This document shows, one piece after another, positions 1-64,000 of a stretch of 64,000 nucleotides of DNA. The stretch covers positions 62,001-126,000 of the forward strand of contig NZ_JAUAOA010000003.1 of NCBI RefSeq assembly GCF_030542965.1. The letters run 5' to 3'. Source of the stretch: Azotosporobacter soli. Its GTDB lineage: Bacteria > Bacillota > Negativicutes > SG130. Positions within the stretch are counted from its first letter, which is position 1. Each line of letters starts with the position of its first letter. The translations under genes were made by a program, and so were the position numbers. The notes below the pieces were generated by a model. That model was not told the origin of the DNA and made no database searches. It saw only the letters and a program-made list of their open reading frames with translations.

Positions 1-2869
1 CAGCCTCCAACGGTTTTTCCCAGGCCGTCTGCAGTTCTTCGAGCAGCAGCGTTTCACCGTTTACGCAGATTTTCCCTTCCGCTTGTGTACGCCCCAGCAG
101 TATCCAGCCTTCCGCCGCAATTTCCTCCGGCGCAACTTCTTCCGCCAGTTCCAAAATCAAACTGCCGTACTCCGGTGCAAACAGAGCCTCCTGCCGCCAC
201 GCGCCGCGCACTTCGACGCCGAGACGGTTGCCGAAGCACATTCTGCTGAGTGCAACGGCAATGCCGCCTTCTCTGACGCTTTGTGCGGCAAGCACCTTAC
301 CGGCGCTCGTCATTTCCTGCACCTTGCGCCAATGGCGCGTCAGCGTCTCCCAAAGAGGAAGCTCATTACCGTCGCGCGGCGCAGGCACAAACGCCAACAA
401 GCTGCCGCTTTTCTTTAACTCTGGCGAGACAATCCTGCCGGCATCCGCGACATTGACCGCGAACGCCGCTAACGTCGGCGGTACATGCAATTCGAGAAAA
501 GTTCCCGACATGCTGTCTTTGCCGCCGATCGCCGGAATGCCGAGACGCCGTTGAACGAGCAGCGCGCCGAGCAGAGCGCTGAACGGTTTGCCCCATTTGC
601 TCGCATCTTGTCCAAGCCGCTCAAAATATTCCTGCAGAGTCAAGCGGATCCTTTGGTATTCTCCGCCCATCGCAACAATTTTGGCCACCGCTTCGACCAG
701 CGCATAAACTGCGCCGTGAAAAGGACTCCAATTCGCAATCTTCGGATTAAAGCCGCAAGTCATCAACGTCGCCGTACTTGTTTCACCGCGCAAAAGAGGT
801 AATTTTGCCGCCATTCCCTCCGCCGGCGTCGCCTGATAACGGCCGCCAAACGGCATCAAGACGCTGTTCGCACCGATGCTGCTGTCAAAGCGTTCTACCA
901 GTCCGCGTTGGCTGCAGGCATTCAAGTCTGCCAAACGCTCTGTCCAAGCCGCCCGCAAGTCAACGTTGCTCGCCTCCGCTTTAAAGTAGTTCGCGCTAAA
1001 TTCCGGCGCGTTCACTTTGACGCGACTTTCCTGACGCGCACCGTTGGTGTCGAGAAAGTCACGGCTTAGATCGACAATCGTATCACCCTGCCAAGTCATG
1101 ACCAGACGCCGTTCTTTGCTTACCACAGCCACAACGGTCGCCTCGAGATTCTCTTCCAGCGCCAGCGCAATAAACGAACTTGCATCTTGCGCAGCAACAA
1201 CCACAGCCATTCTCTCCTGCGATTCGGATATGGCCAGTTCCGTCCCATCCAGACCTTCATATTTTTTCGGCACGGCATCCAGATCGATCCGCAGACCGTC
1301 CGTCAACTCACCGATCGCCACCGCGACACCGCCTGCGCCAAAGTCATTGCAGCGCTTGATCAGACGGCTCGCTTCCGAACGACGAAACAAGCGCTGTATC
1401 TTATGCTCCGTCGGCGCATTTCCCTTTTGCACTTCCGCACCACAAGTCGCCAGCGAATCTTCCGTATGTTCCTTCGAAGAACCGGTCGCTCCGCCGCAAC
1501 CATCGCGACCGGTACGGCCGCCGACTAAAATGACCAAGTCGCCTGCTGCCGGTTTCAAACGCACGACCTGACTGCGCGGCGCGGCCGCGATGACGGCGCC
1601 GATTTCCATTCGTTTGGCGACATAGCCTTCGTCATATACTTCCGTGACCTGTCCGGTTGCCAATCCGATCTGATTGCCGTAAGAACTATAGCCGGCTGCA
1701 GCGCCAGTCGTGATCCTGCGCTGCGACAACTTGCCGGGCAGCGTCTTTGAAACCGGTCGCCTTGGGTCGCCGCTACCGCTGAGGCGCATCGCCTGATAAA
1801 CATAAGAACGGCCCGAGAGAGGGTCGCGAATCGCACCGCCCAGACAAGTAGCCGCGCCGCCGAACGGTTCGATCTCGGTCGGGTGGTTGTGCGTCTCATT
1901 CTTGAACATGACCAGCCATTCTTCTTCCTGCCCGTCGATGAGCGCCGGAACCACGATGCTGCAGGCATTGATTTCTTCCGACTCATCAAGATCCGGGAGT
2001 CGTTTCTCATGGCGCAGCGTTTTCATTCCCATGACGGCGATATCCATCAGGCATACGGCGCGCTCTTGTCCGCCGTAAACGACCTGACGATCCGCAAGAT
2101 ACTCTTCATAAGCCTGGCGGATCGGCTGGCAGCGTTCCCCCTGAGCGAACTCGACATCCGTAATCGCAGTCATAAAAGTCGTATGACGGCAGTGATCCGA
2201 CCAATACGTATCCAGCACCTTGATTTCCGTTACGCTCGGCTCCCTTTTTTCTTCCTTGCTGAAATAAGTCTGGCACAGCTTTAAATCTGCCAGACTCATC
2301 GCCAGTCCCTGTTCCTGTCGCCACTCTTCAAGCGCAGCTTCGCTCCAGAGAGCAAAGCCGCCGATTCGCTCGACCGCTTCCGGCTTGACTTCTTCCGCAC
2401 GTAAATTCAGCGGCTTCTCGAGCGCAGCTTCGCGGCACTCCACCGGATTGATCAGGTAGCTTTTTATCGCTAGCAGCTCTTCCTTCGAAAGACTTCCATA
2501 TAATAAGATGACTTTGGCGCTGCTGACCTGCGGACGTTCCTTTTGCGTCAACAGTTGCACGCACTGCGCCGCCGAATCGGCGCGCTGATCGTACTGCCCC
2601 GGCAAAAATTCGACCGCAAACATCGCATCCGCTTCCGCGCGAGGTATGCATTCATCATAAGCCTTATCCGCCACCGGCTCGGCAAAAACCGTCCATTTTG
2701 CCGCGTGGTATTCCGCTTTGCTCAAGCCCGACATATCATAACGGTTCAGCAGGCGCAGGCCAGCCAACGCTTTTATGCCAAGGTTATCCCTTAAATCGGC
2801 CAACATCCCGCAAGCTTCCACATCAAAGCCCGCTTTCTTTTCGACAAAAACACGGCGTATTTGCTCCAC
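1..2869 (-). CDS. purL: Phosphoribosylformylglycinamidine synthase, single-chain PurL (3' part cut by window edge)
   Basis: FGAM synthase of de novo purine synthesis, converting FGAR, glutamine and ATP to FGAM in the cytoplasm. The frame is open without a break from a GTG at 2869, preceded by AGGAGG at good spacing, to the left edge (956 codons). The family signature TYWSDHCRHTTF sits near residue 225, after the N-terminal domain. The last visible residues (LQTAWEKPLEA) lie about where the AIRS-like core gives way to the C-terminal glutaminase domain, which is outside the window. This is the one-polypeptide form of about 1,250 residues, not the PurL-PurQ-PurS complex (family knowledge). It is divergent from a LysR gene across a 95-bp AT-rich gap. 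Many short frames on both strands here are shadows of this gene. Confidence 0.93.
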   Translation of the reverse strand, partial: MEQIRRVFVEKKAGFDVEACGMLADLRDNLGIKALAGLRLLNRYDMSGLSKAEYHAAKWTVFAEPVADKAYDECIPRAEADAMFAVEFLPGQYDQRADSAAQCVQLLTQKERPQVSSAKVILLYGSLSKEELLAIKSYLINPVECREAALEKPLNLRAEEVKPEAVERIGGFALWSEAALEEWRQEQGLAMSLADLKLCQTYFSKEEKREPSVTEIKVLDTYWSDHCRHTTFMTAITDVEFAQGERCQPIRQAYEEYLADRQVVYGGQERAVCLMDIAVMGMKTLRHEKRLPDLDESEEINACSIVVPALIDGQEEEWLVMFKNETHNHPTEIEPFGGAATCLGGAIRDPLSGRSYVYQAMRLSGSGDPRRPVSKTLPGKLSQRRITTGAAAGYSSYGNQIGLATGQVTEVYDEGYVAKRMEIGAVIAAAPRSQVVRLKPAAGDLVILVGGRTGRDGCGGATGSSKEHTEDSLATCGAEVQKGNAPTEHKIQRLFRRSEASRLIKRCNDFGAGGVAVAIGELTDGLRIDLDAVPKKYEGLDGTELAISESQERMAVVVAAQDASSFIALALEENLEATVVAVVSKERRLVMTWQGDTIVDLSRDFLDTNGARQESRVKVNAPEFSANYFKAEASNVDLRAAWTERLADLNACSQRGLVERFDSSIGANSVLMPFGGRYQATPAEGMAAKLPLLRGETSTATLMTCGFNPKIANWSPFHGAVYALVEAVAKIVAMGGEYQRIRLTLQEYFERLGQDASKWGKPFSALLGALLVQRRLGIPAIGGKDSMSGTFLELHVPPTLAAFAVNVADAGRIVSPELKKSGSLLAFVPAPRDGNELPLWETLTRHWRKVQEMTSAGKVLAAQSVREGGIAVALSRMCFGNRLGVEVRGAWRQEALFAPEYGSLILELAEEVAPEEIAAEGWILLGRTQAEGKICVNGETLLLEELQTAWEKPLEA

Positions 2870-2964
2870 AATACAAACCTCCTCTTGGGTTTCTGCTTTT
2901 ATTGTAGTACAATTAGTTCAATAATAAAAATTAATTTTACTGATCACATTAATAAGGAGTTCTT

Positions 2965-3855
2965 ATGAAAGACGTCAGCTTTGAGTTATACAAAGTTTTT
3001 TATCACGTCGCCTCATTAGGCAGTTTTTCCGCTGCCGCCGCCCGCTTGTTTCTCTCGCAATCGGCGATCAGCCAATCCATTAAATCGCTGGAAGAACAGC
3101 TTGGCGTCCAGCTGCTCTGGCGCAACAGCCGTCAGGTGTCGCTGACGCAGTCCGGCGAACTTCTCTACTCGCATGTGGAGCAAGCCTTTCAACTATTAAA
3201 AACAGGCGAACGCTCTTTGCTCGAATTGACGACCTTGGAACAGGGCGAACTATCAATCGGCGCAAGCGATACGCTTTGCAAATATCACCTGCTCCCTTTT
3301 TTACAGCAGTTTCATCGTCGTTTCCCGCGCATTCGACTTAAGATCATCAGCCGCCCCTCTCCTGTTTGCGTCGACCTGCTGACGAAAGGTCAGGTGGACG
3401 TCGTCGCGGTGAATCTGCCGCATGCCGGTTCTTATCCGCATACGATTTTGCACCATCGCTTTCCGCTTCAGGATGCGTTTGTCGGCGGCCCTCGCTTTCG
3501 TCACCTTCAAGCCCGCGCACTGACGCTTCAAGAGCTCGCGCAGTTACCGCTTCTGACGCTCGAATCCGGCACCGGTACGCGTCGTTTCCTCGACCATCTC
3601 TTCACCAGCCAGGGACTACAGCCTCAGCCGGAGATCGAACTTGACAGTCTCGATCTGTTGCTCGATTTGGCGGAAATCGATCTGGGCATCACTTTCGCCA
3701 GCCGCGAACATCTGAGCAGCCGTCTGAAAAACGAAACGCTGTTTCTCTTGCCCGTCGATACGCCGATTCCGCCGCGCGAATGGGGCCTTTTGGCGCACAG
3801 CCGTCTGCCTCTGCCTCCGGCGGCCCTGGAATTTCTTCGCCTCTTTGAAGGATAA
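2965..3855 (+). CDS. LysR-family transcriptional regulator
   Basis: DNA-binding regulator of 296 residues. Residues 1-65 form the typical LysR winged helix-turn-helix (SFSAAAARLFLSQSAISQSI, then LGVQLLWR). The rest is a periplasmic-binding-protein-like effector domain, with SIGASDTLCKYHLLP at its start. The ATG is preceded by AAGGAG. It is divergent from purL, but LysR proteins often act on a divergent neighbour or themselves, so a link to purine synthesis is only possible. The effector cannot be predicted from sequence. Transcription probably ends at the hairpin immediately after the stop codon. Confidence 0.9.
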   Translation: MKDVSFELYKVFYHVASLGSFSAAAARLFLSQSAISQSIKSLEEQLGVQLLWRNSRQVSLTQSGELLYSHVEQAFQLLKTGERSLLELTTLEQGELSIGASDTLCKYHLLPFLQQFHRRFPRIRLKIISRPSPVCVDLLTKGQVDVVAVNLPHAGSYPHTILHHRFPLQDAFVGGPRFRHLQARALTLQELAQLPLLTLESGTGTRRFLDHLFTSQGLQPQPEIELDSLDLLLDLAEIDLGITFASREHLSSRLKNETLFLLPVDTPIPPREWGLLAHSRLPLPPAALEFLRLFEG

Positions 3856-3856
3856 A

Positions 3857-3890
3857 AAAAGACCCCGGATTATTCCGGGAGTCTTTCTCT
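3857..3890. terminator. Bidirectional terminator between the LysR gene and the 84-residue protein
   Basis: GACCCCGGA and TCCGGGAGTC pair across a TTAT loop with one bulged base. An A-run precedes the hairpin and a T-rich run follows, so it can work in both directions. The stop codon of the minus-strand gene (3870-3872) lies in the loop. Confidence 0.75.
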
Positions 3891-4124
3891 TTCTGTCTTT
3901 TTCTCGTATATTTCCGCTACCTGCTTGTACATATCGCTGTGTTTGAACTGATTGCCGCGCCCTTCCGCTTCTTCCTTCGTGAGCGTGTTAAGCAGATTGT
4001 ACATCTCATGCATGATCTGAGGGATCGCTTCGAGTTTGATGATGCCGCGCTCTTCCGCGGCTTTTAGAGCCAGCCGGGCATAACCAAGAGCCTGCGAACG
4101 CGTATATTCCGGTTGCACAAACAT
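3870..4124 (-). CDS. Small hypothetical protein, 84 residues
   Basis: I do not recognise the family. The ATG at 4124 is chosen because AAAGGAGG lies eight bases before it. A longer frame starting upstream would place that ribosome site inside coding sequence. The protein (MFVQPEYTRSQALGYA...) is soluble, mostly helical and charged, with no signal peptide, membrane segment or cysteine pair. It ends in a shared terminator hairpin. The good ribosome site and coherent amphipathic helices argue that it is real. Confidence 0.65.
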   Translation of the reverse strand: MFVQPEYTRSQALGYARLALKAAEERGIIKLEAIPQIMHEMYNLLNTLTKEEAEGRGNQFKHSDMYKQVAEIYEKKTERERLPE

Positions 4125-4227
4125 AGCCGTCGCCTCCTTTACCACCAAGCACTTCTTACCTTTAGTATACTCTAGCATGTCGATTTCCACAAGAATATGC
4201 AGAAAATTCCATCTATGTTTTTCAAAG

Positions 4228-4259
4228 AAAAAGCAGCCTGCCTCGCAGACTGCTTTTTC
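4228..4259. terminator. Terminator after speD
   Basis: The inverted repeat AAAAAGCAG...CTGCTTTTT, with an inner CTGC/GCAG pairing, starts one base past the speD stop and has T-runs on both sides. Confidence 0.75.
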
Positions 4260-5072
4260 TCATACCTTGGGAATATTCCGGCCGTAGAATATCTCGGCCA
4301 TTTCGCGTTTCAGGCTTTGCTTTATCTTTTTCTTTTCACCCGGCAACAGTTCGCTCTTCGCCGTACCGAATAAATAATTATCCAAGTCAAATTCTTTCAA
4401 CAGCATTTTCGTGTGAAAAATATTTTCCTGATACACATTCACATCGATCATTTGATACTGCTCGCGCGTTTCCGGTTTGATGTAATTTTGGATCGAATTG
4501 ATTTTGTGATCGATGTAATATTTTTTGCCGTTTACGTCGCGTGTAAAACCGCGCACGCGATAATCGACGATTGCGATGTCCGCGGAAAAACAGGAGAGCA
4601 AGTAGTTAAGCGCTTTGAGCGGCGAGATTTCGCCGCAGGTCGATACGTCAATATCGGCCCGGAATGTGCTGATACCCGCTTCCGGATGGCTCTCCGGATA
4701 GGTGTGCACCGTGATATGGCTCTTGTCGAGATGGGCTACGACCGCCTCCGATTTCGGATCTTCCGGCGCGGCTTCTCCATTCCCCTCCGCCTCTTCAACC
4801 TTGCCTTCTGAGATCAGCACGGTCACACTGGCGCCCTGCGGATCATAGTCCTGTTTTGCAATGTTGAGAATGTTCGCCCCGATCATATGCGTAACTTCCG
4901 TCAAAATCCTGGTCAATCGTTCTGCATTGTACTCTTCATCGATGTACTCGATATAAGCCTGACGATGTTCCGGACTTTTGGCATAACAGATATCGTACAT
5001 ATTGAAACTGAGGGTCTTCGTCAAATTATTGAACCCATACAGCTTGAGTTTTTTGAAGGACTTGATTTCCAA
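4260..5072 (-). CDS. speD: S-adenosylmethionine decarboxylase proenzyme, Escherichia coli SpeD type
   Basis: Makes decarboxylated SAM, the aminopropyl donor for spermidine. The 270 residues align closely with the long enterobacterial SpeD class: [16 protein letters not shown] near the start, [20 protein letters not shown], and [22 protein letters not shown] near the end. The self-cleavage site is in HLDKSH, with Ser118 expected to become the pyruvoyl group. An acidic stretch at about 88-107 precedes it. The start appears to be TTG at 5072 with AAGGTGAG upstream. A promoter TTTACA-17 bp-TACTAT lies in the 88-bp gap upstream. No spermidine synthase gene is nearby. The long class differs from the short Bacillus SpeH type. 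Confidence 0.95.
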
Positions 5073-5109
5073 TTTTTTCTCACCTTACTTTATCAGAATC
5101 GAATTTCAA

Positions 5110-5140
5110 TATTACATATAGTATACTAGTTCCTTCTCGC
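5110..5140 (-). promoter_or_regulatory. Probable sigma-A promoter of speD
   Basis: Reading on the minus strand, TTTACA is followed by a 17-base spacer and TACTAT, just upstream of the speD ribosome site. Seen by eye only. Confidence 0.55.
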
Positions 5141-5160
5141 TGTAAATAGGTGCAAAAAAA

Positions 5161-5637
5161 TTATCTGCAGAGAAGCTTTGCCGCGACCTTTACGACTATT
5201 TTTTTCACCTTTAGCGGCTCTGTAAGCGCACAGCCCGGACGATGCACTTCGCCCGGCCAGAATATGCCATAACGGTCTGATTCGAGTAATATTTCACTTT
5301 CACCTGTCGGCGGTCGAAAAAATAGCAAATCCGCCTCTGCCAGCCGATCTTCCTCGACGACAAGATCATCGCCCGCCGGACGCCAACCGATGATTTCCAC
5401 ACCGCGTCCGAGACACTGAATATCGAGATAACGCTGATGGGCTTCCGGCCGTTTGTCTTTCCACGGTTCGGTTTCATATTCAGAAACGGAGACGAAGATA
5501 TCTTCCCCCTGGATCAGATGCTTCCCAAGCGGCAACGCCGCCAAATCCGTCCTGGCCAGATAGTCAAGACCGGTCACCAACGCCGCCGGCAGCCACTGCC
5601 TGTCACGCTCCAGTTCATGCAATACGCCAAAGATCAT
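5161..5637 (-). CDS. YhcH/YjgK/YiaL-family protein
   Basis: A 158-residue protein of the YhcH/YjgK/YiaL (DUF386) family, cupin-like beta proteins linked in other bacteria to sialic acid or sugar-acid use. Family features are HLIQGEDIFVSVSEYET, RPEAHQRYLDIQ and the late GIFWPGEVHRPG, whose His and Glu residues probably bind metal. It lies 70 bp after panD on the same strand, with no clear terminator between, so it may be the last gene of that operon. No sugar-catabolic genes are nearby, so the substrate is unknown. Confidence 0.85.
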   Translation of the reverse strand: MIFGVLHELERDRQWLPAALVTGLDYLARTDLAALPLGKHLIQGEDIFVSVSEYETEPWKDKRPEAHQRYLDIQCLGRGVEIIGWRPAGDDLVVEEDRLAEADLLFFRPPTGESEILLESDRYGIFWPGEVHRPGCALTEPLKVKKIVVKVAAKLLCR

Positions 5638-5707
5638 AGCAAGTTCCCCCTTGTCCTTTTATCAGGAAAGTTCGACTCGCTCTGCCGCTTCACCTGCCTG
5701 AAGACGC

Positions 5708-6091
5708 TTAGACGCTGTCGCCGTGAATTTCGCTTCGCCTGATTTCGCCGATCGCGTTGTTTTCATTTAGAAGCACGACAGTAGGCCGGAAGCTTTTCGC
5801 CTCGCTTTCCTCCATTAACGCATACGCCATGATAATCACGATGTCGCCCGGCTGCGCCCAGCGCGCCGCCGCTCCATTCAGGCAGATGACCCCAGAATTG
5901 CGTGGCCCCTTGATCGCGTATGTCTCCAAACGGCTGCCATTGTTGTTGTTGACGACCTGCACCCGTTCATTGGCGAAAATTCCGGCCGCCTCCAACAGAT
6001 CTTCCGCAATCGTGATGCTGCCGACATAATTCAGATTGGCTTCCGTAACCGTCGCGCAGTGCAGTTTCGCTTTCAGCAAGGTTAATAACAT
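5708..6091 (-). CDS. panD: Aspartate 1-decarboxylase proenzyme
   Basis: Makes beta-alanine from aspartate for pantothenate synthesis. The 127 residues match the usual length. The protein is made as a proenzyme cleaved between Gly24 and Ser25 in YVGSITI to form the pyruvoyl cofactor. [19 protein letters not shown] is the other conserved block. The start overlaps the end of panC by 10 bases, so translation is probably coupled. GGGAGGG lies eight bases upstream. It is the last pan gene of the operon. Confidence 0.96.
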
Positions 6092-6945
6092 CCTTCAGTC
6101 CCTCCCAGAATCAGATTATCAATCAGACGCGTTGCGCCAAAACGCACGGCAAGCGCAACAATTGCCTGGCCAGCCACAGTTTCCGTTTTCGCCAAATCCG
6201 GATACGAATACACTTCAACATAATCGATGACGGCCAGCGTTTCTTTGCTAAGCTCCTCCAGAATCAGTTGCTTGAGTTCCTGAACACTGCGTCTTCCGGC
6301 AGCAAATTCTTGCTTCGCTAAAGCCAAGCTGCGTGAAAGGCTCAACGCAGCCTGACGCTCTTTGGCGTTAAGATAGGCATTGCGCGAACTCAACGCAAGC
6401 CCGTCCGCTTCCCGAACGATCGGTACAACTTCGATTTCCAGCGCCATATTCAGATCCGCCGCCATACGTTTTAAGACAAGCACCTGCTGCGCATCTTTTT
6501 GCCCGAAGAAGGCCACATCCGGCTGGACGATGTTAAACAGCTTGGTCACCACTGTCGCTACGCCGCGAAAATGTCCCGGACGCGATTTGCCGCAGAGCAA
6601 ATCGGTAATCCCGAGAACATCGACCTGCGTCGCATACCCAGTCGGATACATCTCTTCCACCCGCGGCAAAAAGAGCGCCGCCACGCCGACGGCGGCAGCT
6701 TTTCGCGCATCACCCTCGCTGTCGCGCGGATAAGCTGCCAAATCCTCATTGACGCCGAATTGCATCGGATTGACGAAAATGCTTGCCACGACGATGTCGC
6801 AGCGTTCGCCCGCCTTGTGAAAAAGCTCCTGATGCCCTTGATGCAAGGCGCCCATTGTGGGCACAAATCCGATTGTTTTTCCCGCCCCGCGCTGTTCTCT
6901 CACAAACTGCCTCATTTCTGCAATCGTTTCAATTATTTTCATCAT
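6082..6945 (-). CDS. panC: Pantothenate synthetase
   Basis: ATP-dependent condensation of pantoate with beta-alanine. The 287 residues show the nucleotidyltransferase signatures: [13 protein letters not shown] near residue 26 (HxGH-type ATP site), [18 protein letters not shown] and the KMSKS-like LSSRNAYL. Two adjacent ATGs (6945 and 6942) are possible; AGGAGA precedes them. It sits 11 bases after panB and overlaps panD. Confidence 0.97.
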
Positions 6946-6956
6946 CGCGCATCTCC

Positions 6957-7790
6957 TTAATACAGTTTTTCCAAAATACCGTCATCCATCATAAAACCGT
7001 GTTCCGGTGCCGGAAATGCCCTCTGCGACACTTCATCGCGGTATGCGGCGACAGCCTGAGCCGCCTGAACATGAAGCGTCGCGTACTGTTTGACGAATTT
7101 GGGCGTAAAACCATCGTACATGCCGAGCAGATCCTGCGTCACCAGCACCTGTCCGTCGCAGTCGCAACCGGCGCCGATGCCGATTGTCGGAATCGGGAGC
7201 GCCGCGGTAATCCGTTTCGCCAAAGCAGACGGCACGCATTCCAAGACCAGCGAAAAGGCACCGCACTCCGCAAGCAGCCTGGCATCATCGAGCATTTTTT
7301 GCGCAGCCGCCTCATCCTTGCCCTGCACACGAAAACCGCCCAGCGCATGCACCGATTGCGGCGTCAGTCCCAGATGACCGACGACCGGAATTCCGGCGGC
7401 GACAATCGCCCTTACGGCATCGGCGACCTCTTTGCCCCCTTCCAATTTTACCGCCTGCGCACCGCCTTCCTTGATCAGACGCCCTGCATTCTTGAGTGCT
7501 TCCTGCGGCGATATCTGATACGACATGAACGGCATATCCGCTACCACCATCGCCCGCTGTGCGCCGCGGCATACCGCCTTGACATGATGAATAATATCTT
7601 CCATCGTTACCGGCAGCGTCGAGTCATACCCCAACACCACGTTACCCAACGAATCACCGACCAAAAGCATATCGATCCCCGCGCCATCAAGCATCTGCGC
7701 CATCGAAAAATCATAGGCCGTCAGCATCGTAATCGGCGTCCCCGCTGTTTTTCTCTCTCGTATCGTTGTCGTCGTCACCCGCTTATTCAT
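6957..7790 (-). CDS. panB: 3-methyl-2-oxobutanoate hydroxymethyltransferase
   Basis: First committed step of pantoate synthesis: transfers a hydroxymethyl group from methylene-tetrahydrofolate to ketoisovalerate, giving ketopantoate. The 277 residues carry LTAYDFSMAQMLDGAGIDMLLVGDSLGNVVLGY, with the metal-binding DS, and the conserved VKLEGG and GHLGLTPQSVHALGGF. The ribosome site AAAGGAGG is six bases upstream of ATG. It begins one base after the DUF2520 gene ends, so the two are translated together. Confidence 0.97.
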   Translation of the reverse strand: MNKRVTTTTIRERKTAGTPITMLTAYDFSMAQMLDGAGIDMLLVGDSLGNVVLGYDSTLPVTMEDIIHHVKAVCRGAQRAMVVADMPFMSYQISPQEALKNAGRLIKEGGAQAVKLEGGKEVADAVRAIVAAGIPVVGHLGLTPQSVHALGGFRVQGKDEAAAQKMLDDARLLAECGAFSLVLECVPSALAKRITAALPIPTIGIGAGCDCDGQVLVTQDLLGMYDGFTPKFVKQYATLHVQAAQAVAAYRDEVSQRAFPAPEHGFMMDDGILEKLY

Positions 7791-7791
7791 T

Positions 7792-8664
7792 TCAAATCCT
7801 CCTTTGATTTTCTAGCAGTCCGGCAATTTCTTTGCAAACGTCTGTCGTAAGGCGCTGCTTCTCAACAAGCGGCGCCAATGCGCCGCGGCCCAGCACCTGA
7901 TAAATTTCCCGCTCCAACCCATCCGGCAGTACCGCCAAATGCGCCGCTACCGTCGCCGCATCGCCGCGGCTGATCGGTCCGGTTAAGGCTTTTTCCGTAC
8001 CGACGCGCTGCAAATTCAACACAGTCCCCCGAATAAGAGGCAGCAGCGCAGGCAGCGCGTCTGCTTCTGCAAGGCCAAATTCGCCGTAGCGTCTCACCGC
8101 CCACTGCACAAGTACGACCAGATAATTGGAAACCATGCAAGCCGCCGCATGGTAGCGCGAACGCTCTGTTTCCGGCAGTTGAAACGCCCGACCGTCCAGC
8201 ATTTCAACCAACCTCCCGGCACACGCGCACGCCTCCGGATCGCCGTCTATGGCAAAAAAGACATTCTGAAATGCCTCCTTCGCTTCACCTCCGGCAAAAG
8301 TCTGCAGCGGATGCAGGCAGCCGAGGCTCGCCGGGCCGCCTGCCAAAGAAGCAAGCGGTTCGCCGCCAAGCGCGCCCGCCATGTGCAGTACGCTCTGCCC
8401 TTCGCGCAGACAGCCTGCGCTGCGCAATTCTTCCGCCACATCAGCGATAACCGCGTCCGGAGTTGCCAGCAGCACAACGTCAGCCAGCGCCGCGGCTTCG
8501 GCGGCGCAATTCGTCACCGTCGCCCCCACTTCCTGAGCCAGGCGCTCCGCACAGGAGCGACGCCGACTGAAAACAGCCGCGATATCGCAGCCCGAAATCT
8601 GCAAAGCGCGCGCCAACGCGCTGCCAACTTTTCCAGCGCCAATGACGGCAATGGTTAACGTCAC
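7792..8664 (-). CDS. Rossmann-fold DUF2520 protein, candidate ketopantoate reductase
   Basis: NAD(P)-binding protein of 290 residues. The start is taken as GTG at 8664 because GGGAGG lies nine bases before it; an upstream in-frame start would run through the terminator hairpin. Residues 2-20 (TLTIAVIGAGKVGSALARAL) are a dinucleotide-binding GxGxxG motif, and the second half is a helical DUF2520 domain (RYHAAACMVSNYLVVLVQWAV). It is the first gene of the panBCD operon, one base from panB. No panE is seen in the window, and the fold matches 6-phosphogluconate-dehydrogenase-like enzymes such as PanE. Ketopantoate reduction is therefore plausible, but it is inferred from position, not shown. Confidence 0.85.
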   Translation of the reverse strand: MTLTIAVIGAGKVGSALARALQISGCDIAAVFSRRRSCAERLAQEVGATVTNCAAEAAALADVVLLATPDAVIADVAEELRSAGCLREGQSVLHMAGALGGEPLASLAGGPASLGCLHPLQTFAGGEAKEAFQNVFFAIDGDPEACACAGRLVEMLDGRAFQLPETERSRYHAAACMVSNYLVVLVQWAVRRYGEFGLAEADALPALLPLIRGTVLNLQRVGTEKALTGPISRGDAATVAAHLAVLPDGLEREIYQVLGRGALAPLVEKQRLTTDVCKEIAGLLENQRRI

Positions 8665-8689
8665 TTTTCTTCGCCTCCCTCTTCGCAAT

Positions 8690-8725
8690 AAAAAAAGCCT
8701 TTCCGACGCACTACGTCCGAAAGGC
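8690..8725 (-). terminator. Terminator of the 6S-like RNA
   Basis: GCCTTTCGGACG pairs with CGTCGGAAAGGC around a short loop with one mismatch, followed on the minus strand by seven T. It lies 26 bases before the DUF2520 start codon. Confidence 0.8.
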
Positions 8726-8884
8726 ACAGAAAAATCCTGCAACACCTCCCGTCCCAGTCTGTCTTACAGATCCAAGCGGTTATTTGGTCACACGCGAAAA
8801 GCTTTTACTTGTCTGACCCGCAGCCGCACTGCCGCAGTGCGATTCCCTAAGGATATCACCCGCATCGTTGTCAGGCCTAAGGTC
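8690..8884 (-). ncRNA. ssrS: Probable 6S RNA (SsrS-like)
   Basis: A transcript of about 195 bases predicted from a strong promoter (TTGTCG, 17 bp, TACTAT; 8891-8919) to an intrinsic terminator at 8690-8725. Its ends pair: CCTGACAAC (8867-8875) with GTTGCAGG (8736-8743), one bulge. The stretch TGATATCCTTAG at 8847-8858 resembles the 5' side of the central bubble in Firmicute 6S RNAs as I remember them. A long irregular hairpin can fold between. The alternative is a cis-acting leader of the downstream DUF2520-pan operon, because readthrough would enter it. Part of the middle also recalls a cobalamin riboswitch, but the 3' B12-box is missing. Confidence 0.55.
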
Positions 8885-8890
8885 AACTAG

Positions 8891-8919
8891 ATAGTACCAC
8901 AGACACTCCGTTCCGACAA
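8891..8919 (-). promoter_or_regulatory. Sigma-A promoter of the 6S-like RNA
   Basis: TTGTCG (8919-8914), spacer of 17, TACTAT (8896-8891) on the minus strand. A weaker plus-strand promoter for the DUF4870 gene lies back to back with it. Confidence 0.6.
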
Positions 8920-8987
8920 GTATTTTTACGCTATACAAAATGCTGCCGATAAATGTTACAATAAAGGGGAGATAAGGAGGTGCCTTA

Positions 8988-9344
8988 ATGAATACTTCCA
9001 TTACTGCCGAACAAAAACTGTTGGCTGTCTTAGCCCATATTTCTTATTTCTTGGGTGGACTCGGTTTCATTCTTGCTCCACTGCTGATCTTTCTTCTGCG
9101 CCGTGACGATCCGTTCGTCTATGAGCACGCACGCCAAGCTTTGGTCGCTCATCTGACCGTTTTGGTTCTTACCGCCGGCGTGTTCCTGCTTTCCTTTCTG
9201 CTAATCGGACTTCTCTTAATGCCTCTTCTGGCGGTCGTTTGGCTGGCATTGCTCGTCACATCGATTTTGGCTTCGATACGCGCCGCCGACGGCGCTGCGT
9301 ACCGCTACCCTTTGATTCAAGCTTTGGTGCGTCGCATCCAATAG
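8988..9344 (+). CDS. DUF4870-family membrane protein
   Basis: Small membrane protein of 118 residues with three or four hydrophobic segments, a Tic20/DUF4870-like layout. The start reads EQKLLAVLAHISYFLGG, followed by PFVYEHARQAL, typical of the family. Its function is not known. AAGGAGG precedes the ATG. Upstream, TACAAA-17-TACAAT may be its promoter. The next gene follows 32 bp downstream and may be co-transcribed. Confidence 0.8.
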   Translation: MNTSITAEQKLLAVLAHISYFLGGLGFILAPLLIFLLRRDDPFVYEHARQALVAHLTVLVLTAGVFLLSFLLIGLLLMPLLAVVWLALLVTSILASIRAADGAAYRYPLIQALVRRIQ

Positions 9345-9376
9345 ACCAATCTGACAATGAGGTGATCTTTTTTCCC

Positions 9377-10291
9377 ATGAAACGCATTCGTTACACTTTG
9401 GCCAGACAGGCCAAGCGCTACCTGATCATAGCTGCCGCTTCCCTTTTAGCCGCCGCAGCCGTCAATCTCTTTTTGATTCCGCATCAGATGTTGAGCGGCG
9501 GATTGGGCGGCATCGCCATCATTCTCTATCTGCTCTTCAAATGGCCGGTCGGCTTGTTGGTCGGCATGATGAACGTACCTTTGTTTGTCGCCTCCTACCG
9601 CCTGCTCGATAAGCAATCGGTCATCATCGGTCTGTACGGCATGCTCGCGTTTTCCTTTTCGCTCGATGCGACTGCTTTTCTTGTCCCTTACAGCGTGACG
9701 GATGACATTTTATTGGCCGCCTTATGCGGCGGCGCCGCCAGCGGTTTCGGCTACGGACTCGTTTTTCGCGCCGGAGGGCACGGCGGGGGCGCAGATCTGA
9801 TCGCCATTTTGGTAAAAAAATACTACGCCTTTGACATCGGCGTAGTTATCTTCATTATCAATTTTATCTTGATGACCACTTCCGCTTTCTTGTTCGGCTT
9901 TAAACCGGCGATGTACACTTTGCTTTCCATGTACGTCACTTCAGCTGTCACCGATAAGGTCATCGAAGGATTCAACCGCAAAAAAACCGTGACGATCATT
10001 TCTGACAACTGTGATGAAATCGCTACTGCGATTCTGCAAGAAATCGGCCGCGGCGTCACCTTTTTGCATGGCGAAGGCGCTTTCACGCAACAAGAGCGTA
10101 AAGTTATTTTAGTCGTCGTCACTTTGACGCAGGTCGCCAAAATAAAGTTCATCATCGAGAACATCGATCCAAAGTCTTTTATGTTTATCCAAGATGCCGC
10201 CGAAGTCAGCGGACGCGGCTTTACCTTACCGCTGCCGAGACGCCAAAAAACGAAAGAGTCTGTCGAAACTTCCGCTCCGCTGCGCGATTAG
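9377..10291 (+). CDS. YitT-family membrane protein (DUF161 plus DUF2179)
   Basis: Integral membrane protein of 304 residues with about six hydrophobic segments (ASLLAAAAVNLFLIPHQMLSGG is the first conserved block) and a soluble C-terminal DUF2179 domain at about 215-285 (FLHGEGAFT, GRGFTLP). The substrate and role are not established for the family. The ATG at 9377 is preferred: it has GAGGTG upstream, and the longer frame would overlap the previous gene with unrelated sequence. The stop TAG overlaps the convergent riboflavin-transporter stop TAA by two bases. Confidence 0.88.
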   Translation: MKRIRYTLARQAKRYLIIAAASLLAAAAVNLFLIPHQMLSGGLGGIAIILYLLFKWPVGLLVGMMNVPLFVASYRLLDKQSVIIGLYGMLAFSFSLDATAFLVPYSVTDDILLAALCGGAASGFGYGLVFRAGGHGGGADLIAILVKKYYAFDIGVVIFIINFILMTTSAFLFGFKPAMYTLLSMYVTSAVTDKVIEGFNRKKTVTIISDNCDEIATAILQEIGRGVTFLHGEGAFTQQERKVILVVVTLTQVAKIKFIIENIDPKSFMFIQDAAEVSGRGFTLPLPRRQKTKESVETSAPLRD

Positions 10292-10884
10292 CCGCGTTGA
10301 CAAACGATCGGCGCCACCCGGCGATATACCGCCAGTGTCAGAAGGGAAACGGCAACTCCTTTTAACAGATTAAACGGCGCGATTGCCCATGCGATGAAAC
10401 TGGCAAGGTCAACCACCTTCGGATTGGCGGCGCTGCCCAGCGCTACGACTTTTTCGAGCGGAAAATGCAGTGCCAGCTGGTAAAGCGGCAATAATACGAA
10501 ATAATTTAAGAGCGATGCGGTAAAGACCATGGTCATTGTACCTGCGGTCAATGCCAGTATCGCTCCTTTTGTTGTCCGACTGCGCCTGTAGAGCAGACTG
10601 GACGGTACGACAAACGAAACGCCGACTAAAAAATTAGCCGTTTCCCCGATCCCCATCGTTTGCGAGTTCATGCCGTGCAGCAAATTTTTGATCATTTCAA
10701 TCCAAATCCCGCCGAGCGGTCCAAGCGCAAAAGCGCCAATCACCGCTGGAAGTTCACTTGCATCCAGTTTTAAAAAACCAGGCATCAACGGCACAGGCAC
10801 TTCGATATACATCAATAAGACGGCAATCGCCGATAGCATCGCCACCTTCGTCAAATACTTCGTCTTGTTGTCCTCTCTCACCAT
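10288..10884 (-). CDS. ribU: ECF transporter S component, RibU-like (riboflavin)
   Basis: Substrate-binding membrane subunit of an energy-coupling-factor transporter, 198 residues and about six membrane segments. KYLTKVAMLSAIAVLLMYIE, the PGFLKLDASELPAVIGAFALGP block and the later NLLHGMNSQT are typical of RibU, so riboflavin is the likely ligand. GGAGGG four bases before the ATG at 10884 fixes the start. The shared ATPase and T subunits are elsewhere. A promoter TTGCGT-17-TAAAAT lies about 55 bases upstream. I looked for an FMN riboswitch in the leader and did not find one. Confidence 0.85.
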   Translation of the reverse strand: MVREDNKTKYLTKVAMLSAIAVLLMYIEVPVPLMPGFLKLDASELPAVIGAFALGPLGGIWIEMIKNLLHGMNSQTMGIGETANFLVGVSFVVPSSLLYRRSRTTKGAILALTAGTMTMVFTASLLNYFVLLPLYQLALHFPLEKVVALGSAANPKVVDLASFIAWAIAPFNLLKGVAVSLLTLAVYRRVAPIVCQRG

Positions 10885-10928
10885 TTTTCCCTCCGTATTT
10901 CTAAAAATTGCGCCCCGCGCAAGTCGCT

Positions 10929-10978
10929 TTATAGACTTCCGTAAAACAACGTTAATTTTATCAGCGCCAAAGAAGTTA
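10929..10978 (-). promoter_or_regulatory. Probable promoter of ribU
   Basis: On the minus strand TTGCGT, 17 bases, TAAAAT (extended as TGATAAAAT), followed by a short leader of about 60 bases. Confidence 0.6.
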
Positions 10979-11004
10979 CGCAAGCCTTACAGGTATTGCC
11001 CGGC

Positions 11005-11036
11005 TAACGTCAGAAAAATTCTGACTATTGACGTTA
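11005..11036. other. Nested inverted repeat upstream of ribU
   Basis: TAACGTCA (11005-11012) and TGACGTTA (11029-11036) form an 8-bp dyad. An inner TCAGAA/TTCTGA dyad uses part of the same bases. It lies upstream of the ribU promoter, so it may be an operator. The rest of 11037-11196 shows only a frame of 86 codons with no recognisable protein. Confidence 0.4.
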
Positions 11037-11196
11037 CTGTTTTCCCGACAGGCAAATCCGCGTTTTTACCGACTCTATTTTTCTTCAAACTATGCGATAA
11101 TAACATCACTGGGACTCCAGCAACAAGTCCCGGCAAAGAATCGTAAGATTCTTGCTTCCCTCGATCATTTTGTAATAAAACCCTTACCTTCTTAAC

Positions 11197-11229
11197 GAGG
11201 CCATCCGCCCTTTTCGGGCAGATGGCCTC
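11197..11229. terminator. Hairpin after the Nramp gene
   Basis: GAGGCCATC and GATGGCCTC enclose GCCC/GGGC pairing and an AAAA loop. The hairpin is long and stable but the T-run after it is poor, so termination is likely but not certain. Confidence 0.6.
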
Positions 11230-11239
11230 CTCTCTTTGC

Positions 11240-12502
11240 CTAAGCAAGCATCTCCTTAAGAATGTCCTGCAATAGCATAATATTCAAACCGCTGACAATC
11301 GCTGCAACCAGCCACAATAAATATTTCAGCCAGCGGCCATTGGCGTATTTCCCCATAACCTTCGTAGAAGAAGTCAAATAGACCTGAAGAAAAATAGTCC
11401 ATGGCAATTGAATGCTCAGCGCTACCTGTGAATACACCAGACCCTCGAACGGACTGTCGATAAAGAGGATCACGAGCAACGCCAGCACATAGGTTAATGA
11501 AACGCCAAGCAACGAATGCCGGTCTTTTATGTCATAGGGTTCATTGAACATCCCTGCAAAAATGCTGCCGCCTGCCATTCCTGCGGTCACGGTCGAGGAT
11601 ACCCCGGAAAACAAAAGCGCCAGGGCGAAAACCAGAGCCGCAGAGCTGCCAAGCAAAGGCTGCAGAAGATCTTTAGCCTGTTGTAGCTCCTCGACCGCAA
11701 CACCGCTGGAAAAAAACACGGTCGCCGCCATCAAGATCATCGCACTGTTGATCGCCCAGCCGATCAGCATGGCTATTAACGTATCGGCAAATTCATACTT
11801 TAACTGGCGTTGGATGACAGCTTCGTCTTCCAAGTTCCACTGCCGACTTTGAATGATTTCCGAATGCAAAAAAAGATTATGCGGCATCACAACCGCGCCA
11901 AGCACGCTCATAACAACAGCCATCGAGCCATCCGGTATCACCGGCACGACCCAGCCTGTCGCCGCCTGGCCCCAATCAACCTGAACCAGACTGAGTTCAT
12001 AGAGAAACGAAAAGCCAATCAAAGAAACAAAAAGCATGATCAGACGTTCCAATTTTTTATAAGAATTCGACCAGAGCAGCCACGCGCACAAAAACGCAGC
12101 AAGAACGCAGGCGATTTTTAGCGGCACATGAAAGAGCATCGTCAGCGCAATGCCGGCACCCAATATCTCCGCCATAGCGGTCGCCACTGACGCAGCAACC
12201 GCGGTAAGCAAAACAGAGCGAGACAGCCACGGCTTCAAATGCTGCGTCGCCGCTTCCGACAGGCACAGTCCGGTGGCAATTCCTAAATGGGCGACGTTAT
12301 GCTGCAAGATAATCAGCATAATTGTCGACAGCGTCACCATCCACAGCAGCTTATAGCCGTATCCGGCGCCAGCCGCCAAGTTCGACGCCCAGTTTCCAGG
12401 ATCGATAAACCCAACCGTAACCAGTATGCCCGGCCCGATATAACGCAATATTTCACGCGCCCTAATATCAAGTCCATGATTTTCGCGTAAAAAAGAAAAC
12501 AT
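11240..12502 (-). CDS. mntH: Nramp-family divalent metal transporter (MntH-like)
   Basis: Proton-coupled manganese or iron importer in the inner membrane, 420 residues with about eleven membrane segments. The two metal-site motifs are present: DPGN in GFIDPGNWASN (residues 34-37) and MPH in AVVMPHNLFLHS. GAGISSTVTAG-like helices follow. The ATG is preceded by GGAAAGAGG. A Fur-like box sits between the promoter and the start, so metal repression is likely. Nramp proteins lacking a methionine in the second motif carry other substrates; here MPH argues for Mn or Fe. Confidence 0.92.
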   Translation of the reverse strand: MFSFLRENHGLDIRAREILRYIGPGILVTVGFIDPGNWASNLAAGAGYGYKLLWMVTLSTIMLIILQHNVAHLGIATGLCLSEAATQHLKPWLSRSVLLTAVAASVATAMAEILGAGIALTMLFHVPLKIACVLAAFLCAWLLWSNSYKKLERLIMLFVSLIGFSFLYELSLVQVDWGQAATGWVVPVIPDGSMAVVMSVLGAVVMPHNLFLHSEIIQSRQWNLEDEAVIQRQLKYEFADTLIAMLIGWAINSAMILMAATVFFSSGVAVEELQQAKDLLQPLLGSSAALVFALALLFSGVSSTVTAGMAGGSIFAGMFNEPYDIKDRHSLLGVSLTYVLALLVILFIDSPFEGLVYSQVALSIQLPWTIFLQVYLTSSTKVMGKYANGRWLKYLLWLVAAIVSGLNIMLLQDILKEMLA

Positions 12503-12515
12503 AGCAACCTCTTTC

Positions 12516-12532
12516 CAGTAATCATTATCAAT
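12516..12532. promoter_or_regulatory. Fur-like operator upstream of mntH
   Basis: ATTGATAATGATTACTG on the minus strand matches the 7-1-7 Fur consensus TGATAAT-n-ATTATCA at 11 of 15 positions. It lies just after the expected transcription start. MntR or another family member could be the true binder. Confidence 0.5.
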
Positions 12533-12547
12533 TAGTAGTTATGTTTT

Positions 12548-12576
12548 ACTTTAACGCGATTCTCTCATTTTGGCAA
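12548..12576 (-). promoter_or_regulatory. Probable promoter of mntH
   Basis: TTGCCA (12576-12571), 17 bases, TAAAGT (12553-12548). Confidence 0.6.
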
Positions 12577-12579
12577 GCA

Positions 12580-13248
12580 CTATTTGCACCGTGCAGCACG
12601 ACGCTCGGTATAGATTTCCAGCAGCTTCGGCGCTTCTTCACTCTTTAGCTTACATTCAGGCACAAGAGAGGCAACGCGCTCTACCGCAGCCTGAAAATCA
12701 TAATAAACCTGCCATTTCGCCTTGACCAGTTCTTTTCCGCTTTGGCGCAGCAGATAGGCCGGGTGATACGTAGCGATCGCCGGAATGCCGTACTTCGTTT
12801 CGAACCAGTTTCCCCGGTCACGCGTAATCCGCGCTTCCTCTCCCTTCAGATACTTCAAAGCCACGCTGCCAAGTGCAATAATGACCTTAGGCTTGACGCA
12901 GGCCATTTCCTCATCCAGCCAGCGCAGCGCGCAAAAGCAGCTTTCTTCTAGCGTCGGCGTGCGATTACCTTTCGGCCGGCACTTGATTACATTCGTCGTA
13001 TATATCCGGTCACGCGTGACGCCGACGCTATGCAACGCTTTATCAAGCAGCTGCCCGGACGGTCCCACCAGCGGTACGCCGTATTCATCCTCGACCTGTC
13101 CCGGCCCTTCGCCGACGATCGCAAGCTGCGCCGCAACATCCCCATTCCAGGAAGTCGCGCCCCGGTTCCCCGCCTGCGCCAATGGACAGGCCACGCAAGC
13201 CAACAGCTCTTTTTCCAGTTTTTCCGTTGATTCGTACAATCGCTTCAT
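12580..13248 (-). CDS. Uracil-DNA glycosylase, family 4 (iron-sulfur)
   Basis: Removes uracil from DNA, starting base-excision repair. The 222 residues show the family-4 motifs GEGPGQVEDEYGVPLVGPSGQLLD (active site, near 47) and ATYHPAYLLR. Four cysteines fit the 4Fe-4S pattern: Cys18 and Cys21 (CVAC), then one in NVIKCRPKGNRTP and one in ESCFC. It is monocistronic and divergent from the ZTP riboswitch-pfl unit. Confidence 0.93.
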   Translation of the reverse strand: MKRLYESTEKLEKELLACVACPLAQAGNRGATSWNGDVAAQLAIVGEGPGQVEDEYGVPLVGPSGQLLDKALHSVGVTRDRIYTTNVIKCRPKGNRTPTLEESCFCALRWLDEEMACVKPKVIIALGSVALKYLKGEEARITRDRGNWFETKYGIPAIATYHPAYLLRQSGKELVKAKWQVYYDFQAAVERVASLVPECKLKSEEAPKLLEIYTERRAARCK

Positions 13249-13376
13249 CTCCGCTTCGCTTTTCTCTCTTTATCTTTTAGTTTGACCTTCCTTCTTTAAA
13301 TCCTTCCACATATAGGCGAAAGACTTTGTCACCTTTTTCTTCGCTTGGCAGAACCGATTTATTTTTTCCCCGGTGA

Positions 13377-13405
13377 TTGACTTTGTATCATTCAGCCGTT
13401 ACAAT
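13377..13405 (+). promoter_or_regulatory. Sigma-A promoter of the pfl operon
   Basis: TTGACT (13377-13382), 17 bases, TACAAT (13400-13405), about 25 bases before the ZTP aptamer. Between 13249 and 13376 I see nothing further. Confidence 0.75.
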
Positions 13406-13430
13406 ATGTCCATATCCAAACAAATTCATA

Positions 13431-13545
13431 ACGGGTACATGACTGGCGGATTAGAGTGGGCAACCACGAGGGAATGTACCTGACTGTGCAGCTAACGCAC
13501 ATAGCCGGCCGCCTGGGCACTTTCACCTTTGCCTGGGGGGTCTTT
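13431..13545 (+). ncRNA. ZTP (pfl) riboswitch with overlapping terminator
   Basis: The two halves of the ZTP/ZMP aptamer are clear. P1 pairs GGGTACAT (13433-13440) with ATGTACC (13474-13480), enclosing GACTGGCGG and a GTGG/CCAC hairpin. After a GTGC/GCAC linker hairpin comes the conserved GGCCGCCTGGGCA (13507-13519). That last segment can also pair with TGCCTGGGGGGTC (13532-13544) through 12 of 13 positions, followed by a T-rich run. So the terminator uses the same bases as the aptamer P3, and ligand binding would allow transcription. ZTP signals low 10-formyl-tetrahydrofolate; PFL supplies formate, consistent with known pfl-motif targets. Confidence 0.92.
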
Positions 13546-13580
13546 CTGTTTTCATTTTTCTTTTGCAAGGAGGTTTTTTT

Positions 13581-15812
13581 ATGACTGACGCCTGGAACAA
13601 TTTTAAACGCGGACAGTGGCAAGAGCGCATCGATGTCCGTGACTTTATCCAAAACAACTACCATCCCTACCTTGGTGACGCGACATTTTTGGCAGATGCG
13701 AGCGGACGTACAAACGCGTTATGGCAGGAATGCACCCGTTTGCTTAAAGCAGAACGGGATAACAACGGCGTATTGACTGTAGACCCGACAACTGTTTCAA
13801 CCATCACTTCGCACCAGCCCGGCTACATCCGCACAGAGCTTGAATGCATCGTCGGCTTACAGACTGATGCAGCGCTGAAACGCGGCGCGATCGTAAACGG
13901 AGGCGTTCGCATGGCCGAACAAGCCTGCACTGCTTATGGCTGCACGCTTAATCCCGAAATCAGCCGAACCTATCGCGAAGACGTCACCACCCACAACAGC
14001 GCTGTCTTTGGCACTTACACCGAGGAAATGAAAAAGGCGCGTAAACTCGGCATCATCACCGGCTTACCGGATGGCTACGGACGCGGACGCATCATAGGAG
14101 ATTACCGCCGCGTTGCCTTATACGGCGTCGACCGCCTCATTGCCGCCAAGCAAAACGATCTGAACAATCTGGCAAAAAAAACAATGGATCAGGCAACAAT
14201 CGGCCTGCGCGAAGAACTGAACTCGCAGATCAAAGCCTTGCTCGCCATGGCCGTCATGGCCGACAGCTACGGTTTCGATATCCGCCGTCCGGCGGAAAAT
14301 GCCAGCGAAGCAGTACAATGGCTCTATTTTGCTTATCTGGCGGCCATCAAAGAACAAAACGGCGCCGCCATGTCGCTGGGCCGCATCTCCGGTTTTCTCG
14401 ACATTTATATCGAACGTGACCTTCAGAACGGCCTCCTCGATGAAAGCGGCGCGCAGGAACTTTTGGATCAGCTGGTCATCAAGCTTCGTCTGGCTCGCCA
14501 TCTGCGTACGCCGGATTACAACGAACTTTTCGCAGGCGATCCCATGTGGATTACCGAATCGCTCGGCGGCACCGGACTTGATGGTCGCACTCTGGTCACC
14601 AAAACAGCCTTTCGCATGCTGCATACGCTGTATACGTTAGGCCCCGCCCCAGAACCGAATCTGACGATCCTTTGGTCAGAGAACCTGCCGGACGGCTTCA
14701 AAAAATTCTGCGCTAAGACGTCACTTGATACCAGTTCCATCCAGTACGAAAACGATGACATCATGCGCCCGCTCTATGGCGATGACTATGGCATTGCCTG
14801 CTGCGTTTCCGCAATGCGCCTCGGCCAGCAAATGCAGTTTTTCGGTGCGCGGGCTAATCTGGCCAAAGCCCTGCTCCTGGCTATCAACGGCGGACGCGAC
14901 GAAAAAACAGGCGAGCAACTGGGGCCGGAATTACCGCTGCCAAGCGGCGAAACACTCGACTACGCAGAAGTACGGCGCAATCTTTCTACTGTACTCGACT
15001 GGCTGGCCGGACTCTACGTCAATACATTGAACATCATTCATTACATGCATGATAAGTACGCCTACGAAAGCGCGCAAATGGCGCTGCACGACAGCAATGT
15101 TGCACGCACGATGGCTTTCGGCATCGCCGGTCTGTCGGTCACTGCGGACTCCCTCAGCGCGCTCTTGCACGGACAGGTTCGCGCCGTACGCGACGAACGA
15201 GGCATCGCGACAGGCTTTTGCGGCGCCGGTGAATTCCCCTGTTTCGGCAATGACGACGACCGCGTCGATCGCTTGGCAGTCGAATTAACGGAAGAATTCA
15301 TCGCCAAACTACGCCAGCATCCGACCTATCGGCAGGCGGAACATACCTTGTCCGTGCTGACGATCACTTCCAACGTCATGTACGGTAAAAAAACCGGTGC
15401 AACGCCGGACGGAAGAAACTCCGGACAGCCGTTTGCCCCCGGAGCCAATCCTATGCACGGACGCGATAAAAACGGCGCGCTGGCCGCACTGCATTCCCTT
15501 AGCAAACTCTCTTACGACACCTGCCGTGACGGCATCTCCTACACCTTTTCCATTCTTCCCGCCACGCTCGGAAAAACCGACGCCGCGCGGCAAAACAATC
15601 TGGTCGGACTGCTCGACGGCTACGCCAAGCAAGGCGGCCATCACATCAACATCAACGTCTTGGACCGCTCGATATTGGAAGCAGCCCGCCGTCAGCCGGA
15701 AGATTATCCGCAGCTTACGATCCGCGTCTCCGGTTACGCCGTGCATTTCATCAAACTGACCGCGGCGCAGCAGAGTGAAGTCATTGAACGTACCTTTTAC
15801 GAGGCATTATAG
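13581..15812 (+). CDS. pflB: Formate C-acetyltransferase (pyruvate formate-lyase)
   Basis: Glycyl-radical enzyme converting pyruvate and CoA to acetyl-CoA and formate; it feeds fermentation and one-carbon folate metabolism. Length 743 residues. The active-site pair Cys407-Cys408 is in IACCVSAM, and the radical-bearing Gly718 is in RVSGYAVHF close to the C-terminus. The start ATG at 13581 has AAGGAGG seven bases upstream. The N-terminus ([23 protein letters not shown]) matches true PFL rather than diol or glycerol dehydratase relatives. The gene is under ZTP riboswitch control and followed 14 bp later by its activase. Confidence 0.95.
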
Positions 15813-15826
15813 GCAGGTGATTTTTT

Positions 15827-16558
15827 CTGGACGCTTTTTATCATTCCGTCGAACGCTTCGGCGTCGTAGACGGCCCCGGCATCCGTTATGTCCTCTTTTT
15901 GTCCGGCTGCTCGCTGCGCTGCAAGTTCTGCCACAATCCCGACACTTGGCTGGCAGGCGACCAGACAATCAGCGTTGCAACCGTACTGCAGCAGTATGAA
16001 CGCTCGCGCCATTTTTACGACGCCTCGCACGGGGGCATCACACTAAGCGGCGGAGAACCACTATTACAGGCGCAGTTTGCCGCCGAACTCCTCTCCGCTT
16101 GCCAAGAGCGCGGCATTCATACGCTGATCGACACGGCCGGACATTATCCGCTCGAAAATCTGAAGGCGGTGCTGCCTTATCTGGACGGAGCAATGTTCAG
16201 CATCAAATCGGCACTGCCGGAAAAACATAAGGCAATCTGCGGCGCAGAGGCGACTTGGTCCTGGAGCACCCTGGCGCTTTTAGCCGCCCACCTTCCGCTA
16301 ACCTTGCGCTACGTCCTGATCCCGGGCTACAACGATTCACCGGACGACAGCGCGGCGCTGGCCAAGTTAATAAAAAAGCTGCACGGAAAAATCACCGTCG
16401 AACTTTTACCCTACCACAGCCTGGGCCGTGATAAATGGCAAAAACTCGGTCTTACTTATCCGCTTGCCGACGTAGCGGATGCAACGAACGCCGATCTAGC
16501 GGCCTTCGCCGCTCAGTTGCTCGCGCTTCGCATCGAGCTTCTTCTACCAAGCCGTTAA
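15827..16558 (+). CDS. pflA: Pyruvate formate-lyase-activating enzyme, apparent CTG start
   Basis: Radical SAM enzyme that puts the glycyl radical on PflB. The family N-terminus is readable upstream of the first ATG: YHSVERFGVVDGPGIRYVLF leads into the cluster motif CSLRCKFC (CX3CX2C). An in-frame TGA occurs only three codons before the codon CTG at 15827, and no ATG, GTG or TTG lies between. CTG, with AGGTG eight bases upstream, is therefore the only reasonable start. That gives 243 residues, normal for PflA. Starting at the later ATG (15899) would remove the VDGPGIR region. GGITLSGGEP is the SAM-binding GGE motif. Confidence 0.92.
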   Translation: MDAFYHSVERFGVVDGPGIRYVLFLSGCSLRCKFCHNPDTWLAGDQTISVATVLQQYERSRHFYDASHGGITLSGGEPLLQAQFAAELLSACQERGIHTLIDTAGHYPLENLKAVLPYLDGAMFSIKSALPEKHKAICGAEATWSWSTLALLAAHLPLTLRYVLIPGYNDSPDDSAALAKLIKKLHGKITVELLPYHSLGRDKWQKLGLTYPLADVADATNADLAAFAAQLLALRIELLLPSR

Positions 16559-16564
16559 CACGAT

Positions 16565-16607
16565 AAAAAACAACGCAGACTGATTTTTCAGCACTGCGTT
16601 GTTTTTT
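16565..16607. terminator. Bidirectional terminator between pflA and the pdxA-like gene
   Basis: AAAAAACAACGCAG and CTGCGTTGTTTTTT are perfect inverted arms around a short loop, serving both convergent genes. Confidence 0.88.
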
Positions 16608-16608
16608 A

Positions 16609-17628
16609 TTAGCCCCTCTTCTCTTCGGCATCTTTATTGAAACTCGGCGCATACAGCGCAGCCAAGTAGATCGCTTCGACCATGCTGACTTCACTGACGC
16701 TGCCGGAACCGGCAATGTCGAACGCCGTGCCGTGATCCACCGACGTCCGCAGAAACGGCATGTTGTTAGTAAGCGAGATCGTTCGCTCAAAATCGACCAT
16801 CTTGGTCGCGATATGTCCCTGATCATGATAGAGGGAAAGCACTGCATCATAGCGTCCCTTTAAGCCGAAGTGAAAGACCGAGTCCGCCGGAACAGGTCCG
16901 ACGACCCGGACGCCGTCCGCTTGGGCCCGCTTCACCGCCGGTTCGATTTCGTTCACTTCCTCATCGCCAAAGAGGCCATGTTCACCGCTGTGCGGATTCA
17001 GTCCCGCAACGGCAATAGAAGGATTCTGTACGCCTAATACCTCAAGCGCTTTCACGCAACGCTGAATGAATTCATATACGCTGGCCTCAGTGACCAAGTC
17101 GCAGGCACGCCGCAGCGATACATGACGCGTCAGAAAAAAGACGCGTAAATCAAAAACCTGGAACATCGTGAGCGGATTCTTCGTCGCCGTCAGTTCTTCC
17201 AGCATCTCGGTATGACCGATATGCGGCACATCGGCAGCGCGCAAAGATTCCTTGTTGATCGGCGTCGTGGCAATGGCGTCGACTTCTTGCGCGAGCGCCA
17301 ATTGCGTCGCCTTTTCCAGATAAGCAAACGCAGCTTTACCGGCCTGCGCCTGGACTTGGCCGATTCGCAGCGTCTTCACGTCCACATTCGCCATATCCAG
17401 CAGCGTGATCGTCCCTTCCGCATAGCACCCCTGCGCTGCTTTCTCGACGACTTCAATCGCCAGACGGCTCTTGCAAAAGGTCATCGCCTGCTCAAGTACG
17501 GCCCTGTCGCCAACAATGAGCACTCTGGCTGCCATCTGAACCTTCCTGTCCTGCAACGCTTTTATGATGATTTCCGGTCCTACGCCCGCGGGATCGCCCA
17601 TTGGCACTGCAATAATCGGTTTATGCAA
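16609..17628 (-). CDS. pdxA: PdxA-family 4-phosphohydroxy-L-threonine dehydrogenase
   Basis: NAD-dependent oxidative decarboxylase. In PdxA it acts on 4-phosphohydroxy-threonine in vitamin B6 synthesis; the PdxA2 relatives act on four-carbon sugar-acid phosphates. The 339 residues show [11 protein letters not shown] at the start and metal-ligand histidines in [18 protein letters not shown] and [12 protein letters not shown]. The start seems to be TTG at 17628, with AGGAG nine bases upstream. No other B6 or sugar-acid gene is adjacent, so PdxA versus PdxA2 cannot be decided. Confidence 0.88.
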
Positions 17629-17677
17629 GTCAATCCTCTCCTCTTTCCGCTTGTCCTTGCGCTCTTTTTTGCCCAGT

Positions 17678-17711
17678 AAAAAGCGAGGCCGCTCTTTGAA
17701 ACGCCTCGCTT
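17678..17711. terminator. Terminator after the secreted protein gene
   Basis: AAGCGAGGC and GCCTCGCTT arms, followed on the minus strand by a T-run. Confidence 0.8.
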
Positions 17712-17716
17712 ATCGA

Positions 17717-18265
17717 TCAGCCCAGATCCGGCCTTGTCGCGCGAATTTTTTGCCATAACTTTTCAAACATTTGCGGCTGACCGCTGTCGGCAGCCTTCGT
17801 CCAGCTGGCCTTACGCGGATCTTCGCCGCGCCAGTCGTATAAAACGCCACCCACCGTATCGAGGCACTGATGCGACATTACCGTATAACTGAGATCTTCC
17901 GGTTTGCCCGGGTCGACGCGCAGCAGCATACCGACCATCGTGCTGTCATAGCGTTCCAGTACCGCATCGTTAAAACCGCCGCGCTTCAGGGTTTCTTTCG
18001 CTTTTTTCAAGCCGGCTTCGCTATGCGTCGTCGAAACAAAGACTGCAATGAATTTTTCCCGTCCGCTACGCGGCACGTCTTTTACAAATTCATCTTTGTT
18101 CTCCATTTGAATAATCCGATTGGTCACGAGAAATTCATAGTCATCCGCATCCGAGTAAAACCAGCCAGGCTGCGCTTGTGGAATCATGGCCTGCGCACCG
18201 GCCGTACTGGCAAAACAGAACATTGCTACCATGACGAAAGCCATTAGAACCTGTATTTTTCGCAT
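17717..18265 (-). CDS. Secreted hypothetical protein
   Basis: Protein of 182 residues with a clear signal peptide: MRKIQ, then a hydrophobic core (VLMAFVMVAMFCFAS) and a likely cleavage site after AGAQA near residue 26. The mature part is mixed alpha/beta with no motif I can name. It is probably periplasmic in a diderm. Stand-alone gene with its own terminator; the zinc-ribbon gene upstream ends 24 bp away and may be co-transcribed. I do not recognise the family. Confidence 0.75.
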   Translation of the reverse strand: MRKIQVLMAFVMVAMFCFASTAGAQAMIPQAQPGWFYSDADDYEFLVTNRIIQMENKDEFVKDVPRSGREKFIAVFVSTTHSEAGLKKAKETLKRGGFNDAVLERYDSTMVGMLLRVDPGKPEDLSYTVMSHQCLDTVGGVLYDWRGEDPRKASWTKAADSGQPQMFEKLWQKIRATRPDLG

Positions 18266-18289
18266 TTTCTTGCCTCTTTTCCCTTAGTG

Positions 18290-18757
18290 TTACGAATCAT
18301 CGCCGCTATCCCAGCCGCCGCCATCATCGCTCGACGACGCGTCAGCATAGCCGCTGTCGTTTCCGCCGCCAAACAAGCCGCCGCCGGAAAAAAACAGCCA
18401 GGATAAGACGATTCCGATCACGATCAAAAAGATAGTGATCTTGATGATGCTTTTGATAAAGATCAGACACAGTACGGTCAATACAATGAAAATCACGACC
18501 GCCCAGAGACAACCGTTTTTCCCTTTCGCCGCTTTAGGGGGCGGTGACATTTCCCCCGCTCCTTGATATTGATATTGCGTTTGCGGCGGCGTTTTGGGCA
18601 GCGTAGGCGGTATCAGCGGCGCAGGCGGTGGCGGAACCGGGCTGACTTCTCGCAGCGGCGGCGGCCCTCCCTTTCCCTTTTCCGCAAGCGCGGTACCGCA
18701 AGCCGGACAAAAAGAATCTTCCTGATTCAATTCCTTACCACATTTCCCACAAAACAT
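18290..18757 (-). CDS. Zinc-ribbon membrane protein with proline-rich linker
   Basis: Protein of 155 residues. Residues 1-22 form a zinc ribbon (CGKCGKEL...FCPACG, two CxxC pairs). A proline-rich, probably disordered linker follows to about residue 75. Two hydrophobic segments come next (LWAVVIFIVLTVLCLIFI and ITIFLIVIGIVLSWLFF), and the tail is rich in Gly, Ser and Asp (GGGWDSGDDS). The ribosome site is GGAGG. The layout is common in Firmicutes, but no function is assigned. Next to a second zinc-ribbon gene. Confidence 0.78.
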   Translation of the reverse strand: MFCGKCGKELNQEDSFCPACGTALAEKGKGGPPPLREVSPVPPPPAPLIPPTLPKTPPQTQYQYQGAGEMSPPPKAAKGKNGCLWAVVIFIVLTVLCLIFIKSIIKITIFLIVIGIVLSWLFFSGGGLFGGGNDSGYADASSSDDGGGWDSGDDS

Positions 18758-18778
18758 CGCTTCGTTCCTCCACTCGCT

Positions 18779-19006
18779 TTACTGGCAACTACCGCAACAA
18801 CCGCTGCAACCATGCGGCGCAGAGCTTGCGCTGCCGCACGGCGCGCCGCCCTCGGCCTGCCTCGCCGGTGCGCTTACCGACAGTTTTTTCTTCAGACGTT
18901 CCCCCTGACAAGACGGACAGGGAACTCCGGCTTCTGTCGTGCCCATTTTCTGCAGCAGTTCGACGACTGCGCCGCATTGCTCACAGGAATATTCATATAA
19001 TGGCAT
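18779..19006 (-). CDS. FmdB-family zinc-ribbon protein
   Basis: Small protein of 75 residues beginning MPLYEYSCEQCG, the standard FmdB/CxxC_CxxC_SSSS start, with the second pair in CPSCQ. The tail ends in a cysteine-rich run (HGCSGCCGSC) that could bind extra metal. The start at 19006 is set by AAAGGAGG. The original FmdB was proposed as a regulator of formamidase, but most members have no proven role. Confidence 0.88.
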   Translation of the reverse strand: MPLYEYSCEQCGAVVELLQKMGTTEAGVPCPSCQGERLKKKLSVSAPARQAEGGAPCGSASSAPHGCSGCCGSCQ

Positions 19007-19160
19007 CTTCTCCTCCTTTTTCTCCACGCGTCAAACATCGCTTCGCTTATCGCCGTCAGCGACAATGCGTCATCGTTTTACAGCATAATGATAGCTATAA
19101 TTCTGCAAGCAGGCGGCAAATCCTGCCTGCAGCGACAAATCCATCCGCTTGGGCAGAGAA

Positions 19161-19189
19161 AAACGGCCAGCCTGTTCGGCTCGCCGTTT
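19161..19189. terminator. Terminator of the hydrogenase maturation operon
   Basis: On the minus strand AACGGC-AGCC pairs with GGCT-GCCGTT, followed by TTTTT, seven bases past the hydG stop. The 150 bp from here to the FmdB-family gene hold no other feature I can see. Confidence 0.82.
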
Positions 19190-19195
19190 CTTCAT

Positions 19196-20629
19196 TTAAA
19201 AAAAGATATCCCTTTTCCCCGCTTCCAGTTCCGCCAGTTTTTCCAGCGTCGCCTTGCGTGTCTCCGGTCGCTTGATATCGGCCAGATGCTTCTGAATTAC
19301 GCGTTCGCCGAGTTCTTTCAACTCCGGCGTCGCATAGTCGATGAGAAATTCCTTGAAGGTCAAAATGGCATTGGGCTGGCAAACATTCTGTATCTCGCCG
19401 CTTTTTGCCAGTTCCATGAAACGGTCGCCGGTCCGGCCCTGACGATAACAGGCCGTGCAAAAACTGGGCAACCAACCGGATTCACACAGTGCCGTCAGCA
19501 TATCATCGGTCGAGCGATGGTCATCGACATAGAATTGCGGGGTCTCGCCGCCCTTGCCGTCGCGTTCCTGCTGATAGCCGCCAACGCCGGTACAGGAGCC
19601 GGCCGAAACCTGTGAAACGCCGTATGCCAACAACTTGTCCCTCGATGCGGCATTTTCACGCGTCGATAAGATGATGCCCGCATATGGAACAGCCAAGCGC
19701 AAAATCGCGACGATCTTGGCGAATTCGTTGTCGTTGACCAGGTAGGGAAAGGTTTCATAATTCACGCCAGCCGCGGGGCGCATGCGCGGCACGGAAACCG
19801 TGTGCGGCCCGACGCCCATCGTTTTCTCCAGGTCGAGTGCATGCAAGAGCATCGCGATCACTTCAAATTTGTAGTCATAAAGGCCAAACAATACGCCAAA
19901 GCCGACATCGTCGATTCCGGCCTTCATCGCGCGGTGATGCGCCGTGGTGTGCCAATCATAATCCGCCTTAGGTCCGCCCGGATGCAGTTTCTCATAGGTC
20001 GGACGATGATAGGTTTCCTGAAAGAGGATGTAAGTGCCGATCCCTGCTTCTTTCAATTTGGCGTAGTTTTCAATCCGGTCGGCGGCAATATTGATATTGG
20101 CACGGCGGATACTGCCGTTTTCAAATTTTTGTGCATAAATCGTCTGCAACGATTCCAGTACATAATCGATCGGACATTCCTGCGGATGTTCACCGGCCTC
20201 GACGGCAAGGCGTTTATGCCCCATCGATTCGAGAATCTTGACTTCTTCGGCCACTTCGTCCTGGCTCAATTTGCGCCGGTTAAATTTATGATCCTTGCGA
20301 TAGCCGCAATAGGTACAGTCATTGATGCAGTGGTCACTGATGTAGAGAGGCGCAAACAAGACGACGCGTTTGCCGTAAATGCGCTCCTTGACCCGTCCGG
20401 CTACAGCATACAATTCTGCCAGCAATGTTTCATCCTCAAGGTGAAGCAAGATCGACGCTTCCTCCGGCGTCAGGCCTTTGGCAGCCTCAGCCTTGGCTAA
20501 AATCGCTTTCACGTCCTGCGGCGTTGCATTCTTCCCCGCCTGCAGCAGCGTTTCGATGGCTTCGTTGTTGATAAAGTCAGCGGCCTTCCACTGTTCGCCA
20601 TGTTTTTTCTGCAATGAAAATCCCATCAT
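19196..20629 (-). CDS. hydG: [FeFe]-hydrogenase maturation radical SAM enzyme HydG
   Basis: Cleaves tyrosine to yield the CO and cyanide of the H-cluster as an Fe(CO)2(CN)-cysteine synthon. The 477 residues have the radical SAM cluster motif in DHCINDCTYCGY (near 105-115) and the C-terminal auxiliary-cluster cysteines in FCTACYRQGRTGDRF and IQNVCQPNA. KFNRRKLSQDEVAEE and the SAGSCTGVGGYQ block are HydG-specific. Last gene of the maturation operon, 14 bp after hydE. Confidence 0.97.
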   Translation of the reverse strand: MMGFSLQKKHGEQWKAADFINNEAIETLLQAGKNATPQDVKAILAKAEAAKGLTPEEASILLHLEDETLLAELYAVAGRVKERIYGKRVVLFAPLYISDHCINDCTYCGYRKDHKFNRRKLSQDEVAEEVKILESMGHKRLAVEAGEHPQECPIDYVLESLQTIYAQKFENGSIRRANINIAADRIENYAKLKEAGIGTYILFQETYHRPTYEKLHPGGPKADYDWHTTAHHRAMKAGIDDVGFGVLFGLYDYKFEVIAMLLHALDLEKTMGVGPHTVSVPRMRPAAGVNYETFPYLVNDNEFAKIVAILRLAVPYAGIILSTRENAASRDKLLAYGVSQVSAGSCTGVGGYQQERDGKGGETPQFYVDDHRSTDDMLTALCESGWLPSFCTACYRQGRTGDRFMELAKSGEIQNVCQPNAILTFKEFLIDYATPELKELGERVIQKHLADIKRPETRKATLEKLAELEAGKRDIFF

Positions 20630-20643
20630 TTCTTCCTCCTTTG

Positions 20644-21690
20644 TTATCTCCGTATGCCGTCGCCGCGATCGAGCGCGACCGGCCTATTGATCTCCTTCAA
20701 CATCGCAACGACCCGTTCATGGGATGCCATAGCATCCTCGGTCGTCCCCACTTTGCCCGGATAAAGTTGATACGCTTTGCGAATGACCGTCGGTGAAAGG
20801 TTCGGCATCACCACATTGGCGCCGCAGGCCAGCGCCCGCCGTTGCCCCTGCGGATCAAGCGTCCCGATCGCACTGGTGGCCGGCATATGAACCGTCGGCA
20901 GCAGCAGGCGGGCCGTCGCCAACGCACGCAGACTGTCGTCGAGACTTCCGGGCGCCGCTTCGCGCAGCGGTGTTTCCGGATGCGGCAAAAAGGGACCGAT
21001 TCCAGCCATTTCGACGCCGATTTCCTGCAGCAGCAATAAATCCTGCGCCAGCGTCCTTCGTGTCTGTCCAGGCAGGCCAATCATGAAACCTGAACCAACC
21101 TGCCAGCCTTCTTGTTTCAGCCATTTCAGACAGGCAACCCGTTCTTTCAGTTCTGTTCCCGGCCGTAATTTAGCAAAAACATCGGGTTCAGAAATCTCCT
21201 GTTTCATCAAATAGCGATCCGCACCGGCACGGCGCATTTTCTCAAAGTCGGCGCGGCTGCGCAGTCCGACGCTGAGAGTGACGGCAACATCGGCGATCCG
21301 CTTCACACGACGCACCATATCGGCCAATTGATCACCGCTATAGAAACCATCCTCGCCCGCTTGCAGCACCAAAGTACGATAGCCATGTTGCGCGGCAAAG
21401 AACGCCGCCGCTTCCAGTTGCTGCTCGCTCAGGCGATAGCGATTCACTGTTTGATTGCTGCGCCGCAGACCGCAATAATGGCAATCCCAGCTGCAGTAAT
21501 TGGAAAACTCGATCAGACCGCGCAAGTGAACCGCATCGCCAAGTTCCTGATGCCGTACCACATCGGCGGCGGTAAACAGCATCTCTTCTTCCGCTCCAGA
21601 AGAAGCGGAAAGCAGCAGTTCCAGCTGCGCGATCGACGGTTGACGCCGTTTCTTCAACTCGGCAAGCGCAACAGCAAATTCTTCCCGCAT
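20644..21690 (-). CDS. hydE: [FeFe]-hydrogenase maturation radical SAM enzyme HydE
   Basis: Acts on the HydG organometallic product to build the diiron precursor of the H-cluster. 348 residues. The radical SAM motif is in FSNYCSWDCHYCGLRRSN (near 66-75), followed by LQAGEDG and GLRSRADFEKMRRAGADRYLMKQE, a HydE signature. The start chosen is the second of two near ATGs (21690): it has GGGGAGG at normal spacing, while the first (21696) is only one base from it. The ATG overlaps the hydF stop as TGATG, so the two are coupled. Confidence 0.96.
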   Translation of the reverse strand: MREEFAVALAELKKRRQPSIAQLELLLSASSGAEEEMLFTAADVVRHQELGDAVHLRGLIEFSNYCSWDCHYCGLRRSNQTVNRYRLSEQQLEAAAFFAAQHGYRTLVLQAGEDGFYSGDQLADMVRRVKRIADVAVTLSVGLRSRADFEKMRRAGADRYLMKQEISEPDVFAKLRPGTELKERVACLKWLKQEGWQVGSGFMIGLPGQTRRTLAQDLLLLQEIGVEMAGIGPFLPHPETPLREAAPGSLDDSLRALATARLLLPTVHMPATSAIGTLDPQGQRRALACGANVVMPNLSPTVIRKAYQLYPGKVGTTEDAMASHERVVAMLKEINRPVALDRGDGIRR

Positions 21691-22928
21691 CAGCATTCCT
21701 CCCCGGCCAGGAATTGTTCCGCCAAAAGAGGAAACGGCGATAGCGCACGCGGTAGGATGCCCTGCAATGCAGCGATCGCAACGCCGTAATTCACAATCGG
21801 CACGCCGGCCTGCCCGGCTTCCATGATGCGCGCCATCATTTCACGCCGGTTCAGCATACAGGCGCCGCAGTGGACGATCAAACGGTACGAGGAAAGATCA
21901 CGAGGAAAAGTGTGCCCACTGCTCCATTCGAATTCGATCTCGCCGCCGACATGCTGGCGTATCCAGCGCGGCAGCTTGACGCTGCCGATATCGTCTTCCA
22001 CCCGATGATGGCTGCAGCCTTCGCTGATCAACACCCGATCGCCAGGCCTAAGTTCAAGCAATGTCTTGGCGCCGCTGACCAACGCTTCCAGACTGCCCTT
22101 ATAGCGGGCGAAGAGGATCGAGAAAGAAGTCAGCAACACATCCGGCGGCGTATCCGCATCAGCCTTGAGAAAGACCTGCGAATCGGTAATCACAAGGCGC
22201 GGGCGCTTGGCAAGCGACGCCATGCATTCCTTCATTTCGCGTTCTTTCACGATATACGGCATCGCATCATGATCCAAAAGATCACGAATGACCTGTACCT
22301 GCGGCAGAATCAGACGGCCTTTTGGCGCCGCAAGATCGATCGGCGCGACCAGCACGACCGTATCACCCGGACTGACCAAATCGCCGGCCAGCGTCTGTTC
22401 ATCCCAGTGCGGCGGCGCATAGCGCACCAGCGCGACCTTGAGATCGCCAATGCCCTGCCCCGTCAGCGCGCTGACGTTCACCACGCCGACCGCCTGCAGC
22501 GACTGTTGCAGCTGCCCGCTTTTCACTGCGGGCGACTCGGCCAAATCGCTTTTATTGATGACGAGCAATAACGGAATCTTTCGGGCATGACACTGCTTTG
22601 CCACCTCTTCCTCCCAGTGTCCCGGCTCCTTCCCGCCATCGAGCACCAGAACCGCCAAATCAGTCTTAGCCAGTACCGCGAGCGATTTCTCGACACGCAA
22701 CAGCCCCAGTTCCCCTTCATCATCAAGTCCCGCCGTGTCAATCACCACGACAGGGCCAAGCGGAACAATCTCCATGCTTTTATAAACCGGATCGGTCGTC
22801 GTTCCGGCAACTGGCGATACGATCGCCAGGTCTTGACGCGTCAACGCATTGATCAGGCTCGATTTTCCGGCATTGCGCCGACCAAACAATGCAATATGCA
22901 AGCGGTTGCCGCGCGGCGTATTATGCAT
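21690..22928 (-). CDS. hydF: [FeFe]-hydrogenase maturation GTPase HydF
   Basis: Scaffold that assembles the diiron subcluster and delivers it to the hydrogenase. The 412 residues have an N-terminal GTPase domain (P-loop FGRRNAGKSS, GTTTDPV, DTAG, NKSD) and a C-terminal cluster-binding domain with CSHHR and VHCGAC, matching the CxH...HCGxC iron-sulfur motif. GAGGAGG precedes the ATG. It lies 14 bp after aspartate ammonia-lyase and overlaps hydE. Confidence 0.97.
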   Translation of the reverse strand: MHNTPRGNRLHIALFGRRNAGKSSLINALTRQDLAIVSPVAGTTTDPVYKSMEIVPLGPVVVIDTAGLDDEGELGLLRVEKSLAVLAKTDLAVLVLDGGKEPGHWEEEVAKQCHARKIPLLLVINKSDLAESPAVKSGQLQQSLQAVGVVNVSALTGQGIGDLKVALVRYAPPHWDEQTLAGDLVSPGDTVVLVAPIDLAAPKGRLILPQVQVIRDLLDHDAMPYIVKEREMKECMASLAKRPRLVITDSQVFLKADADTPPDVLLTSFSILFARYKGSLEALVSGAKTLLELRPGDRVLISEGCSHHRVEDDIGSVKLPRWIRQHVGGEIEFEWSSGHTFPRDLSSYRLIVHCGACMLNRREMMARIMEAGQAGVPIVNYGVAIAALQGILPRALSPFPLLAEQFLAGEEC

Positions 22929-22942
22929 ATCCGTTTCCTCCT

Positions 22943-24340
22943 CTACTTCTTAACGACGCTCCCCGGTCGGGTCAACACTTCCGGACGCAGCAGCGAGCTG
23001 ATTTCCGAATCCGTCAAAAGCTTTTCCTGCAAAATGACGTCTTTGATATTTTTGCCTTCCGCCAGCGCCCGTTTGGCCAATTCTGCCGCCCGGTCATAGC
23101 CGACCAACGGCGCCAGCGCAGTTGCCAGTGCCATGCTCGATTCCAAGTGACGGCGGCATACGTCAGGCGCCGCTTCAATGCCGTCGATGCAAGAGAACGC
23201 TAACTGCTTGATTGCCAAGGCCAAGCTTTCCAACGCCGGCAGCAGATTGGCGGACAAGAGTGGTAAAAAAGCATTCAATTCGAGCTGCCCGCCCTGCACC
23301 GCCAATGTGATCGCCAAGTCCTGCGCCATGACTTGGTAGGCGACCTGCGTCACCATCTCCGGCAAGACAGGATTCACCTTGCCCGGCATGATCGAAGAAC
23401 CAGCCTGCAACTGCGGCAGTTTGATCTCGCCAAAGCCGCCGCGCGGCCCGGACGAAAGCAAGCGCAAATCACCGCACAGTTTGATCAGCGTCGCAGCGCA
23501 GGCTTTGATCAATCCAGCCACCTCAACGAAAACGTCGGCGTTTTGCGTACCGTCCATCAGATTTTCATCCTTGGCAAGACCAAGTCCCGTCAGCGCACGC
23601 AAGCGTTCCACCACGCCAAAGACATAACGCCGATCGGCATTGATCCCGGTACCGACTGCCGTTCCACCTAAGTTAACTTTGCGCAAACGTTCTTCCACTT
23701 TATAGAGACGCCAACGGTCGCGGCTGATCGCCTCCGCCCAGGCGGAAAATTCCTGTCCCAGCGTGATCGGTACCGCATCCTGCATTTCGGTCCGTCCCAA
23801 CTTCAATATGCCCGCGAACTCGGCTTCTTTTTTTTGCAAAGAACCTTGCAGATCGGCGCAAGCCTGCGCCAACGGCAAGAGAAGACGGATCGCCGCAATG
23901 CGCAGCGCCGTAGGATACACGTCATTGGTCGACTGCGATAAATTCACATGGTCAAGCGGATGCACAAGCGCATAATCCCCTTTTTCTCCGCCGAGAATTT
24001 CGATCGCTCGGTTCGCCAGCACTTCATTCATGTTCATGTTCGTCGATGTTCCTGCGCCGCCTTGCAGCGCGTCGAGAATGAACTGCTCCGCCAATTCGCC
24101 TTGCGCAACTTCACTGGCTGCCTGACAAATCGCATCGCCGATTCTTTTCTCCAAATAGCCCGTCTTCATATTCATTTCCGCGGCCGCCTGTTTAACAACG
24201 GCCAACCCTTTAATCAGTTCCGGATGAACGCGTTGACGACTGACCGCGAAATTTTCCGAGGCGCGCAACGTATGGATGCCATAATAGACCGACTTCGGCA
24301 ATTGACGCCGCCCAAGAAAATCCTCTTCCCATCGCTCCAT
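22943..24340 (-). CDS. aspA: Aspartate ammonia-lyase in the hydrogenase maturation operon
   Basis: Deaminates aspartate to fumarate and ammonia. The 465 residues belong to the class II fumarase/aspartase superfamily: GTSTNMNMNEVLANRA, the loop GSSIMPGKVNP (catalytic Ser) and NDVYPTALR. Aspartase-like genes recur beside hydEFG in clostridia and Thermotogae (family knowledge), and here it is embedded in the operon with gaps of 11 and 14 bp. It could supply ammonia for the azadithiolate bridge of the H-cluster, or fumarate for anaerobic respiration; the sequence does not decide. Confidence 0.92.
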   Translation of the reverse strand: MERWEEDFLGRRQLPKSVYYGIHTLRASENFAVSRQRVHPELIKGLAVVKQAAAEMNMKTGYLEKRIGDAICQAASEVAQGELAEQFILDALQGGAGTSTNMNMNEVLANRAIEILGGEKGDYALVHPLDHVNLSQSTNDVYPTALRIAAIRLLLPLAQACADLQGSLQKKEAEFAGILKLGRTEMQDAVPITLGQEFSAWAEAISRDRWRLYKVEERLRKVNLGGTAVGTGINADRRYVFGVVERLRALTGLGLAKDENLMDGTQNADVFVEVAGLIKACAATLIKLCGDLRLLSSGPRGGFGEIKLPQLQAGSSIMPGKVNPVLPEMVTQVAYQVMAQDLAITLAVQGGQLELNAFLPLLSANLLPALESLALAIKQLAFSCIDGIEAAPDVCRRHLESSMALATALAPLVGYDRAAELAKRALAEGKNIKDVILQEKLLTDSEISSLLRPEVLTRPGSVVKK

Positions 24341-24351
24341 TTCTTTCCTCC

Positions 24352-24609
24352 TTAACGACTGCTCAATGCCGATTTTACCTGAACGCCCTTGACATTGCCG
24401 AGCCGCCCGGTCATCGCACCGATCTCATCATTTGTCCCATGCACGATCAAGGAAATCACGGACACGCCGCGCTCTTTATGCGACACGCGCGGCACGCCCA
24501 TGCGCCCGATGATGATTTCGCCGTATTGGCTGAGAATATGGTTGATATCCCCTGCCTTCAGACTGTCTTCGATAACGATTCCGACGACGCCCAGTCTCTC
24601 TTCCGCCAT
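24352..24609 (-). CDS. TM1266-family iron-only hydrogenase system regulator
   Basis: Small putative regulator of 85 residues with an ACT/NikR-like fold: RLGVVGIVIEDSLKAGDINHILSQYGEIIIGRMGVP, then GVSVISLIVHGTNDEIGAMTGRLG. The family is named for its association with hydEFG. It has no DNA-binding domain of its own, so a sensor or adaptor role is possible. The start ATG at 24609 has GGGAG upstream; an earlier in-frame ATG would extend through the terminator hairpin. First gene of the operon. Confidence 0.9.
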   Translation of the reverse strand: MAEERLGVVGIVIEDSLKAGDINHILSQYGEIIIGRMGVPRVSHKERGVSVISLIVHGTNDEIGAMTGRLGNVKGVQVKSALSSR

Positions 24610-24627
24610 GACATCACTCCCTTTTAA

Positions 24628-24654
24628 AATGAAAAATCCGCCCTTAAGGACGGA
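24628..24654 (-). terminator. Leader terminator (attenuator) before the hydrogenase maturation operon
   Basis: TCCGTCC-TTAA-GGGCGGA followed by TTTTT on the minus strand, 19 bases before the TM1266-family start codon and upstream of its ribosome site. It would stop transcription of the operon unless relieved. Confidence 0.75.
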
Positions 24655-24659
24655 AAGAT

Positions 24660-24830
24660 GCGACAAACCCGCAGCCGAAAAACATTTCTCCGGCTGCCGT
24701 GCTCATCCTGGTACGTGATCTCCTTGTCTGCCGCACCTGCGTCAGACTGAGAAACCGCGTTATCTTGTCCGCCCCTTCGGCGCAGCCTTCGCCGCAACCG
24801 TCAGTCGCTATCCTGCTTCTGTTTCGCTTT
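24660..24830 (-). ncRNA. Structured leader resembling a glycine riboswitch
   Basis: Reading on the minus strand, GGATAGCGACTGA (24813-24801) is followed by a CGGTT/GGCTG stem, the block GCGCCGAAGGGGC (24783-24771) and TTTCTCAG (24754-24747). The order GGAxAG, stem, CGCCGAAGGnGC, then UCUCAG is that of glycine aptamers as I recall them from Bacillus gcvT. A GTCTG/CAGAC hairpin and a CCAGGATGAG segment follow, then a GCAGCCG/CGGCTGC hairpin and the terminator. The match is not complete: GGATAG instead of GGAGAG, and an unusual insert after UCUCAG. No second aptamer is seen. An unknown leader RNA is the alternative. Confidence 0.5.
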
Positions 24831-24871
24831 TACTCTATTCGCCGCGCGAAGGAAAATCCCTTCCGTTTCAC

Positions 24872-25774
24872 TTAACGCTCGACGCAATTATACGGATCCC
24901 AATCCGTCACCTGCTGCAACTTTTTTGTCGCCAGGGCAATGTCGGTCAAAAGGCGCTCTCGCTCTTTCGGCAGCGTCGCTGCGAGATTGACGTAATTTGA
25001 GATATGATTGCTGCGAAACAGGCAGTGGTGGCCTTCGGGAAATCGAATCGACTCGACGATCCATCCCAGTTCTTCCATCAATTCCGCCGGATTCAAGATC
25101 TGAAACGTACCCGCTTCAAACTCCTCTTTCAACTCACTGCCCCGGTAAAGCATCAGCGTCAGCGCGCTCAGCAAGTCTGGACAAATGGCGCTGACCGCTT
25201 CAGCTGTGCTTTTCGCATGCGCAGCGCTGGCCTCCCTGCCGCCCAGTCCGAGAATCATCATCAGCGATAACTTTATCCCGGCCGCCCGGATTCGTTGTCC
25301 AGCCTCGATCGACTGCGGCCCGTCGACGCCTTTTTGCACATGCTGCAATACGTCGCTGTCGCCCGACTCCATGCCATAGTAAATCAGCTTCAGACCGGCT
25401 TCTTTAAGCGCCAGCAGCTCATCCGGCCGCTTCGCGAGGATATCGCGCGGCCCGGCATAGCAGGACACGCGCTGCAGGCGAGGAAACGACGTACGGAGTT
25501 CTTGCAAAATCGGCAGCAAGCGCTCCGTATGCAAAACCAGTGCGTTGCCATCAGCAAGAAAAACCCGACGAATTTCCTGCCGGTGCGGCAAGGCCATTTT
25601 TATCTGGCGCTGCACCTCAATGTGCGGACGCACCTGGAAAGGAACGCTTCGATACATATTACAATAAGTACAACGATTATGCGAACAGCCGACCGTCACG
25701 CGCAACAAAAAGCTGTTGGCTTCACTTGGCGGACGGAAAACCGGCCCTTGCGCCGTATCAAAATAAAGATTCAT
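24872..25774 (-). CDS. Radical SAM protein of unknown substrate
   Basis: 300-residue radical SAM enzyme. The cluster motif is VGCSHNRCTYCNMYR (CX4CX2C spacing, residues 30-37), followed by ESGDSDVLQHVQKG and IKLSLMMILGLGG, typical of the HemN/Elp3-like branch that acts on small molecules or tRNA. No accessory cluster or B12 domain is visible. AAAGGAG precedes the ATG. It lies upstream of the hydrogenase operon on the same strand, but the 262-bp gap with its own leader makes a shared role uncertain. Confidence 0.82.
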   Translation of the reverse strand: MNLYFDTAQGPVFRPPSEANSFLLRVTVGCSHNRCTYCNMYRSVPFQVRPHIEVQRQIKMALPHRQEIRRVFLADGNALVLHTERLLPILQELRTSFPRLQRVSCYAGPRDILAKRPDELLALKEAGLKLIYYGMESGDSDVLQHVQKGVDGPQSIEAGQRIRAAGIKLSLMMILGLGGREASAAHAKSTAEAVSAICPDLLSALTLMLYRGSELKEEFEAGTFQILNPAELMEELGWIVESIRFPEGHHCLFRSNHISNYVNLAATLPKERERLLTDIALATKKLQQVTDWDPYNCVER

Positions 25775-25814
25775 GCAGCACTCCTTTTATTGTTCGGCAT
25801 CCTCTAACCACAGG

Positions 25815-25841
25815 AAAAACCCGGAGCCATCCCCTCCGGTT
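25815..25841. terminator. Terminator after the diguanylate cyclase gene
   Basis: AACCGGAG pairs with CTCCGGGTT (one bulge) and is followed by a T-run on the minus strand. Confidence 0.7.
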
Positions 25842-25884
25842 ATGATGCAAAATACTCTGCAGCCCATCCTCGTTTCCAGCTCAT

Positions 25885-26931
25885 TTATAAACGACAGACC
25901 AGAGCCAGTTCCTCTTCAAACAATTCTGTCCGGTTGCGTCCGTCACGCTTTGCTTTATAAAGCGCGCTGTCTGCACGCGCAAAAACAGCTTCTTCGCCAT
26001 AGCGTCCATCATTGATCGCCACGCCGATCGATACGCTCACCGGAACCGCAACGCCTTTGCAGCTAAAACAGTTTTCCGCAACCTGAAGCCTCAGCCGCTC
26101 TGCAACCTGCAGCGCCAGATCCGCGTTTGCCCCCGGCAGCAGGATGACGAATTCTTCCCCGCCGTAACGAAACGCCAGATCGCTCCTGCGCAAACTTTTA
26201 TGGATGATCGCGCCAAGCCGCACCAGTACCTTATTGCCGAAATCATGACCGTACGTGTCATTCACTTTCTTGAAATGATCAAGGTCAAGCACCAGCAGCG
26301 CATACTGTTCCACCTTACCGACTTTTTCCTGATACGCTCTAAAATTATACAAACCGGTCAATTCATCGGTAACCGCTTTTAACTGAATCGAGTCATTATT
26401 ACGCGTCAATTCCTGCATCTTTTGCACATTATCCAGATTGCGCTGCAGCACCAATTGCAGATAAAGCGCCGCAGCCGCCAAAATCGTCATCACTAAGACT
26501 TCATAAGCCAGCCGCCAGAAGAAAGCGCTTTCTCCAGCGTTCAACCTCCAGGCGCTGAGCAGATACAAACCGCTCAGCAGGAATGTCACACGCGGAATTT
26601 TCGCCGGCGAAATGCGCAGCGCGATACGTGCCAGGAGCAGTTGGAAAAGGATGCCGCTGAACAAAGCGGCCTGCGCAGTGATGGCGACTGCAAAAAAAAG
26701 ATTCAGCAGCAAATCCCACGGCCCTTTGCCGAACTTCGTCTTTTCCGCCGCAAGATTGTAAGCGAGGGATGCAATGCCGAAAACAGCCAGCCAAAAAAAA
26801 GACTGCCCGCTCTGGCCGCCGACGCTTTGCAGAAGAATGAAGACAACGAACAACAAGCCGGCGCGTCGCACCAGCAATTGGACGTATTCTTCGCTTTTTT
26901 CCGGCAAGAGCGCGATTTGGCGACCTTTCAT
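25885..26931 (-). CDS. Membrane-bound diguanylate cyclase (GGDEF)
   Basis: Makes cyclic di-GMP from two GTP. The start ATG at 26931 is set by AGGAGG nine bases upstream; earlier in-frame starts lack a site. Length 348: about six membrane segments to residue 170, a short coiled region, then a GGDEF domain (TDELTGLYNFRAY, LDLDHFKKVNDTYGHDFG). The active-site loop reads GGEEF, and RRSD lies five residues before it, an intact inhibitory I-site, so product inhibition is expected. An HD-GYP phosphodiesterase lies 3 kb away. Confidence 0.93.
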   Translation of the reverse strand: MKGRQIALLPEKSEEYVQLLVRRAGLLFVVFILLQSVGGQSGQSFFWLAVFGIASLAYNLAAEKTKFGKGPWDLLLNLFFAVAITAQAALFSGILFQLLLARIALRISPAKIPRVTFLLSGLYLLSAWRLNAGESAFFWRLAYEVLVMTILAAAALYLQLVLQRNLDNVQKMQELTRNNDSIQLKAVTDELTGLYNFRAYQEKVGKVEQYALLVLDLDHFKKVNDTYGHDFGNKVLVRLGAIIHKSLRRSDLAFRYGGEEFVILLPGANADLALQVAERLRLQVAENCFSCKGVAVPVSVSIGVAINDGRYGEEAVFARADSALYKAKRDGRNRTELFEEELALVCRL

Positions 26932-27037
26932 TTCCGTCGACCTCCTCGACATGTTTTCACGATCCTTACATGTCGGCTCTAGTTTGTTACATTTAAAGTG
27001 TATATATTCTTCAGACAATGGCGATTTCCTGCCCACA

Positions 27038-27322
27038 CTAGAGCAATTTCCAGCCGTCCAGGTATAAATCGTCAAAACACAGGACCCGGCGGAATTGTAT
27101 CGTCAGCTTTTCCGTATAAGCGAAACCATTCGGCAAATACACGTCGATGCCGTCAATGCGACGGCATTCATAGCTTGTCTGATCAGGCGGCAGGCCGATG
27201 CGAACCGAAGGGCCAGGATTCATCTGACCGCAACACAGCTTCAGATTCCCATAGTCATACAAATGGAGGCATCCGCCTCGTTTCAAAACGTATTCCCTTG
27301 CCGCCGCTGCAATCTCTATCAT
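27038..27322 (-). CDS. Small CC-motif protein
   Basis: Protein of 94 residues with a vicinal cysteine pair in [16 protein letters not shown] at about 30, and single cysteines at about 18, 53 and 82. It resembles the CC/Se-motif families in which selenocysteine can replace the second Cys; here both are Cys codons. The role is unknown, perhaps redox. The start overlaps the msrB stop as ATGA, so it is coupled to a methionine sulfoxide reductase, which fits a redox task. Confidence 0.72.
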
Positions 27323-27792
27323 TTTTCGCGCCGCTCCTTCCCAGGCTGCAAGAATAGCGCGCGGTATTCACCGTAGCCTGCATCTGCCAAATCCTCATAG
27401 GCAATGAACTTGAGCGCCGCCGAATTGATGCAGTAGCGTTTTCCGTCCGGTCCAGGCCCGTCAGGGAAAAGGTGCCCGAGATGAGAACCGCCTTTTTGAC
27501 TGCGCACTTCCGTGCGAAGCATGCCATGACTCCGATCCTCTTTTTCCGTTATCGCCGCCCCCTCGACTGCCCGCGAAAAGCTCGGCCAGCCGCAACCGGC
27601 GTCAAATTTGTCCAGCGAACTGAACAGGACTTCGCCTGAGACGACATCGACATAAATGCCGCGCTCCCACCGATCCCAATATTCATTGGCAAAGGGCGGC
27701 TCCGTTCCGTTCTCTTGCGTCACATGCCGCTGCAACGCCGTCAAGGCAAGCAGGCGCTTCGCCTTGTCGGTTTCCTCTTCTTTTCTCGTCAT
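27319..27792 (-). CDS. msrB: Peptide-methionine (R)-S-oxide reductase
   Basis: Repairs oxidised methionine in proteins. The 157 residues show [26 protein letters not shown] and the catalytic Cys in [11 protein letters not shown]. The zinc-binding CxxC pairs of some MsrB proteins are missing, so this is the zinc-free type. The start at 27792 has GGCGAG upstream; the longer frame overlaps the end of the LtaS-like gene. It follows that gene by 34 bp and overlaps the CC-motif gene by four bases. Confidence 0.94.
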
Positions 27793-27826
27793 CTTCTCGC
27801 CCCCTATTTTCTGCTCGTCCACGCCG

Positions 27827-29800
27827 CTATTCCCAGGCGCTAAGCTGCGCGCCGCGCTGAATCCGCCACCAGGAAAACGCACGACCGGCATCGATCTCGC
27901 TTTGCCGTTCCGCCAATTTTGGCGCTTCGTTCGCAGCCTGCCCGCTGATAAGCTCTTCTTCGCCGGTATCCAAATTTCCCACGGCAGCATGATTCAGATA
28001 CATTTGAATATTATAAGCAAAATCGTTACCGCGCGTTAGACTTTCGCCGACCGCGTAATATTCAAAACCAGCCGGAGCGATCAGTTCAAGCAGCGTCGGC
28101 GTCACATTCATATGGCTGCCCGACACCTTGGGCGGAAAAATCGTCTTGCTGACGCCGCTGCCAATGACGATGAACGGAATTCCATACTGCTTGTACATGC
28201 CCGGCTGCGTTTCTATGTTCAATCGATCGGCATGATCTCCGACGACAAGGAATAGACTGTCCGGATAACGTTCCCGCATATTTCGAATGAAACGGGCCAT
28301 CAGACGATCCGCATACCAAAAATGTCCCAGTTCTTTTACCGTCTGTGCATTGGCCGCCACGTCTTTGGGCAGTGCAGCCTTCAGCTTTTCGGCATTAAAT
28401 CCTTCCGCGGCCAGATCGGCAGTGAATGGCGGATGATTAGACAGCGTCATCAGTACATGCAGCGCCGGTTCTTCTTCCCGTACGCCTTCACTGACTGCAG
28501 CGTAGAGATCCTTATCGTCCGCCCCCCAGACATTCGTACCCGATTTCGCCAGATCGCCGCTCGCATAAAAATGGTCAAAGCCTTGCGCCAACGTGAAATC
28601 CTTGATCCTTTCCCATGAACTAGCGCCCGCATACCAAAAGTTCGTACGGTAGCCGAGGCGCTTCATTTGCGGCGCCAATGACGTTTCATAAGGACTCTGA
28701 TAACTTTGCGCCTGATAGTTAAGATACAGGTTTACTTCACTGAAGCCGGTAATGATCCCGTTAATTCCGGCAATCGTCCCCATGCCGTTTGGCAGGAAAG
28801 CCGGCACATATGCCGCATCCGGAGCGGCCAAAAGCTCCTTCATCCCTTCGGCAATCCCCAGCTTCTCATATTCGGGCAGCAACGGCCAGTTGGCGTAGCT
28901 TTCGCCGATAATCAGAAAAATCTGGCGGGGTTTTGCTATTTTAGCGCCTTGTGCGTTCTTACGAAACGCGTCGGCCGTCTGATCGCCCTTTAGAGGGCGA
29001 TGCGCCAGCAGTTCGCCGTATTCCGCCATCCGACCGCCATCGACCGCCAATCCAGTGGAAACGCGGATTCGTTCATGCAAGACATAGGCACGATATAGCG
29101 CCGTAAAATCATCCAGGATCGCTTCATTCAAGAAGCGATCTTTCGTTACGCCGGCATTCTCCCAGCTGACGTCATAAGCATACGTCAAACTGCCGCTAAA
29201 ACGCGAAAAAAGAATGAACGGGACCAACGCGCCTACCAGAACGGCACGCCGCATCCAGCGTACTCTCGCATCCTTTGCCGCTGCCGGTTGCCACACCGGT
29301 ACAGCTAAAAAACGCTTTAGCAAAAGCGCCAGGCCAATCGACGTCAATAACGCGAGACCGAGACGCGGCAGCAGATGATATTGTTCCAGCATCGTCGAGA
29401 GCAGCGCCGCCTGATCATCATACAGTCCGGTAAAAACGAACTGATTGAAACTCATGCGAAACTGCTCATAATAGGGAATCCGTGCCTGAAAAAGCAGACT
29501 GGTCAATGCCAAGCCTACGCTGCCCAATCCCAAGCGCAAACGCTCTGCCGGCCAAAGCCGCCAAAACGTTGCCGGCAGCGTAGCGGCGACAAAACTGAGC
29601 AACGCTATGCCTCCGGCGCTCTTCAAACTGACGCGCAGTCCGTAATACAACGACTGCAGGATATCGCTCCAACCGCTGCTTGCCTCCATATAGCGCTGCA
29701 GCCAAAAGATAAAAATCAAACGCAGCAAGCTGGTTGCCGCCAAGACAAGTAGATACACTTTCAAATCCTGTTGCAAATTAGAAAAAAAACGTCGCCACAT
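27827..29800 (-). CDS. LtaS-like phosphoglycerol transferase or sulfatase-fold membrane enzyme (copy 1)
   Basis: Integral membrane enzyme of 657 residues: about five N-terminal membrane segments to residue 215, then an extracytoplasmic alkaline-phosphatase-fold domain. Metal and catalytic features are [11 protein letters not shown], the Thr in [22 protein letters not shown] and [11 protein letters not shown] synthases use the same layout to polymerise glycerol-phosphate. In a diderm without teichoic acid the likely role is decoration of an envelope glycan or lipid with phosphoglycerol or phosphoethanolamine. A close paralogue lies at 46275-48251. Confidence 0.85.
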
Positions 29801-29846
29801 TGTTGTCCCTTACTCCCTCACTCGCTCATTTGACTGGCCTGGGTAA

Positions 29847-29879
29847 GCAAAAACCGGCCACCGGCCGGCTGCTGTTTGC
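29847..29879. terminator. Terminator after the HD-GYP gene
   Basis: CCGGCC-GGT-GGCCGG stem extended by GCAAA/TTTGC, with a T-run on the minus strand. Confidence 0.78.
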
Positions 29880-29938
29880 GCCTATTATACCATGATTAGA
29901 CAGTCACTCCAAGCAAAAGAAAAAGGAAAGTCGCTGCT

Positions 29939-31069
29939 TCATCCTTCGTGCCCCGCATTCTTGCTCTTAGCGTATAAATTGCCAATTTTAATCACCGCTT
30001 CTTCATCAAGCACCCGATCGACAAACAAGGTCAATTCTTTGCTCAGATCCCGTTCACACTCTTCCGCCGCACAGACGCGTCCCTTATCATCCAAAATAAT
30101 TTTCACCTGCGGCCGCGAGGCCATTCCTTCCGGCACGGCCGTGACAACGCCGGTTTCCTTGTTACTGAGGCGCACCACGCTGCCAATCGGATAGCTGGCA
30201 ACGCGCTCCAGAAACACTTTCAGAATATCCGTATCCAAAAAACGTCCGGCCATCGTCATCATCAGCTCACATGCCATATGACTGGCAAAACCGGGACGAA
30301 ACGGCCGGTCCGCCACTAAGGCGTCATAGACATTGGCAATCGCGACAATACGGGCGTATTCATGAATCTCTTCCCCTTTCAAATTCCGCGGATAACCGCT
30401 TCCGTCAAAATTCTCATGATGTTGAAAGGCAATATGCGCGACTGGAAGCGGGATATTAAGACTCCCTTTGCGCAACAATTCAAAGCCCAGCTCCGGATGT
30501 TTTTTCACTTCCGACCATTCTTCCGGCGAAAGCTTCCCCTGCTTGCCGGAAATTTCCGGAGGCACTTTCATCTCACCTAGGTCGTGCATCAACGCACCCC
30601 AGGCCAAGTCCTTGAGACGGCTGTTGTTATAATCCATATTCACGCCGATCATGACCGACAATACCGCCACATTGACCGCATGCGCATATAAATAATCCGT
30701 ATAGGTACGCATGTCGGTCCCCTGCAGCATCTGCTGACGATTGGCCAGCACCTCTTCGACGATCTTATCCGCGATGTTTTCCACGTTCCGACTGTCGACC
30801 GCTTCACCTTTCGGATACGCCTGATAGGCCGCCTGCACTGCCTTCACCGCATTGACGCGCGTTTCCTCCTTGACCATTTCCGGCAACTCGACATTTTCAA
30901 GCAACGGGTTCACTACATAGATAGAGCCTATATTCATGCGGCGCAGGCGATTCACATATTGATCGATCAATACCATGTTCGCCTTTACCAGCACCTGTCC
31001 GGCCGCGTCATATACATTGCGCGCCGTCACCATGCCTTTGCTGATATTATTCATCGTCACTCTTTGCAT
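29939..31069 (-). CDS. HD-GYP domain cyclic di-GMP phosphodiesterase
   Basis: Probably degrades cyclic di-GMP. The 376 residues start with a small N-terminal domain, then the HD-GYP domain at about 125-300: HAVNVAVLS, MHDLGEMKVP, HHENFDGSGYP and ANVYDAL. The usual HDIGK is HDLGE here, but HD and GYP are intact. A tail of about 70 residues follows. GGAGG precedes the ATG. The start overlaps the end of the MscS gene by 13 bases, so the two are co-translated, which suggests a link between membrane tension and signalling. Confidence 0.92.
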   Translation of the reverse strand: MQRVTMNNISKGMVTARNVYDAAGQVLVKANMVLIDQYVNRLRRMNIGSIYVVNPLLENVELPEMVKEETRVNAVKAVQAAYQAYPKGEAVDSRNVENIADKIVEEVLANRQQMLQGTDMRTYTDYLYAHAVNVAVLSVMIGVNMDYNNSRLKDLAWGALMHDLGEMKVPPEISGKQGKLSPEEWSEVKKHPELGFELLRKGSLNIPLPVAHIAFQHHENFDGSGYPRNLKGEEIHEYARIVAIANVYDALVADRPFRPGFASHMACELMMTMAGRFLDTDILKVFLERVASYPIGSVVRLSNKETGVVTAVPEGMASRPQVKIILDDKGRVCAAEECERDLSKELTLFVDRVLDEEAVIKIGNLYAKSKNAGHEG

Positions 31070-32643
31070 TTAAATTCCTCCCATTGTTTAGCATCGCTTA
31101 ACGGAATCGCCGCAGTTTCCCCATTTCTCCAAGCGGCATAATGAGGCGACATGATTTCAACGCCCTCTTTATGAAACGCGTCCTGTATCGCTTGATGCAG
31201 TCGCGAATACAAAAGCGGAATCTGATCGGCTTGTCGCGTAAAAACATTCAATTCATATTTCGCATAAAAATCCTCTAATCCCGTTTGCAGTACGAACGGC
31301 AACGGTTCCTGCAGAATTCCGTCTGTGTTCGCAGCTGCAGTCAGCAAGAGTGCATGAACTTTTCGCCATGAAACATCATAGCCAATCGTAACTTCTGTAT
31401 GGAGGATCAATCCACCGCCGGATGCTTGCACACTATAGTTGATAATATTACTGCCCAGCATCGTAGCATTCGGCAGCGTCACTGTTTCATTTTTCGGCGT
31501 CAACAGACGTGTTACCAGGATAGAGCGTTCGAGGACCTTGCCAAAATGCGTTCCGACCATAATATAATCGCCAACCCGATACGCGCTCGTGTAAATCAGT
31601 ACAAATCCAGAAAATATATTATTCACCATCGAAGAAGATCCCAGCGAAATCAGCAAGCCTAAGAAGACGCTGATTCCTTGAAATACCGGTGATTGAGAGC
31701 CCGGCAAATAAGGAAATACAGCAATCAACGTCAGCGCCAGCATCAGAAACCTTACAATATTATAGGTCGGCATCCCCCACTCCGCATCAAAGCCGCCAAC
31801 GACAATCTCTTTTGTTTCGATCTGACTGGCAACATGCCGCACACCTTTCAGCAGATAACGACTCAGCAGGATGATCAAAAGCACGATCACCAGGTTCGGC
31901 AAATATTCGACGATGCCAATAACCATATTATGCACCGGTTGGAGAGTATAGGACAACAGACTCTCCGCATACGGAACACTCGCAGGAAACAGACGCAGTA
32001 GCGTAATCAGATACACAACCGCAAAACTTCCCCTTAGCAGTAAATAAATCGGCTGCAGCAAGACGACAGCGCTACCGATTATTTGGCGTTGTAGAAAGCC
32101 GCTCAGATCTTTTGGCAATAATGTGACATTCTTCTGTAACGTGATCAGTTTTCGTTCAATGCGCGGACGAATAAATCGCATGCCGCGAAAAGAGCCATAC
32201 AGGAGCAGCGTCCCTATTATGCCAATGCCGCTGCGTATCCAAACACTTTTTTCGCTGCGCATTTCCCGATAAGAAATCACCGCCTGTTTAATAATCTGCC
32301 AACGCTGTGCGGTCAATTCACTACGTAATTTCCCAGCAGCAGCAGCCTCTTCATCTGTAATCGAAAACAGCACCTGTTTTCCGACAATCACATCAATACC
32401 GCCCGGATAGGGCGATTCTTCCACTTCTAAACCAAGCTGCGAATTATCCGCCAAGACTTGAATTCGCGTCGCGACAACCGCAGCACGATCCTCTGCACTA
32501 AACGAACCAATTCCATAATCAATACTGTACAGCTCCATCCCTTCAAACATGACGCCGGCAGCCGCAGCAATACGAGCCCCCCACAACAGCAGCCCGAAGA
32601 GACATATGACAAGGATCATTCCATACTGTCTTTTCGCATTCAT
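31057..32643 (-). CDS. MscS-family mechanosensitive channel with periplasmic N-terminal domain
   Basis: 528 residues. A signal-anchor or signal peptide (residues 1-28) is followed by an extracytoplasmic domain (to about 135), several membrane segments, and the MscS pore helix region LGLLISLGSSSMVNNIFSGFVLIYTSAYRVGDYIMVGTHFGKV, then the soluble beta and C-terminal domains (TLPNATMLGSNIINYS). It releases solutes on hypo-osmotic shock or has a signalling role. The gene overlaps HD-GYP. Confidence 0.9.
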   Translation of the reverse strand: MNAKRQYGMILVICLFGLLLWGARIAAAAGVMFEGMELYSIDYGIGSFSAEDRAAVVATRIQVLADNSQLGLEVEESPYPGGIDVIVGKQVLFSITDEEAAAAGKLRSELTAQRWQIIKQAVISYREMRSEKSVWIRSGIGIIGTLLLYGSFRGMRFIRPRIERKLITLQKNVTLLPKDLSGFLQRQIIGSAVVLLQPIYLLLRGSFAVVYLITLLRLFPASVPYAESLLSYTLQPVHNMVIGIVEYLPNLVIVLLIILLSRYLLKGVRHVASQIETKEIVVGGFDAEWGMPTYNIVRFLMLALTLIAVFPYLPGSQSPVFQGISVFLGLLISLGSSSMVNNIFSGFVLIYTSAYRVGDYIMVGTHFGKVLERSILVTRLLTPKNETVTLPNATMLGSNIINYSVQASGGGLILHTEVTIGYDVSWRKVHALLLTAAANTDGILQEPLPFVLQTGLEDFYAKYELNVFTRQADQIPLLYSRLHQAIQDAFHKEGVEIMSPHYAAWRNGETAAIPLSDAKQWEEFKCKE

Positions 32644-32730
32644 TTCATCACCTTGCCCTCAGCCAGTGTCGATCGCTTCATCGATATCATTATGAATTTG
32701 TTTCGCTACTCATAAACAAAAACCTGTAAA

Positions 32731-32768
32731 AGAAAAGAGCCGCAATAAATTTTTATCGCGACTCTTGT
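32731..32768. terminator. Terminator after the cysteine desulfidase gene
   Basis: AAGAGTCGCGATAAA pairs with TTTATTGCGGCTCTT (one wobble), followed by TTTCTTTT. Confidence 0.83.
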
Positions 32769-32771
32769 TGT

Positions 32772-34070
32772 TTATGCTTTATTCAACATTATTTTCAGAA
32801 TTTGATCATCCGTTTCGACCATGCCCCGGCAAGCCAGTTCACCCAGATTAGCGATCGAATCATCCACATCATCCGCTACAATGCCTTCATTGCCGGTGAC
32901 CTGCATTCCCTCAAGCGCCATCAGCACCGCCTTGTACGCTGCCGCTACCGAAGTGGAGACCTTCATTGCGCAGCTGTTCGAAGCGCCGTCGCAGATCATC
33001 CCGGCCAGATCGCCGATCATGCTTGATATCGCCATGCTTACCGTCTCAAAATCGCCTTTCAGCAGGTAAGCCATCCCGGCTGCCGCTCCCATCGCCGCAG
33101 TCGTTACCGCACAAAGCGCCGACAACTTAGGCAGCTTGCTATGGATATAGATCGCCATCAGATGCGAAAGCAGCAGTGCACGCAGCGTAGTTTCCTGCGA
33201 CGCTTTAAGATGCTCGGCTACGACAAGCACCGGCATCGTCGCGGTAATGCCCTGGTTGCCGGAACCGGAATTCGTCATCGCCGGCAAGGTCGCACCGCCC
33301 ATTCTGGCATCGGAAGCCGCCGTCGTCCGCATCAGGATATGCGTCAACAAACCGTCCGCCATCAGCCCTTTATCGATCTGGCGACACAGCGTCGCGCCGA
33401 TGTGAAGTCCGTATTGACCGCTCATGCCTTCCTTCGACAGGCAATCGTTCAACCGGGCGGCTTCGCCGATAAAGGAAATCATCTCCAACGGCGCTTGTAC
33501 GGCAAAATCAAAGACATCTTGGGCGCGAACGCCGGCCATCGAGTAGCTCTCGGCTTTTTTAGCACCGTTTACTTCTTGTTCCAGGCGATAAACTACTTCG
33601 CCATTTTCTTCGATCAGAATCACCTGTGTATGATAATCGGCGATGCAGACCCTTACCCAATCCTTGCCGTGTATAACCTTGGCCTCGGAGTAAAGAATAT
33701 TGTCGACGTCTGCAGTCGTCAAAACTACTTTCTCTTCTTCAATCATTTTTTTGCCCGCTGCGATCTGCTGTGCCGTCAGTTTCTTCAAGACTTCCAGTTT
33801 TCCGTCGGGATCGCCGCCCAGTGCGCCGACAGCCGCCGCAATCAGCAAACCGGTCGTACCGGTTCCAGGCACCGTTACCCCCATGCCGTTCTTCATCAAA
33901 TTCGCCGAAACTTTCGCTTCAATCCGTTCGACTGGCTTAGCCAGACGTTTCGCCGCAGTGGCCGCCGCGAACGCTAAGGAGATCGGTTCCGTACAGCCGA
34001 GTGCAGGTACCACTTCCATTTTAATCGCCTTGATGAATTCCTGCCATAATGGATTTGTCGCTTGCTTCAT
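32772..34070 (-). CDS. cyuA: L-cysteine desulfidase (CyuA / UPF0597 family)
   Basis: Iron-sulfur enzyme that breaks cysteine into pyruvate, ammonia and hydrogen sulfide. 432 residues, full length. Cys26 in [13 protein letters not shown] is the first cluster ligand; further Cys occur in [12 protein letters not shown] and [29 protein letters not shown] is another family block. AGGAGG precedes the ATG. The gene has a clear sigma-54 promoter and an upstream dyad, and its activator lies immediately upstream on the same strand. It uses cysteine for energy or detoxifies excess. Confidence 0.93.
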
Positions 34071-34149
34071 TGTATAGCCTCCTCTTTATCTTTCACGAAT
34101 CGCTGTTCTTTGCATATGAAATCAGCTTTTTCTTGCCTGCTTACTTTCT

Positions 34150-34167
34150 TTGCAAGATTCATGCCAA
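34150..34167 (-). promoter_or_regulatory. Sigma-54 promoter of cyuA
   Basis: TTGGCATGAATCTTGCAA on the minus strand has the GG and GC of the -24 and -12 elements at the right spacing, about 80 bp before the start codon. Confidence 0.88.
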
Positions 34168-34171
34168 AAGA

Positions 34172-34197
34172 GAGATTCCCGTTGATCCAGGAATCTC
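34172..34197. terminator. Terminator after the cyuA activator gene
   Basis: GAGATTCC and GGAATCTC arms followed by TCTTTT on the minus strand; the tail touches the cyuA -24 element. Confidence 0.65.
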
Positions 34198-34220
34198 CCC
34201 TTTGATTTCTCAGTATAACA

Positions 34221-34254
34221 TGAGAAGATCTGATAAATTTTGCGAAACTTCTCA
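34221..34254. promoter_or_regulatory. Upstream activator dyad for cyuA
   Basis: TGAGAAG (34221-34227) and CTTCTCA (34248-34254) form an inverted repeat about 55-100 bp upstream of the -24 element, the usual place for a sigma-54 activator site. The same heptamer occurs in the activator's own promoter. Confidence 0.62.
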
Positions 34255-34256
34255 CC

Positions 34257-35978
34257 TTACTCCAAACCATACTTTTTCATTTTCCGATATAGCGTCGCCA
34301 GACTGATGCCCATGCTCAACGCAGCTTGCCGCTTGCCGTCAACATCGCTGCCGAAAGAGGCCAGCGCCGCCGCCAAACGCTTTTTTTCCGGCGCGGTTTC
34401 CCGCGCGCTGCGCAGACGGTTCGGCAAATCGGCCGCAACCACCGTCCCGCCCGACGCTTTGACGACCGCGCATTCCACCGCATTCTCAAGTTCCCGCACA
34501 TTGCCCGGCCATTCATATTCCGTCAGACATTCCATAGCCGCCGCATCAAAGCCCTGCAAATCTTTGGCGTATGCTTGCGCCTGCTGCTGCAGGAAATGCT
34601 GCGCCAACAAAGGCACATCTTCCTTGCGCTGCCTTAGCGCAGGCAGATGCAAACTGATTACATGCAGGCGGTAAAAAAGGTCTTCGCGAAAACGCCCCTC
34701 GCTTACCATTGCACTTAAATCACGGTTACTGGCTGCCAAGATTCTGACATTTACCGCTATCGCCTGTAGCGAGCCAACCCGTTCCACCAGCTTGTCCTGT
34801 AGAACGCGAAGCAGCTTCACCTGCAGCGCGACAGGCATGTCGCCAATTTCGTCGAGAAACAGCGTACCGCCGTTCGCCATCTGGAATTTTCCCGGTTTGC
34901 CGCCGCGGCGCGCTCCGGTGAACGCGCCCTCCTCATAACCGAACAGTTCACTTTCAAGCAGCGTTTCGGGAATGGCCGCGCAATTGACAGCGACAAACGG
35001 CCCCATTCTGCGCTCACTGGCAAAATGGATCGCTTTCGCCAACACCTCTTTTCCGGTACCGCTTTCGCCGCCGATCAGAATCGTCGATGTTCCGCTCGCA
35101 GCCTGTTTCGCCTCATCCAAGACCTGGTGCAGCGCCCGGCTCGTACCGATGATATCTTCGAACTCGACCGGAGACGTGCTCGGCGCCGGCCCGACCTGCG
35201 CTCCGGCCAGGCGAAAGCTGGCTACCACGCCTTGAACGACGACGCCCTGCAGCATCGGTTTCGCACTGATGAAATAATGGTGCTGCTTGCCGCGCTGCCA
35301 CAGTTTTACTTCCCGGTCAACAAAGCCATTGCCGTCACGCAGAACCTCTTCCACCGGCGTACCGGGAAAAACCTCGCTGATATGAAAGCCGATCACCTCC
35401 GTCGCCTTCACCTTGAGCAGCTTTTCCGCCGCATAATTAAGATTGATGATCCTCGCCTGATGATCGACCGCAACAATTCCTTCTGCAACAAAATTCAAAA
35501 CGGTCTCCATCTGGTTTTTAAGCAGCAACGTCCGCTGCATCGCTTCGCTTTCCAAAACTTTCGCAGCCACCAGTTCCGCCATTTTTCGCATGAAGACCAA
35601 AAGCTGCGGCCCCTGCTCCGCTAACTCACGCTGCTGTTTTGCGGAAAAAGCGACCAAACCGATAACGCCGATGGTCTCTTGGCCCAGTAAGACCGGACAA
35701 CACAGCTGCGCCAACTCGGCGCAACTGTCACGCCGTCCGCAGTTTTCGCAGGCATGGCTCGTACTGACGTCGCTGATCAAATATTCATTGCCGCCGCTCA
35801 GCACCTGGCTATAGACATTGTTTCCCGTTATATCCTGACCGATTGTATTTTGGTGGCAGCCGGTACCGGCGATGCGAACCATCGTTTCATCCACAATCGT
35901 GACATCCATGCCCAAGACACTCGATATCGCCTCGGCGATTTGTTGCGTGGCAATTTGCACGCCTTGCAGTCTAGTCAT
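34257..35978 (-). CDS. Sigma-54-dependent activator with cysteine-rich sensor domain (probable cyuA regulator)
   Basis: 573 residues. Residues 1-150 are a sensor domain with conserved cysteines (GTGCHQNTIGQ, HACENCGRRDSC, LCCPV) that could bind an effector or cluster. A PAS domain follows at about 155-270. The AAA+ domain (290-510) has GESGTGKE, the sigma-54-contact loop GAFTGA, and LFLDEIGDM. A Fis-type helix-turn-helix ends the protein (KRQAALSMGISLATLYRKMKKYGL). It very likely drives cyuA. A sigma-70-type promoter with CTTCTCAT motifs lies upstream, suggesting autoregulation. Confidence 0.92.
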   Translation of the reverse strand: MTRLQGVQIATQQIAEAISSVLGMDVTIVDETMVRIAGTGCHQNTIGQDITGNNVYSQVLSGGNEYLISDVSTSHACENCGRRDSCAELAQLCCPVLLGQETIGVIGLVAFSAKQQRELAEQGPQLLVFMRKMAELVAAKVLESEAMQRTLLLKNQMETVLNFVAEGIVAVDHQARIINLNYAAEKLLKVKATEVIGFHISEVFPGTPVEEVLRDGNGFVDREVKLWQRGKQHHYFISAKPMLQGVVVQGVVASFRLAGAQVGPAPSTSPVEFEDIIGTSRALHQVLDEAKQAASGTSTILIGGESGTGKEVLAKAIHFASERRMGPFVAVNCAAIPETLLESELFGYEEGAFTGARRGGKPGKFQMANGGTLFLDEIGDMPVALQVKLLRVLQDKLVERVGSLQAIAVNVRILAASNRDLSAMVSEGRFREDLFYRLHVISLHLPALRQRKEDVPLLAQHFLQQQAQAYAKDLQGFDAAAMECLTEYEWPGNVRELENAVECAVVKASGGTVVAADLPNRLRSARETAPEKKRLAAALASFGSDVDGKRQAALSMGISLATLYRKMKKYGLE

Positions 35979-36003
35979 CCCTTCGTCCTCATCTCTTTGC
36001 GTT

Positions 36004-36052
36004 TTCTCATTTTTCTCATCTTCATTTTATCTGAAATGAGAAGACTCGGCAA
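36004..36052 (-). promoter_or_regulatory. Promoter and putative autoregulatory repeats of the cyuA activator
   Basis: TTGCCG (36052-36047), 17 bases, TAAAAT (36029-36024). TGAGAA occurs in the spacer (36037-36042) and its inverse TTCTCA at 36004-36009 and 36013-36018. These match the arms of the cyuA upstream dyad. Confidence 0.6.
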
Positions 36053-36114
36053 CGACCATTCTGCTACGAATCGCTCAACGCATGTAACTTTCTCTCTTTC
36101 GTTGCCATCAAGGC

Positions 36115-36156
36115 ATAAAAAAACGACCGCCCCTTCTTAAAAGAGGCAGCCGTTCT
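36115..36156 (-). terminator. Terminator after ald
   Basis: AACGGC-GCC-CTTTT stem with TTTTTTT tail on the minus strand. Confidence 0.8.
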
Positions 36157-36169
36157 TCATTTATCTTTC

Positions 36170-37288
36170 TTAGCCGAGGATTTTTTCCACCGGAGTAAAG
36201 TCTTGTTTCAGACCTTCTGCGACTGCTTTGTAGGTGATTTTTCCATCTACAACGTTCAGGCCTTTTGCCAGACCGGCATTTTCCTGCAGCGCTTTTTTCC
36301 AGCCTTTATTGGCAATTTGCAGCGCATAGTCAAGCGTCACATTCGTCAATGCCATCGTAGAGGTTCTGGCTACTGCGCCCGGCATATTCGCTACGGAATA
36401 GTGCACAACGCCGTATTTAGTGTAAGTAGGTTCGCTATGCGTGGTAACGCGGTCGATCGTTTCTACCGAACCGCCTTGGTCGATGGCAACGTCGACGATT
36501 ACCGAACCAGGTTCCATGCTTTTTACCATTTCTTCCGTCACCAGTTTAGGCGCTTTTGCACCCGGCAACAGTACTGCGCCGACGAGCAGGTCGGCTTTTT
36601 TAGCCCAACGGGCAATGTTATAGCTGTTCGACATTACAGTCACTACACGACCGGCGAAAATATCATCCAAATAACGCAGACGATCGATGGAACGATCGAT
36701 GATCGTAACGCGTGCGCCCATGCCCAACGCCATTTTTGCAGCATTGGTGCCTACGATGCCGCCGCCGACGATAACGACTTGCGCTGCATCAACGCCAGGA
36801 ACGCCGCCCAGCAGAATGCCTTTGCCGCCCCAAGGTTTTTCCAGGAATTGAGCGCCGATTTGTACCGACATCCGACCAGCCACTTCGCTCATCGGGGACA
36901 AGAGCGGCAGCGAGTGGTTTGCGCCTTCAATCGTTTCATATGCAATACCGACAACCTTTTTCTCCAACAACGCTTTCGTCAGCGCAGGTTCCGGAGCTAA
37001 ATGCAAATAAGTATAGAGGATTTGGCCTTCATGGAACATGCCATATTCAGATGCAATCGGTTCTTTTACTTTAATGATCATTTCCGATTTATCAAACATA
37101 GCCTGTTTGTCAGCCATGATAACCGCACCGGCTTTTTGATAGCTTTCATCAGAGAATCCACTGCCCAAACCGGCTTCTTTTTCCACCATAACCGAATGAC
37201 CGGCTTTACAAAGTGCTTCAACACCTGCTGGAGTCAGACCTACCCGATTTTCATTGTTTTTGATCTCTTTTGCTACACCAATAATCAT
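36170..37288 (-). CDS. ald: Alanine dehydrogenase
   Basis: NAD-dependent interconversion of alanine with pyruvate and ammonia. The 372 residues match the family length: [23 protein letters not shown] at the start (catalytic Arg and Lys region), [20 protein letters not shown], the NAD-binding [17 protein letters not shown], and [15 protein letters not shown] seven bases before ATG 37288 sets the start. It is transcribed from a sigma-54 promoter and is divergent from its probable activator. Confidence 0.97.
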
Positions 37289-37336
37289 GCCAAATCCCTC
37301 CAAAAATATTATAATGGGTTTACGTTGATACTATAT

Positions 37337-37353
37337 AGCAAGAAGCATGCCAA
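37337..37353 (-). promoter_or_regulatory. Sigma-54 promoter of ald
   Basis: TTGGCATGCTTCTTGCT on the minus strand: GG and GC at -24/-12 spacing, about 50 bp before the start codon. Confidence 0.9.
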
Positions 37354-37359
37354 GTTATA

Positions 37360-37433
37360 AAGTCCCGTTTTGTCAGGACTTTTCAGTTTTCTTGTAACGA
37401 TTTGTTTCCGTTTCTCGGAAGTAAATCGTTACA
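37360..37433. promoter_or_regulatory. Two dyads in the ald/activator intergenic region
   Basis: AAGTCC...GGACTT (37360-37381) and the longer TGTAACGATTT (37393-37403) with AAATCGTTACA (37423-37433), an 11-bp perfect inverted repeat. The second resembles TyrR-type TGTAAA/TTTACA sites. Both lie between the divergent ald and sigma-54 activator genes, so they are likely binding sites of that activator. Confidence 0.6.
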
Positions 37434-37526
37434 CTTGGAATATTTTATTTCCAAGCAGGCAGGTTTTTTTCTTGTTTTGCCTAATTCTTATGAAGATAGA
37501 TTATCGTCGCAGAAAGGTGGACTTTT

Positions 37527-39074
37527 ATGCGTTTCAAAATACCTAACCTGGATCGAGTCGGGTTGGTACTCGATATTTCGCAGGCTCTGGCCGAACGAAA
37601 GATCAACATCCTCTCCATGGAAGTCGAATTGCGTACCATGTACCTGGAAATCGTTCCTCTTTCAAACATCGCTTATCAGGAACTGGTCGATCATTTGAAA
37701 AGCATCAGCGGCATCTTAGAAGTGCATCCGATTGATTTAATGCCGCATCAGGAACGTGCAGAACAGCTTAAAGCGGTTCTGACTTCGGTCAGCGACGGAA
37801 TCCTCGCCATTGCGCACGACGGTTGCGTAACGCAATATAACCCTGCAGCGGAACAAATTCTGCACATTCCGCCTTCCGAAATGCTTGGCCGTCCTTTGAC
37901 GGATGTCCTGCCGGACAATCCTCTCTTACTTGAAACGCTGTATCATGGCAAAACTTTCAACAACCGTGAGTTTTTCCAAAAAGATCCGCAAAGCCACTAT
38001 CTGATCAGCAGCCGCCCCGTGACTGACCAAAGCGGCAAGACCATCGGCGCCGTCGCAATCTTAAAAGATATCCGAGATGTCCGCGATCTGGTGCAGAAAA
38101 TGGCAAGTCAGATGCCGTTTACCTTCTCCGAAATTTTGCATGTCAGCCATCGCATGAAACAAGTCGTCGCACTTGCCAAAGCCTATGCCCGCGGCGGTTC
38201 CACCGTCCTGATCCGCGGTGAAACCGGTACCGGTAAAGAGCTGTTCGCCCGTGCCCTCCACGCAGCCTCCTCACGCAGCGATGAAATCTTCATACCCGTC
38301 AATTGCGCCGCCATTCCCGATACTCTATTGGAAAGCGAATTGTTCGGTTATGAGGAAGGAGCGTTTACCGGCGCCAGTAAAGGCGGCAAACAAGGTTTGT
38401 TTGAATTGGCCAACGGCGGCACGCTGTTCTTGGATGAGATCGGCGAAATTTCCGGTCCGTTGCAAGCCAAGTTGCTGCGTGTCTTACAAGATAAAAAAGT
38501 CCGACGCATCGGGGGGAGCCGTGAAATTTCGGTCGACGTTCGCATCCTGGCTGCGACCAACCGTAATCTAGAGGATATGATCGCCAATGATCGCTTCCGC
38601 GAAGATTTATACTACCGTCTAAATGTCATCCCCTTATACCTCCCCGCATTACGCGAACGGCGCGAAGATATTCCTTTATTGGCCCAATATTTTCTGCAAC
38701 GTTTCACAGCCAGACTAAACAAACAGGTCGACGCGATCAGCGAAGCCGCTTTGCATACGCTTGAACATTATCATTGGCCGGGCAATATCCGTGAATTGGA
38801 GAATGTCATCGAACGTGCGGTCAATATCGTTGACGGTTCCGTACTCCTGTCCGAACACATCCTGTTGTATCGCGAAGGGACGAATACGCCGCCGCCGACA
38901 GCCTCGCGTCAGCGCAAACTAAGCGAGGTCATGGCCGATACCGAACGCGAAGTTTTGCGCCAGGCGCAGCGCCAATATCGGACGTCGCGCCAGTTAGGCC
39001 AGGCTTTAGGTCTTTCTCATACCGCCGTACTGAACAAACTGCGCAAACACGGTCTGCAGCAACCAGAGCAGTAG
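37527..39074 (+). CDS. TyrR-like sigma-54 activator (ACT-PAS-AAA-HTH), probable ald regulator
   Basis: 515 residues. Residues 1-72 are an ACT domain (IPNLDRVGLVLDISQALAERKINILSMEVE), which in TyrR binds amino acids. A PAS domain follows (80-190), then AAA+ with GETGTGKE, GAFTGA (in EEGAFTGASKGG) and LFLDEIGEI, then a TyrR-type HTH (RTSRQLGQALGLSHTAVLNKLRKHGL). It is divergent from ald, whose sigma-54 promoter and upstream dyads lie between them, so it probably activates ald in response to alanine or related amino acids (inference). AAAGGTGG precedes the ATG. Confidence 0.92.
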   Translation: MRFKIPNLDRVGLVLDISQALAERKINILSMEVELRTMYLEIVPLSNIAYQELVDHLKSISGILEVHPIDLMPHQERAEQLKAVLTSVSDGILAIAHDGCVTQYNPAAEQILHIPPSEMLGRPLTDVLPDNPLLLETLYHGKTFNNREFFQKDPQSHYLISSRPVTDQSGKTIGAVAILKDIRDVRDLVQKMASQMPFTFSEILHVSHRMKQVVALAKAYARGGSTVLIRGETGTGKELFARALHAASSRSDEIFIPVNCAAIPDTLLESELFGYEEGAFTGASKGGKQGLFELANGGTLFLDEIGEISGPLQAKLLRVLQDKKVRRIGGSREISVDVRILAATNRNLEDMIANDRFREDLYYRLNVIPLYLPALRERREDIPLLAQYFLQRFTARLNKQVDAISEAALHTLEHYHWPGNIRELENVIERAVNIVDGSVLLSEHILLYREGTNTPPPTASRQRKLSEVMADTEREVLRQAQRQYRTSRQLGQALGLSHTAVLNKLRKHGLQQPEQ

Positions 39075-39140
39075 AAAAACACTGAAAAAAGGATGCCTTC
39101 CGATCAAATCGGGGAGGCATCCTTTTTTCAGTGTTTTTTT
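39075..39140. terminator. Long bidirectional terminator containing the glycerate kinase stop codon
   Basis: AAAAACACTGAAAAAAGGATGCC and its inverse enclose a second CCGAT/ATCGG stem. It begins right after the activator stop codon and covers the last codons and stop of the convergent kinase gene. Confidence 0.9.
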
Positions 39141-40276
39141 AATTTTTCGCCCAGCGCCAAGAGAAGACAAAGCCGCTCCGCGCCATCCGCTACCAACTCT
39201 TCGCCTGCTGCCAAACATTCTTCCAGACGCATCGGTCCAGGAACAACGCTCGCAGCCGCATCGATGCCCGCCTCCAAAACAGCCTGCCACCCCTGGCTCA
39301 AACCGCCGGAAAGCAGCGCAACCGGCACAGCGTGCCGTTTTGCCGCACTCGCCACGCCGATCGGAGCTTTACCGAATGCGGTCTGTTGGTCGGTTCGCCC
39401 TTCCCCTGTCAAGACCCAGTCGGTATCGAGCAGTTGTTTTTCAAACTCGGCAACCTCCAGAACCATTTCGACGCCCGGCCGCAATCGCGCGTTAGTCAGC
39501 CACAAAAGTCCGGCACCGAGTCCTCCAGCCGCTCCAGTGCCTGGTTTTTCCGCCACAGCTCGTCCAGTGGCTTCTGTCATGATTCCGGCATAGACCGCCA
39601 GCGCCGCATCGAGCTGTGCGACCATTTCCGACGTCGCGCCTTTTTGCGGTCCATATACGGCGGAAGCGCCCTGTGGTCCGCAAAGCGGATTATCCACGTC
39701 GCAAGCCACCCAGATTTCCGTTTCCGCCAAACGCGCATCCAGAGCCGATAGATCCACCGTTTCCAGACGAGCCAACGCTGCACCGCCCGGCTGCAATGGT
39801 TTCCCCCAATCGTCATAGAGTTTAGCTCCCAGCGCCTGCGCCATGCCGGCGCCGCCGTCATTGGTCGCACTGCCGCCAAGGCCGATGATGATCCGCTTCA
39901 CCCCTTTGTCCAAGGCCGCCACGATCAACTCGCCAGTGCCATGGCTGCTGGCGCGCAGCGGATCGCGTTCTGCGCTGCTAAGTAGCGGCAAACCGGATGC
40001 TGCCGCCATCTCGATGACAGCAGTTTCGCCTGAGGCGACAAGGCCCCACTGCGCAACAACCGGCGCTCCAAGCGGTCCTTGTACCGTTGTTTCCACCATT
40101 TCTCCGCCCAGCGCGGCCACCATCGCTACGACCGTACCTTCGCCGCCGTCCGCGATCGGCATCTGAACCACCTGCGCCTCAGGATACACTCTGCCGATAC
40201 CGCGCGCCATCGCACTCGCGACCTGCACAGCCGTCAAACTTCCTTTATAGGAATCGGGTGCAACGATAATCTTCAC
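39128..40276 (-). CDS. Glycerate kinase (GarK/GlxK family)
   Basis: Phosphorylates D-glycerate, giving 2-phosphoglycerate in most bacterial members. 382 residues: MKIIVAPDSYKGSLTAVQVA at the N-terminus, IADGGEGTV, LGGSATNDGGAGMAQALGA, ACDVDNPLCG, and TGEGRTDQQTAFGKAP near the end. No other glycerate gene is adjacent. Its final codons form one arm of the terminator shared with the upstream convergent activator gene. Confidence 0.95.
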   Translation of the reverse strand: MKIIVAPDSYKGSLTAVQVASAMARGIGRVYPEAQVVQMPIADGGEGTVVAMVAALGGEMVETTVQGPLGAPVVAQWGLVASGETAVIEMAAASGLPLLSSAERDPLRASSHGTGELIVAALDKGVKRIIIGLGGSATNDGGAGMAQALGAKLYDDWGKPLQPGGAALARLETVDLSALDARLAETEIWVACDVDNPLCGPQGASAVYGPQKGATSEMVAQLDAALAVYAGIMTEATGRAVAEKPGTGAAGGLGAGLLWLTNARLRPGVEMVLEVAEFEKQLLDTDWVLTGEGRTDQQTAFGKAPIGVASAAKRHAVPVALLSGGLSQGWQAVLEAGIDAAASVVPGPMRLEECLAAGEELVADGAERLCLLLALGEKLKKH

Positions 40277-40303
40277 ATATCTTCCCCCTCTACTTGCCTC
40301 ACG

Positions 40304-40945
40304 CTATCGGGTCTCTATACGCCGCAATTGCGCCGCCGTTATCACTTTGCAGCCACCGCGTCCGCTGTTGGCAGCCTCAATCAAAGAAACTGCCACCTGT
40401 TGCGCTTCTACGCCTCTCCATGCCAGCGGCAGAAAGCGATTGATTCGAAGCAGCAACCACTCGCCCAGCCTGAACTCACTTCTTTTTCCGAGCAGCAGCG
40501 ACGGTCGCGCGATGACCAACATCTCAAAAGACAGTTTTGCCAGCGCATCTTCAAGCGCCCCTTTTGTCCTCAAATAGAAAAAGCGGGATTTTGCCGAAGC
40601 GCCGGCCGAACTCACCAGCAGAAACCGTTTTGCACCTTTTTTCAGCGCAAGCTGCGCCAATTGGAGCGGATATTCATAATCCACATTAACAAAAGCCGCC
40701 TTTGAGCCGGCTTTTTTGCGCGTGCTGCCTAGCGCGCAATACACGTCATCAACCGTCAGGTCGGCGGTCAATTCTTCCAAACGGGAAAAATCGCCTTCAC
40801 GCACAATAAGCTTTCCGCCTTCGCGCCAAGCCGTTTTGCGGCAAACGACCACGATCTTATCGTAGCGTGGATCCGCCAAGAGCCGTTTCAATAAGATTCC
40901 ACCGACCAAACCGGTCGCTCCGACTAGCATAGCCGTTTTACCCAT
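40304..40945 (-). CDS. NAD(P)-binding oxidoreductase-like protein (HTATIP2/NAD-dependent epimerase type)
   Basis: 213 residues with an N-terminal Rossmann motif LVGATGLVGGILLKRLL, then VYCALGSTRKKAGSKAAFVNVDY and FLLVSSAGASAKSRFFYLRTKG, which has the Ser and YxxxK-like residues of atypical short-chain dehydrogenases. The layout is that of the TIP30/HTATIP2 and Oxr-like group. AGGAGG five bases before ATG 40945 sets the start; upstream alternatives overlap the aminotransferase. It lies 23 bp after that gene and is probably co-transcribed. The substrate is unknown. Confidence 0.82.
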   Translation of the reverse strand: MGKTAMLVGATGLVGGILLKRLLADPRYDKIVVVCRKTAWREGGKLIVREGDFSRLEELTADLTVDDVYCALGSTRKKAGSKAAFVNVDYEYPLQLAQLALKKGAKRFLLVSSAGASAKSRFFYLRTKGALEDALAKLSFEMLVIARPSLLLGKRSEFRLGEWLLLRINRFLPLAWRGVEAQQVAVSLIEAANSGRGGCKVITAAQLRRIETR

Positions 40946-40968
40946 TTCAGCCTCCTGCGCTGCCATTT

Positions 40969-42135
40969 TTATTTCCCCAGCCATTGCCGAATTCGTTCTA
41001 CACCTTCAGCCAAGCGCGCTTCCGGTTGGACAAGCGCAAAACGCACAAAACCTTCGCCGCATCGTCCGAAGGCGCTGCCCGGGATGACAGCCACGCCGGT
41101 ATGTTTCAATAAGTCTGCCGTAAACTCAAGCGACGATTGCCCGCTCGGCACCGGAGCCCATACATACATCGATGCCTTCGGTTTGTCGAGTTGCCAGCCG
41201 ATCCGGTTAAGGCCGTCGACGACAACGTCGCGCCGCCGTTGATACGTGTCGGCTGTAGCCCTTACATGCGCCTGCGATCCCGTTAACGCCGCAACAGCAG
41301 CGGCCTGCAACGGCGCAAACACGCCATAATCGAAATTTGATTTTAGGCGGCTCAATAAACCGATGACCTGCGCATTGCCGACGACATAACCGACGCGGCA
41401 GCCGCATAGATTATACGTTTTTGACAACGAATTGAATTCAACGCCGACTTCCTTCGCACCGGGAATGGCCAAAAAGCTTTCCGGTCGATAGCCGTCAAAG
41501 ACCAGCTCGCTGTAGGCAAAATCATGGCAGACGACAAAGCCATATTTAGCCGCCAGTGCCACCACCTCTTGAAAAAAGCTTCGACTGGCAACCGCCGCCA
41601 ACGGGTTGTTTGGATAATTTAAGATCATCATTTTGGTCCGGTTAAGTACCGCTGGCGTTAACGCTGCCAAATCCGGTAGATAGCCGTTTTCCGCCCGAAG
41701 CGGCATGAATTCGAGCTGCGCTCCGGCCATCAATGGGCCTGCGCAATAAATAGGATACCCCGGATCAGGCACTAAGACGACATCTCCGGGATTGACCAGA
41801 CAAAGACCGATATGCGAAAGCCCTTCCTGAGAGCCGATCAGCGAATGGACTTCGCTTTCCGCCTCCAGCGTTACAGCATGATGTTCGCGGTACCAGTCGG
41901 CTACGGCGTTTAAAAAATCAGGCCGCCCCTTCGTCAATGTATAGCCGTAGCTGTCCGCATTGCCTGCGCTTTGGCGCAGCGCCGCAACGACATGATCCGC
42001 CGGTAGCAAATCCGGACTGCCGATGCTGAGTTGAATCACATCCTGTCCGGCAGCCTGCGCGGCTTTTTGCATCTGCGCAACCTGAGAAAATACCGCAGAG
42101 CCTAATCCTTTCATCCGTTCCGCTTCCTGAAACAT
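40969..42135 (-). CDS. Class I/II PLP-dependent aminotransferase
   Basis: 388 residues of the aspartate aminotransferase fold. The PLP lysine is in FNSLSKTYNLCGCRVGY; NYPNNPLAAV, CHDFAYSELVFDG and FVRFALVQPEARLAEGVERI are conserved blocks. It is closest in style to the DapL/MalY-like and aspartate/tyrosine groups, but the substrate is not certain. The start ATG at 42135 is set by GGGGAG; two GTG codons just upstream are also possible. Confidence 0.88.
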   Translation of the reverse strand: MFQEAERMKGLGSAVFSQVAQMQKAAQAAGQDVIQLSIGSPDLLPADHVVAALRQSAGNADSYGYTLTKGRPDFLNAVADWYREHHAVTLEAESEVHSLIGSQEGLSHIGLCLVNPGDVVLVPDPGYPIYCAGPLMAGAQLEFMPLRAENGYLPDLAALTPAVLNRTKMMILNYPNNPLAAVASRSFFQEVVALAAKYGFVVCHDFAYSELVFDGYRPESFLAIPGAKEVGVEFNSLSKTYNLCGCRVGYVVGNAQVIGLLSRLKSNFDYGVFAPLQAAAVAALTGSQAHVRATADTYQRRRDVVVDGLNRIGWQLDKPKASMYVWAPVPSGQSSLEFTADLLKHTGVAVIPGSAFGRCGEGFVRFALVQPEARLAEGVERIRQWLGK

Positions 42136-42254
42136 CTTCACCACTCCCCATTTCCGGCGATACGTTCATCGCTTTTCTTTGCTCTTATCCTTATAGACGA
42201 TTTCTTAGTTTGTATTTCGCCTTCCGCTCGCTATCCCCTGCCAAAAAAGCATTT

Positions 42255-42301
42255 ATGCATAGAAAAACGGACCGATCATACGATCGGTCCGCACTATGCA
42301 T
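42255..42301. terminator. Extended palindromic terminator after flagellin
   Basis: CGGACCGATC-ATAC-GATCGGTCCG core, enclosed by ATGCATAG/CTATGCAT arms, with a T-run on the minus strand. Confidence 0.85.
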
Positions 42302-42305
42302 CGAG

Positions 42306-43106
42306 TTATGCCAGCAGCGACAGCATTCCCTGTTGTTGCTGCATAGTCTTGGAAAGCGCCATGATGTTGGCGTACAGACCTATGCCTGAAGCGCCAAAAA
42401 GCGTCGCCTCTTTCGCCATGTCCGCATCGCGGTAACGCGATTCTGCCGCCTGAAGGTTTTCTGCCGAAGAAGAGGCTATGTCACTGCTATACTGCAGCCC
42501 ATTCACAGACGCGCCTACGCTGCTGCGAATCGACGACAGGTTCGCCATGCCCGTGTCAATCGAATCCAGCGTTGTTGCCGCCGCTGCCTGTGTCGAAACA
42601 TCGAAACTGACGCCTAATCCGGCGGCTGAGGTATTGCCGATCGAAGCGGTTGCCGTCTGTCCGGCATTTGCGCCCACCTGACTTGTCATATTCGACAAGG
42701 TTCCGTCATTCGTATTGATCCCGTTAAACTGCGTATTGCTGGCATTGCTGTTCAGCTGCGCGCCCAGTTGGTTCATTTCCTGCTGAATCATAGAGCGATC
42801 CTGATCCGTCAGCGTTCCATTGCCCGCCTGAACAGAAAGCTCCCGCATACGCTGCATCGTGTCAGCGCTGCTGTTCATGCCGCCTTCGGCGACATTCAAC
42901 ATCGAGATAGAATCCTGTGCATTGCGTTCAGCCTGGTTCGAACCCGAAATTTGACCACGCAGTTTTTCCGAGATCGCCAGTGCGGCAACGTCGTCCGCCG
43001 CCTTATTGATCCGTTCACCTGTCGCCATGCGCAACATGGCTTTTTGTTGATTTTGCAAGGCATTGCTGTAATTTGAGTATGACGGAGTATATGCGCCAAT
43101 TTGCAT
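42306..43106 (-). CDS. Flagellin
   Basis: Filament protein of 266 residues, short for flagellins. The D0/D1 helices are clear: LRMATGERINKAADDVAALAISEKLRGQISGSNQAERNAQDSISMLNVAEGGMNSSADTMQRMRELSVQAGNG, then MIQQEMNQLGAQLNSNASNTQFNGI; the C-terminal helix ends MQQQQGMLSLLA. The usual N-terminus (MxINxNxxA) is replaced by MQIGAYTPSYSNYSNAL. The variable middle is very small (about 70 residues). The start at 43106 has GAGGTGG eight bases upstream. The only flagellar gene in the window; next to an FHA regulator. Confidence 0.92.
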   Translation of the reverse strand: MQIGAYTPSYSNYSNALQNQQKAMLRMATGERINKAADDVAALAISEKLRGQISGSNQAERNAQDSISMLNVAEGGMNSSADTMQRMRELSVQAGNGTLTDQDRSMIQQEMNQLGAQLNSNASNTQFNGINTNDGTLSNMTSQVGANAGQTATASIGNTSAAGLGVSFDVSTQAAAATTLDSIDTGMANLSSIRSSVGASVNGLQYSSDIASSSAENLQAAESRYRDADMAKEATLFGASGIGLYANIMALSKTMQQQQGMLSLLA

Positions 43107-43200
43107 ATTATTCACCACCTCGCAGACTACTTCTTATTGTCATTGTACACCGTGCATCCGCAAGATAAAATAGGTCTTTTGCCTTATTCTTCAGCAGCTG

Positions 43201-43875
43201 TTATTCCACTTCCAGCATGTACCCGGTACGTGGGATCGCCTTGATCAATGAACCTTTATCCTGCAGTTTTTTTCGCAGGCGGTATACCAGTGTGTTGATC
43301 TCACTCAATTCCACATCCGGAACACCGGCAGCATCAGAAACACGTTCCGCCCAGACCACTCGCTTGATGTCTTCATAACCGACTACGCCATTGGCATGCT
43401 GGTATAAGAGCAGCAGCAGGTCCCACTCTTTGCCCAGCATCGGCGAAACCTTGCCGTTTATGATGCATTGACGCCGCTCTTTTTCAATCACAAAGCCGGT
43501 ATGTTCCAACAAGCGATGCTCGGCAATCTCCATCGTTTGTTCAAACTGATTCGATGCCAGATAGCGCAGCACTACATTCCCCAAAGCCATGCTGACAATA
43601 TCGCCATCCTTGAGAGCGATGTCTTCGTGTTCCCGTATCGTCTGTCCATTGATCAACGTCCCGTGCTTGCTGCCCAAATCCTGCAACCAGTGTCTTGCCT
43701 CGCGATAATGCAACTGCAAATGACGCCGGGAAACGAAATAGTTGCTGAATCCCAAATCAGGCTGAACAGAACCGCTGGAGCGCCCGATGATCCACGCATC
43801 GCCTAAAATAGCCAATCGCGTTCCCGCTTCATATGGCTCGCCTTTTATTACGATAAAGCTAGCTTCTTTCGACAC
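43201..43875 (-). CDS. FHA domain fused to a PhoB-type winged helix
   Basis: 224 residues. Residues 20-110 are an FHA domain: IIGRSSGSVQPDLGFSNYFVSRRHLQLHY, DLGSKHGTLINGQTI, and GDIVSMALGNVVLRY, with the phospho-threonine-binding Arg, Ser and His. Residues 125-224 are an OmpR/PhoB-type winged helix (PMLGKEWDLLLLLYQHANGVVGYEDIKRVVWAE, then LVYRLRKKLQ and IPRTGYMLEVE). It looks like a transcription factor controlled by a Ser/Thr kinase, as with EmbR; no kinase is in the window. It lies 94 bp upstream of flagellin on the same strand. Confidence 0.9.
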   Translation of the reverse strand: MSKEASFIVIKGEPYEAGTRLAILGDAWIIGRSSGSVQPDLGFSNYFVSRRHLQLHYREARHWLQDLGSKHGTLINGQTIREHEDIALKDGDIVSMALGNVVLRYLASNQFEQTMEIAEHRLLEHTGFVIEKERRQCIINGKVSPMLGKEWDLLLLLYQHANGVVGYEDIKRVVWAERVSDAAGVPDVELSEINTLVYRLRKKLQDKGSLIKAIPRTGYMLEVE

Positions 43876-44301
43876 CCTGTCAACCTCCCTATCGGCTTAA
43901 AACGCACCCTGTTTTCAGGATACCTGATATGACTTGTTTTCATCTATGCCAAGCGCCTTATAGCATACTGGCAAGAACCTAACACTATATAATTCCATTT
44001 TGCGGAGCAAATTCCTGCCATCGCTCAAGAGCGATTACGTTCGCCTTCTTTATCAACGTTTTTTCAAGTGTCATTTCTCTTTTCCGGCTTTTTCAAAAGC
44101 GAATATCGCGCCTTGCAGTTTCAATATTCGCTTTATTTATAAAATTACAAATAATAAGCAGGAATATCCGCTTTCGCCGCGGAATGATAGTAGTGCAAAT
44201 TGCGAAGCACTTTTTGAAAAGTTTTTACGGGAGGTGATCCGCCCGCATGCTCCAGCCTCCCCTGGGCGCGCGGGCCTTTTTCATGCCGTAAAAAAGGCAA
44301 A
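43876..44301. other. Long intergenic region with several hairpins, no convincing gene
   Basis: From 43876 to about 44090 I see no feature except a TATAAT-like box near 43990. AGCGAATAT (44098-44106) and ATATTCGCT (44124-44132) form a dyad, followed by an AT-rich stretch. A frame crossing 44000-44425 encodes no recognisable protein and runs through the next gene's terminator. Confidence 0.5.
44150..44282 (+). ncRNA. Candidate small RNA or attenuator with competing hairpins
   Basis: After an AT-rich possible -10 (TTTATAAAAT near 44135) comes GCAGGAATATCCGC, a GTGC/GCAC hairpin with T-run (44192-44215), then two interleaved stems: GGGAGG (44229-44234) with CCTCCC (44256-44261), and GCCCGC (44241-44246) with GCGGGC (44270-44275) followed by CTTTTT. 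The two cannot both form as simple hairpins, as in attenuators. No gene follows on this strand (the next gene is convergent), so an independent RNA is more likely. Identity unknown. Confidence 0.4.
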
Positions 44302-44302
44302 A

Positions 44303-44341
44303 AGCCGCGCACCTTCTATCTGTAAAGGCACGCGGCTTTTC
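44303..44341. terminator. Terminator after the MBL-fold gene
   Basis: AAGCCGCG and CGCGGCTT arms with an inner CCTT/AAGG pairing and T-runs on both sides. Confidence 0.82.
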
Positions 44342-45076
44342 TCAAAAAATCAGTTCTTCGCCATCCAGCGGTATTTTCAGCCGCGCGTCCGGAATCAAGC
44401 TGCGCAGCGCTTGCCGCGTCAGTAGGCAATGGTTGAACGCTTCCATATGCACGGCTACGACATCGGCCTTTGAAGCCTTCAGCAATACCCTGATATCGTT
44501 TTCATCCATGGTGATCGGCTTGTCGTTTAGAAATCTCGCGCCGCCGCAATAGGCAATGATGATTTCCGGTTTATGCTTCAAAAGAGCGGCTTCGACCTCC
44601 TGACACCAGACCGTGTCGCCGGTAATGTAGAGCTTCGCTTCCCCTTGCGCTTCGAGCACATAGCCCGATACTGGTCCCATCGCATTCGCAGTCGCCCCGT
44701 AACCGTGCCGCCCGCCGGTACGCGATAAGCGAATCCCATTCCACTGCACCTCGTCGAACAGCGGAGTCACCTGCGAAAACCCGCTTTCCAAAAGGCGCCG
44801 TTCATCCTCCGGCTGACAGAAGACCGGCAACGTTTTCGGCAGTTCATCAATCGCCGCCTGATCAAAATGATCACGGTGACAATGCGTGATCAGGATCGCT
44901 TCCGCCTCATCAAGCATCGCGCGCTTTGGAAATTCCACGAGAGGATTTGCGCGCGGCAATGGCGAATTTTCTACGGGCGGCATTGTCTCAGCCAGCGCCA
45001 GCATCGGATCCAGCAAAATTTTTCGTTCTCCCAGCGTCAAAAGCATCGTTGCATGACGGAATAAATTCAGTTTCAT
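44342..45076 (-). CDS. MBL-fold metal-dependent hydrolase
   Basis: 244 residues of the metallo-beta-lactamase fold, UlaG-like branch. The metal motif is in ITHCHRDHFDQ (HxHxDH); a further ligand is the Asp in ITGDTVW, and a late His is in VVAVHMEAFNHC. The N-terminus MKLNLFRHATMLLTLGERKILLDPML is typical of this group. AGGAGGAG precedes the ATG at 45076. The substrate is unknown. It is divergent from an Lrp-type regulator, which may control it. Confidence 0.88.
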   Translation of the reverse strand: MKLNLFRHATMLLTLGERKILLDPMLALAETMPPVENSPLPRANPLVEFPKRAMLDEAEAILITHCHRDHFDQAAIDELPKTLPVFCQPEDERRLLESGFSQVTPLFDEVQWNGIRLSRTGGRHGYGATANAMGPVSGYVLEAQGEAKLYITGDTVWCQEVEAALLKHKPEIIIAYCGGARFLNDKPITMDENDIRVLLKASKADVVAVHMEAFNHCLLTRQALRSLIPDARLKIPLDGEELIF

Positions 45077-45184
45077 TTTTCTCCTCCTGCTTTTCTTTTC
45101 ATTATAATTCTTTGCGCTTTTTCCGCCCATACCCTGAGCCAAGTGTTTCACCGTCAAAACTTGATTGTTGAAAGGATGTCCGTT

Positions 45185-45601
45185 ATGTTCCTTGATCAGA
45201 CCGACAAACAAATTTTATCCGCCTTAAGGCAAAACAGCCGTTTACAATGGAAAGAGCTTGGCGAAAAAGTTCATCTTACCGGACAGGCGGCCGCCGATCG
45301 CGTCCGCCGCTTGGAAGACGCCGCCATTTTAAAAGCCTATACCATCACCGTCGACGAAGAAAAACTGGGCAACCGGACTCAGGCATTGATCCATGTCTTT
45401 CTCAACAACGACTGCCATCCCGCCTTTCAAAACTTCATCCGCAAGCGCGATGAAATCCGCGCCGCGCATCGCATCAGCGGACATGGCTGTTATATCCTTG
45501 AAGTCATCCTCGCCGACAGCGCAGCGCTGAACGCACTGCTCGACGACTTGCTGCCGTACGGCAACTACCAATTGAATCTTTCAATCCAACAAATAAAATG
45601 A
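45185..45601 (+). CDS. Lrp/AsnC-family transcriptional regulator
   Basis: 138 residues: an N-terminal helix-turn-helix (LDQTDKQILSALRQNSRLQWKELGEKVHLTGQAAADRVRRLEDAAILKAYTITVD) and a C-terminal RAM domain (ISGHGCYILEVILAD) that binds amino acids. The start ATG at 45185 follows AAAGG; ATG at 45176 is also possible. It is divergent from the MBL hydrolase. The stop codon is inside the perfect palindrome shared with RNase H. Confidence 0.9.
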   Translation: MFLDQTDKQILSALRQNSRLQWKELGEKVHLTGQAAADRVRRLEDAAILKAYTITVDEEKLGNRTQALIHVFLNNDCHPAFQNFIRKRDEIRAAHRISGHGCYILEVILADSAALNALLDDLLPYGNYQLNLSIQQIK

Positions 45602-45633
45602 GAACCGGCCGCTGGCCGGTTCTCATTTTATTT
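45591..45633. terminator. Perfect 20-bp-arm palindromic terminator holding two stop codons
   Basis: Arms of 20 bases (AAATAAAATGAGAACCGGCC and its exact complement) around GCT. T-rich in both directions. The lrp-type stop TGA (45599-45601) and the rnhA stop TAA (45630-45628) both fall in it. Confidence 0.93.
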
Positions 45634-46257
45634 GTCGCTTTCCCTTTCATCCAGTGCCGCTTTCGCCAATTGATCGGCCATTTCATTTCCTGCAACTCCG
45701 GTATGTCCGGCCACCTTTACGAAACGGACCAGCGAGCTCTGCTTGCGCATAAAGCGCGCATACGCTTGAGTAAATTTGTTTTTAGCCTGCCAAGACCCTT
45801 CTGCCCAGGCGGAAATCCCTGAATAGTCATGGTGAATATACACGCGTTCCAAGCCTTCTCTCAACGCCCATTCGACCGCCTGCACCGTCGCGGCCAACTC
45901 ACCGGCCACATTGCGGATAGCAGCCGCTTCCTCATCCATGCCGAGTCCTTTGTCGCAGTGAAGCAGCTCTCCTTTTGAGTATACGGCGTAGCCCCAGCTA
46001 TAACGACCGGCCCGGTAACTGCCGTCGACATAAATGTCGATCCGCCCTCGCTCTGATGCAGCGTCGCACGGTTCCTCCGCCAAGACACCGGCGCCAAAAT
46101 CACCGGCCACATACGCCTTCGCCTCTTCCTGCGTCGGAAAGCTTTTGAACGCCGCATTCGGATATCCTTTCACCTGCGCCTCGCATTGCGCCCAGCTCGT
46201 GTAAATACCAGGCAATCGCCCGGTTCTGACCGCATAAAATTTACCCTTTTTGTTCAT
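45628..46257 (-). CDS. rnhA: Ribonuclease H with N-terminal viroplasmin domain
   Basis: Degrades RNA in RNA-DNA hybrids. 209 residues. Residues 1-45 are the hybrid-binding viroplasmin domain (KFYAVRTGRLPGIYTSWAQCEAQVKGYPNAAFKSFPTQEEAKAYV). The RNase H1 domain follows from about 70, with the four acidic residues in DIYVDGSYR, NVAGELAAT, HHDYSGI and GNEMADQLA. The start ATG at 46257 is preceded by GAGGTGG. It follows the LtaS-like gene by 17 bp. Confidence 0.94.
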   Translation of the reverse strand: MNKKGKFYAVRTGRLPGIYTSWAQCEAQVKGYPNAAFKSFPTQEEAKAYVAGDFGAGVLAEEPCDAASERGRIDIYVDGSYRAGRYSWGYAVYSKGELLHCDKGLGMDEEAAAIRNVAGELAATVQAVEWALREGLERVYIHHDYSGISAWAEGSWQAKNKFTQAYARFMRKQSSLVRFVKVAGHTGVAGNEMADQLAKAALDERESDK

Positions 46258-46274
46258 ATGCCACCTCACCACTT

Positions 46275-48251
46275 TTACGGCAATTGCTTGCCGTTCTTGA
46301 CCCGCCACCAGGAGATCGCACGCTGCGCTTCGACTTCCTGGTACACCTGATAGACACTAGGCGGCTGCGTCGTGCTTTTCGCATCCGGCAAGGCCTCCGA
46401 ACCCTCTTGGCAGATCTTGCCGAAATGCTGCGCTGTTATCCAAAAGCCATAATTGAAGCCCATTGCATTGCCGCGCGTCAGACTGTCGCCCACCGTATAG
46501 TATTTGAAACCGCGCGGCGCGATCAGTTCCATCAACGTCGCACCGACGTTGATATGGCTGCCTGCCGCGTCAGACGGCAGCATTTCCTTTTGCACCCCTT
46601 TGCCATGCACGATGAACGGAATCGCATAGCGCTTGAAATTCGTCGGGTTCAGCTCCACATTGACCCGGTCCGCATGATCGCCGACAATGACGAACAAACT
46701 GTCCGGATACTTCTCTTCCATTTCCTTGATGAAGCGCGTCATCATTTGATCCGCATACCAATGATGGCCCAGTTTTCGAATCAGCTCCGTATCCTCTTTT
46801 CGATCCGGCGGCAGTGCGTCGATGACCTGTTGGCGCGGAAAACCGGCCGCCGCAAGATCGACCGTATACGGAGAATGGTTGGAGACCGTCAGCACGACAT
46901 GAAAACCGTCTTCCTGCGGATTCAGATTCTTTTCAACGGTATCAAACAGATCCTTATCATCGCAGCCCCAGACGTTGCCGCTCGGGCCGCCGACATCGCC
47001 GCGGCTGTGAAATTCATCAAAACCCTGCGCCATGACGAAGTCCCTTACCCGTTCCCACGAACTCGGTCCGGCATACCAAAACTTCGTCTTGTAGCCGAGA
47101 CGTTTCATCTGAGGCGCGAGCGCGGTAGAAAATGTCTCTTTGTACGATTCCGGCAGATAGGTCAGGTACAGGTTCACTTCCGCCAGTCCCGACACGATTC
47201 CCATCACGCCGGAAATCGTACTGAGGCCGTTCGGCAAAAAGGAGCCGACATAGGCGGTGTCGGACTGTTGGATCAATTTATCCATGCCCGCCGTAATGCC
47301 AAGCGCCTTATACTCCGGCAGCAGCGGCCAATTCGCATAACTTTCACCGATGATCAAAAAGACCTGACGCGGCTTTTTCACCTTCGCACCCTCGGCATGA
47401 CGTGAGAGGTATTCATCCAGATCATCTCCCTGCACCGGCCGTCGCGCAACAAAAGAAGCGAATTCGTGCATCCGCGCCTGGTCGGCATCGACGCCGGTCG
47501 AAGCAGAGAGACGGTCATGCAGGATATAGGCACGATACAAGGCCTGGACATCGTCGAGAATCGCTTCATTCAACAACTCGTCTCTGGTGATTCCGGCATT
47601 TTCCCAGTCGAAATTATCCGCATAGCCCGTACTGCCGCCGCTGACGGCATAGAGAGAGAATTGATAAAACATCCATAGCGCCAGCACACGCAAGGCGATA
47701 TTGACGTACCAGCGCGACGTCACCGGCAGACGGAATGTCCTTACCTCAAGCCAGCCCTTCAAGAGCCAGCATAGCGCCGCTGCCGTCAGCGCGATCAGAG
47801 CAAGACGCAGCGGCAATTGATACTGCTGCACCAGCGTGACAAAGAGCGCCCAGACATCGTCGCGCATCGTATTGAAAACCAATTGGTTAAACCCCATGTG
47901 AAACTGTTCATAATAAGGAATTCTGGCATAAAACAAAAAGCTCAGCAAAAGTACATAGAGGCTGCCCAGACTGAGACGCAGTTTCCCCAGGCGCGCCGCC
48001 GGCACCAACGTCCGCAAGCAAGTACTCAGTCCGAAGGTCACCGCCACCAAGACGGACGCGCTTTTCAGACTGATGCGAAAACCGTATTCCAGCGCAGTCA
48101 GCAAGTCCTCCTGCGTGGTCGCCGGATTCAGATACTTATGCATGACAAGAACAAATGCAACCCTGAATACGGTAAACAGGGCCATAAGAAACAGATATAA
48201 TTTGAAATCCTGCTGCAATTCATGAAATAAAGCTTCCCAACGTTTCGTCAC
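46275..48251 (-). CDS. LtaS-like phosphoglycerol transferase or sulfatase-fold membrane enzyme (copy 2)
   Basis: 658 residues with the same layout as the 27827-29800 gene: about five membrane segments, then an extracytoplasmic phosphatase-fold domain. Shared blocks include [46 protein letters not shown] (nucleophile Thr), MKRLGYKTKFWYAGPSSWERVRDF, VWGCDDKDLF and IVGDHADRVN. The C-terminus ISWWRVKNGKQLP is also shared. The start appears to be GTG at 48251, with GGGAGAG upstream. The two copies are clearly paralogues, by eye well above half identical in the catalytic domain. Confidence 0.85.
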   Translation of the reverse strand: MTKRWEALFHELQQDFKLYLFLMALFTVFRVAFVLVMHKYLNPATTQEDLLTALEYGFRISLKSASVLVAVTFGLSTCLRTLVPAARLGKLRLSLGSLYVLLLSFLFYARIPYYEQFHMGFNQLVFNTMRDDVWALFVTLVQQYQLPLRLALIALTAAALCWLLKGWLEVRTFRLPVTSRWYVNIALRVLALWMFYQFSLYAVSGGSTGYADNFDWENAGITRDELLNEAILDDVQALYRAYILHDRLSASTGVDADQARMHEFASFVARRPVQGDDLDEYLSRHAEGAKVKKPRQVFLIIGESYANWPLLPEYKALGITAGMDKLIQQSDTAYVGSFLPNGLSTISGVMGIVSGLAEVNLYLTYLPESYKETFSTALAPQMKRLGYKTKFWYAGPSSWERVRDFVMAQGFDEFHSRGDVGGPSGNVWGCDDKDLFDTVEKNLNPQEDGFHVVLTVSNHSPYTVDLAAAGFPRQQVIDALPPDRKEDTELIRKLGHHWYADQMMTRFIKEMEEKYPDSLFVIVGDHADRVNVELNPTNFKRYAIPFIVHGKGVQKEMLPSDAAGSHINVGATLMELIAPRGFKYYTVGDSLTRGNAMGFNYGFWITAQHFGKICQEGSEALPDAKSTTQPPSVYQVYQEVEAQRAISWWRVKNGKQLP

Positions 48252-48487
48252 AGTGACTGACTCTCCCTTTTTTACTTACGCTGCCGCTGTGCAGATCAGC
48301 ATCGACACAACGTTCATTTTACCTGTGTTGCGACGATATGACCAGTGCTTTTCAGAATAAAAAGCCGCTTTCGGGCAAGTTTCTTTGCGAACCTTCTTTT
48401 CTTGAAAGGATTTTCCGCCTTACAACGCGAACCCCTATCAAACTAGAAATAAATTACAGATATTTTTGCATGGAGGAGGACGCGCTT

Positions 48488-49987
48488 ATGACCGCCCTTG
48501 AACCGGCCAACATCGTTATTTTTGGCGCCTCCGGCGATTTGACCCACAAAAAGATCATGCCTGCCTTATTCAATCTCTTTCTCGACCGCTTGCTGCCCGC
48601 ACACTTTCAAATTATCGGCTTGGGGCGAAGTGATTTGACGCGGGAAGAATTCACGCTCCAGCTTCATTCCGGCTGCGCGGCGCATTCGCGTCGTCCGCCA
48701 AAAGAAAAGAATTGGCAGGATTTCATCCGTCATCTTAGCTACCGGCGTTTTGACTATCACTCTTTCGCCGATTACGACGCTTTGGCGAATGACCTTCCGT
48801 TCTCCAGCAGTAAGAGCGGCAACACCATCTTCTATCTGGCCACGCCGCCGACGCTCTTTCCCGTCATCGCCGGACAGCTTGCCCACTTTCCCTCGCTGCG
48901 CGGCAATGAGCACTGCCGTATCGTGATCGAAAAGCCTTTCGGACACGATCTGGCGAGTGCACACACACTGAATGTCGCGTTGGCGCAAACGTTCTCCGAG
49001 CGTCAGATTTTTCGCATCGATCACTATTTAGGAAAAGAAACCGTGCAAAACATTCTGGCTTTCCGCTTTGCCAACGCCCTATGGGAACCGATTTGGAACC
49101 GTAATTTTATCGACCATGTCCAGATCACCGTAGCGGAACCAAGCGGTATCGGACGCCGCGGCAACTATTATGAACAAGCAGGTGCACTGCGCGACATGGT
49201 GCAAAATCATCTCTTGCAGCTTCTCTGTCTGATCGCGATGGAACCGCCGACTTCCTTTCAGCCCGATGAAATTCGCAATAAGAAATTGGACGTGCTGACC
49301 GCATTAAAGCCGTTGGCATGCGGCGATGCCGTACGCGGCCAATACGCAGCCGGTTTCAGCCAGGGCGAAGCCGCCGTCGCCTACCGCGAGGAAGCAGACA
49401 CTGCGCCGGACTCAGAAAGCGAAACCTTTGCCGCGCTACGTGTTTGGCTTGATAATTGGCGCTGGCAAGGCGTTCCCTTCTATCTGCGCACCGGCAAACG
49501 CCTGCCCGCGCGCGTTTCAGAAATATCGCTTCAGTTTCGCCCGGTTCCGCATCATCCTTTTTCCGGCCCGCCTTTGCCGAGCAATCGTCTCGCGATCCAA
49601 ATCGCGCCGCTCGAGGGCATCTTGTTGCGTACCCAGGCTAAGGAACCCGGGCCCGGCATGAAGATCCGTCCGGTCGAAATGCATTACACCTACCAGGAGA
49701 TGTTCAACACTCCCTCGCCCGAAGCGTACGAAACGTTACTACTTGACGTACTGCGCGGCGATCCCGGTTTGTTCATGCGCGCCGATCAAGTCGAAGCCGC
49801 CTGGACTTTCCTCGATCCGCTCTTGCACGCCTGGAAAAAAGACGGTTCGCCGCTCACTTTCTATGAATCGGGCACTTGGGGCCCACAAGAGGCCAATGCG
49901 TTGATTCGCCAGGACGGCCGTAGCTGGCTATTGCCGGCTTGCCTGGAAATACACGGACAGGAGGGACACTGCCATGCCTACGACTAA
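48488..49987 (+). CDS. zwf: Glucose-6-phosphate 1-dehydrogenase
   Basis: Oxidises glucose-6-phosphate to 6-phosphogluconolactone, making NADPH. 499 residues: [21 protein letters not shown] (nucleotide site) at the N-terminus and the substrate-site signature RIDHYLGKE near 177. The start ATG at 48488 has GGAGGAGG eight bases upstream; a frame extending back to 48338 has no match to the family. It overlaps pgl by 14 bases. The 236-bp gap upstream (48252-48487) holds no clear promoter or motif. Confidence 0.96.
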
Positions 49988-50717
49988 GATTTTTCAAGAC
50001 CTTAGCGCTCTCAGTCATGCTGCCGCTGCGCTTTTTTTAGAAAAAGCACGGGAAGCGATCGCCAGTCATGGTTCATGCCGCGTCCTTTTATCCGGCGGCG
50101 ACACGCCGCGCCTGCTCTACGAAATATTAGCCCGTCCCCCATACAGCACGGACGTCCCCTGGTCAAAGCTGGAGGTTTTTTGGAGCGATGAACGCTGGGC
50201 GCCGGCAGACAGCCTTTACAGTAACCAAGGCATGGCCGCCAAACTTTTGCTCAACCACGTGCCGATTCCAGCCGGACAGATCCATGCCATCGCCTATTCC
50301 GACAATATTCATCAGACCGTCGACGATTATGAAGCACTGCTGCACAACCTTTTCCCCAAGGATGGTTCGCCGACTTTCGATCTCGCATTCCTTGGTTTGG
50401 GCAGCGACGGCCATACGGCGTCCCTCTTTCCCGATGCCGGCCTGCTTCCGACGGACGAGCACTGGGTTTATCCGGTCTTCTTCGACGATCCGGATCTTAA
50501 CCGCATCACTTTGATGCCAAGTCTTCTCAACCGTTCCGCACTGACCGTCTTCTTAGTCTCCGGCGCAGGCAAAGCCGAAATCATGCAGCGATTCTTTAAA
50601 ACGCCGCCTGCGCTGCCTTTACTGCCTGCGCAGTGGATACAACCTCTTAACGGCAAGCTTTATTGGCTGCTGGACGAAGCGGCCGCGAGCCTGTTGCCGA
50701 AAGAAAAAAAGGATTGA
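49974..50717 (+). CDS. pgl: 6-phosphogluconolactonase (DevB type)
   Basis: Hydrolyses the lactone formed by Zwf, second step of the oxidative pentose phosphate pathway. 247 residues with [35 protein letters not shown] and [16 protein letters not shown], all classic for the family. GGAGGG precedes the ATG inside zwf. Translational coupling to zwf is likely. No gnd gene follows; a terminator comes directly after. Confidence 0.95.
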
Positions 50718-50720
50718 CCG

Positions 50721-50760
50721 TGTCAGCCGCCGGGTGCAGCCGCATCCGGCGGCTTTTCCT
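50721..50760. terminator. Bidirectional terminator between pgl and the LysR gene
   Basis: AGCCGCCGG and CCGGCGGCT perfect arms followed by a T-rich stretch. Confidence 0.85.
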
Positions 50761-51654
50761 TTATCGTTTCCCGAGCATCAGTTCTTCCGCCAGCTGTATG
50801 AACGCTTTTAACGCCGGCGACAGCCACTTGTCGCGATGCAGCATCATTTGCGTCTTGATGCCAAGATGCGGTCCGCGCCAAGGCAGTTCAAGCAAACGCC
50901 CCTGTTCCAGCTCCTGCTCCACCGCAATGCGCGGCATGACCGATACGCCAAGGCCGATCGCAACACATTCCTTTATCGCACCGATACTGGAAAATTCCAG
51001 CATCGGTCCGGTGGTGACATTGGCTTCCTGCAGCATATTTATGACAAGCGGCCGATAACCGCAAGTCTTTTCCGTTAAGATAAACGCCTGTCCTTCCAAA
51101 TCCTCCGGTACGAGAAAGGACTTGGCCGCCAGCGGATGCGACGGATGCGCCACGACGATCATCGGTTCTTTTATCAAGACGGTTGTCTTCATATCAGCCA
51201 AGCGAATCAATTGCGTCAATGAAAAGGCAACGTCAATGCTTCCGTCACGCAACATCCCGGCAAAATTCTGACAGCTGTTGACCTCAAGATGCAGTTCCAC
51301 TTGAGGATAGCGTCGCCGATATTCACGCAATAAAGACGGCAGGCGATACACACATAACGATTCGGCCGCGCCGATCGATACTTTCCCTCTGATTTCCTGT
51401 CCGGGTTTCATATCGTCACCGATTTCTTGAATTTGTTGCAGTAAGTGCTGTACATGCACCTCGAATTTCCGTCCGGCAGCCGTGAGATAAATTTGCCGTC
51501 CCAAACGGTCGAATAATTTCACGTCCAACTCGTCTTCCAACTGCCGTATCTGCGCCGTGACATTCGATTGGACATAACCAAGCTCTTCTGCCGCTTTCGT
51601 AAAACTGAGCCGGCGGGCAGCAACCGCAAAAATCCGCAATTGACGTATCTCCAT
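50761..51654 (-). CDS. LysR-family transcriptional regulator
   Basis: 297 residues: HTH at the N-terminus (EIRQLRIFAVAARRLSFTKAAEELGYVQSNVTAQIRQLEDELDVKLFDR) and a substrate-binding domain (GKVSIGAAESLCVYRLPSLL). The style is of the CysB/CbbR-like group. GGAGG precedes the ATG. A perfect palindrome ATCATTT-C-AAATGAT lies 19 bp upstream of the start and fits the LysR T-N11-A rule, so autoregulation is likely. A small membrane-protein gene is divergent from it and may be the target. Confidence 0.92.
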   Translation of the reverse strand: MEIRQLRIFAVAARRLSFTKAAEELGYVQSNVTAQIRQLEDELDVKLFDRLGRQIYLTAAGRKFEVHVQHLLQQIQEIGDDMKPGQEIRGKVSIGAAESLCVYRLPSLLREYRRRYPQVELHLEVNSCQNFAGMLRDGSIDVAFSLTQLIRLADMKTTVLIKEPMIVVAHPSHPLAAKSFLVPEDLEGQAFILTEKTCGYRPLVINMLQEANVTTGPMLEFSSIGAIKECVAIGLGVSVMPRIAVEQELEQGRLLELPWRGPHLGIKTQMMLHRDKWLSPALKAFIQLAEELMLGKR

Positions 51655-51672
51655 TTTTTCCTCCGTCTTTGC

Positions 51673-51687
51673 ATCATTTCAAATGAT
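51673..51687. promoter_or_regulatory. LysR-type operator
   Basis: ATCATTTCAAATGAT, a perfect 15-bp palindrome of T-N11-A type, between the LysR gene and the divergent small gene. Confidence 0.6.
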
Positions 51688-51820
51688 ACTTTCAATCAAT
51701 TTAATCATCTTTACTATACAATATAGGAATGCTACAATCAAGGCACAGAGAACGTATTACGTCAGAGAGTTTCACGTTAGATTGCCAAGTGACCCCTCAC
51801 CGCGATCTTCGTCAACTGAT

Positions 51821-51849
51821 CAATCAGAAAAATTGATTAATTCTGATTG
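51821..51849. other. Inverted repeat before the 44-residue gene
   Basis: CAATCAGAA (51821-51829) and TTCTGATTG (51841-51849), 29 bp before the start codon. Could be an operator or a leader hairpin. Confidence 0.4.
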
Positions 51850-51877
51850 CGCACCCCACTATAAAGGAGGATTTTTC

Positions 51878-52012
51878 ATGGACACTTCAATTTTATTGGC
51901 AACCGGTGCCACCACCGTTCTTTACACGTTGAGCCGCATGCTCTTTTGGAAAGGCGTCGCCGCCGAACCAAGCACTCCCGCCTATTGGAATCGCCAATAT
52001 CTGAAATACTAA
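51878..52012 (+). CDS. Small membrane protein, 44 residues
   Basis: Short gene with a very good ribosome site (AAAGGAGG seven bases before ATG). The protein is MDTSILLATGATTVLYTLSR followed by a weakly hydrophobic region and a polar tail ending in NRQYLKY. It could span the membrane once. I do not recognise the family. It is divergent from a LysR gene with an operator-like palindrome between, and it is followed by a strong terminator, so it appears to be an independent unit. Confidence 0.6.
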   Translation: MDTSILLATGATTVLYTLSRMLFWKGVAAEPSTPAYWNRQYLKY

Positions 52013-52056
52013 CTCTTTCCCTCGATAGACGGTCGACTGCATGACCAGTCTACAAC

Positions 52057-52088
52057 AAAAAAGGCCGGGCAAATGCCCGGTCTTTTTT
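52057..52088. terminator. Bidirectional terminator between the small gene and mutY
   Basis: CCGGGC-AAAT-GCCCGG stem, A-run on one side and TTTTTT on the other. Confidence 0.88.
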
Positions 52089-52099
52089 GCGTCTCCTTT

Positions 52100-53179
52100 T
52101 CAAATCCCTTCGCTCTCCCTGATTTCCTGCGCTATTTTTGCGTGCGGTCCAGCCCAGATCACTTGCTGCCAATCAGACATCTTACGCCAGCAAAGGGATT
52201 TCGCTGCCAGTTCTTTTCGTTCCACCGTTTCCGTCGCATAAACCGTCATCTGCCATTGCCGGTGACTGAACGTATGCGTTAGTTTTTGCACTTCCTGCGC
52301 TAATTCAACTTTAAAGCCCCACGCGGACAAACGCGCTTCCAGCGCCGCTTGAGCCGCCGCCCAGTCGACGCCTTCCGCTGCGGGAAATTCCCACATCCCC
52401 GCTAGAATCCCCTGCTTGGCACGGCAATGCAAGAGAAATTCTCCCGCCCGATTACGCAGCGCCGCTACGGCAACCGCAACAGGCAACGGTGCTTTTTTCG
52501 CTTTTTTCAGCGGCAGTTGCCGCTGCAGTCCCTGCCGGCATCCTTCGCAGCACTCCACAACCGGACAAGACTCGCAGCGCGGCGCTTTCGGAATGCAGAT
52601 AACCGCCCCCAGATCCATCAGCGCCTGATTGAAATCTCCCGGGCAATCGCGCGGCATGACTTCGAGCACTAAGTCGGCAATCCGCTTTTTCACACTCGCT
52701 TTTCCGACATCATCCGCCAACGCATAGATCCGGCTGAAAACGCGCAGCACATTTCCGTCAATCGCCGCTTGCGGCTGGTCATAGGCGATACTGAGAATCG
52801 CCCCCGCTGTATAATCTCCGATTCCGGGAACGCGCAAAATCTCCTCGCGTTCCTTTGGCAGTTCGCCATTATATGCGGCCTGCACTTCGCGCACGCCTTT
52901 TAAGAGATTGCGCGCCCGCGAATAATAACCGAGGCCCTGCCAATATTTTAGAACCTCCGTTTCATCGGCCGCAGCCAATTCACCCATGCTCGGAAAGCGC
53001 CGCATCCAGCGTGCATAGTAGTCTTTCACCGCTTCCACGCGCGTTTGCTGCAGCATGACCTCCGACACCCAAATGCGATACGGATCCTTATTCTCGCGCC
53101 AGGGAAGAGTTCTTCCCTGACTGCGATACCAGGCCAAGAGTTGCACAGGCCAGGCATTTTTCAGTTTTTCCTTTTTCAA
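52100..53179 (-). CDS. mutY: A/G-specific adenine glycosylase
   Basis: Removes adenine mispaired with 8-oxoguanine. 359 residues: catalytic Glu in VMLQQTRVEAV, helix-hairpin-helix LRVPGIGDYTAGAILS, catalytic Asp in IDGNVLRV, the 4Fe-4S loop CIPKAPRCESCPVVECC (CX6CX2CX5C), and a C-terminal NUDIX-like domain from about 230. The start appears to be TTG at 53179 with AGGAGGG seven bases upstream. It begins 12 bp after sbcC, so sbcD-sbcC-mutY form a DNA repair operon. Confidence 0.96.
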   Translation of the reverse strand: MKKEKLKNAWPVQLLAWYRSQGRTLPWRENKDPYRIWVSEVMLQQTRVEAVKDYYARWMRRFPSMGELAAADETEVLKYWQGLGYYSRARNLLKGVREVQAAYNGELPKEREEILRVPGIGDYTAGAILSIAYDQPQAAIDGNVLRVFSRIYALADDVGKASVKKRIADLVLEVMPRDCPGDFNQALMDLGAVICIPKAPRCESCPVVECCEGCRQGLQRQLPLKKAKKAPLPVAVAVAALRNRAGEFLLHCRAKQGILAGMWEFPAAEGVDWAAAQAALEARLSAWGFKVELAQEVQKLTHTFSHRQWQMTVYATETVERKELAAKSLCWRKMSDWQQVIWAGPHAKIAQEIRESEGI

Positions 53180-53191
53180 ATCGGCACCCTC

Positions 53192-56100
53192 CTAGCCTGG
53201 CATTCCAATGACAAAGCGGCTTTTGCTGCCCTGCCTTCCGTTTTGCACCTCCAGGCGCGCATCAATCGATTCCTTCAACTCCGGCACATGCGAGATAATT
53301 CCGACCAGACGCCCAGCCTCTTGCAGTTCGAGCAGGCAGCGGATCGCGTTGTCGAGCGCTTCCGGATCCAGCGTCCCGAAACCTTCATCAATAAACATGG
53401 TATCGAGCCAGATTCCTCCGGCTGTTGCCTGGACAACATCAGCCAGCCCCAGCGCCAAAGCCAGCGAAGCCTGAAAACTTTCGCCGCCGGACAGCGTTTT
53501 TACCGAACGGATGCGCCCGGTATATTGATCCAGTACTTCTAAATCGAGCCCGCTTTGCGCATTGCCCTTGCCCCGCTCCTGACAGCGCGCCATTTCATAG
53601 CGGCCCGCGGTCATTTTCTTCAATCGCCAATTGGCAGCGCTGATGATATCATCAAAAAATGCGGCCAACACATAGCGTTCAAACGATAGGCGGGCTTCAT
53701 TCTGTCCCTTGGCAACCTTAGCCAGATCTCCGACAATCCTGTACTCGTTCTCGCGCTTGAGCAACTCTTCCTGCTGCGTCTCAAGACGCAGCAGCACCCT
53801 TTTATTGTGTTCACAGCGCGCGCGGATTCCCCCTTGCTCCTTCTCCATTTCGCCTCGCCGCGTCTCAAGTATGACGAGCGCTTCTTGCAACGCTGTCAGT
53901 TCGACGCTCTGCACCCCTCTTGTTTCGAGTTCCCCCTGCTCGACCTGTTTGCTTAACGCCGCCCGTTCTTCCTGAAAACGCCGTACAGCGTTTTCCGCTT
54001 CGCGTAGCGCTTGCGTATCGAGACGTGCCGCTTCATAAGCCTCGACCCCGGCAAAGCCGCTTTCCAACAGCGCCTTTTGAAACGCAAGCGACTGACGTTC
54101 TTTTATCGTTTCTGCTTCCAGGCAATTTTGCTTTGCCGCAACAAGCTGACTCTCCTTGTCCTGCCGCCGCAGTGTCGCCTCCTGCCAAGCTTCACGCAAT
54201 CCTTCCAATCGAGCTTGGCTTTGCCGCAGATTTTCCTGTTCCTTCTTCAAAAGCAGCCTCAATTCGGTCGCGTCCTGCCCTTCCGGCGGCAGCAGCGCAG
54301 AAAGCTCGGCGACGAGCAAAACCAGCGCGTCACGCTGAAGCTGCTCTTTCTCCCATTCTTTTTGCGCCGCAAGCATAGCGACAGCCGTCTTTTCCAGCGC
54401 GACCTCGTTTTCAGCCTTGCCGCATTCGAGCGCATTTAGTTCTTCGGCTTTTTCAGCGGCCTGCTTCACTCTTTGCTGAATTTCCCGCCGTTCTTCTGCC
54501 AAATCCGCAAGTGCAAGCGCGTCTATCCCCTCTCTTTTCAACTGCTCCAGTAGAAAAGATAATGTCTGCTCACTGTACTGCAGCTGCGCCTTCGTTTCAT
54601 AGAGCTGCTTCCTTGCCTGTTCGACTTCGCGGTTCACTTGCGCCAAGTCCGCTTCCGCGCTTTTCAGCTCCGCCTCACGACTGCCAAGCAGCGTTACCGT
54701 AGCCGGCTGCGGATGTGCAAGCGAACCGCAGACAGGACAGGGCTGATTTTCTTCTAATTGCTGCGCCAAGCGTCCGGCCACATCCTGTTGCCACTCTTGC
54801 TCCAGACGTTCTCGCACGGCTTCATACACAGCCATTTTTTCCCGGGCCGCCTCACTGCTTTTCACTTTTTCAGCAAGCGCGTCTTCCGCCTCCTGGCGAC
54901 CGTTTTCCGCCTGCTTATACTGCAGATTGAGATCGCACTGCCTTTCCAGCGTTTCGAGCTGCAAAGACAATTTTTCCCTTTCTGTGGCCGCCTGCTGCGC
55001 CGCGAGACGTCTCTCTTCCAGCGCCGCATTTTCTTTTTCCTGTTGTTCGTGCGCACGGGCGCTTTGCGCCGCTTTCTCTTCAGCCGCACGGCAAGCCGAT
55101 TCCGCTCTCGCCAGTTCCAGCCTTTTCTCACGCAAGCGTTCACTTTGTCCCTGCAAATTTTCAAGACGAATGACCTTTTCCTGTAGGATGAGGCGAGCAC
55201 CGTCCTGTTCGCGTTCTTTCGCCAAGGCTTGTTCTTTTTCAACGAGCAACTGTTGCGCTTCGTCGCAAACCTTCTTGGCCGCATCGACGGCCAGCGCTTT
55301 TTGTGACCAATGCAGTTGCCACTCTGCACAGGCTTCGGCCGCTCCATTCAAGACCGCCGCACGCCGTGCAGCATGCAACGCCTCTTCCCGTCTCGTTTGT
55401 TCAGGCAACTGATCCTCTAAATCACGCAGCTGGCGCAGCGCGAACTCGTGCTCGTTTAGTTTCCGGTTCACCTCTTCGCCCTGCGCGATCCGTGCACTTT
55501 GCTCCGTTACGCGCAGCATGACCTGCCTTGTCTCTTCCTGCAGCCTCGCTAGCGCGCCTTCATCTGCCAACAGGCTTTCCTGCGCCAATTCTTTTCCGTC
55601 CAGCAGCGCAAGCGCGCCCTCTTTCGCCAGCAGCTGCGCCAACGGTTCCCAGCCTGCGCCATCGAGTGAGCGTATGATTTCGCTTTGTCGCGCCAAAAAA
55701 GCGCCGACATCCTGTTCCAAACCTTTCGCCCGTTCTATCAGATAGTCTTGCACTTGACGGAACGCTTCGGTGCCGAACAGTCGCTGCAGGATATTTTCCC
55801 TTTCTTTACTGTCGGCCATGATCAATTCTCTAAACTCACCCTGCGAAATCATCACAACTTGTTTGAACTGCTCATAATTCAAGCCGATCAATGCGACCAC
55901 TTCTTCATTGACTTCACGAACCCCACTCAACATGGAACGCTGCGGCTGGTCAAGATAGTAAAGCTCCGCATCCGCATTCTGTTCCGTAAAACCTTCTCCC
56001 CGCGTCTTTTGCCGCAGCTGCTTGGGCAAGCGACGCACCCTATAACGTTTTCCCTGCAGAGAAAATTCAAAGTCGACCGCAGTCAAAAGACGCGGCGCTG

Positions 56101-56311
56101 CAAAATCACTGCGCAAGTTTTCCCCGTCACGTTCGCGTCCGCTGCCTTTGCCGTAAAGAGCATAGCATATCCCGTCGAATACGGTCGTCTTGCCCGCGCC
56201 GGTCGGCCCGGTAATGAGAAATAAATTCCGCTGCGCCAGTTCGGTGAAATCAATGATCTCTTCACCTGCATAAGGTCCGAAGGCGGACATTTTCAGTCGG
56301 ATCGGCCGCAT
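53192..56311 (-). CDS. sbcC: Exonuclease subunit SbcC
   Basis: ATPase subunit of the SbcCD nuclease, which cuts hairpins and processes DNA ends. 1,039 residues: Walker A FLITGPTGAGKTTVFDGI near 33, two long coiled coils, the zinc hook CPVC near residue 525 in NQPCPVCGSLAHPQ, and at the C-terminus the ABC signature TLSGGESFQASLALALGLA with Walker B WLDTMFIDEGFGTLD. The start ATG immediately follows the sbcD stop (TAGATG). Confidence 0.97.
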   Translation of the reverse strand: MRPIRLKMSAFGPYAGEEIIDFTELAQRNLFLITGPTGAGKTTVFDGICYALYGKGSGRERDGENLRSDFAAPRLLTAVDFEFSLQGKRYRVRRLPKQLRQKTRGEGFTEQNADAELYYLDQPQRSMLSGVREVNEEVVALIGLNYEQFKQVVMISQGEFRELIMADSKERENILQRLFGTEAFRQVQDYLIERAKGLEQDVGAFLARQSEIIRSLDGAGWEPLAQLLAKEGALALLDGKELAQESLLADEGALARLQEETRQVMLRVTEQSARIAQGEEVNRKLNEHEFALRQLRDLEDQLPEQTRREEALHAARRAAVLNGAAEACAEWQLHWSQKALAVDAAKKVCDEAQQLLVEKEQALAKEREQDGARLILQEKVIRLENLQGQSERLREKRLELARAESACRAAEEKAAQSARAHEQQEKENAALEERRLAAQQAATEREKLSLQLETLERQCDLNLQYKQAENGRQEAEDALAEKVKSSEAAREKMAVYEAVRERLEQEWQQDVAGRLAQQLEENQPCPVCGSLAHPQPATVTLLGSREAELKSAEADLAQVNREVEQARKQLYETKAQLQYSEQTLSFLLEQLKREGIDALALADLAEERREIQQRVKQAAEKAEELNALECGKAENEVALEKTAVAMLAAQKEWEKEQLQRDALVLLVAELSALLPPEGQDATELRLLLKKEQENLRQSQARLEGLREAWQEATLRRQDKESQLVAAKQNCLEAETIKERQSLAFQKALLESGFAGVEAYEAARLDTQALREAENAVRRFQEERAALSKQVEQGELETRGVQSVELTALQEALVILETRRGEMEKEQGGIRARCEHNKRVLLRLETQQEELLKRENEYRIVGDLAKVAKGQNEARLSFERYVLAAFFDDIISAANWRLKKMTAGRYEMARCQERGKGNAQSGLDLEVLDQYTGRIRSVKTLSGGESFQASLALALGLADVVQATAGGIWLDTMFIDEGFGTLDPEALDNAIRCLLELQEAGRLVGIISHVPELKESIDARLEVQNGRQGSKSRFVIGMPG

Positions 56312-57466
56312 CTATTTCCCCTCCTCTTTGCCCAGCACGGCAGAAACAGCAACGTCTACCACCTGCCGCCTTTCTTCATTCAATTCCTCGCCCACCACCT
56401 GGCGATAAAAGTCCGCGAACAGATCCGCTTTGCTGCGTTGCCGCATCGCGATCGCCTGCAGTTCCTTCTCCTTTACCTGGCGCACCTCACGTTCCAAGGC
56501 CAATACATTCGGATAGGCCGCCCGTAAACGGGCCATCGGTTCGACTACCTCGCCGTCATCAGTCAACGTCACATGCAGGTAGTCTTCACGGCCCGCCTCC
56601 TCCTGCGAAGCGGCCGCCAGCAAATCCTGCAGGTTCCCTTTTATCTTGCGCACTTCAAGACGCGGCGTGAGCGGCAGCAATTTCAGGCTGACTTCACCCT
56701 CGCCGTCGATTTCCGCCAGCGTCAGCGACTTCGGCTGTCTCACTTCAGAAAAAGAATATTTCAGCAGGGAACCGGCATAGCGTATCCGTTCACTGCCGGC
56801 CTGCTGCGGACGATGCAGATGTCCGAGCGCGACATAGGAAAAATCCTGAAAGTGCGCCGCGCTTACATAATCTGTGCCGCCAACCGAGAGCGGCTTTTCC
56901 GATTCGCTTTCTTCGAGCGCCTGCGCGCCGCGCACATAAGCATGCGTCACCAGCACGCGCCGCCTTTTCTCTTCATTTTTCGGCAGCCGCTTAAGCAGCG
57001 CTTCCATCGCACTATCGTGATCGCGCACCGCCGCGTCGTCAAGCAACTCCCGCACTGCGCCCGGCGCTGCATAGGGCAGCAAATAAAAATCCACCGGCCC
57101 CCATTGATCTTCCAAGGTAACCTGCGAAAGCGGCAGAGAGAGACGGCCTGCGATATGAAGCCCTTGCACCTCTAAGATCCGGCTGCCAAAACCCAGACGA
57201 TCCGGGCTGTCGTGATTGCCGGCAATGACCAGCACCGGCAGCGCATGTTCCAGACGCAAACGACTAAAAGTCCGGTCAAGCAGCTCCACCGCTTCGACCG
57301 GCGGAACACTGCGGTCGTACAAATCGCCGGCGATGATCAGTACGTCCGGCCGTTCCTTCCTGATATATTCGATCAGCTGTTCTATGACATACGATTGATC
57401 CTCGGTGAGTTGCACTTGATTGAAACTCTTGCCGATGTGCCAATCTCCGGTATGCATGATTTTCAT
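56312..57466 (-). CDS. sbcD: Exonuclease subunit SbcD
   Basis: Mre11-type nuclease subunit partnered with SbcC. 384 residues with the phosphoesterase metal motifs at the N-terminus: MKIMHTGDWHIGKSF, IIAGDLYDRSVPP, VIAGNHDSPDRLGFG; then VTHAYVRGA and VALGHLHRPQ. It is the first gene of the sbcD-sbcC-mutY operon. No clear promoter was picked in the gap upstream, which also holds the start region of the divergent B3/B4 gene. Confidence 0.97.
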   Translation of the reverse strand: MKIMHTGDWHIGKSFNQVQLTEDQSYVIEQLIEYIRKERPDVLIIAGDLYDRSVPPVEAVELLDRTFSRLRLEHALPVLVIAGNHDSPDRLGFGSRILEVQGLHIAGRLSLPLSQVTLEDQWGPVDFYLLPYAAPGAVRELLDDAAVRDHDSAMEALLKRLPKNEEKRRRVLVTHAYVRGAQALEESESEKPLSVGGTDYVSAAHFQDFSYVALGHLHRPQQAGSERIRYAGSLLKYSFSEVRQPKSLTLAEIDGEGEVSLKLLPLTPRLEVRKIKGNLQDLLAAASQEEAGREDYLHVTLTDDGEVVEPMARLRAAYPNVLALEREVRQVKEKELQAIAMRQRSKADLFADFYRQVVGEELNEERRQVVDVAVSAVLGKEEGK

Positions 57467-57684
57467 CCTGACAACTCCCCCGTTTTACTTTGACTTTCAC
57501 TAACTATGTTCAGTTCCTCATTCCCTTTCATCGTTCCTGCCTAAAATTAAAAACGAAGCGGCAGAGTTTTTGTTTCAAAATTCACGCAATTTTCCGTCAT
57601 ATGCTGGTAAAGAGCGTGAAAAAGGAATACAATAGGAACTAACTATAGGCATCGCAATGGCAATGAGCATAAAGGAGGATGAAC

Positions 57685-58392
57685 ATGCAATTTTCCGTGA
57701 ACCCGGAAGTCTTTGAACATTTGGAAACAGCCTGCGTCGGAGTCGTTGTCGCACGCGGACTCGACAACACGATGGCCAACCCCGTTATTGACCGGTTGCG
57801 AATGGACAGCATCCGGCGCTTTATCGAACGCCTGCGCTGCGGCACGGCCCGTCAGGCTCCGGAAATCGCACCGTATCGCGAAGCTTTTCACCGCCTCGGC
57901 TTTGACCCCGATCATTTTTCGCCCTCCATCGAGACATTAGCCTGCCGGGTAGAAAAGGGACGCGGCGTGCCTTCGATCAATCCGGCCACCGATTTAGGCA
58001 ATGCGATATCGCTGCGTCATTTTGTACCGCTGAGCGCGTACGACCTCGGTTCCAGCGACGCCGAAGCCGATGTCTGTATCCGCCTCGCTACGCCCACCGA
58101 CCGTTTCCTGCCTTTCGGGCAGGAAGATCTCGAAGACGTTACGCAAGGCGAAGTGATTTATACGCTCGGCGATTGCGTGAAAACCCGCCGTTGGCTATGG
58201 CGGCAAAGCCCGATCGGCAAAGTGACGGAAAACAGCCGCAATGTATTTTTCCCGATCGACGGTTTTTCCGACCACAATCTTGACCGCATCTTAGCGGCGC
58301 GCGATCATTTGGCGAGGATTCTCCAAGAACAGCTCGCTTGTGAAGTCGTCGTCGGTCTGGTCGATCAGGATCATCCCCTTTTCGAAGCATAA
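57685..58392 (+). CDS. B3/B4 tRNA-binding-domain protein
   Basis: 235 residues matching the free-standing B3/B4 domain of phenylalanyl-tRNA synthetase beta chain. Blocks include FRLGFDP-like FHRLGFDPDHF, GVPSINPATDLGNAISLRHFVPLSAYDL, and QGEVIYTLGDCVKTRRWLWRQS. Such stand-alone proteins are often called B3/4 proteins and may act in tRNA quality control (family suggestion). ATG 57685 has AAAGGAGG at six bases; the ATG at 57679 is too close to it. A promoter TGGTAA-17-TACAAT is visible upstream. Confidence 0.85.
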   Translation: MQFSVNPEVFEHLETACVGVVVARGLDNTMANPVIDRLRMDSIRRFIERLRCGTARQAPEIAPYREAFHRLGFDPDHFSPSIETLACRVEKGRGVPSINPATDLGNAISLRHFVPLSAYDLGSSDAEADVCIRLATPTDRFLPFGQEDLEDVTQGEVIYTLGDCVKTRRWLWRQSPIGKVTENSRNVFFPIDGFSDHNLDRILAARDHLARILQEQLACEVVVGLVDQDHPLFEA

Positions 58393-58442
58393 AACAAAAC
58401 GGGAACAAGAAAGATTTCCTCTTTCTTGTTCCCGTTTTGTTT
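58390..58442. terminator. Terminator after the B3/B4 gene
   Basis: Arms of about 23 bp, nearly AAAACAAAACGGGAACAAGA and its complement, around a short loop with T-rich tail. Confidence 0.9.
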
Positions 58443-58500
58443 TATATCTTTCAGCAGCACGCAAATCGTGCACTTTCATTTTAGCGCAACTAAGCAATTT

Positions 58501-58662
58501 TTATTCCGTAACGCTTCTTTCCTGACCAGCCAGCGTCAGAAAAAAAGAGTTCAATGCCGCTTCCTCTTCCGGCGATAATGAAAATAAACTTCTCAAATCC
58601 TCATCCGCTCTTTTTTTTGCTGTACTCGAAGCCACTTCAGCCGATTCTTGCACGTACTTCAC
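58501..58662 (-). CDS. Small hypothetical protein, 53 residues, GTG start
   Basis: Short acidic protein (KYVQESAEVASSTAKKRADEDL...), probably helical, no membrane segment. The start is taken as GTG at 58662 because AGGAGG lies seven bases before it; the upstream ATG at 58689 has no site. I do not recognise it. It lies alone between a terminator and a secreted-protein gene. Confidence 0.5.
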   Translation of the reverse strand: MKYVQESAEVASSTAKKRADEDLRSLFSLSPEEEAALNSFFLTLAGQERSVTE

Positions 58663-58795
58663 AACCTTACCTCCTGCGTCCTTACTCATCCGGTTTTCTA
58701 TAATTATTTTCTTTCGCTGCGTAGCGGCAATCCCCTGTCGAAAAAACGCTGTTTTATCTTTTTTAAGTATTTAAAGTGCGAAAAGAAGAAACGGC

Positions 58796-59518
58796 TTAGC
58801 GATTGGTCTCCGTCCGCGGCTTTAACGCCGGCAACGGCAGAAAGGTCAACGCTGTTCCTTTTTCAATGAGCGAGAGCAAATGTGCCCGTCCATCGGCGGC
58901 TGGCGTTTGAACCAGCCACTGTTCCGGCGAAAAATGCGTCCATCCGGCGACGCCATCGCTGCTTTGCAAATACAGCCACTGTCCTCGCTCGCCTTCTCCC
59001 CAGGACGGCGGAAGCGTTGCTTGCAACTGTTCACGCGGCAAAGCCATCGTGTGCCCCTGGGAGTAAACGCTAATCCACTTGGCATCCAAACTCGAAATAT
59101 AGCCAAACTGTTGAAACTCGCCGCTATTTTCTGCGCTGTGCAATTTTTCTTTCGCGCTGACCACCGACAGCTCCGGCCAAGCCCAACAGCCTATCGCCAA
59201 CAGACGGGCCCGTCCGCCGGGTGCAAGCAATCCGGTCGCAGTCGCCCGTGCATCCGGCCAGCCGTATAAAAGAACAGGCGCTTGGTTTTGCAAATGAAGC
59301 GGCGTCCCCTGCAGCTCTTGCGCGAGATATCCATCGGCAAACCAATAGCCAGGCAGCCACAGCGCACCGCCGCTTGCCGGCTGCAAACCGTTTTGCGCTG
59401 CGATTTGCGGTTCGCTGATGCTCGGCGGACTGAAACTGGGCGGCGTAAACGCCTGCGCTGACAGCGTGAAAAGAAGACTCCCCACAGCGCCCACTACGAA
59501 CGCGATCATTTTTCCCAT
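58796..59518 (-). CDS. Secreted hypothetical protein
   Basis: 240 residues with a signal peptide (MGKMIAFVVGAVGSLLFTLSAQA) and a mature part rich in Trp, Gly and Pro (GGALWLPGYWFADGYLAQE, ARLLAIGCWAWPEL, WISVYSQGHTMALPREQL). No known domain is recognised; the later part could be an SH3-like beta domain (my guess). Probably periplasmic. Divergent from the APC permease. Confidence 0.72.
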   Translation of the reverse strand: MGKMIAFVVGAVGSLLFTLSAQAFTPPSFSPPSISEPQIAAQNGLQPASGGALWLPGYWFADGYLAQELQGTPLHLQNQAPVLLYGWPDARATATGLLAPGGRARLLAIGCWAWPELSVVSAKEKLHSAENSGEFQQFGYISSLDAKWISVYSQGHTMALPREQLQATLPPSWGEGERGQWLYLQSSDGVAGWTHFSPEQWLVQTPAADGRAHLLSLIEKGTALTFLPLPALKPRTETNR

Positions 59519-59558
59519 TACAATTCCCCCTCTATTTCCACTTATTTTTATTTTACAG

Positions 59559-59587
59559 CTGACAAAACTGTAATCTTTCTATATAAT
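59559..59587 (+). promoter_or_regulatory. Promoter of the APC permease gene
   Basis: CTGACA (59559-59564), 17 bases, TATAAT (59582-59587). Confidence 0.68.
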
Positions 59588-59640
59588 TACTTCTGTTGTC
59601 TAAATTTTATGTCACCTATTTTACGTAAGGAGCGATTCAA

Positions 59641-60963
59641 ATGAAACCTACCAACCAAGAGTCCTTTCTAAAAAAGGATATCGGCTTCATCGTGGCTTTG
59701 ACTTTGGTCATCGGTTCCGTCATCGGTTCCGGCATTTTTATGAAACCGGGCAAAGTCATTGCCGCAGCCGGCGATTCGAATATGGCTTTGCTCGCTTGGC
59801 TGCTCGGCGGCCTGATTACTTTGGCCAGCGGCCTTACGATCGCCGAGCTCAGCGTACAGATCCCACGCACCGGCGGCCTATATGTCTACCTTGAAGAAGT
59901 CTACGGCCCGCTTTGGGGACATTTATGCGGTTGGGTCCATACCGTGATTTACGGGCCGGCGGTCATCGGCGCGCTCGGTCTTTATTTCGGTTCCTTGCTC
60001 GCGCATTTCTTCGGTCTGCCCGCCGATTGGAAAATTCAACTCGGCTTGGCTACCATAGCCTTCTTAGCTTTGGTCAACTGTCTCGGCACACGTTACGGCG
60101 GCTTCATTCAAGCGGCCGCAACGACCGGCAAACTGATCCCGATCACCTTGATTGCCGTTTGGGGGCTTTGGCACGGCAACGGACAAATCTGGGACATGCC
60201 GAGCGGCCTTAGCACGCATACCGGCATGGGCGCCGCGATCCTCGCCACTTTATGGGCGTACGACGGCTGGATTTTGGTCGGCTTTGTCGCCGGTGAAATG
60301 AAAGATCCTGCCAAACTGCTGCCGCGAGCAATCATCATCGGCCTGTTCGTCGTAACGATTGCTTATCTGTCGGTAAACATGGCACTTTTACACACTTTGC
60401 CCGCCAGCCAAATTACCGCGCTGATGGAAAAAGCCTCGCCAGCGGCCGCCGGCATCCTCTTCGGCAAAGTCGGCGGAAGACTAATCAGCGTTGGTATCCT
60501 CGTTTCCATCTTCGGCACGTTAAACGGCAAAATCCTGGCGTTTCCCCGCCTGCCGCTGGCCATGGCAGAGCGCGGTCAACTGCCGCTTTCTCTTCTCTGG
60601 TCGAGAGTCCATAAAAATTGGGGTACGCCGGTTTACGCCACCATTCTCGAAGTCATGTTGGCCGCTTCGCTGATGCTGCTTGGCGATCCCGACCGACTGA
60701 CCGACATCGCGATCTTTTCCGTCTATATCTTTTCCATCATGGCCTTTATCGGCGTCATCCTGCTGCGCAAACGGCAGCCCGATGCGCCTCGCCCGTATAA
60801 AGTGCCGCTTTATCCGTTCATCCCGATTGCAGCAGTACTGGGCGGCCTGTTCATTCTCGGTACCACGTTGCTCGACAATCCGCTCGATTCCTGCTACAGC
60901 ATCGCGATCACTTTGACCGGCCTGCCGGTCTACTGGTGGATAACGCGCAAGACAACCGCATAG
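59641..60963 (+). CDS. APC-family amino acid permease (LAT-like)
   Basis: Amino acid transporter of the APC superfamily, 440 residues with about twelve membrane segments. The first helix has the substrate-binding GSVIGSGIFMKPGKV, followed by LSVQIPRTGGLYVYLEEVYGP. Helix 6 contains LWAYDGWILVGFVAGEMKDPAKLLPRA, typical of the SteT/LAT exchangers. The substrate is probably a neutral amino acid (inference). AAGGAG precedes the ATG. Confidence 0.9.
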   Translation: MKPTNQESFLKKDIGFIVALTLVIGSVIGSGIFMKPGKVIAAAGDSNMALLAWLLGGLITLASGLTIAELSVQIPRTGGLYVYLEEVYGPLWGHLCGWVHTVIYGPAVIGALGLYFGSLLAHFFGLPADWKIQLGLATIAFLALVNCLGTRYGGFIQAAATTGKLIPITLIAVWGLWHGNGQIWDMPSGLSTHTGMGAAILATLWAYDGWILVGFVAGEMKDPAKLLPRAIIIGLFVVTIAYLSVNMALLHTLPASQITALMEKASPAAAGILFGKVGGRLISVGILVSIFGTLNGKILAFPRLPLAMAERGQLPLSLLWSRVHKNWGTPVYATILEVMLAASLMLLGDPDRLTDIAIFSVYIFSIMAFIGVILLRKRQPDAPRPYKVPLYPFIPIAAVLGGLFILGTTLLDNPLDSCYSIAITLTGLPVYWWITRKTTA

Positions 60964-60971
60964 CCTCGTTC

Positions 60972-61012
60972 AAAAAAGGTCAATAGGCAGTCATGCTCTA
61001 TTGACCTTTTTT
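60972..61012. terminator. Bidirectional terminator between the permease and nuclease genes
   Basis: AAAAAAGGTCAATAG and CTATTGACCTTTTTT perfect arms; the last two bases reach into the nuclease stop codon. Confidence 0.92.
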
Positions 61013-61478
61013 AACGGCAATCGTTTTGATAATCACAATAAGTGCAATATCCGTCGCGCTCCCTGCGCTGCGCTTCGCTCCGTCCGCTGATGATCTTTTG
61101 ATAGCGCCGGTAAAGACGCAATACCTGGCGGTCCGTCAATAAGGCGACGCGCACGCGTTGCCCGTCAGCAAAATGGATATAGCCGTGCTTGGCCACGCTT
61201 CGACCCTGACTGTGCCGCAGCAGGAAACGATACGCCGACAGCTGGATCCGTTCCGATTCAAAGACCTGCGGGCCAGAGCGGTTTTTATAATCGCCGACGA
61301 CCAAACGCCCCGTACCGTCCAGCCACACGACATCAGGCCGGCCGATCAATTCGACCGGCGTCTCGATGCAAATCGTCCGTTCGATCTGCCAAGGACGCAG
61401 CCTGCGGCGTAAAAGGCTCCGCCGAAGCCATGCCGCAAAACCCAATAAAATTAAGAGTGTGACCCCTTCCAACGTCAT
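61011..61478 (-). CDS. Cas4/RecB-like nuclease, catalytic half with N-terminal membrane anchor
   Basis: 155 residues. Residues 1-20 are a hydrophobic segment (LEGVTLLILLGFAAWL), then a basic stretch (RRSLLRRRLRP). The PD-(D/E)XK core follows: ELIGRPDVVWLDG with the first Asp, VVGDYKNR with the D-x-K, and the QLSAY motif of the RecB family. The end CTYCDYQNDC has three cysteines spaced as in Cas4 cluster sites. It lacks the N-terminal helix and first Cys of Cas4, which lie in the upstream gene. The ATG overlaps that gene's stop by four bases (ATGA). No cas genes are near. Confidence 0.78.
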   Translation of the reverse strand: MTLEGVTLLILLGFAAWLRRSLLRRRLRPWQIERTICIETPVELIGRPDVVWLDGTGRLVVGDYKNRSGPQVFESERIQLSAYRFLLRHSQGRSVAKHGYIHFADGQRVRVALLTDRQVLRLYRRYQKIISGRSEAQRRERDGYCTYCDYQNDCR

Positions 61479-61864
61479 AATCGCGCCGCCCGTATCCAGT
61501 ATTCCAGTACCGTCGCACAGCTTCGCCGCAGCCAACCGCTCTGCTCGAGCAGCGGCAAAACTCGCGGTGAAAAACGGTAATACCATTTTACCAGATATCG
61601 TCCCAAATAAAAACGCAACAGCCATTCATCACGCCAGCGTCGCAGCGCCTCCGCCTGCCAGGCAGCAGCGCCGAATAGCGCACTGGCGATAAAACAGCGG
61701 CGATCCTGTCCGGCGATCCGCCGGGCAAATTCTTCGTGCGCGCTGCTGCCTCGCTGCGCGGCGGCGCGCACCGCGCAGTGATCGTCGCCGTAAAAATAAT
61801 CGAGATAGGCTTGCCGCTCGCATTTCCCCAGTTTAGCCAAGGCGGTCACGCTTATTTTCTTCAA
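61475..61864 (-). CDS. Cas4-like N-terminal half, partner of the membrane nuclease
   Basis: 129 residues. The start, SVTALAKLGKCERQAYLDYFYGDDHCAVRAAAQRGSSAHEEFARRI, matches the N-terminal part of Cas4/RecB nucleases: a Cys (15) followed by RxAYLDY and the RG..HE motif. The remaining part is helical and basic. The catalytic core is missing here and is found in the next gene, so the two are likely one split enzyme. The intact overlap and the membrane helix between the halves argue against a recent frameshift. Confidence 0.72.
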   Translation of the reverse strand: MKKISVTALAKLGKCERQAYLDYFYGDDHCAVRAAAQRGSSAHEEFARRIAGQDRRCFIASALFGAAAWQAEALRRWRDEWLLRFYLGRYLVKWYYRFSPRVLPLLEQSGWLRRSCATVLEYWIRAARL

Positions 61865-61884
61865 TTTCCCCGCCTCCCATGCAT

Positions 61885-61929
61885 AAAAAATAGGCTATGC
61901 CAAACTCAAAGTATAGCATAGCCTATTTA
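61885..61929. terminator. Terminator after the DUF2292 gene
   Basis: TAGGCTATGC and GCATAGCCTA arms flanked by A- and T-runs. Confidence 0.83.
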
Positions 61930-61942
61930 GCCCGGCAATCCA

Positions 61943-62278
61943 TCAGATGCCTTCGCCGTATACGCCTTCCCATTCGGCGAAGCGTTGTTTGTCGGTCCGT
62001 TCCAACTGGCTGATCCGGCCATTTTGAATGCGCAGCTGAATTTGTCCGTACGCCAGCCCTTTCGCAGCCTGGCGCACGCCGCTCTGCCACGCTTGCCCCG
62101 TCTGTTTGAGTGTTACGGTTGCGGCTTGTTCAAGGCGGATTTTCTCCTGTTTGTCCAATTGAATCGGACGTCCATCTTGAAAAACCAACGTTAACGTGCC
62201 GAACTGCATTCGCTCCAGTGCCGTCTTCATAGTGGACAACGCCCGCTCCAGCGCCTGTTCCGCACTTTCCTGCCGCAT
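61943..62278 (-). CDS. Tandem DUF2292 (YezD-like) protein
   Basis: 111 residues containing two copies of a short repeat: FGTLTLVFQDGRPIQLDKQEKIRL at about 26-49 and YGQIQLRIQNGRISQLERTDKQRF at about 77-100. Each matches the single DUF2292/YezD unit, normally 50-60 residues. The function is unknown. It lies 49 bp after cysK on the same strand with no terminator between, so a link with sulfur metabolism is likely. Confidence 0.8.
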   Translation of the reverse strand: MRQESAEQALERALSTMKTALERMQFGTLTLVFQDGRPIQLDKQEKIRLEQAATVTLKQTGQAWQSGVRQAAKGLAYGQIQLRIQNGRISQLERTDKQRFAEWEGVYGEGI

Positions 62279-62327
62279 CCGTTTTCACTTCCTTTCCTCG
62301 CCTCGTCTTATATCACTCATTGCTTCA

Positions 62328-63263
62328 TTATTCCTCTTCAAACAGCGGCGTCGACAAATAGCGTTCGCCGCCGTCCGGCAATAAGACCACAATCGTTTTC
62401 CCAGCATATTCGTCGTTTATTGCTAATTGTCCTGCCGCATGCGCCGCCGCACCGCTCGAAATGCCGACCAAAAGCCCCTCTGTCTGCGCCAGCGCCCGAG
62501 CTGCAGTAAAAGCATCCACTTGATTCACGCCGATGATTTCATCGACTACGCCTGCATCAAATATTTTCGGCACAAAACCGGCGCCGATGCCCTGCAGTTT
62601 ATGCGGCCCAGGCTGACCGCCGGAAAGAACCGGCGAATCGCTTGGCTCTACCGCAATGATTTTCACGCCGGGATTGCGTTCCTTCAGCACCTTGCCGACG
62701 CCGCTAATCGTTCCGCCCGTGCCGACGCCCGCAACAAAGACATCTACCTTGCCGGACGTATCACGCCAGATTTCTTCTGCGGTCGTACGGCTGTGCATCG
62801 CCGGATTCGCAGGATTTTCAAACTGTTGCAGTACGATTGCGTCGGGCAAAGACGCCGCCAGTTCTTCGGCTTGACGGATCGCACCCTTCATGCCCTCGCT
62901 GCCGGGCGTCAGCACTAGGCTCGCACCCAGCGCCTTTAAGAGTTTGCGCCGTTCAATGCTCATCGTCTCCGGCATCGTCAAAATGAGATTATACCCTTTG
63001 GCGGCCGCAACAAAAGCCAGACCGATCCCGGTGTTGCCGCTGGTCGGTTCGATAATCGTCGTATCCGGATTCAAACGTCCGCTGTCTTCCGCCGCCTGAA
63101 TCATCGCGAAACCGACCCGATCCTTCACGCTGCCAAGCGGGTTAAAATACTCCAATTTCGCCAGCACCCGCGCCTGATGTTTTTCCTGTCGTCCGTAATT
63201 GTTCAATGCCAAGAGCGGCGTGTTGCCAATCAGTTCCGTCAGATTCGCTGCAATCTTGCTCAT
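62328..63263 (-). CDS. cysK: Cysteine synthase A
   Basis: Makes cysteine from O-acetylserine and sulfide with PLP. 311 residues: IGNTPLLAL, the PLP lysine in [22 protein letters not shown], the glycine-rich [12 protein letters not shown] and GISSGAA. GGGGGAAAC precedes the ATG at 63263; a longer in-frame reading goes through a terminator hairpin and is not used. It is preceded by a promoter and an attenuator-like hairpin. Confidence 0.97.
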
Positions 63264-63311
63264 ATCGTTTCCCCCTTTATTCGGCATGCACCATGCGGTA
63301 TGATTGAATAC

Positions 63312-63363
63312 AAAAAAGACCAAAGAAGACTCCACGCGGAATCGTCTTTGGCCTTTGGTCTTT
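63312..63363 (-). terminator. Leader terminator between the cysK promoter and cysK
   Basis: AAAGACCAAAG pairs with CTTTGGTCTTT (11 bp perfect) with an inner AAGAC/GTCTT pairing, followed by TTTTTT on the minus strand. A second CTTTGG offers an alternative pairing. It lies downstream of the promoter at 63402-63430 and 49 bp before the start codon. Confidence 0.8.
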
Positions 63364-63401
63364 CCAATCAGCCGTGTAGTTCCATACACTTTATAAGTGT
63401 G

Positions 63402-63430
63402 ATAATAGCATATCTTTTTTTCACTGTCAA
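63402..63430 (-). promoter_or_regulatory. Strong promoter of cysK
   Basis: TTGACA (63430-63425), 17 bases, TATTAT (63407-63402) on the minus strand, near-consensus sigma-A. The -35 overlaps the stop codon of the upstream gene. Confidence 0.85.
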
Positions 63431-63993
63431 GGGATGTACTGTGTAGGAATTCGTTTGTAAGGCAAGCGAAACAATAATTTTTCCAAGAGTGTCTCCACCG
63501 CCGCTTTTACGCCGCTATTGACGCTCAGGTCTTCTTCCTTGCTCAGACGTTCCCGCCATGACTGATACTTTCCGTCGCTAAGCGAATAGGCATAAATCGC
63601 GACTTCGACATCCGTCTGCATCACTGTGCTGTTGTCATTCCAAAGAGTAAACCCACTGTTTTTAATGTCAGACCTAGCATAAACCAATTCGACGCCGATC
63701 ACCAGATCCGCCTGCTTTGCTTTCGCCAGCGCCGCCATAGAATCCGCCTCTATCGACTTTTTCCCCGTCACCAGATGCGCCTCAGACGGAGAAACGATTA
63801 TTTTTTCGTAAAAAGGAAAGCGAAAATGATCCTGCAGTCGACTTTTCACCACTGCATCCACTTCCGGCAAATGATAAGCCGCCGTATCCTCAAGCGGCAA
63901 CAAGGCGACATTGACGCTTTCCAGAGCAGCCGCCTGTCCATGCAAGGAAAAAAGACAAAAGATAAGCAACAGCAAACGCAACATGACTTTCAT
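63427..63993 (-). CDS. Secreted hypothetical protein
   Basis: 188 residues with a signal peptide ([23 protein letters not shown]). The mature part ([31 protein letters not shown], then [16 protein letters not shown]) is a mixed alpha/beta pattern seen in periplasmic proteins of Negativicutes, but I cannot name the family. Probably periplasmic. Its end overlaps the cysK promoter. Confidence 0.75.
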
Positions 63994-64000
63994 AATGTAC

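Follow-up and report, generated by a model that had tools for sequence, protein, structure and literature searches.

A gene pair predicted to encode a two-chain, membrane-tethered nuclease of the Cas4 type

Cas4 (TIGR00372/PF01930) and the Dna2/AddB-type Fe-S nucleases share one order of motifs along a chain: Cys, G..H, GxPD, DxK, Q and CxxC(5)C. Nucleases of this type are not confined to CRISPR loci; a 2017 survey of Cas4 (PMC5704561) describes solo-Cas4 and Cas4-like pfam12705 proteins that lie outside them, as do the genes considered here, but each member that it describes is either one chain or fused to a helicase. The word 'split' does not occur in its main text, and 'membrane' is used there only of a neighbouring carboxypeptidase. 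No paper on a split or membrane Cas4 was found in the literature searched, which mostly excluded subscription journals. We describe here two overlapping genes that contain the same motifs in the same order but distributed over two chains, an arrangement that seems to be undescribed.

The pair is located on the minus strand of the window, by which we mean the whole 64,000-nucleotide stretch of Azotosporobacter soli DNA that was analysed. Its features are as follows:

61475..61864, minus strand: gene 1, 129 residues, TTG start; Cas4 N-terminal half plus a CFI-box-CTERM domain, kept in related pairs
61703..61864, minus strand: Cas4/Dna2-like N-half of gene 1 (residues 1-54, with Cys15 and G39xxxH43), from invariance in 15 aligned pairs and comparison with Cas4 profiles
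61502..61696, minus strand: CFI-box-CTERM domain of gene 1 (residues 57-121; NF041770, E=3.9e-17)
61475..61478, minus strand: ATGA, the start codon of gene 2 over the stop codon of gene 1, from the ORF coordinates
61011..61478, minus strand: gene 2, 155 residues, ATG start; membrane helix plus a Cas4/RecB-type PD-(D/E)XK core
61425..61475, minus strand: predicted N-terminal transmembrane helix of gene 2, TLEGVTLLILLGFAAWL, followed by RRSLLRRRLR, from hydropathy and its presence in 25 of 25 gene 2 homologues
61284..61343, minus strand: catalytic core motifs GRPD (D49) and GDYK (D63, K65) of gene 2, with D49 and K65 invariant in 15 pairs
61017..61046, minus strand: C-terminal CxxCxxxxxC of gene 2 (C145, C148, C154), the remaining three Cas4-type Fe-S ligands, invariant in 15 pairs

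The open reading frames, the ATGA overlap and the motifs (C15 and RG39xxxH43 in gene 1; GRPD49, GD63YK65, QLSAY and C145/C148/C154 in gene 2) had been listed in an earlier sequence-only reading of the window, and all were found as given. A Shine-Dalgarno sequence, GGGAGGCGGGG, lies 5' of the TTG start of gene 1. Positions 61880-61940, between gene 1 and a 111-residue gene at 61943-62278, contain a hairpin (AAATAGGCTATGC...AGCATAGCCTATTT), which probably acts as a terminator and so sets gene 1 and gene 2 apart as a unit.

Compared with Cas4, the window pair has two chains rather than one, a membrane helix between the two halves, and a CFI-box domain on gene 1. It is thus two ORFs with a predicted helix and not a single soluble chain, and it lacks linkage to cas1/cas2, no cas genes accompanying it. 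Similarity to the Cas4 family was evaluated by profile searches. Gene 2 matched PDDEXK_1 (PF12705) at 7.8e-14 and 52.6 bits (cut-off 22) over model positions 101-247, and matched Cas_Cas4 at 4e-7, above the curated cut-off; having passed the PF12705 cut-off and containing the catalytic D...DxK, it can be placed in the RecB/Cas4 type of the PD-(D/E)XK superfamily. Gene 1 gave a weak match (0.017) to PDDEXK_1 over model positions 2-88, so that one model is divided between the two chains with no overlap. The earlier assignment of the two proteins to Cas4 thus held, with both cut-offs passed by gene 2 and a weak match of gene 1 to the complementary part of PDDEXK_1. Gene 1 also scored 61.8 bits against CFI-box-CTERM (NF041770; cut-off 40), which assigns it that domain. 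It had been read as a Cas4 N-terminus lacking the core; the motifs agree with this description, which was nevertheless incomplete in leaving the CFI-box-CTERM domain unnamed.

In single-profile searches the Cas4 similarity of gene 1 is weak (0.017; 1 of 15 members), one homologous gene 1 matching Dna2 (PF08696) at 3e-4, and a phmmer search of solved structures returned chance or unrelated matches only. A profile of the joined pair aligned over its full length with clostridial single-chain Cas4 (5.5e-15), with the first Cys and the G..H motif in register and the membrane segment absent from Cas4. Taken by itself, the N-half of gene 1 matched a Cas4 profile in one comparison (P=8.6e-4), and comparison with a second, more distant Cas4 group gave no support. 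In two relatives (L002, L008) gene 1 and gene 2 share one frame and are separated by a stop; when natural in-frame pairs of this kind were read through the single stop, a device used for analysis only, they covered PF12705 from end to end, starting at position 1-2 and reaching 246 of 247. From these comparisons it is very likely that the pair represents a two-chain nuclease of the Cas4 type. The domain composition and tether predicted for the pair are well supported at the sequence level, and its nuclease activity is putative.

A homologous in-frame pair (L016), joined through its natural stop, was modelled with AlphaFold2. The core of the joined model had a pLDDT of about 90, as against about 47-57 for the N-half (residues 1-50) and below 50 for the C-terminal Cys stretch; gene 1 modelled alone gave a pLDDT of 48. 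The top Foldseek match of the joined model was the Cas4 chain 8d3l_I (2.9e-4), followed after Cas4 by AdnA, Dna2, MGME1 and Exo5, and superposition on the Cas4 chain 7mi4_A gave a Z of 9.0 and an rmsd of 3.8 for 118 aligned residues, spanning model residues 13-217.

Among curated named families Cas4 matches gene 2 best, which would fit a Cas4 that serves CRISPR adaptation together with distant cas genes. Gene 2 scores 43 bits against the Cas4 equivalog TIGR00372, however, below the 65-bit cut-off, and the host genome has no Cas1. In a core tree, which is unrooted and has long branches, the split nucleases and their solo relatives grouped apart from 13 single-chain Cas4 (98/95). A role in CRISPR adaptation is accordingly exceedingly improbable. 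Gene 2 is the sole Cas4-like gene of the host genome, and the claim that the locus is unlinked to CRISPR is borne out.

The residues that would form the active site and cluster were examined in 15 aligned pairs drawn from two phyla. Gene 1 was invariant at C15, G39 and H43, and gene 2 at D49, K65, C145, C148 and C154. All four Cas4-cluster Cys positions are therefore invariant while being divided between two chains, in agreement with what had been proposed from the window alone. It is probable that one Fe-S cluster is common to both chains. Hydropathy analysis gave a 17-residue Kyte-Doolittle mean of 1.84 for the helix of the window's gene 2. Each of the 25 gene 2 homologues tested was predicted to start with a hydrophobic helix (17-residue means of 1.84-2.86), as expected from the earlier proposal of a membrane anchor, and in 19 of the 25 the flank after the helix was more positive than the flank before it, from which the gene 2 core is predicted to be cytoplasmic. 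Gene 1 segments were weaker and mostly amphipathic, with a top mean of 2.05 in a short form (L012). On the strength of these predictions, we consider a membrane tether on gene 2 highly likely. We define the two-gene module by gene 1 lying 5' of gene 2 on the same strand, by a Cys and a G..H motif in gene 1, and by a membrane helix, nuclease core and Cys triad in gene 2; the window pair has all of these features.

The distribution of the pair was determined in the class Negativicutes. A single-protein query of genome contigs gave no match, and an alignment query of the same contigs gave matches. Gene 2 was present in 13 of 300 genomes of the class, with gene 1 directly upstream in nearly all. 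Intact pairs in the same order were found in five Negativicutes families other than the window's own, and in a sixth family gene 2 was present but gene 1 was not intact; the pair-bearing genera include Pelosinus and Sporomusa. The Cas4 half of gene 1 was not seen outside the Negativicutes among 348 genomes of the phylum. The 4-base overlap (ATGA or GTGA) also occurs in L003, L006, L051-L053, L056, L064 and L067. The genomic neighbours of the Negativicutes pairs vary between genera, and no defence-island context was seen around them.

A potential concern with any divided gene is that it represents an ordinary single-chain Cas4 broken by a frameshift or stop mutation in this strain. The catalytic core is indeed missing from gene 1, as is the N-half from gene 2, and some relatives are visibly decayed: gene 1 is disrupted in Pelosinus fermentans JBW45, which also has a fragmentary extra copy, and the N-half is absent from Sporomusa acidovorans. 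The decayed copies comprise L005, the second copies L014/L015 of Pelosinus, and L007, which is without the N-half. However, intact pairs occur in the five other families and on at least 14 plasmids, gene 2 opens with a membrane helix that Cas4 does not have, and the overlap is kept. The dN/dS ratio was 0.07-0.22 for both genes, indicating purifying selection on gene 1 and gene 2. No single-chain version of the pair was seen among the relatives searched, a continuous, soluble Cas4 in close relatives having been looked for specifically. We consider a broken Cas4 very improbable, the pseudogene interpretation being rejected on the basis of conservation and dN/dS, and the pair appears instead to be an evolved one, as had been suggested from its ATGA overlap, with order and ligands kept in the five further families and on the plasmids. 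The decayed copies indicate that the function of the pair is dispensable. In Pelosinus, with its extra fragmentary copies (L014, L015) and disrupted gene 1 (L005), the pair has been duplicated and lost.

Gene 1 occurs in two forms in the Negativicutes, one with the CFI box (the window and Pelosinus) and one with a short amphipathic tail, for example NWLIRFLRWLLRLFIR. The CFI-box domain (NF041770) is C-terminal in its other carriers as it is in gene 1; they comprise surface-type proteins, in which a membrane helix follows the box, and a cold-shock/zinc-ribbon protein. We observed the domain at the end of large surface-type proteins or of a cold-shock plus zinc-ribbon protein in L071, L075, L083, L084 and L072. 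The box was considered as a marker specific to the pair and rejected as such, since it ends surface-type and cold-shock proteins in other Bacillota. No publication on the CFI-box domain was found in the literature searched, subscription journals again being mostly outside it. Because the box is C-terminal and often beside a membrane helix elsewhere, and because an amphipathic tail replaces it in some lineages, it probably aids in holding gene 1 at the membrane.

Searches of plasmid records at the protein level extended the pair beyond the Negativicutes. It was intact on at least 14 sampled proteobacterial plasmids, and the genera with plasmids that carry it are Acidovorax, Denitratisoma, Cupriavidus, Rhodanobacter, Dyella, Xanthomonas, Methylophaga, Marinobacter, Microbulbifer, Aeromonas and Thioalkalivibrio; in the Cupriavidus plasmid gene 2 is interrupted by an insertion sequence. 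Viral contigs and phage records yielded no relatives of the pair. On the plasmids gene 1 is usually annotated as 'CFI-box-CTERM domain-containing protein' and gene 2 as 'Dna2/Cas4', 'PD-(D/E)XK nuclease' or 'hypothetical'. The neighbours annotated 'CFI-box-CTERM' and 'Dna2/Cas4 domain-containing' on Acidovorax, Denitratisoma, Aeromonas, Marinobacter and Rhodanobacter plasmids are the same genes in the same order and with the same ligands; they were annotated separately by automatic pipelines, and we found no instance of their being joined into one system. Order and strand are constant among plasmid pairs and overlaps of 1-11 bases are common, with the Dyella, R. thiooxydans and Thioalkalivibrio plasmids having an extra gene between gene 1 and gene 2. 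Conjugative types (MOBF or MOBH, mostly MPF_F) account for many of the typed pair-bearing plasmids, and tra genes/TraG, mobI or ssb are often close to the pair. The sequence-only reading missed this wide occurrence on conjugative plasmids.

Several other features of the plasmid loci were recorded. The intervening gene of the Dyella/Rhodanobacter plasmids is a conserved gene of about 222 residues to which no function is assigned (L061:5432-6103 and L062:5429-6097). An M48 peptidase gene lies within a few kb of the nuclease genes in L053, L056 and L064, and an S49 peptidase gene in L055, L061, L062 and L063, these membrane-protease-type neighbours occurring on several unrelated backbones. In Xanthomonas plasmids a gene 1 match (L063:5001-5417) lies between the S49 peptidase gene and a hypothetical gene; the gene table used has no gene at this position.

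A relative of gene 2 with a membrane helix, annotated as hypothetical, is carried by more than 1,000 plasmid records, mostly IncC, and most of these plasmids are conjugative. Searches with gene 1 matched 78 and 48 plasmid records only, and the host counts listed for them include neither Klebsiella nor Salmonella, in which the solo form is chiefly found. The IncC protein WP_000805800 (pVC211) and its relatives resemble gene 2 in having a membrane helix and nuclease core (about 41% identity over 100 residues), but unlike the window pair they are without gene 1 and have lost the C-terminal Cys triad. The solo gene is located as follows:

L055:5097-5618 (pVC211): solo relative of gene 2, conserved a few kb from a replication gene and an S49 peptidase gene

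Such solo relatives bear on an alternative in which the gene 2 product works by itself as a membrane nuclease and shares no active site with the gene 1 product, which would be a different membrane-associated protein or a regulator with a leftover Cas4-like N-terminus. Relatives of gene 2 without gene 1 on IncC plasmids and in Pseudomonas aeruginosa L054 would agree with such independence, as would the CFI box at the end of unrelated proteins and the gene that intervenes on some plasmids. However, Cys15 and G39xxxH43 are invariant wherever gene 1 exists, which would be needless in a leftover, and the two halves partition one Pfam model. The joint loss of gene 1 and the Cys triad on IncC plasmids also argues against independence and fits a cluster common to both chains. 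This link is imperfect, given that L054 keeps the Cys triad without an adjacent gene 1 and without a membrane helix. Overall, we consider it unlikely that the two genes act independently.

The explanation we favour, and judge reasonably likely as a whole, is that the products of gene 1 and gene 2 form, as two chains, one Fe-S nuclease of the Cas4/AddB type, tethered to the membrane and acting there on DNA ends. Gene 1 would supply the N-terminal helices, the first cluster Cys and the G..H motif, and gene 2 the remaining three Cys together with the D...DxK...Q motifs of the catalytic core. Translation of the two genes would be coupled by the ATGA overlap, and the chains would assemble on the cytoplasmic face of the inner membrane, with one [4Fe-4S] cluster (1 Cys + 3 Cys) holding them together. 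The N-terminal helix would anchor the gene 2 product, while the gene 1 product would probably be laid on the membrane through the CFI box, or through the short amphipathic tail in other Negativicutes. The membrane-bound enzyme could then trim or degrade DNA ends that are at the membrane or crossing it during conjugation, uptake or phage injection. The membrane tether suggests action on DNA ends at that location, and the plasmid setting fits DNA that enters or leaves by conjugation; the Negativicutes context, with its varied neighbours, speaks neither for nor against such a role. Action on DNA in transit is thus a tentative proposal, somewhat less probable than its converse.

A two-chain membrane nuclease could also serve in plasmid or phage exclusion, by destruction of foreign DNA as it enters, rather than in processing DNA that belongs to the cell or the plasmid, an alternative that differs from our favoured explanation in purpose only. 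Conjugative plasmids carry the pair near transfer genes, and Cas4 relatives occur in other predicted defence contexts (PMC5704561). Against this, the Negativicutes pairs lie outside any visible defence island, and PADLOC matches were of the Cas4 and DruK type only. A function in exclusion is possible but rather unlikely.

If our favoured explanation is correct, the pair would be the first Cas4-family nuclease known to us that consists of two chains and is anchored in the membrane, present both on chromosomes and on proteobacterial conjugative plasmids, and the uncharacterised CFI-box domain would gain its first concrete partner and place. More speculatively, and with doubt outweighing confidence, the pair may represent an undescribed cross-phylum system in which two membrane-bound chains with a bridging cluster process DNA while it crosses the membrane, and in which the cluster and the CFI box could switch the enzyme on only when the halves meet there. 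The finding raises the question of whether a nuclease made of two membrane-associated proteins controls the entry and exit of DNA in bacterial cells.
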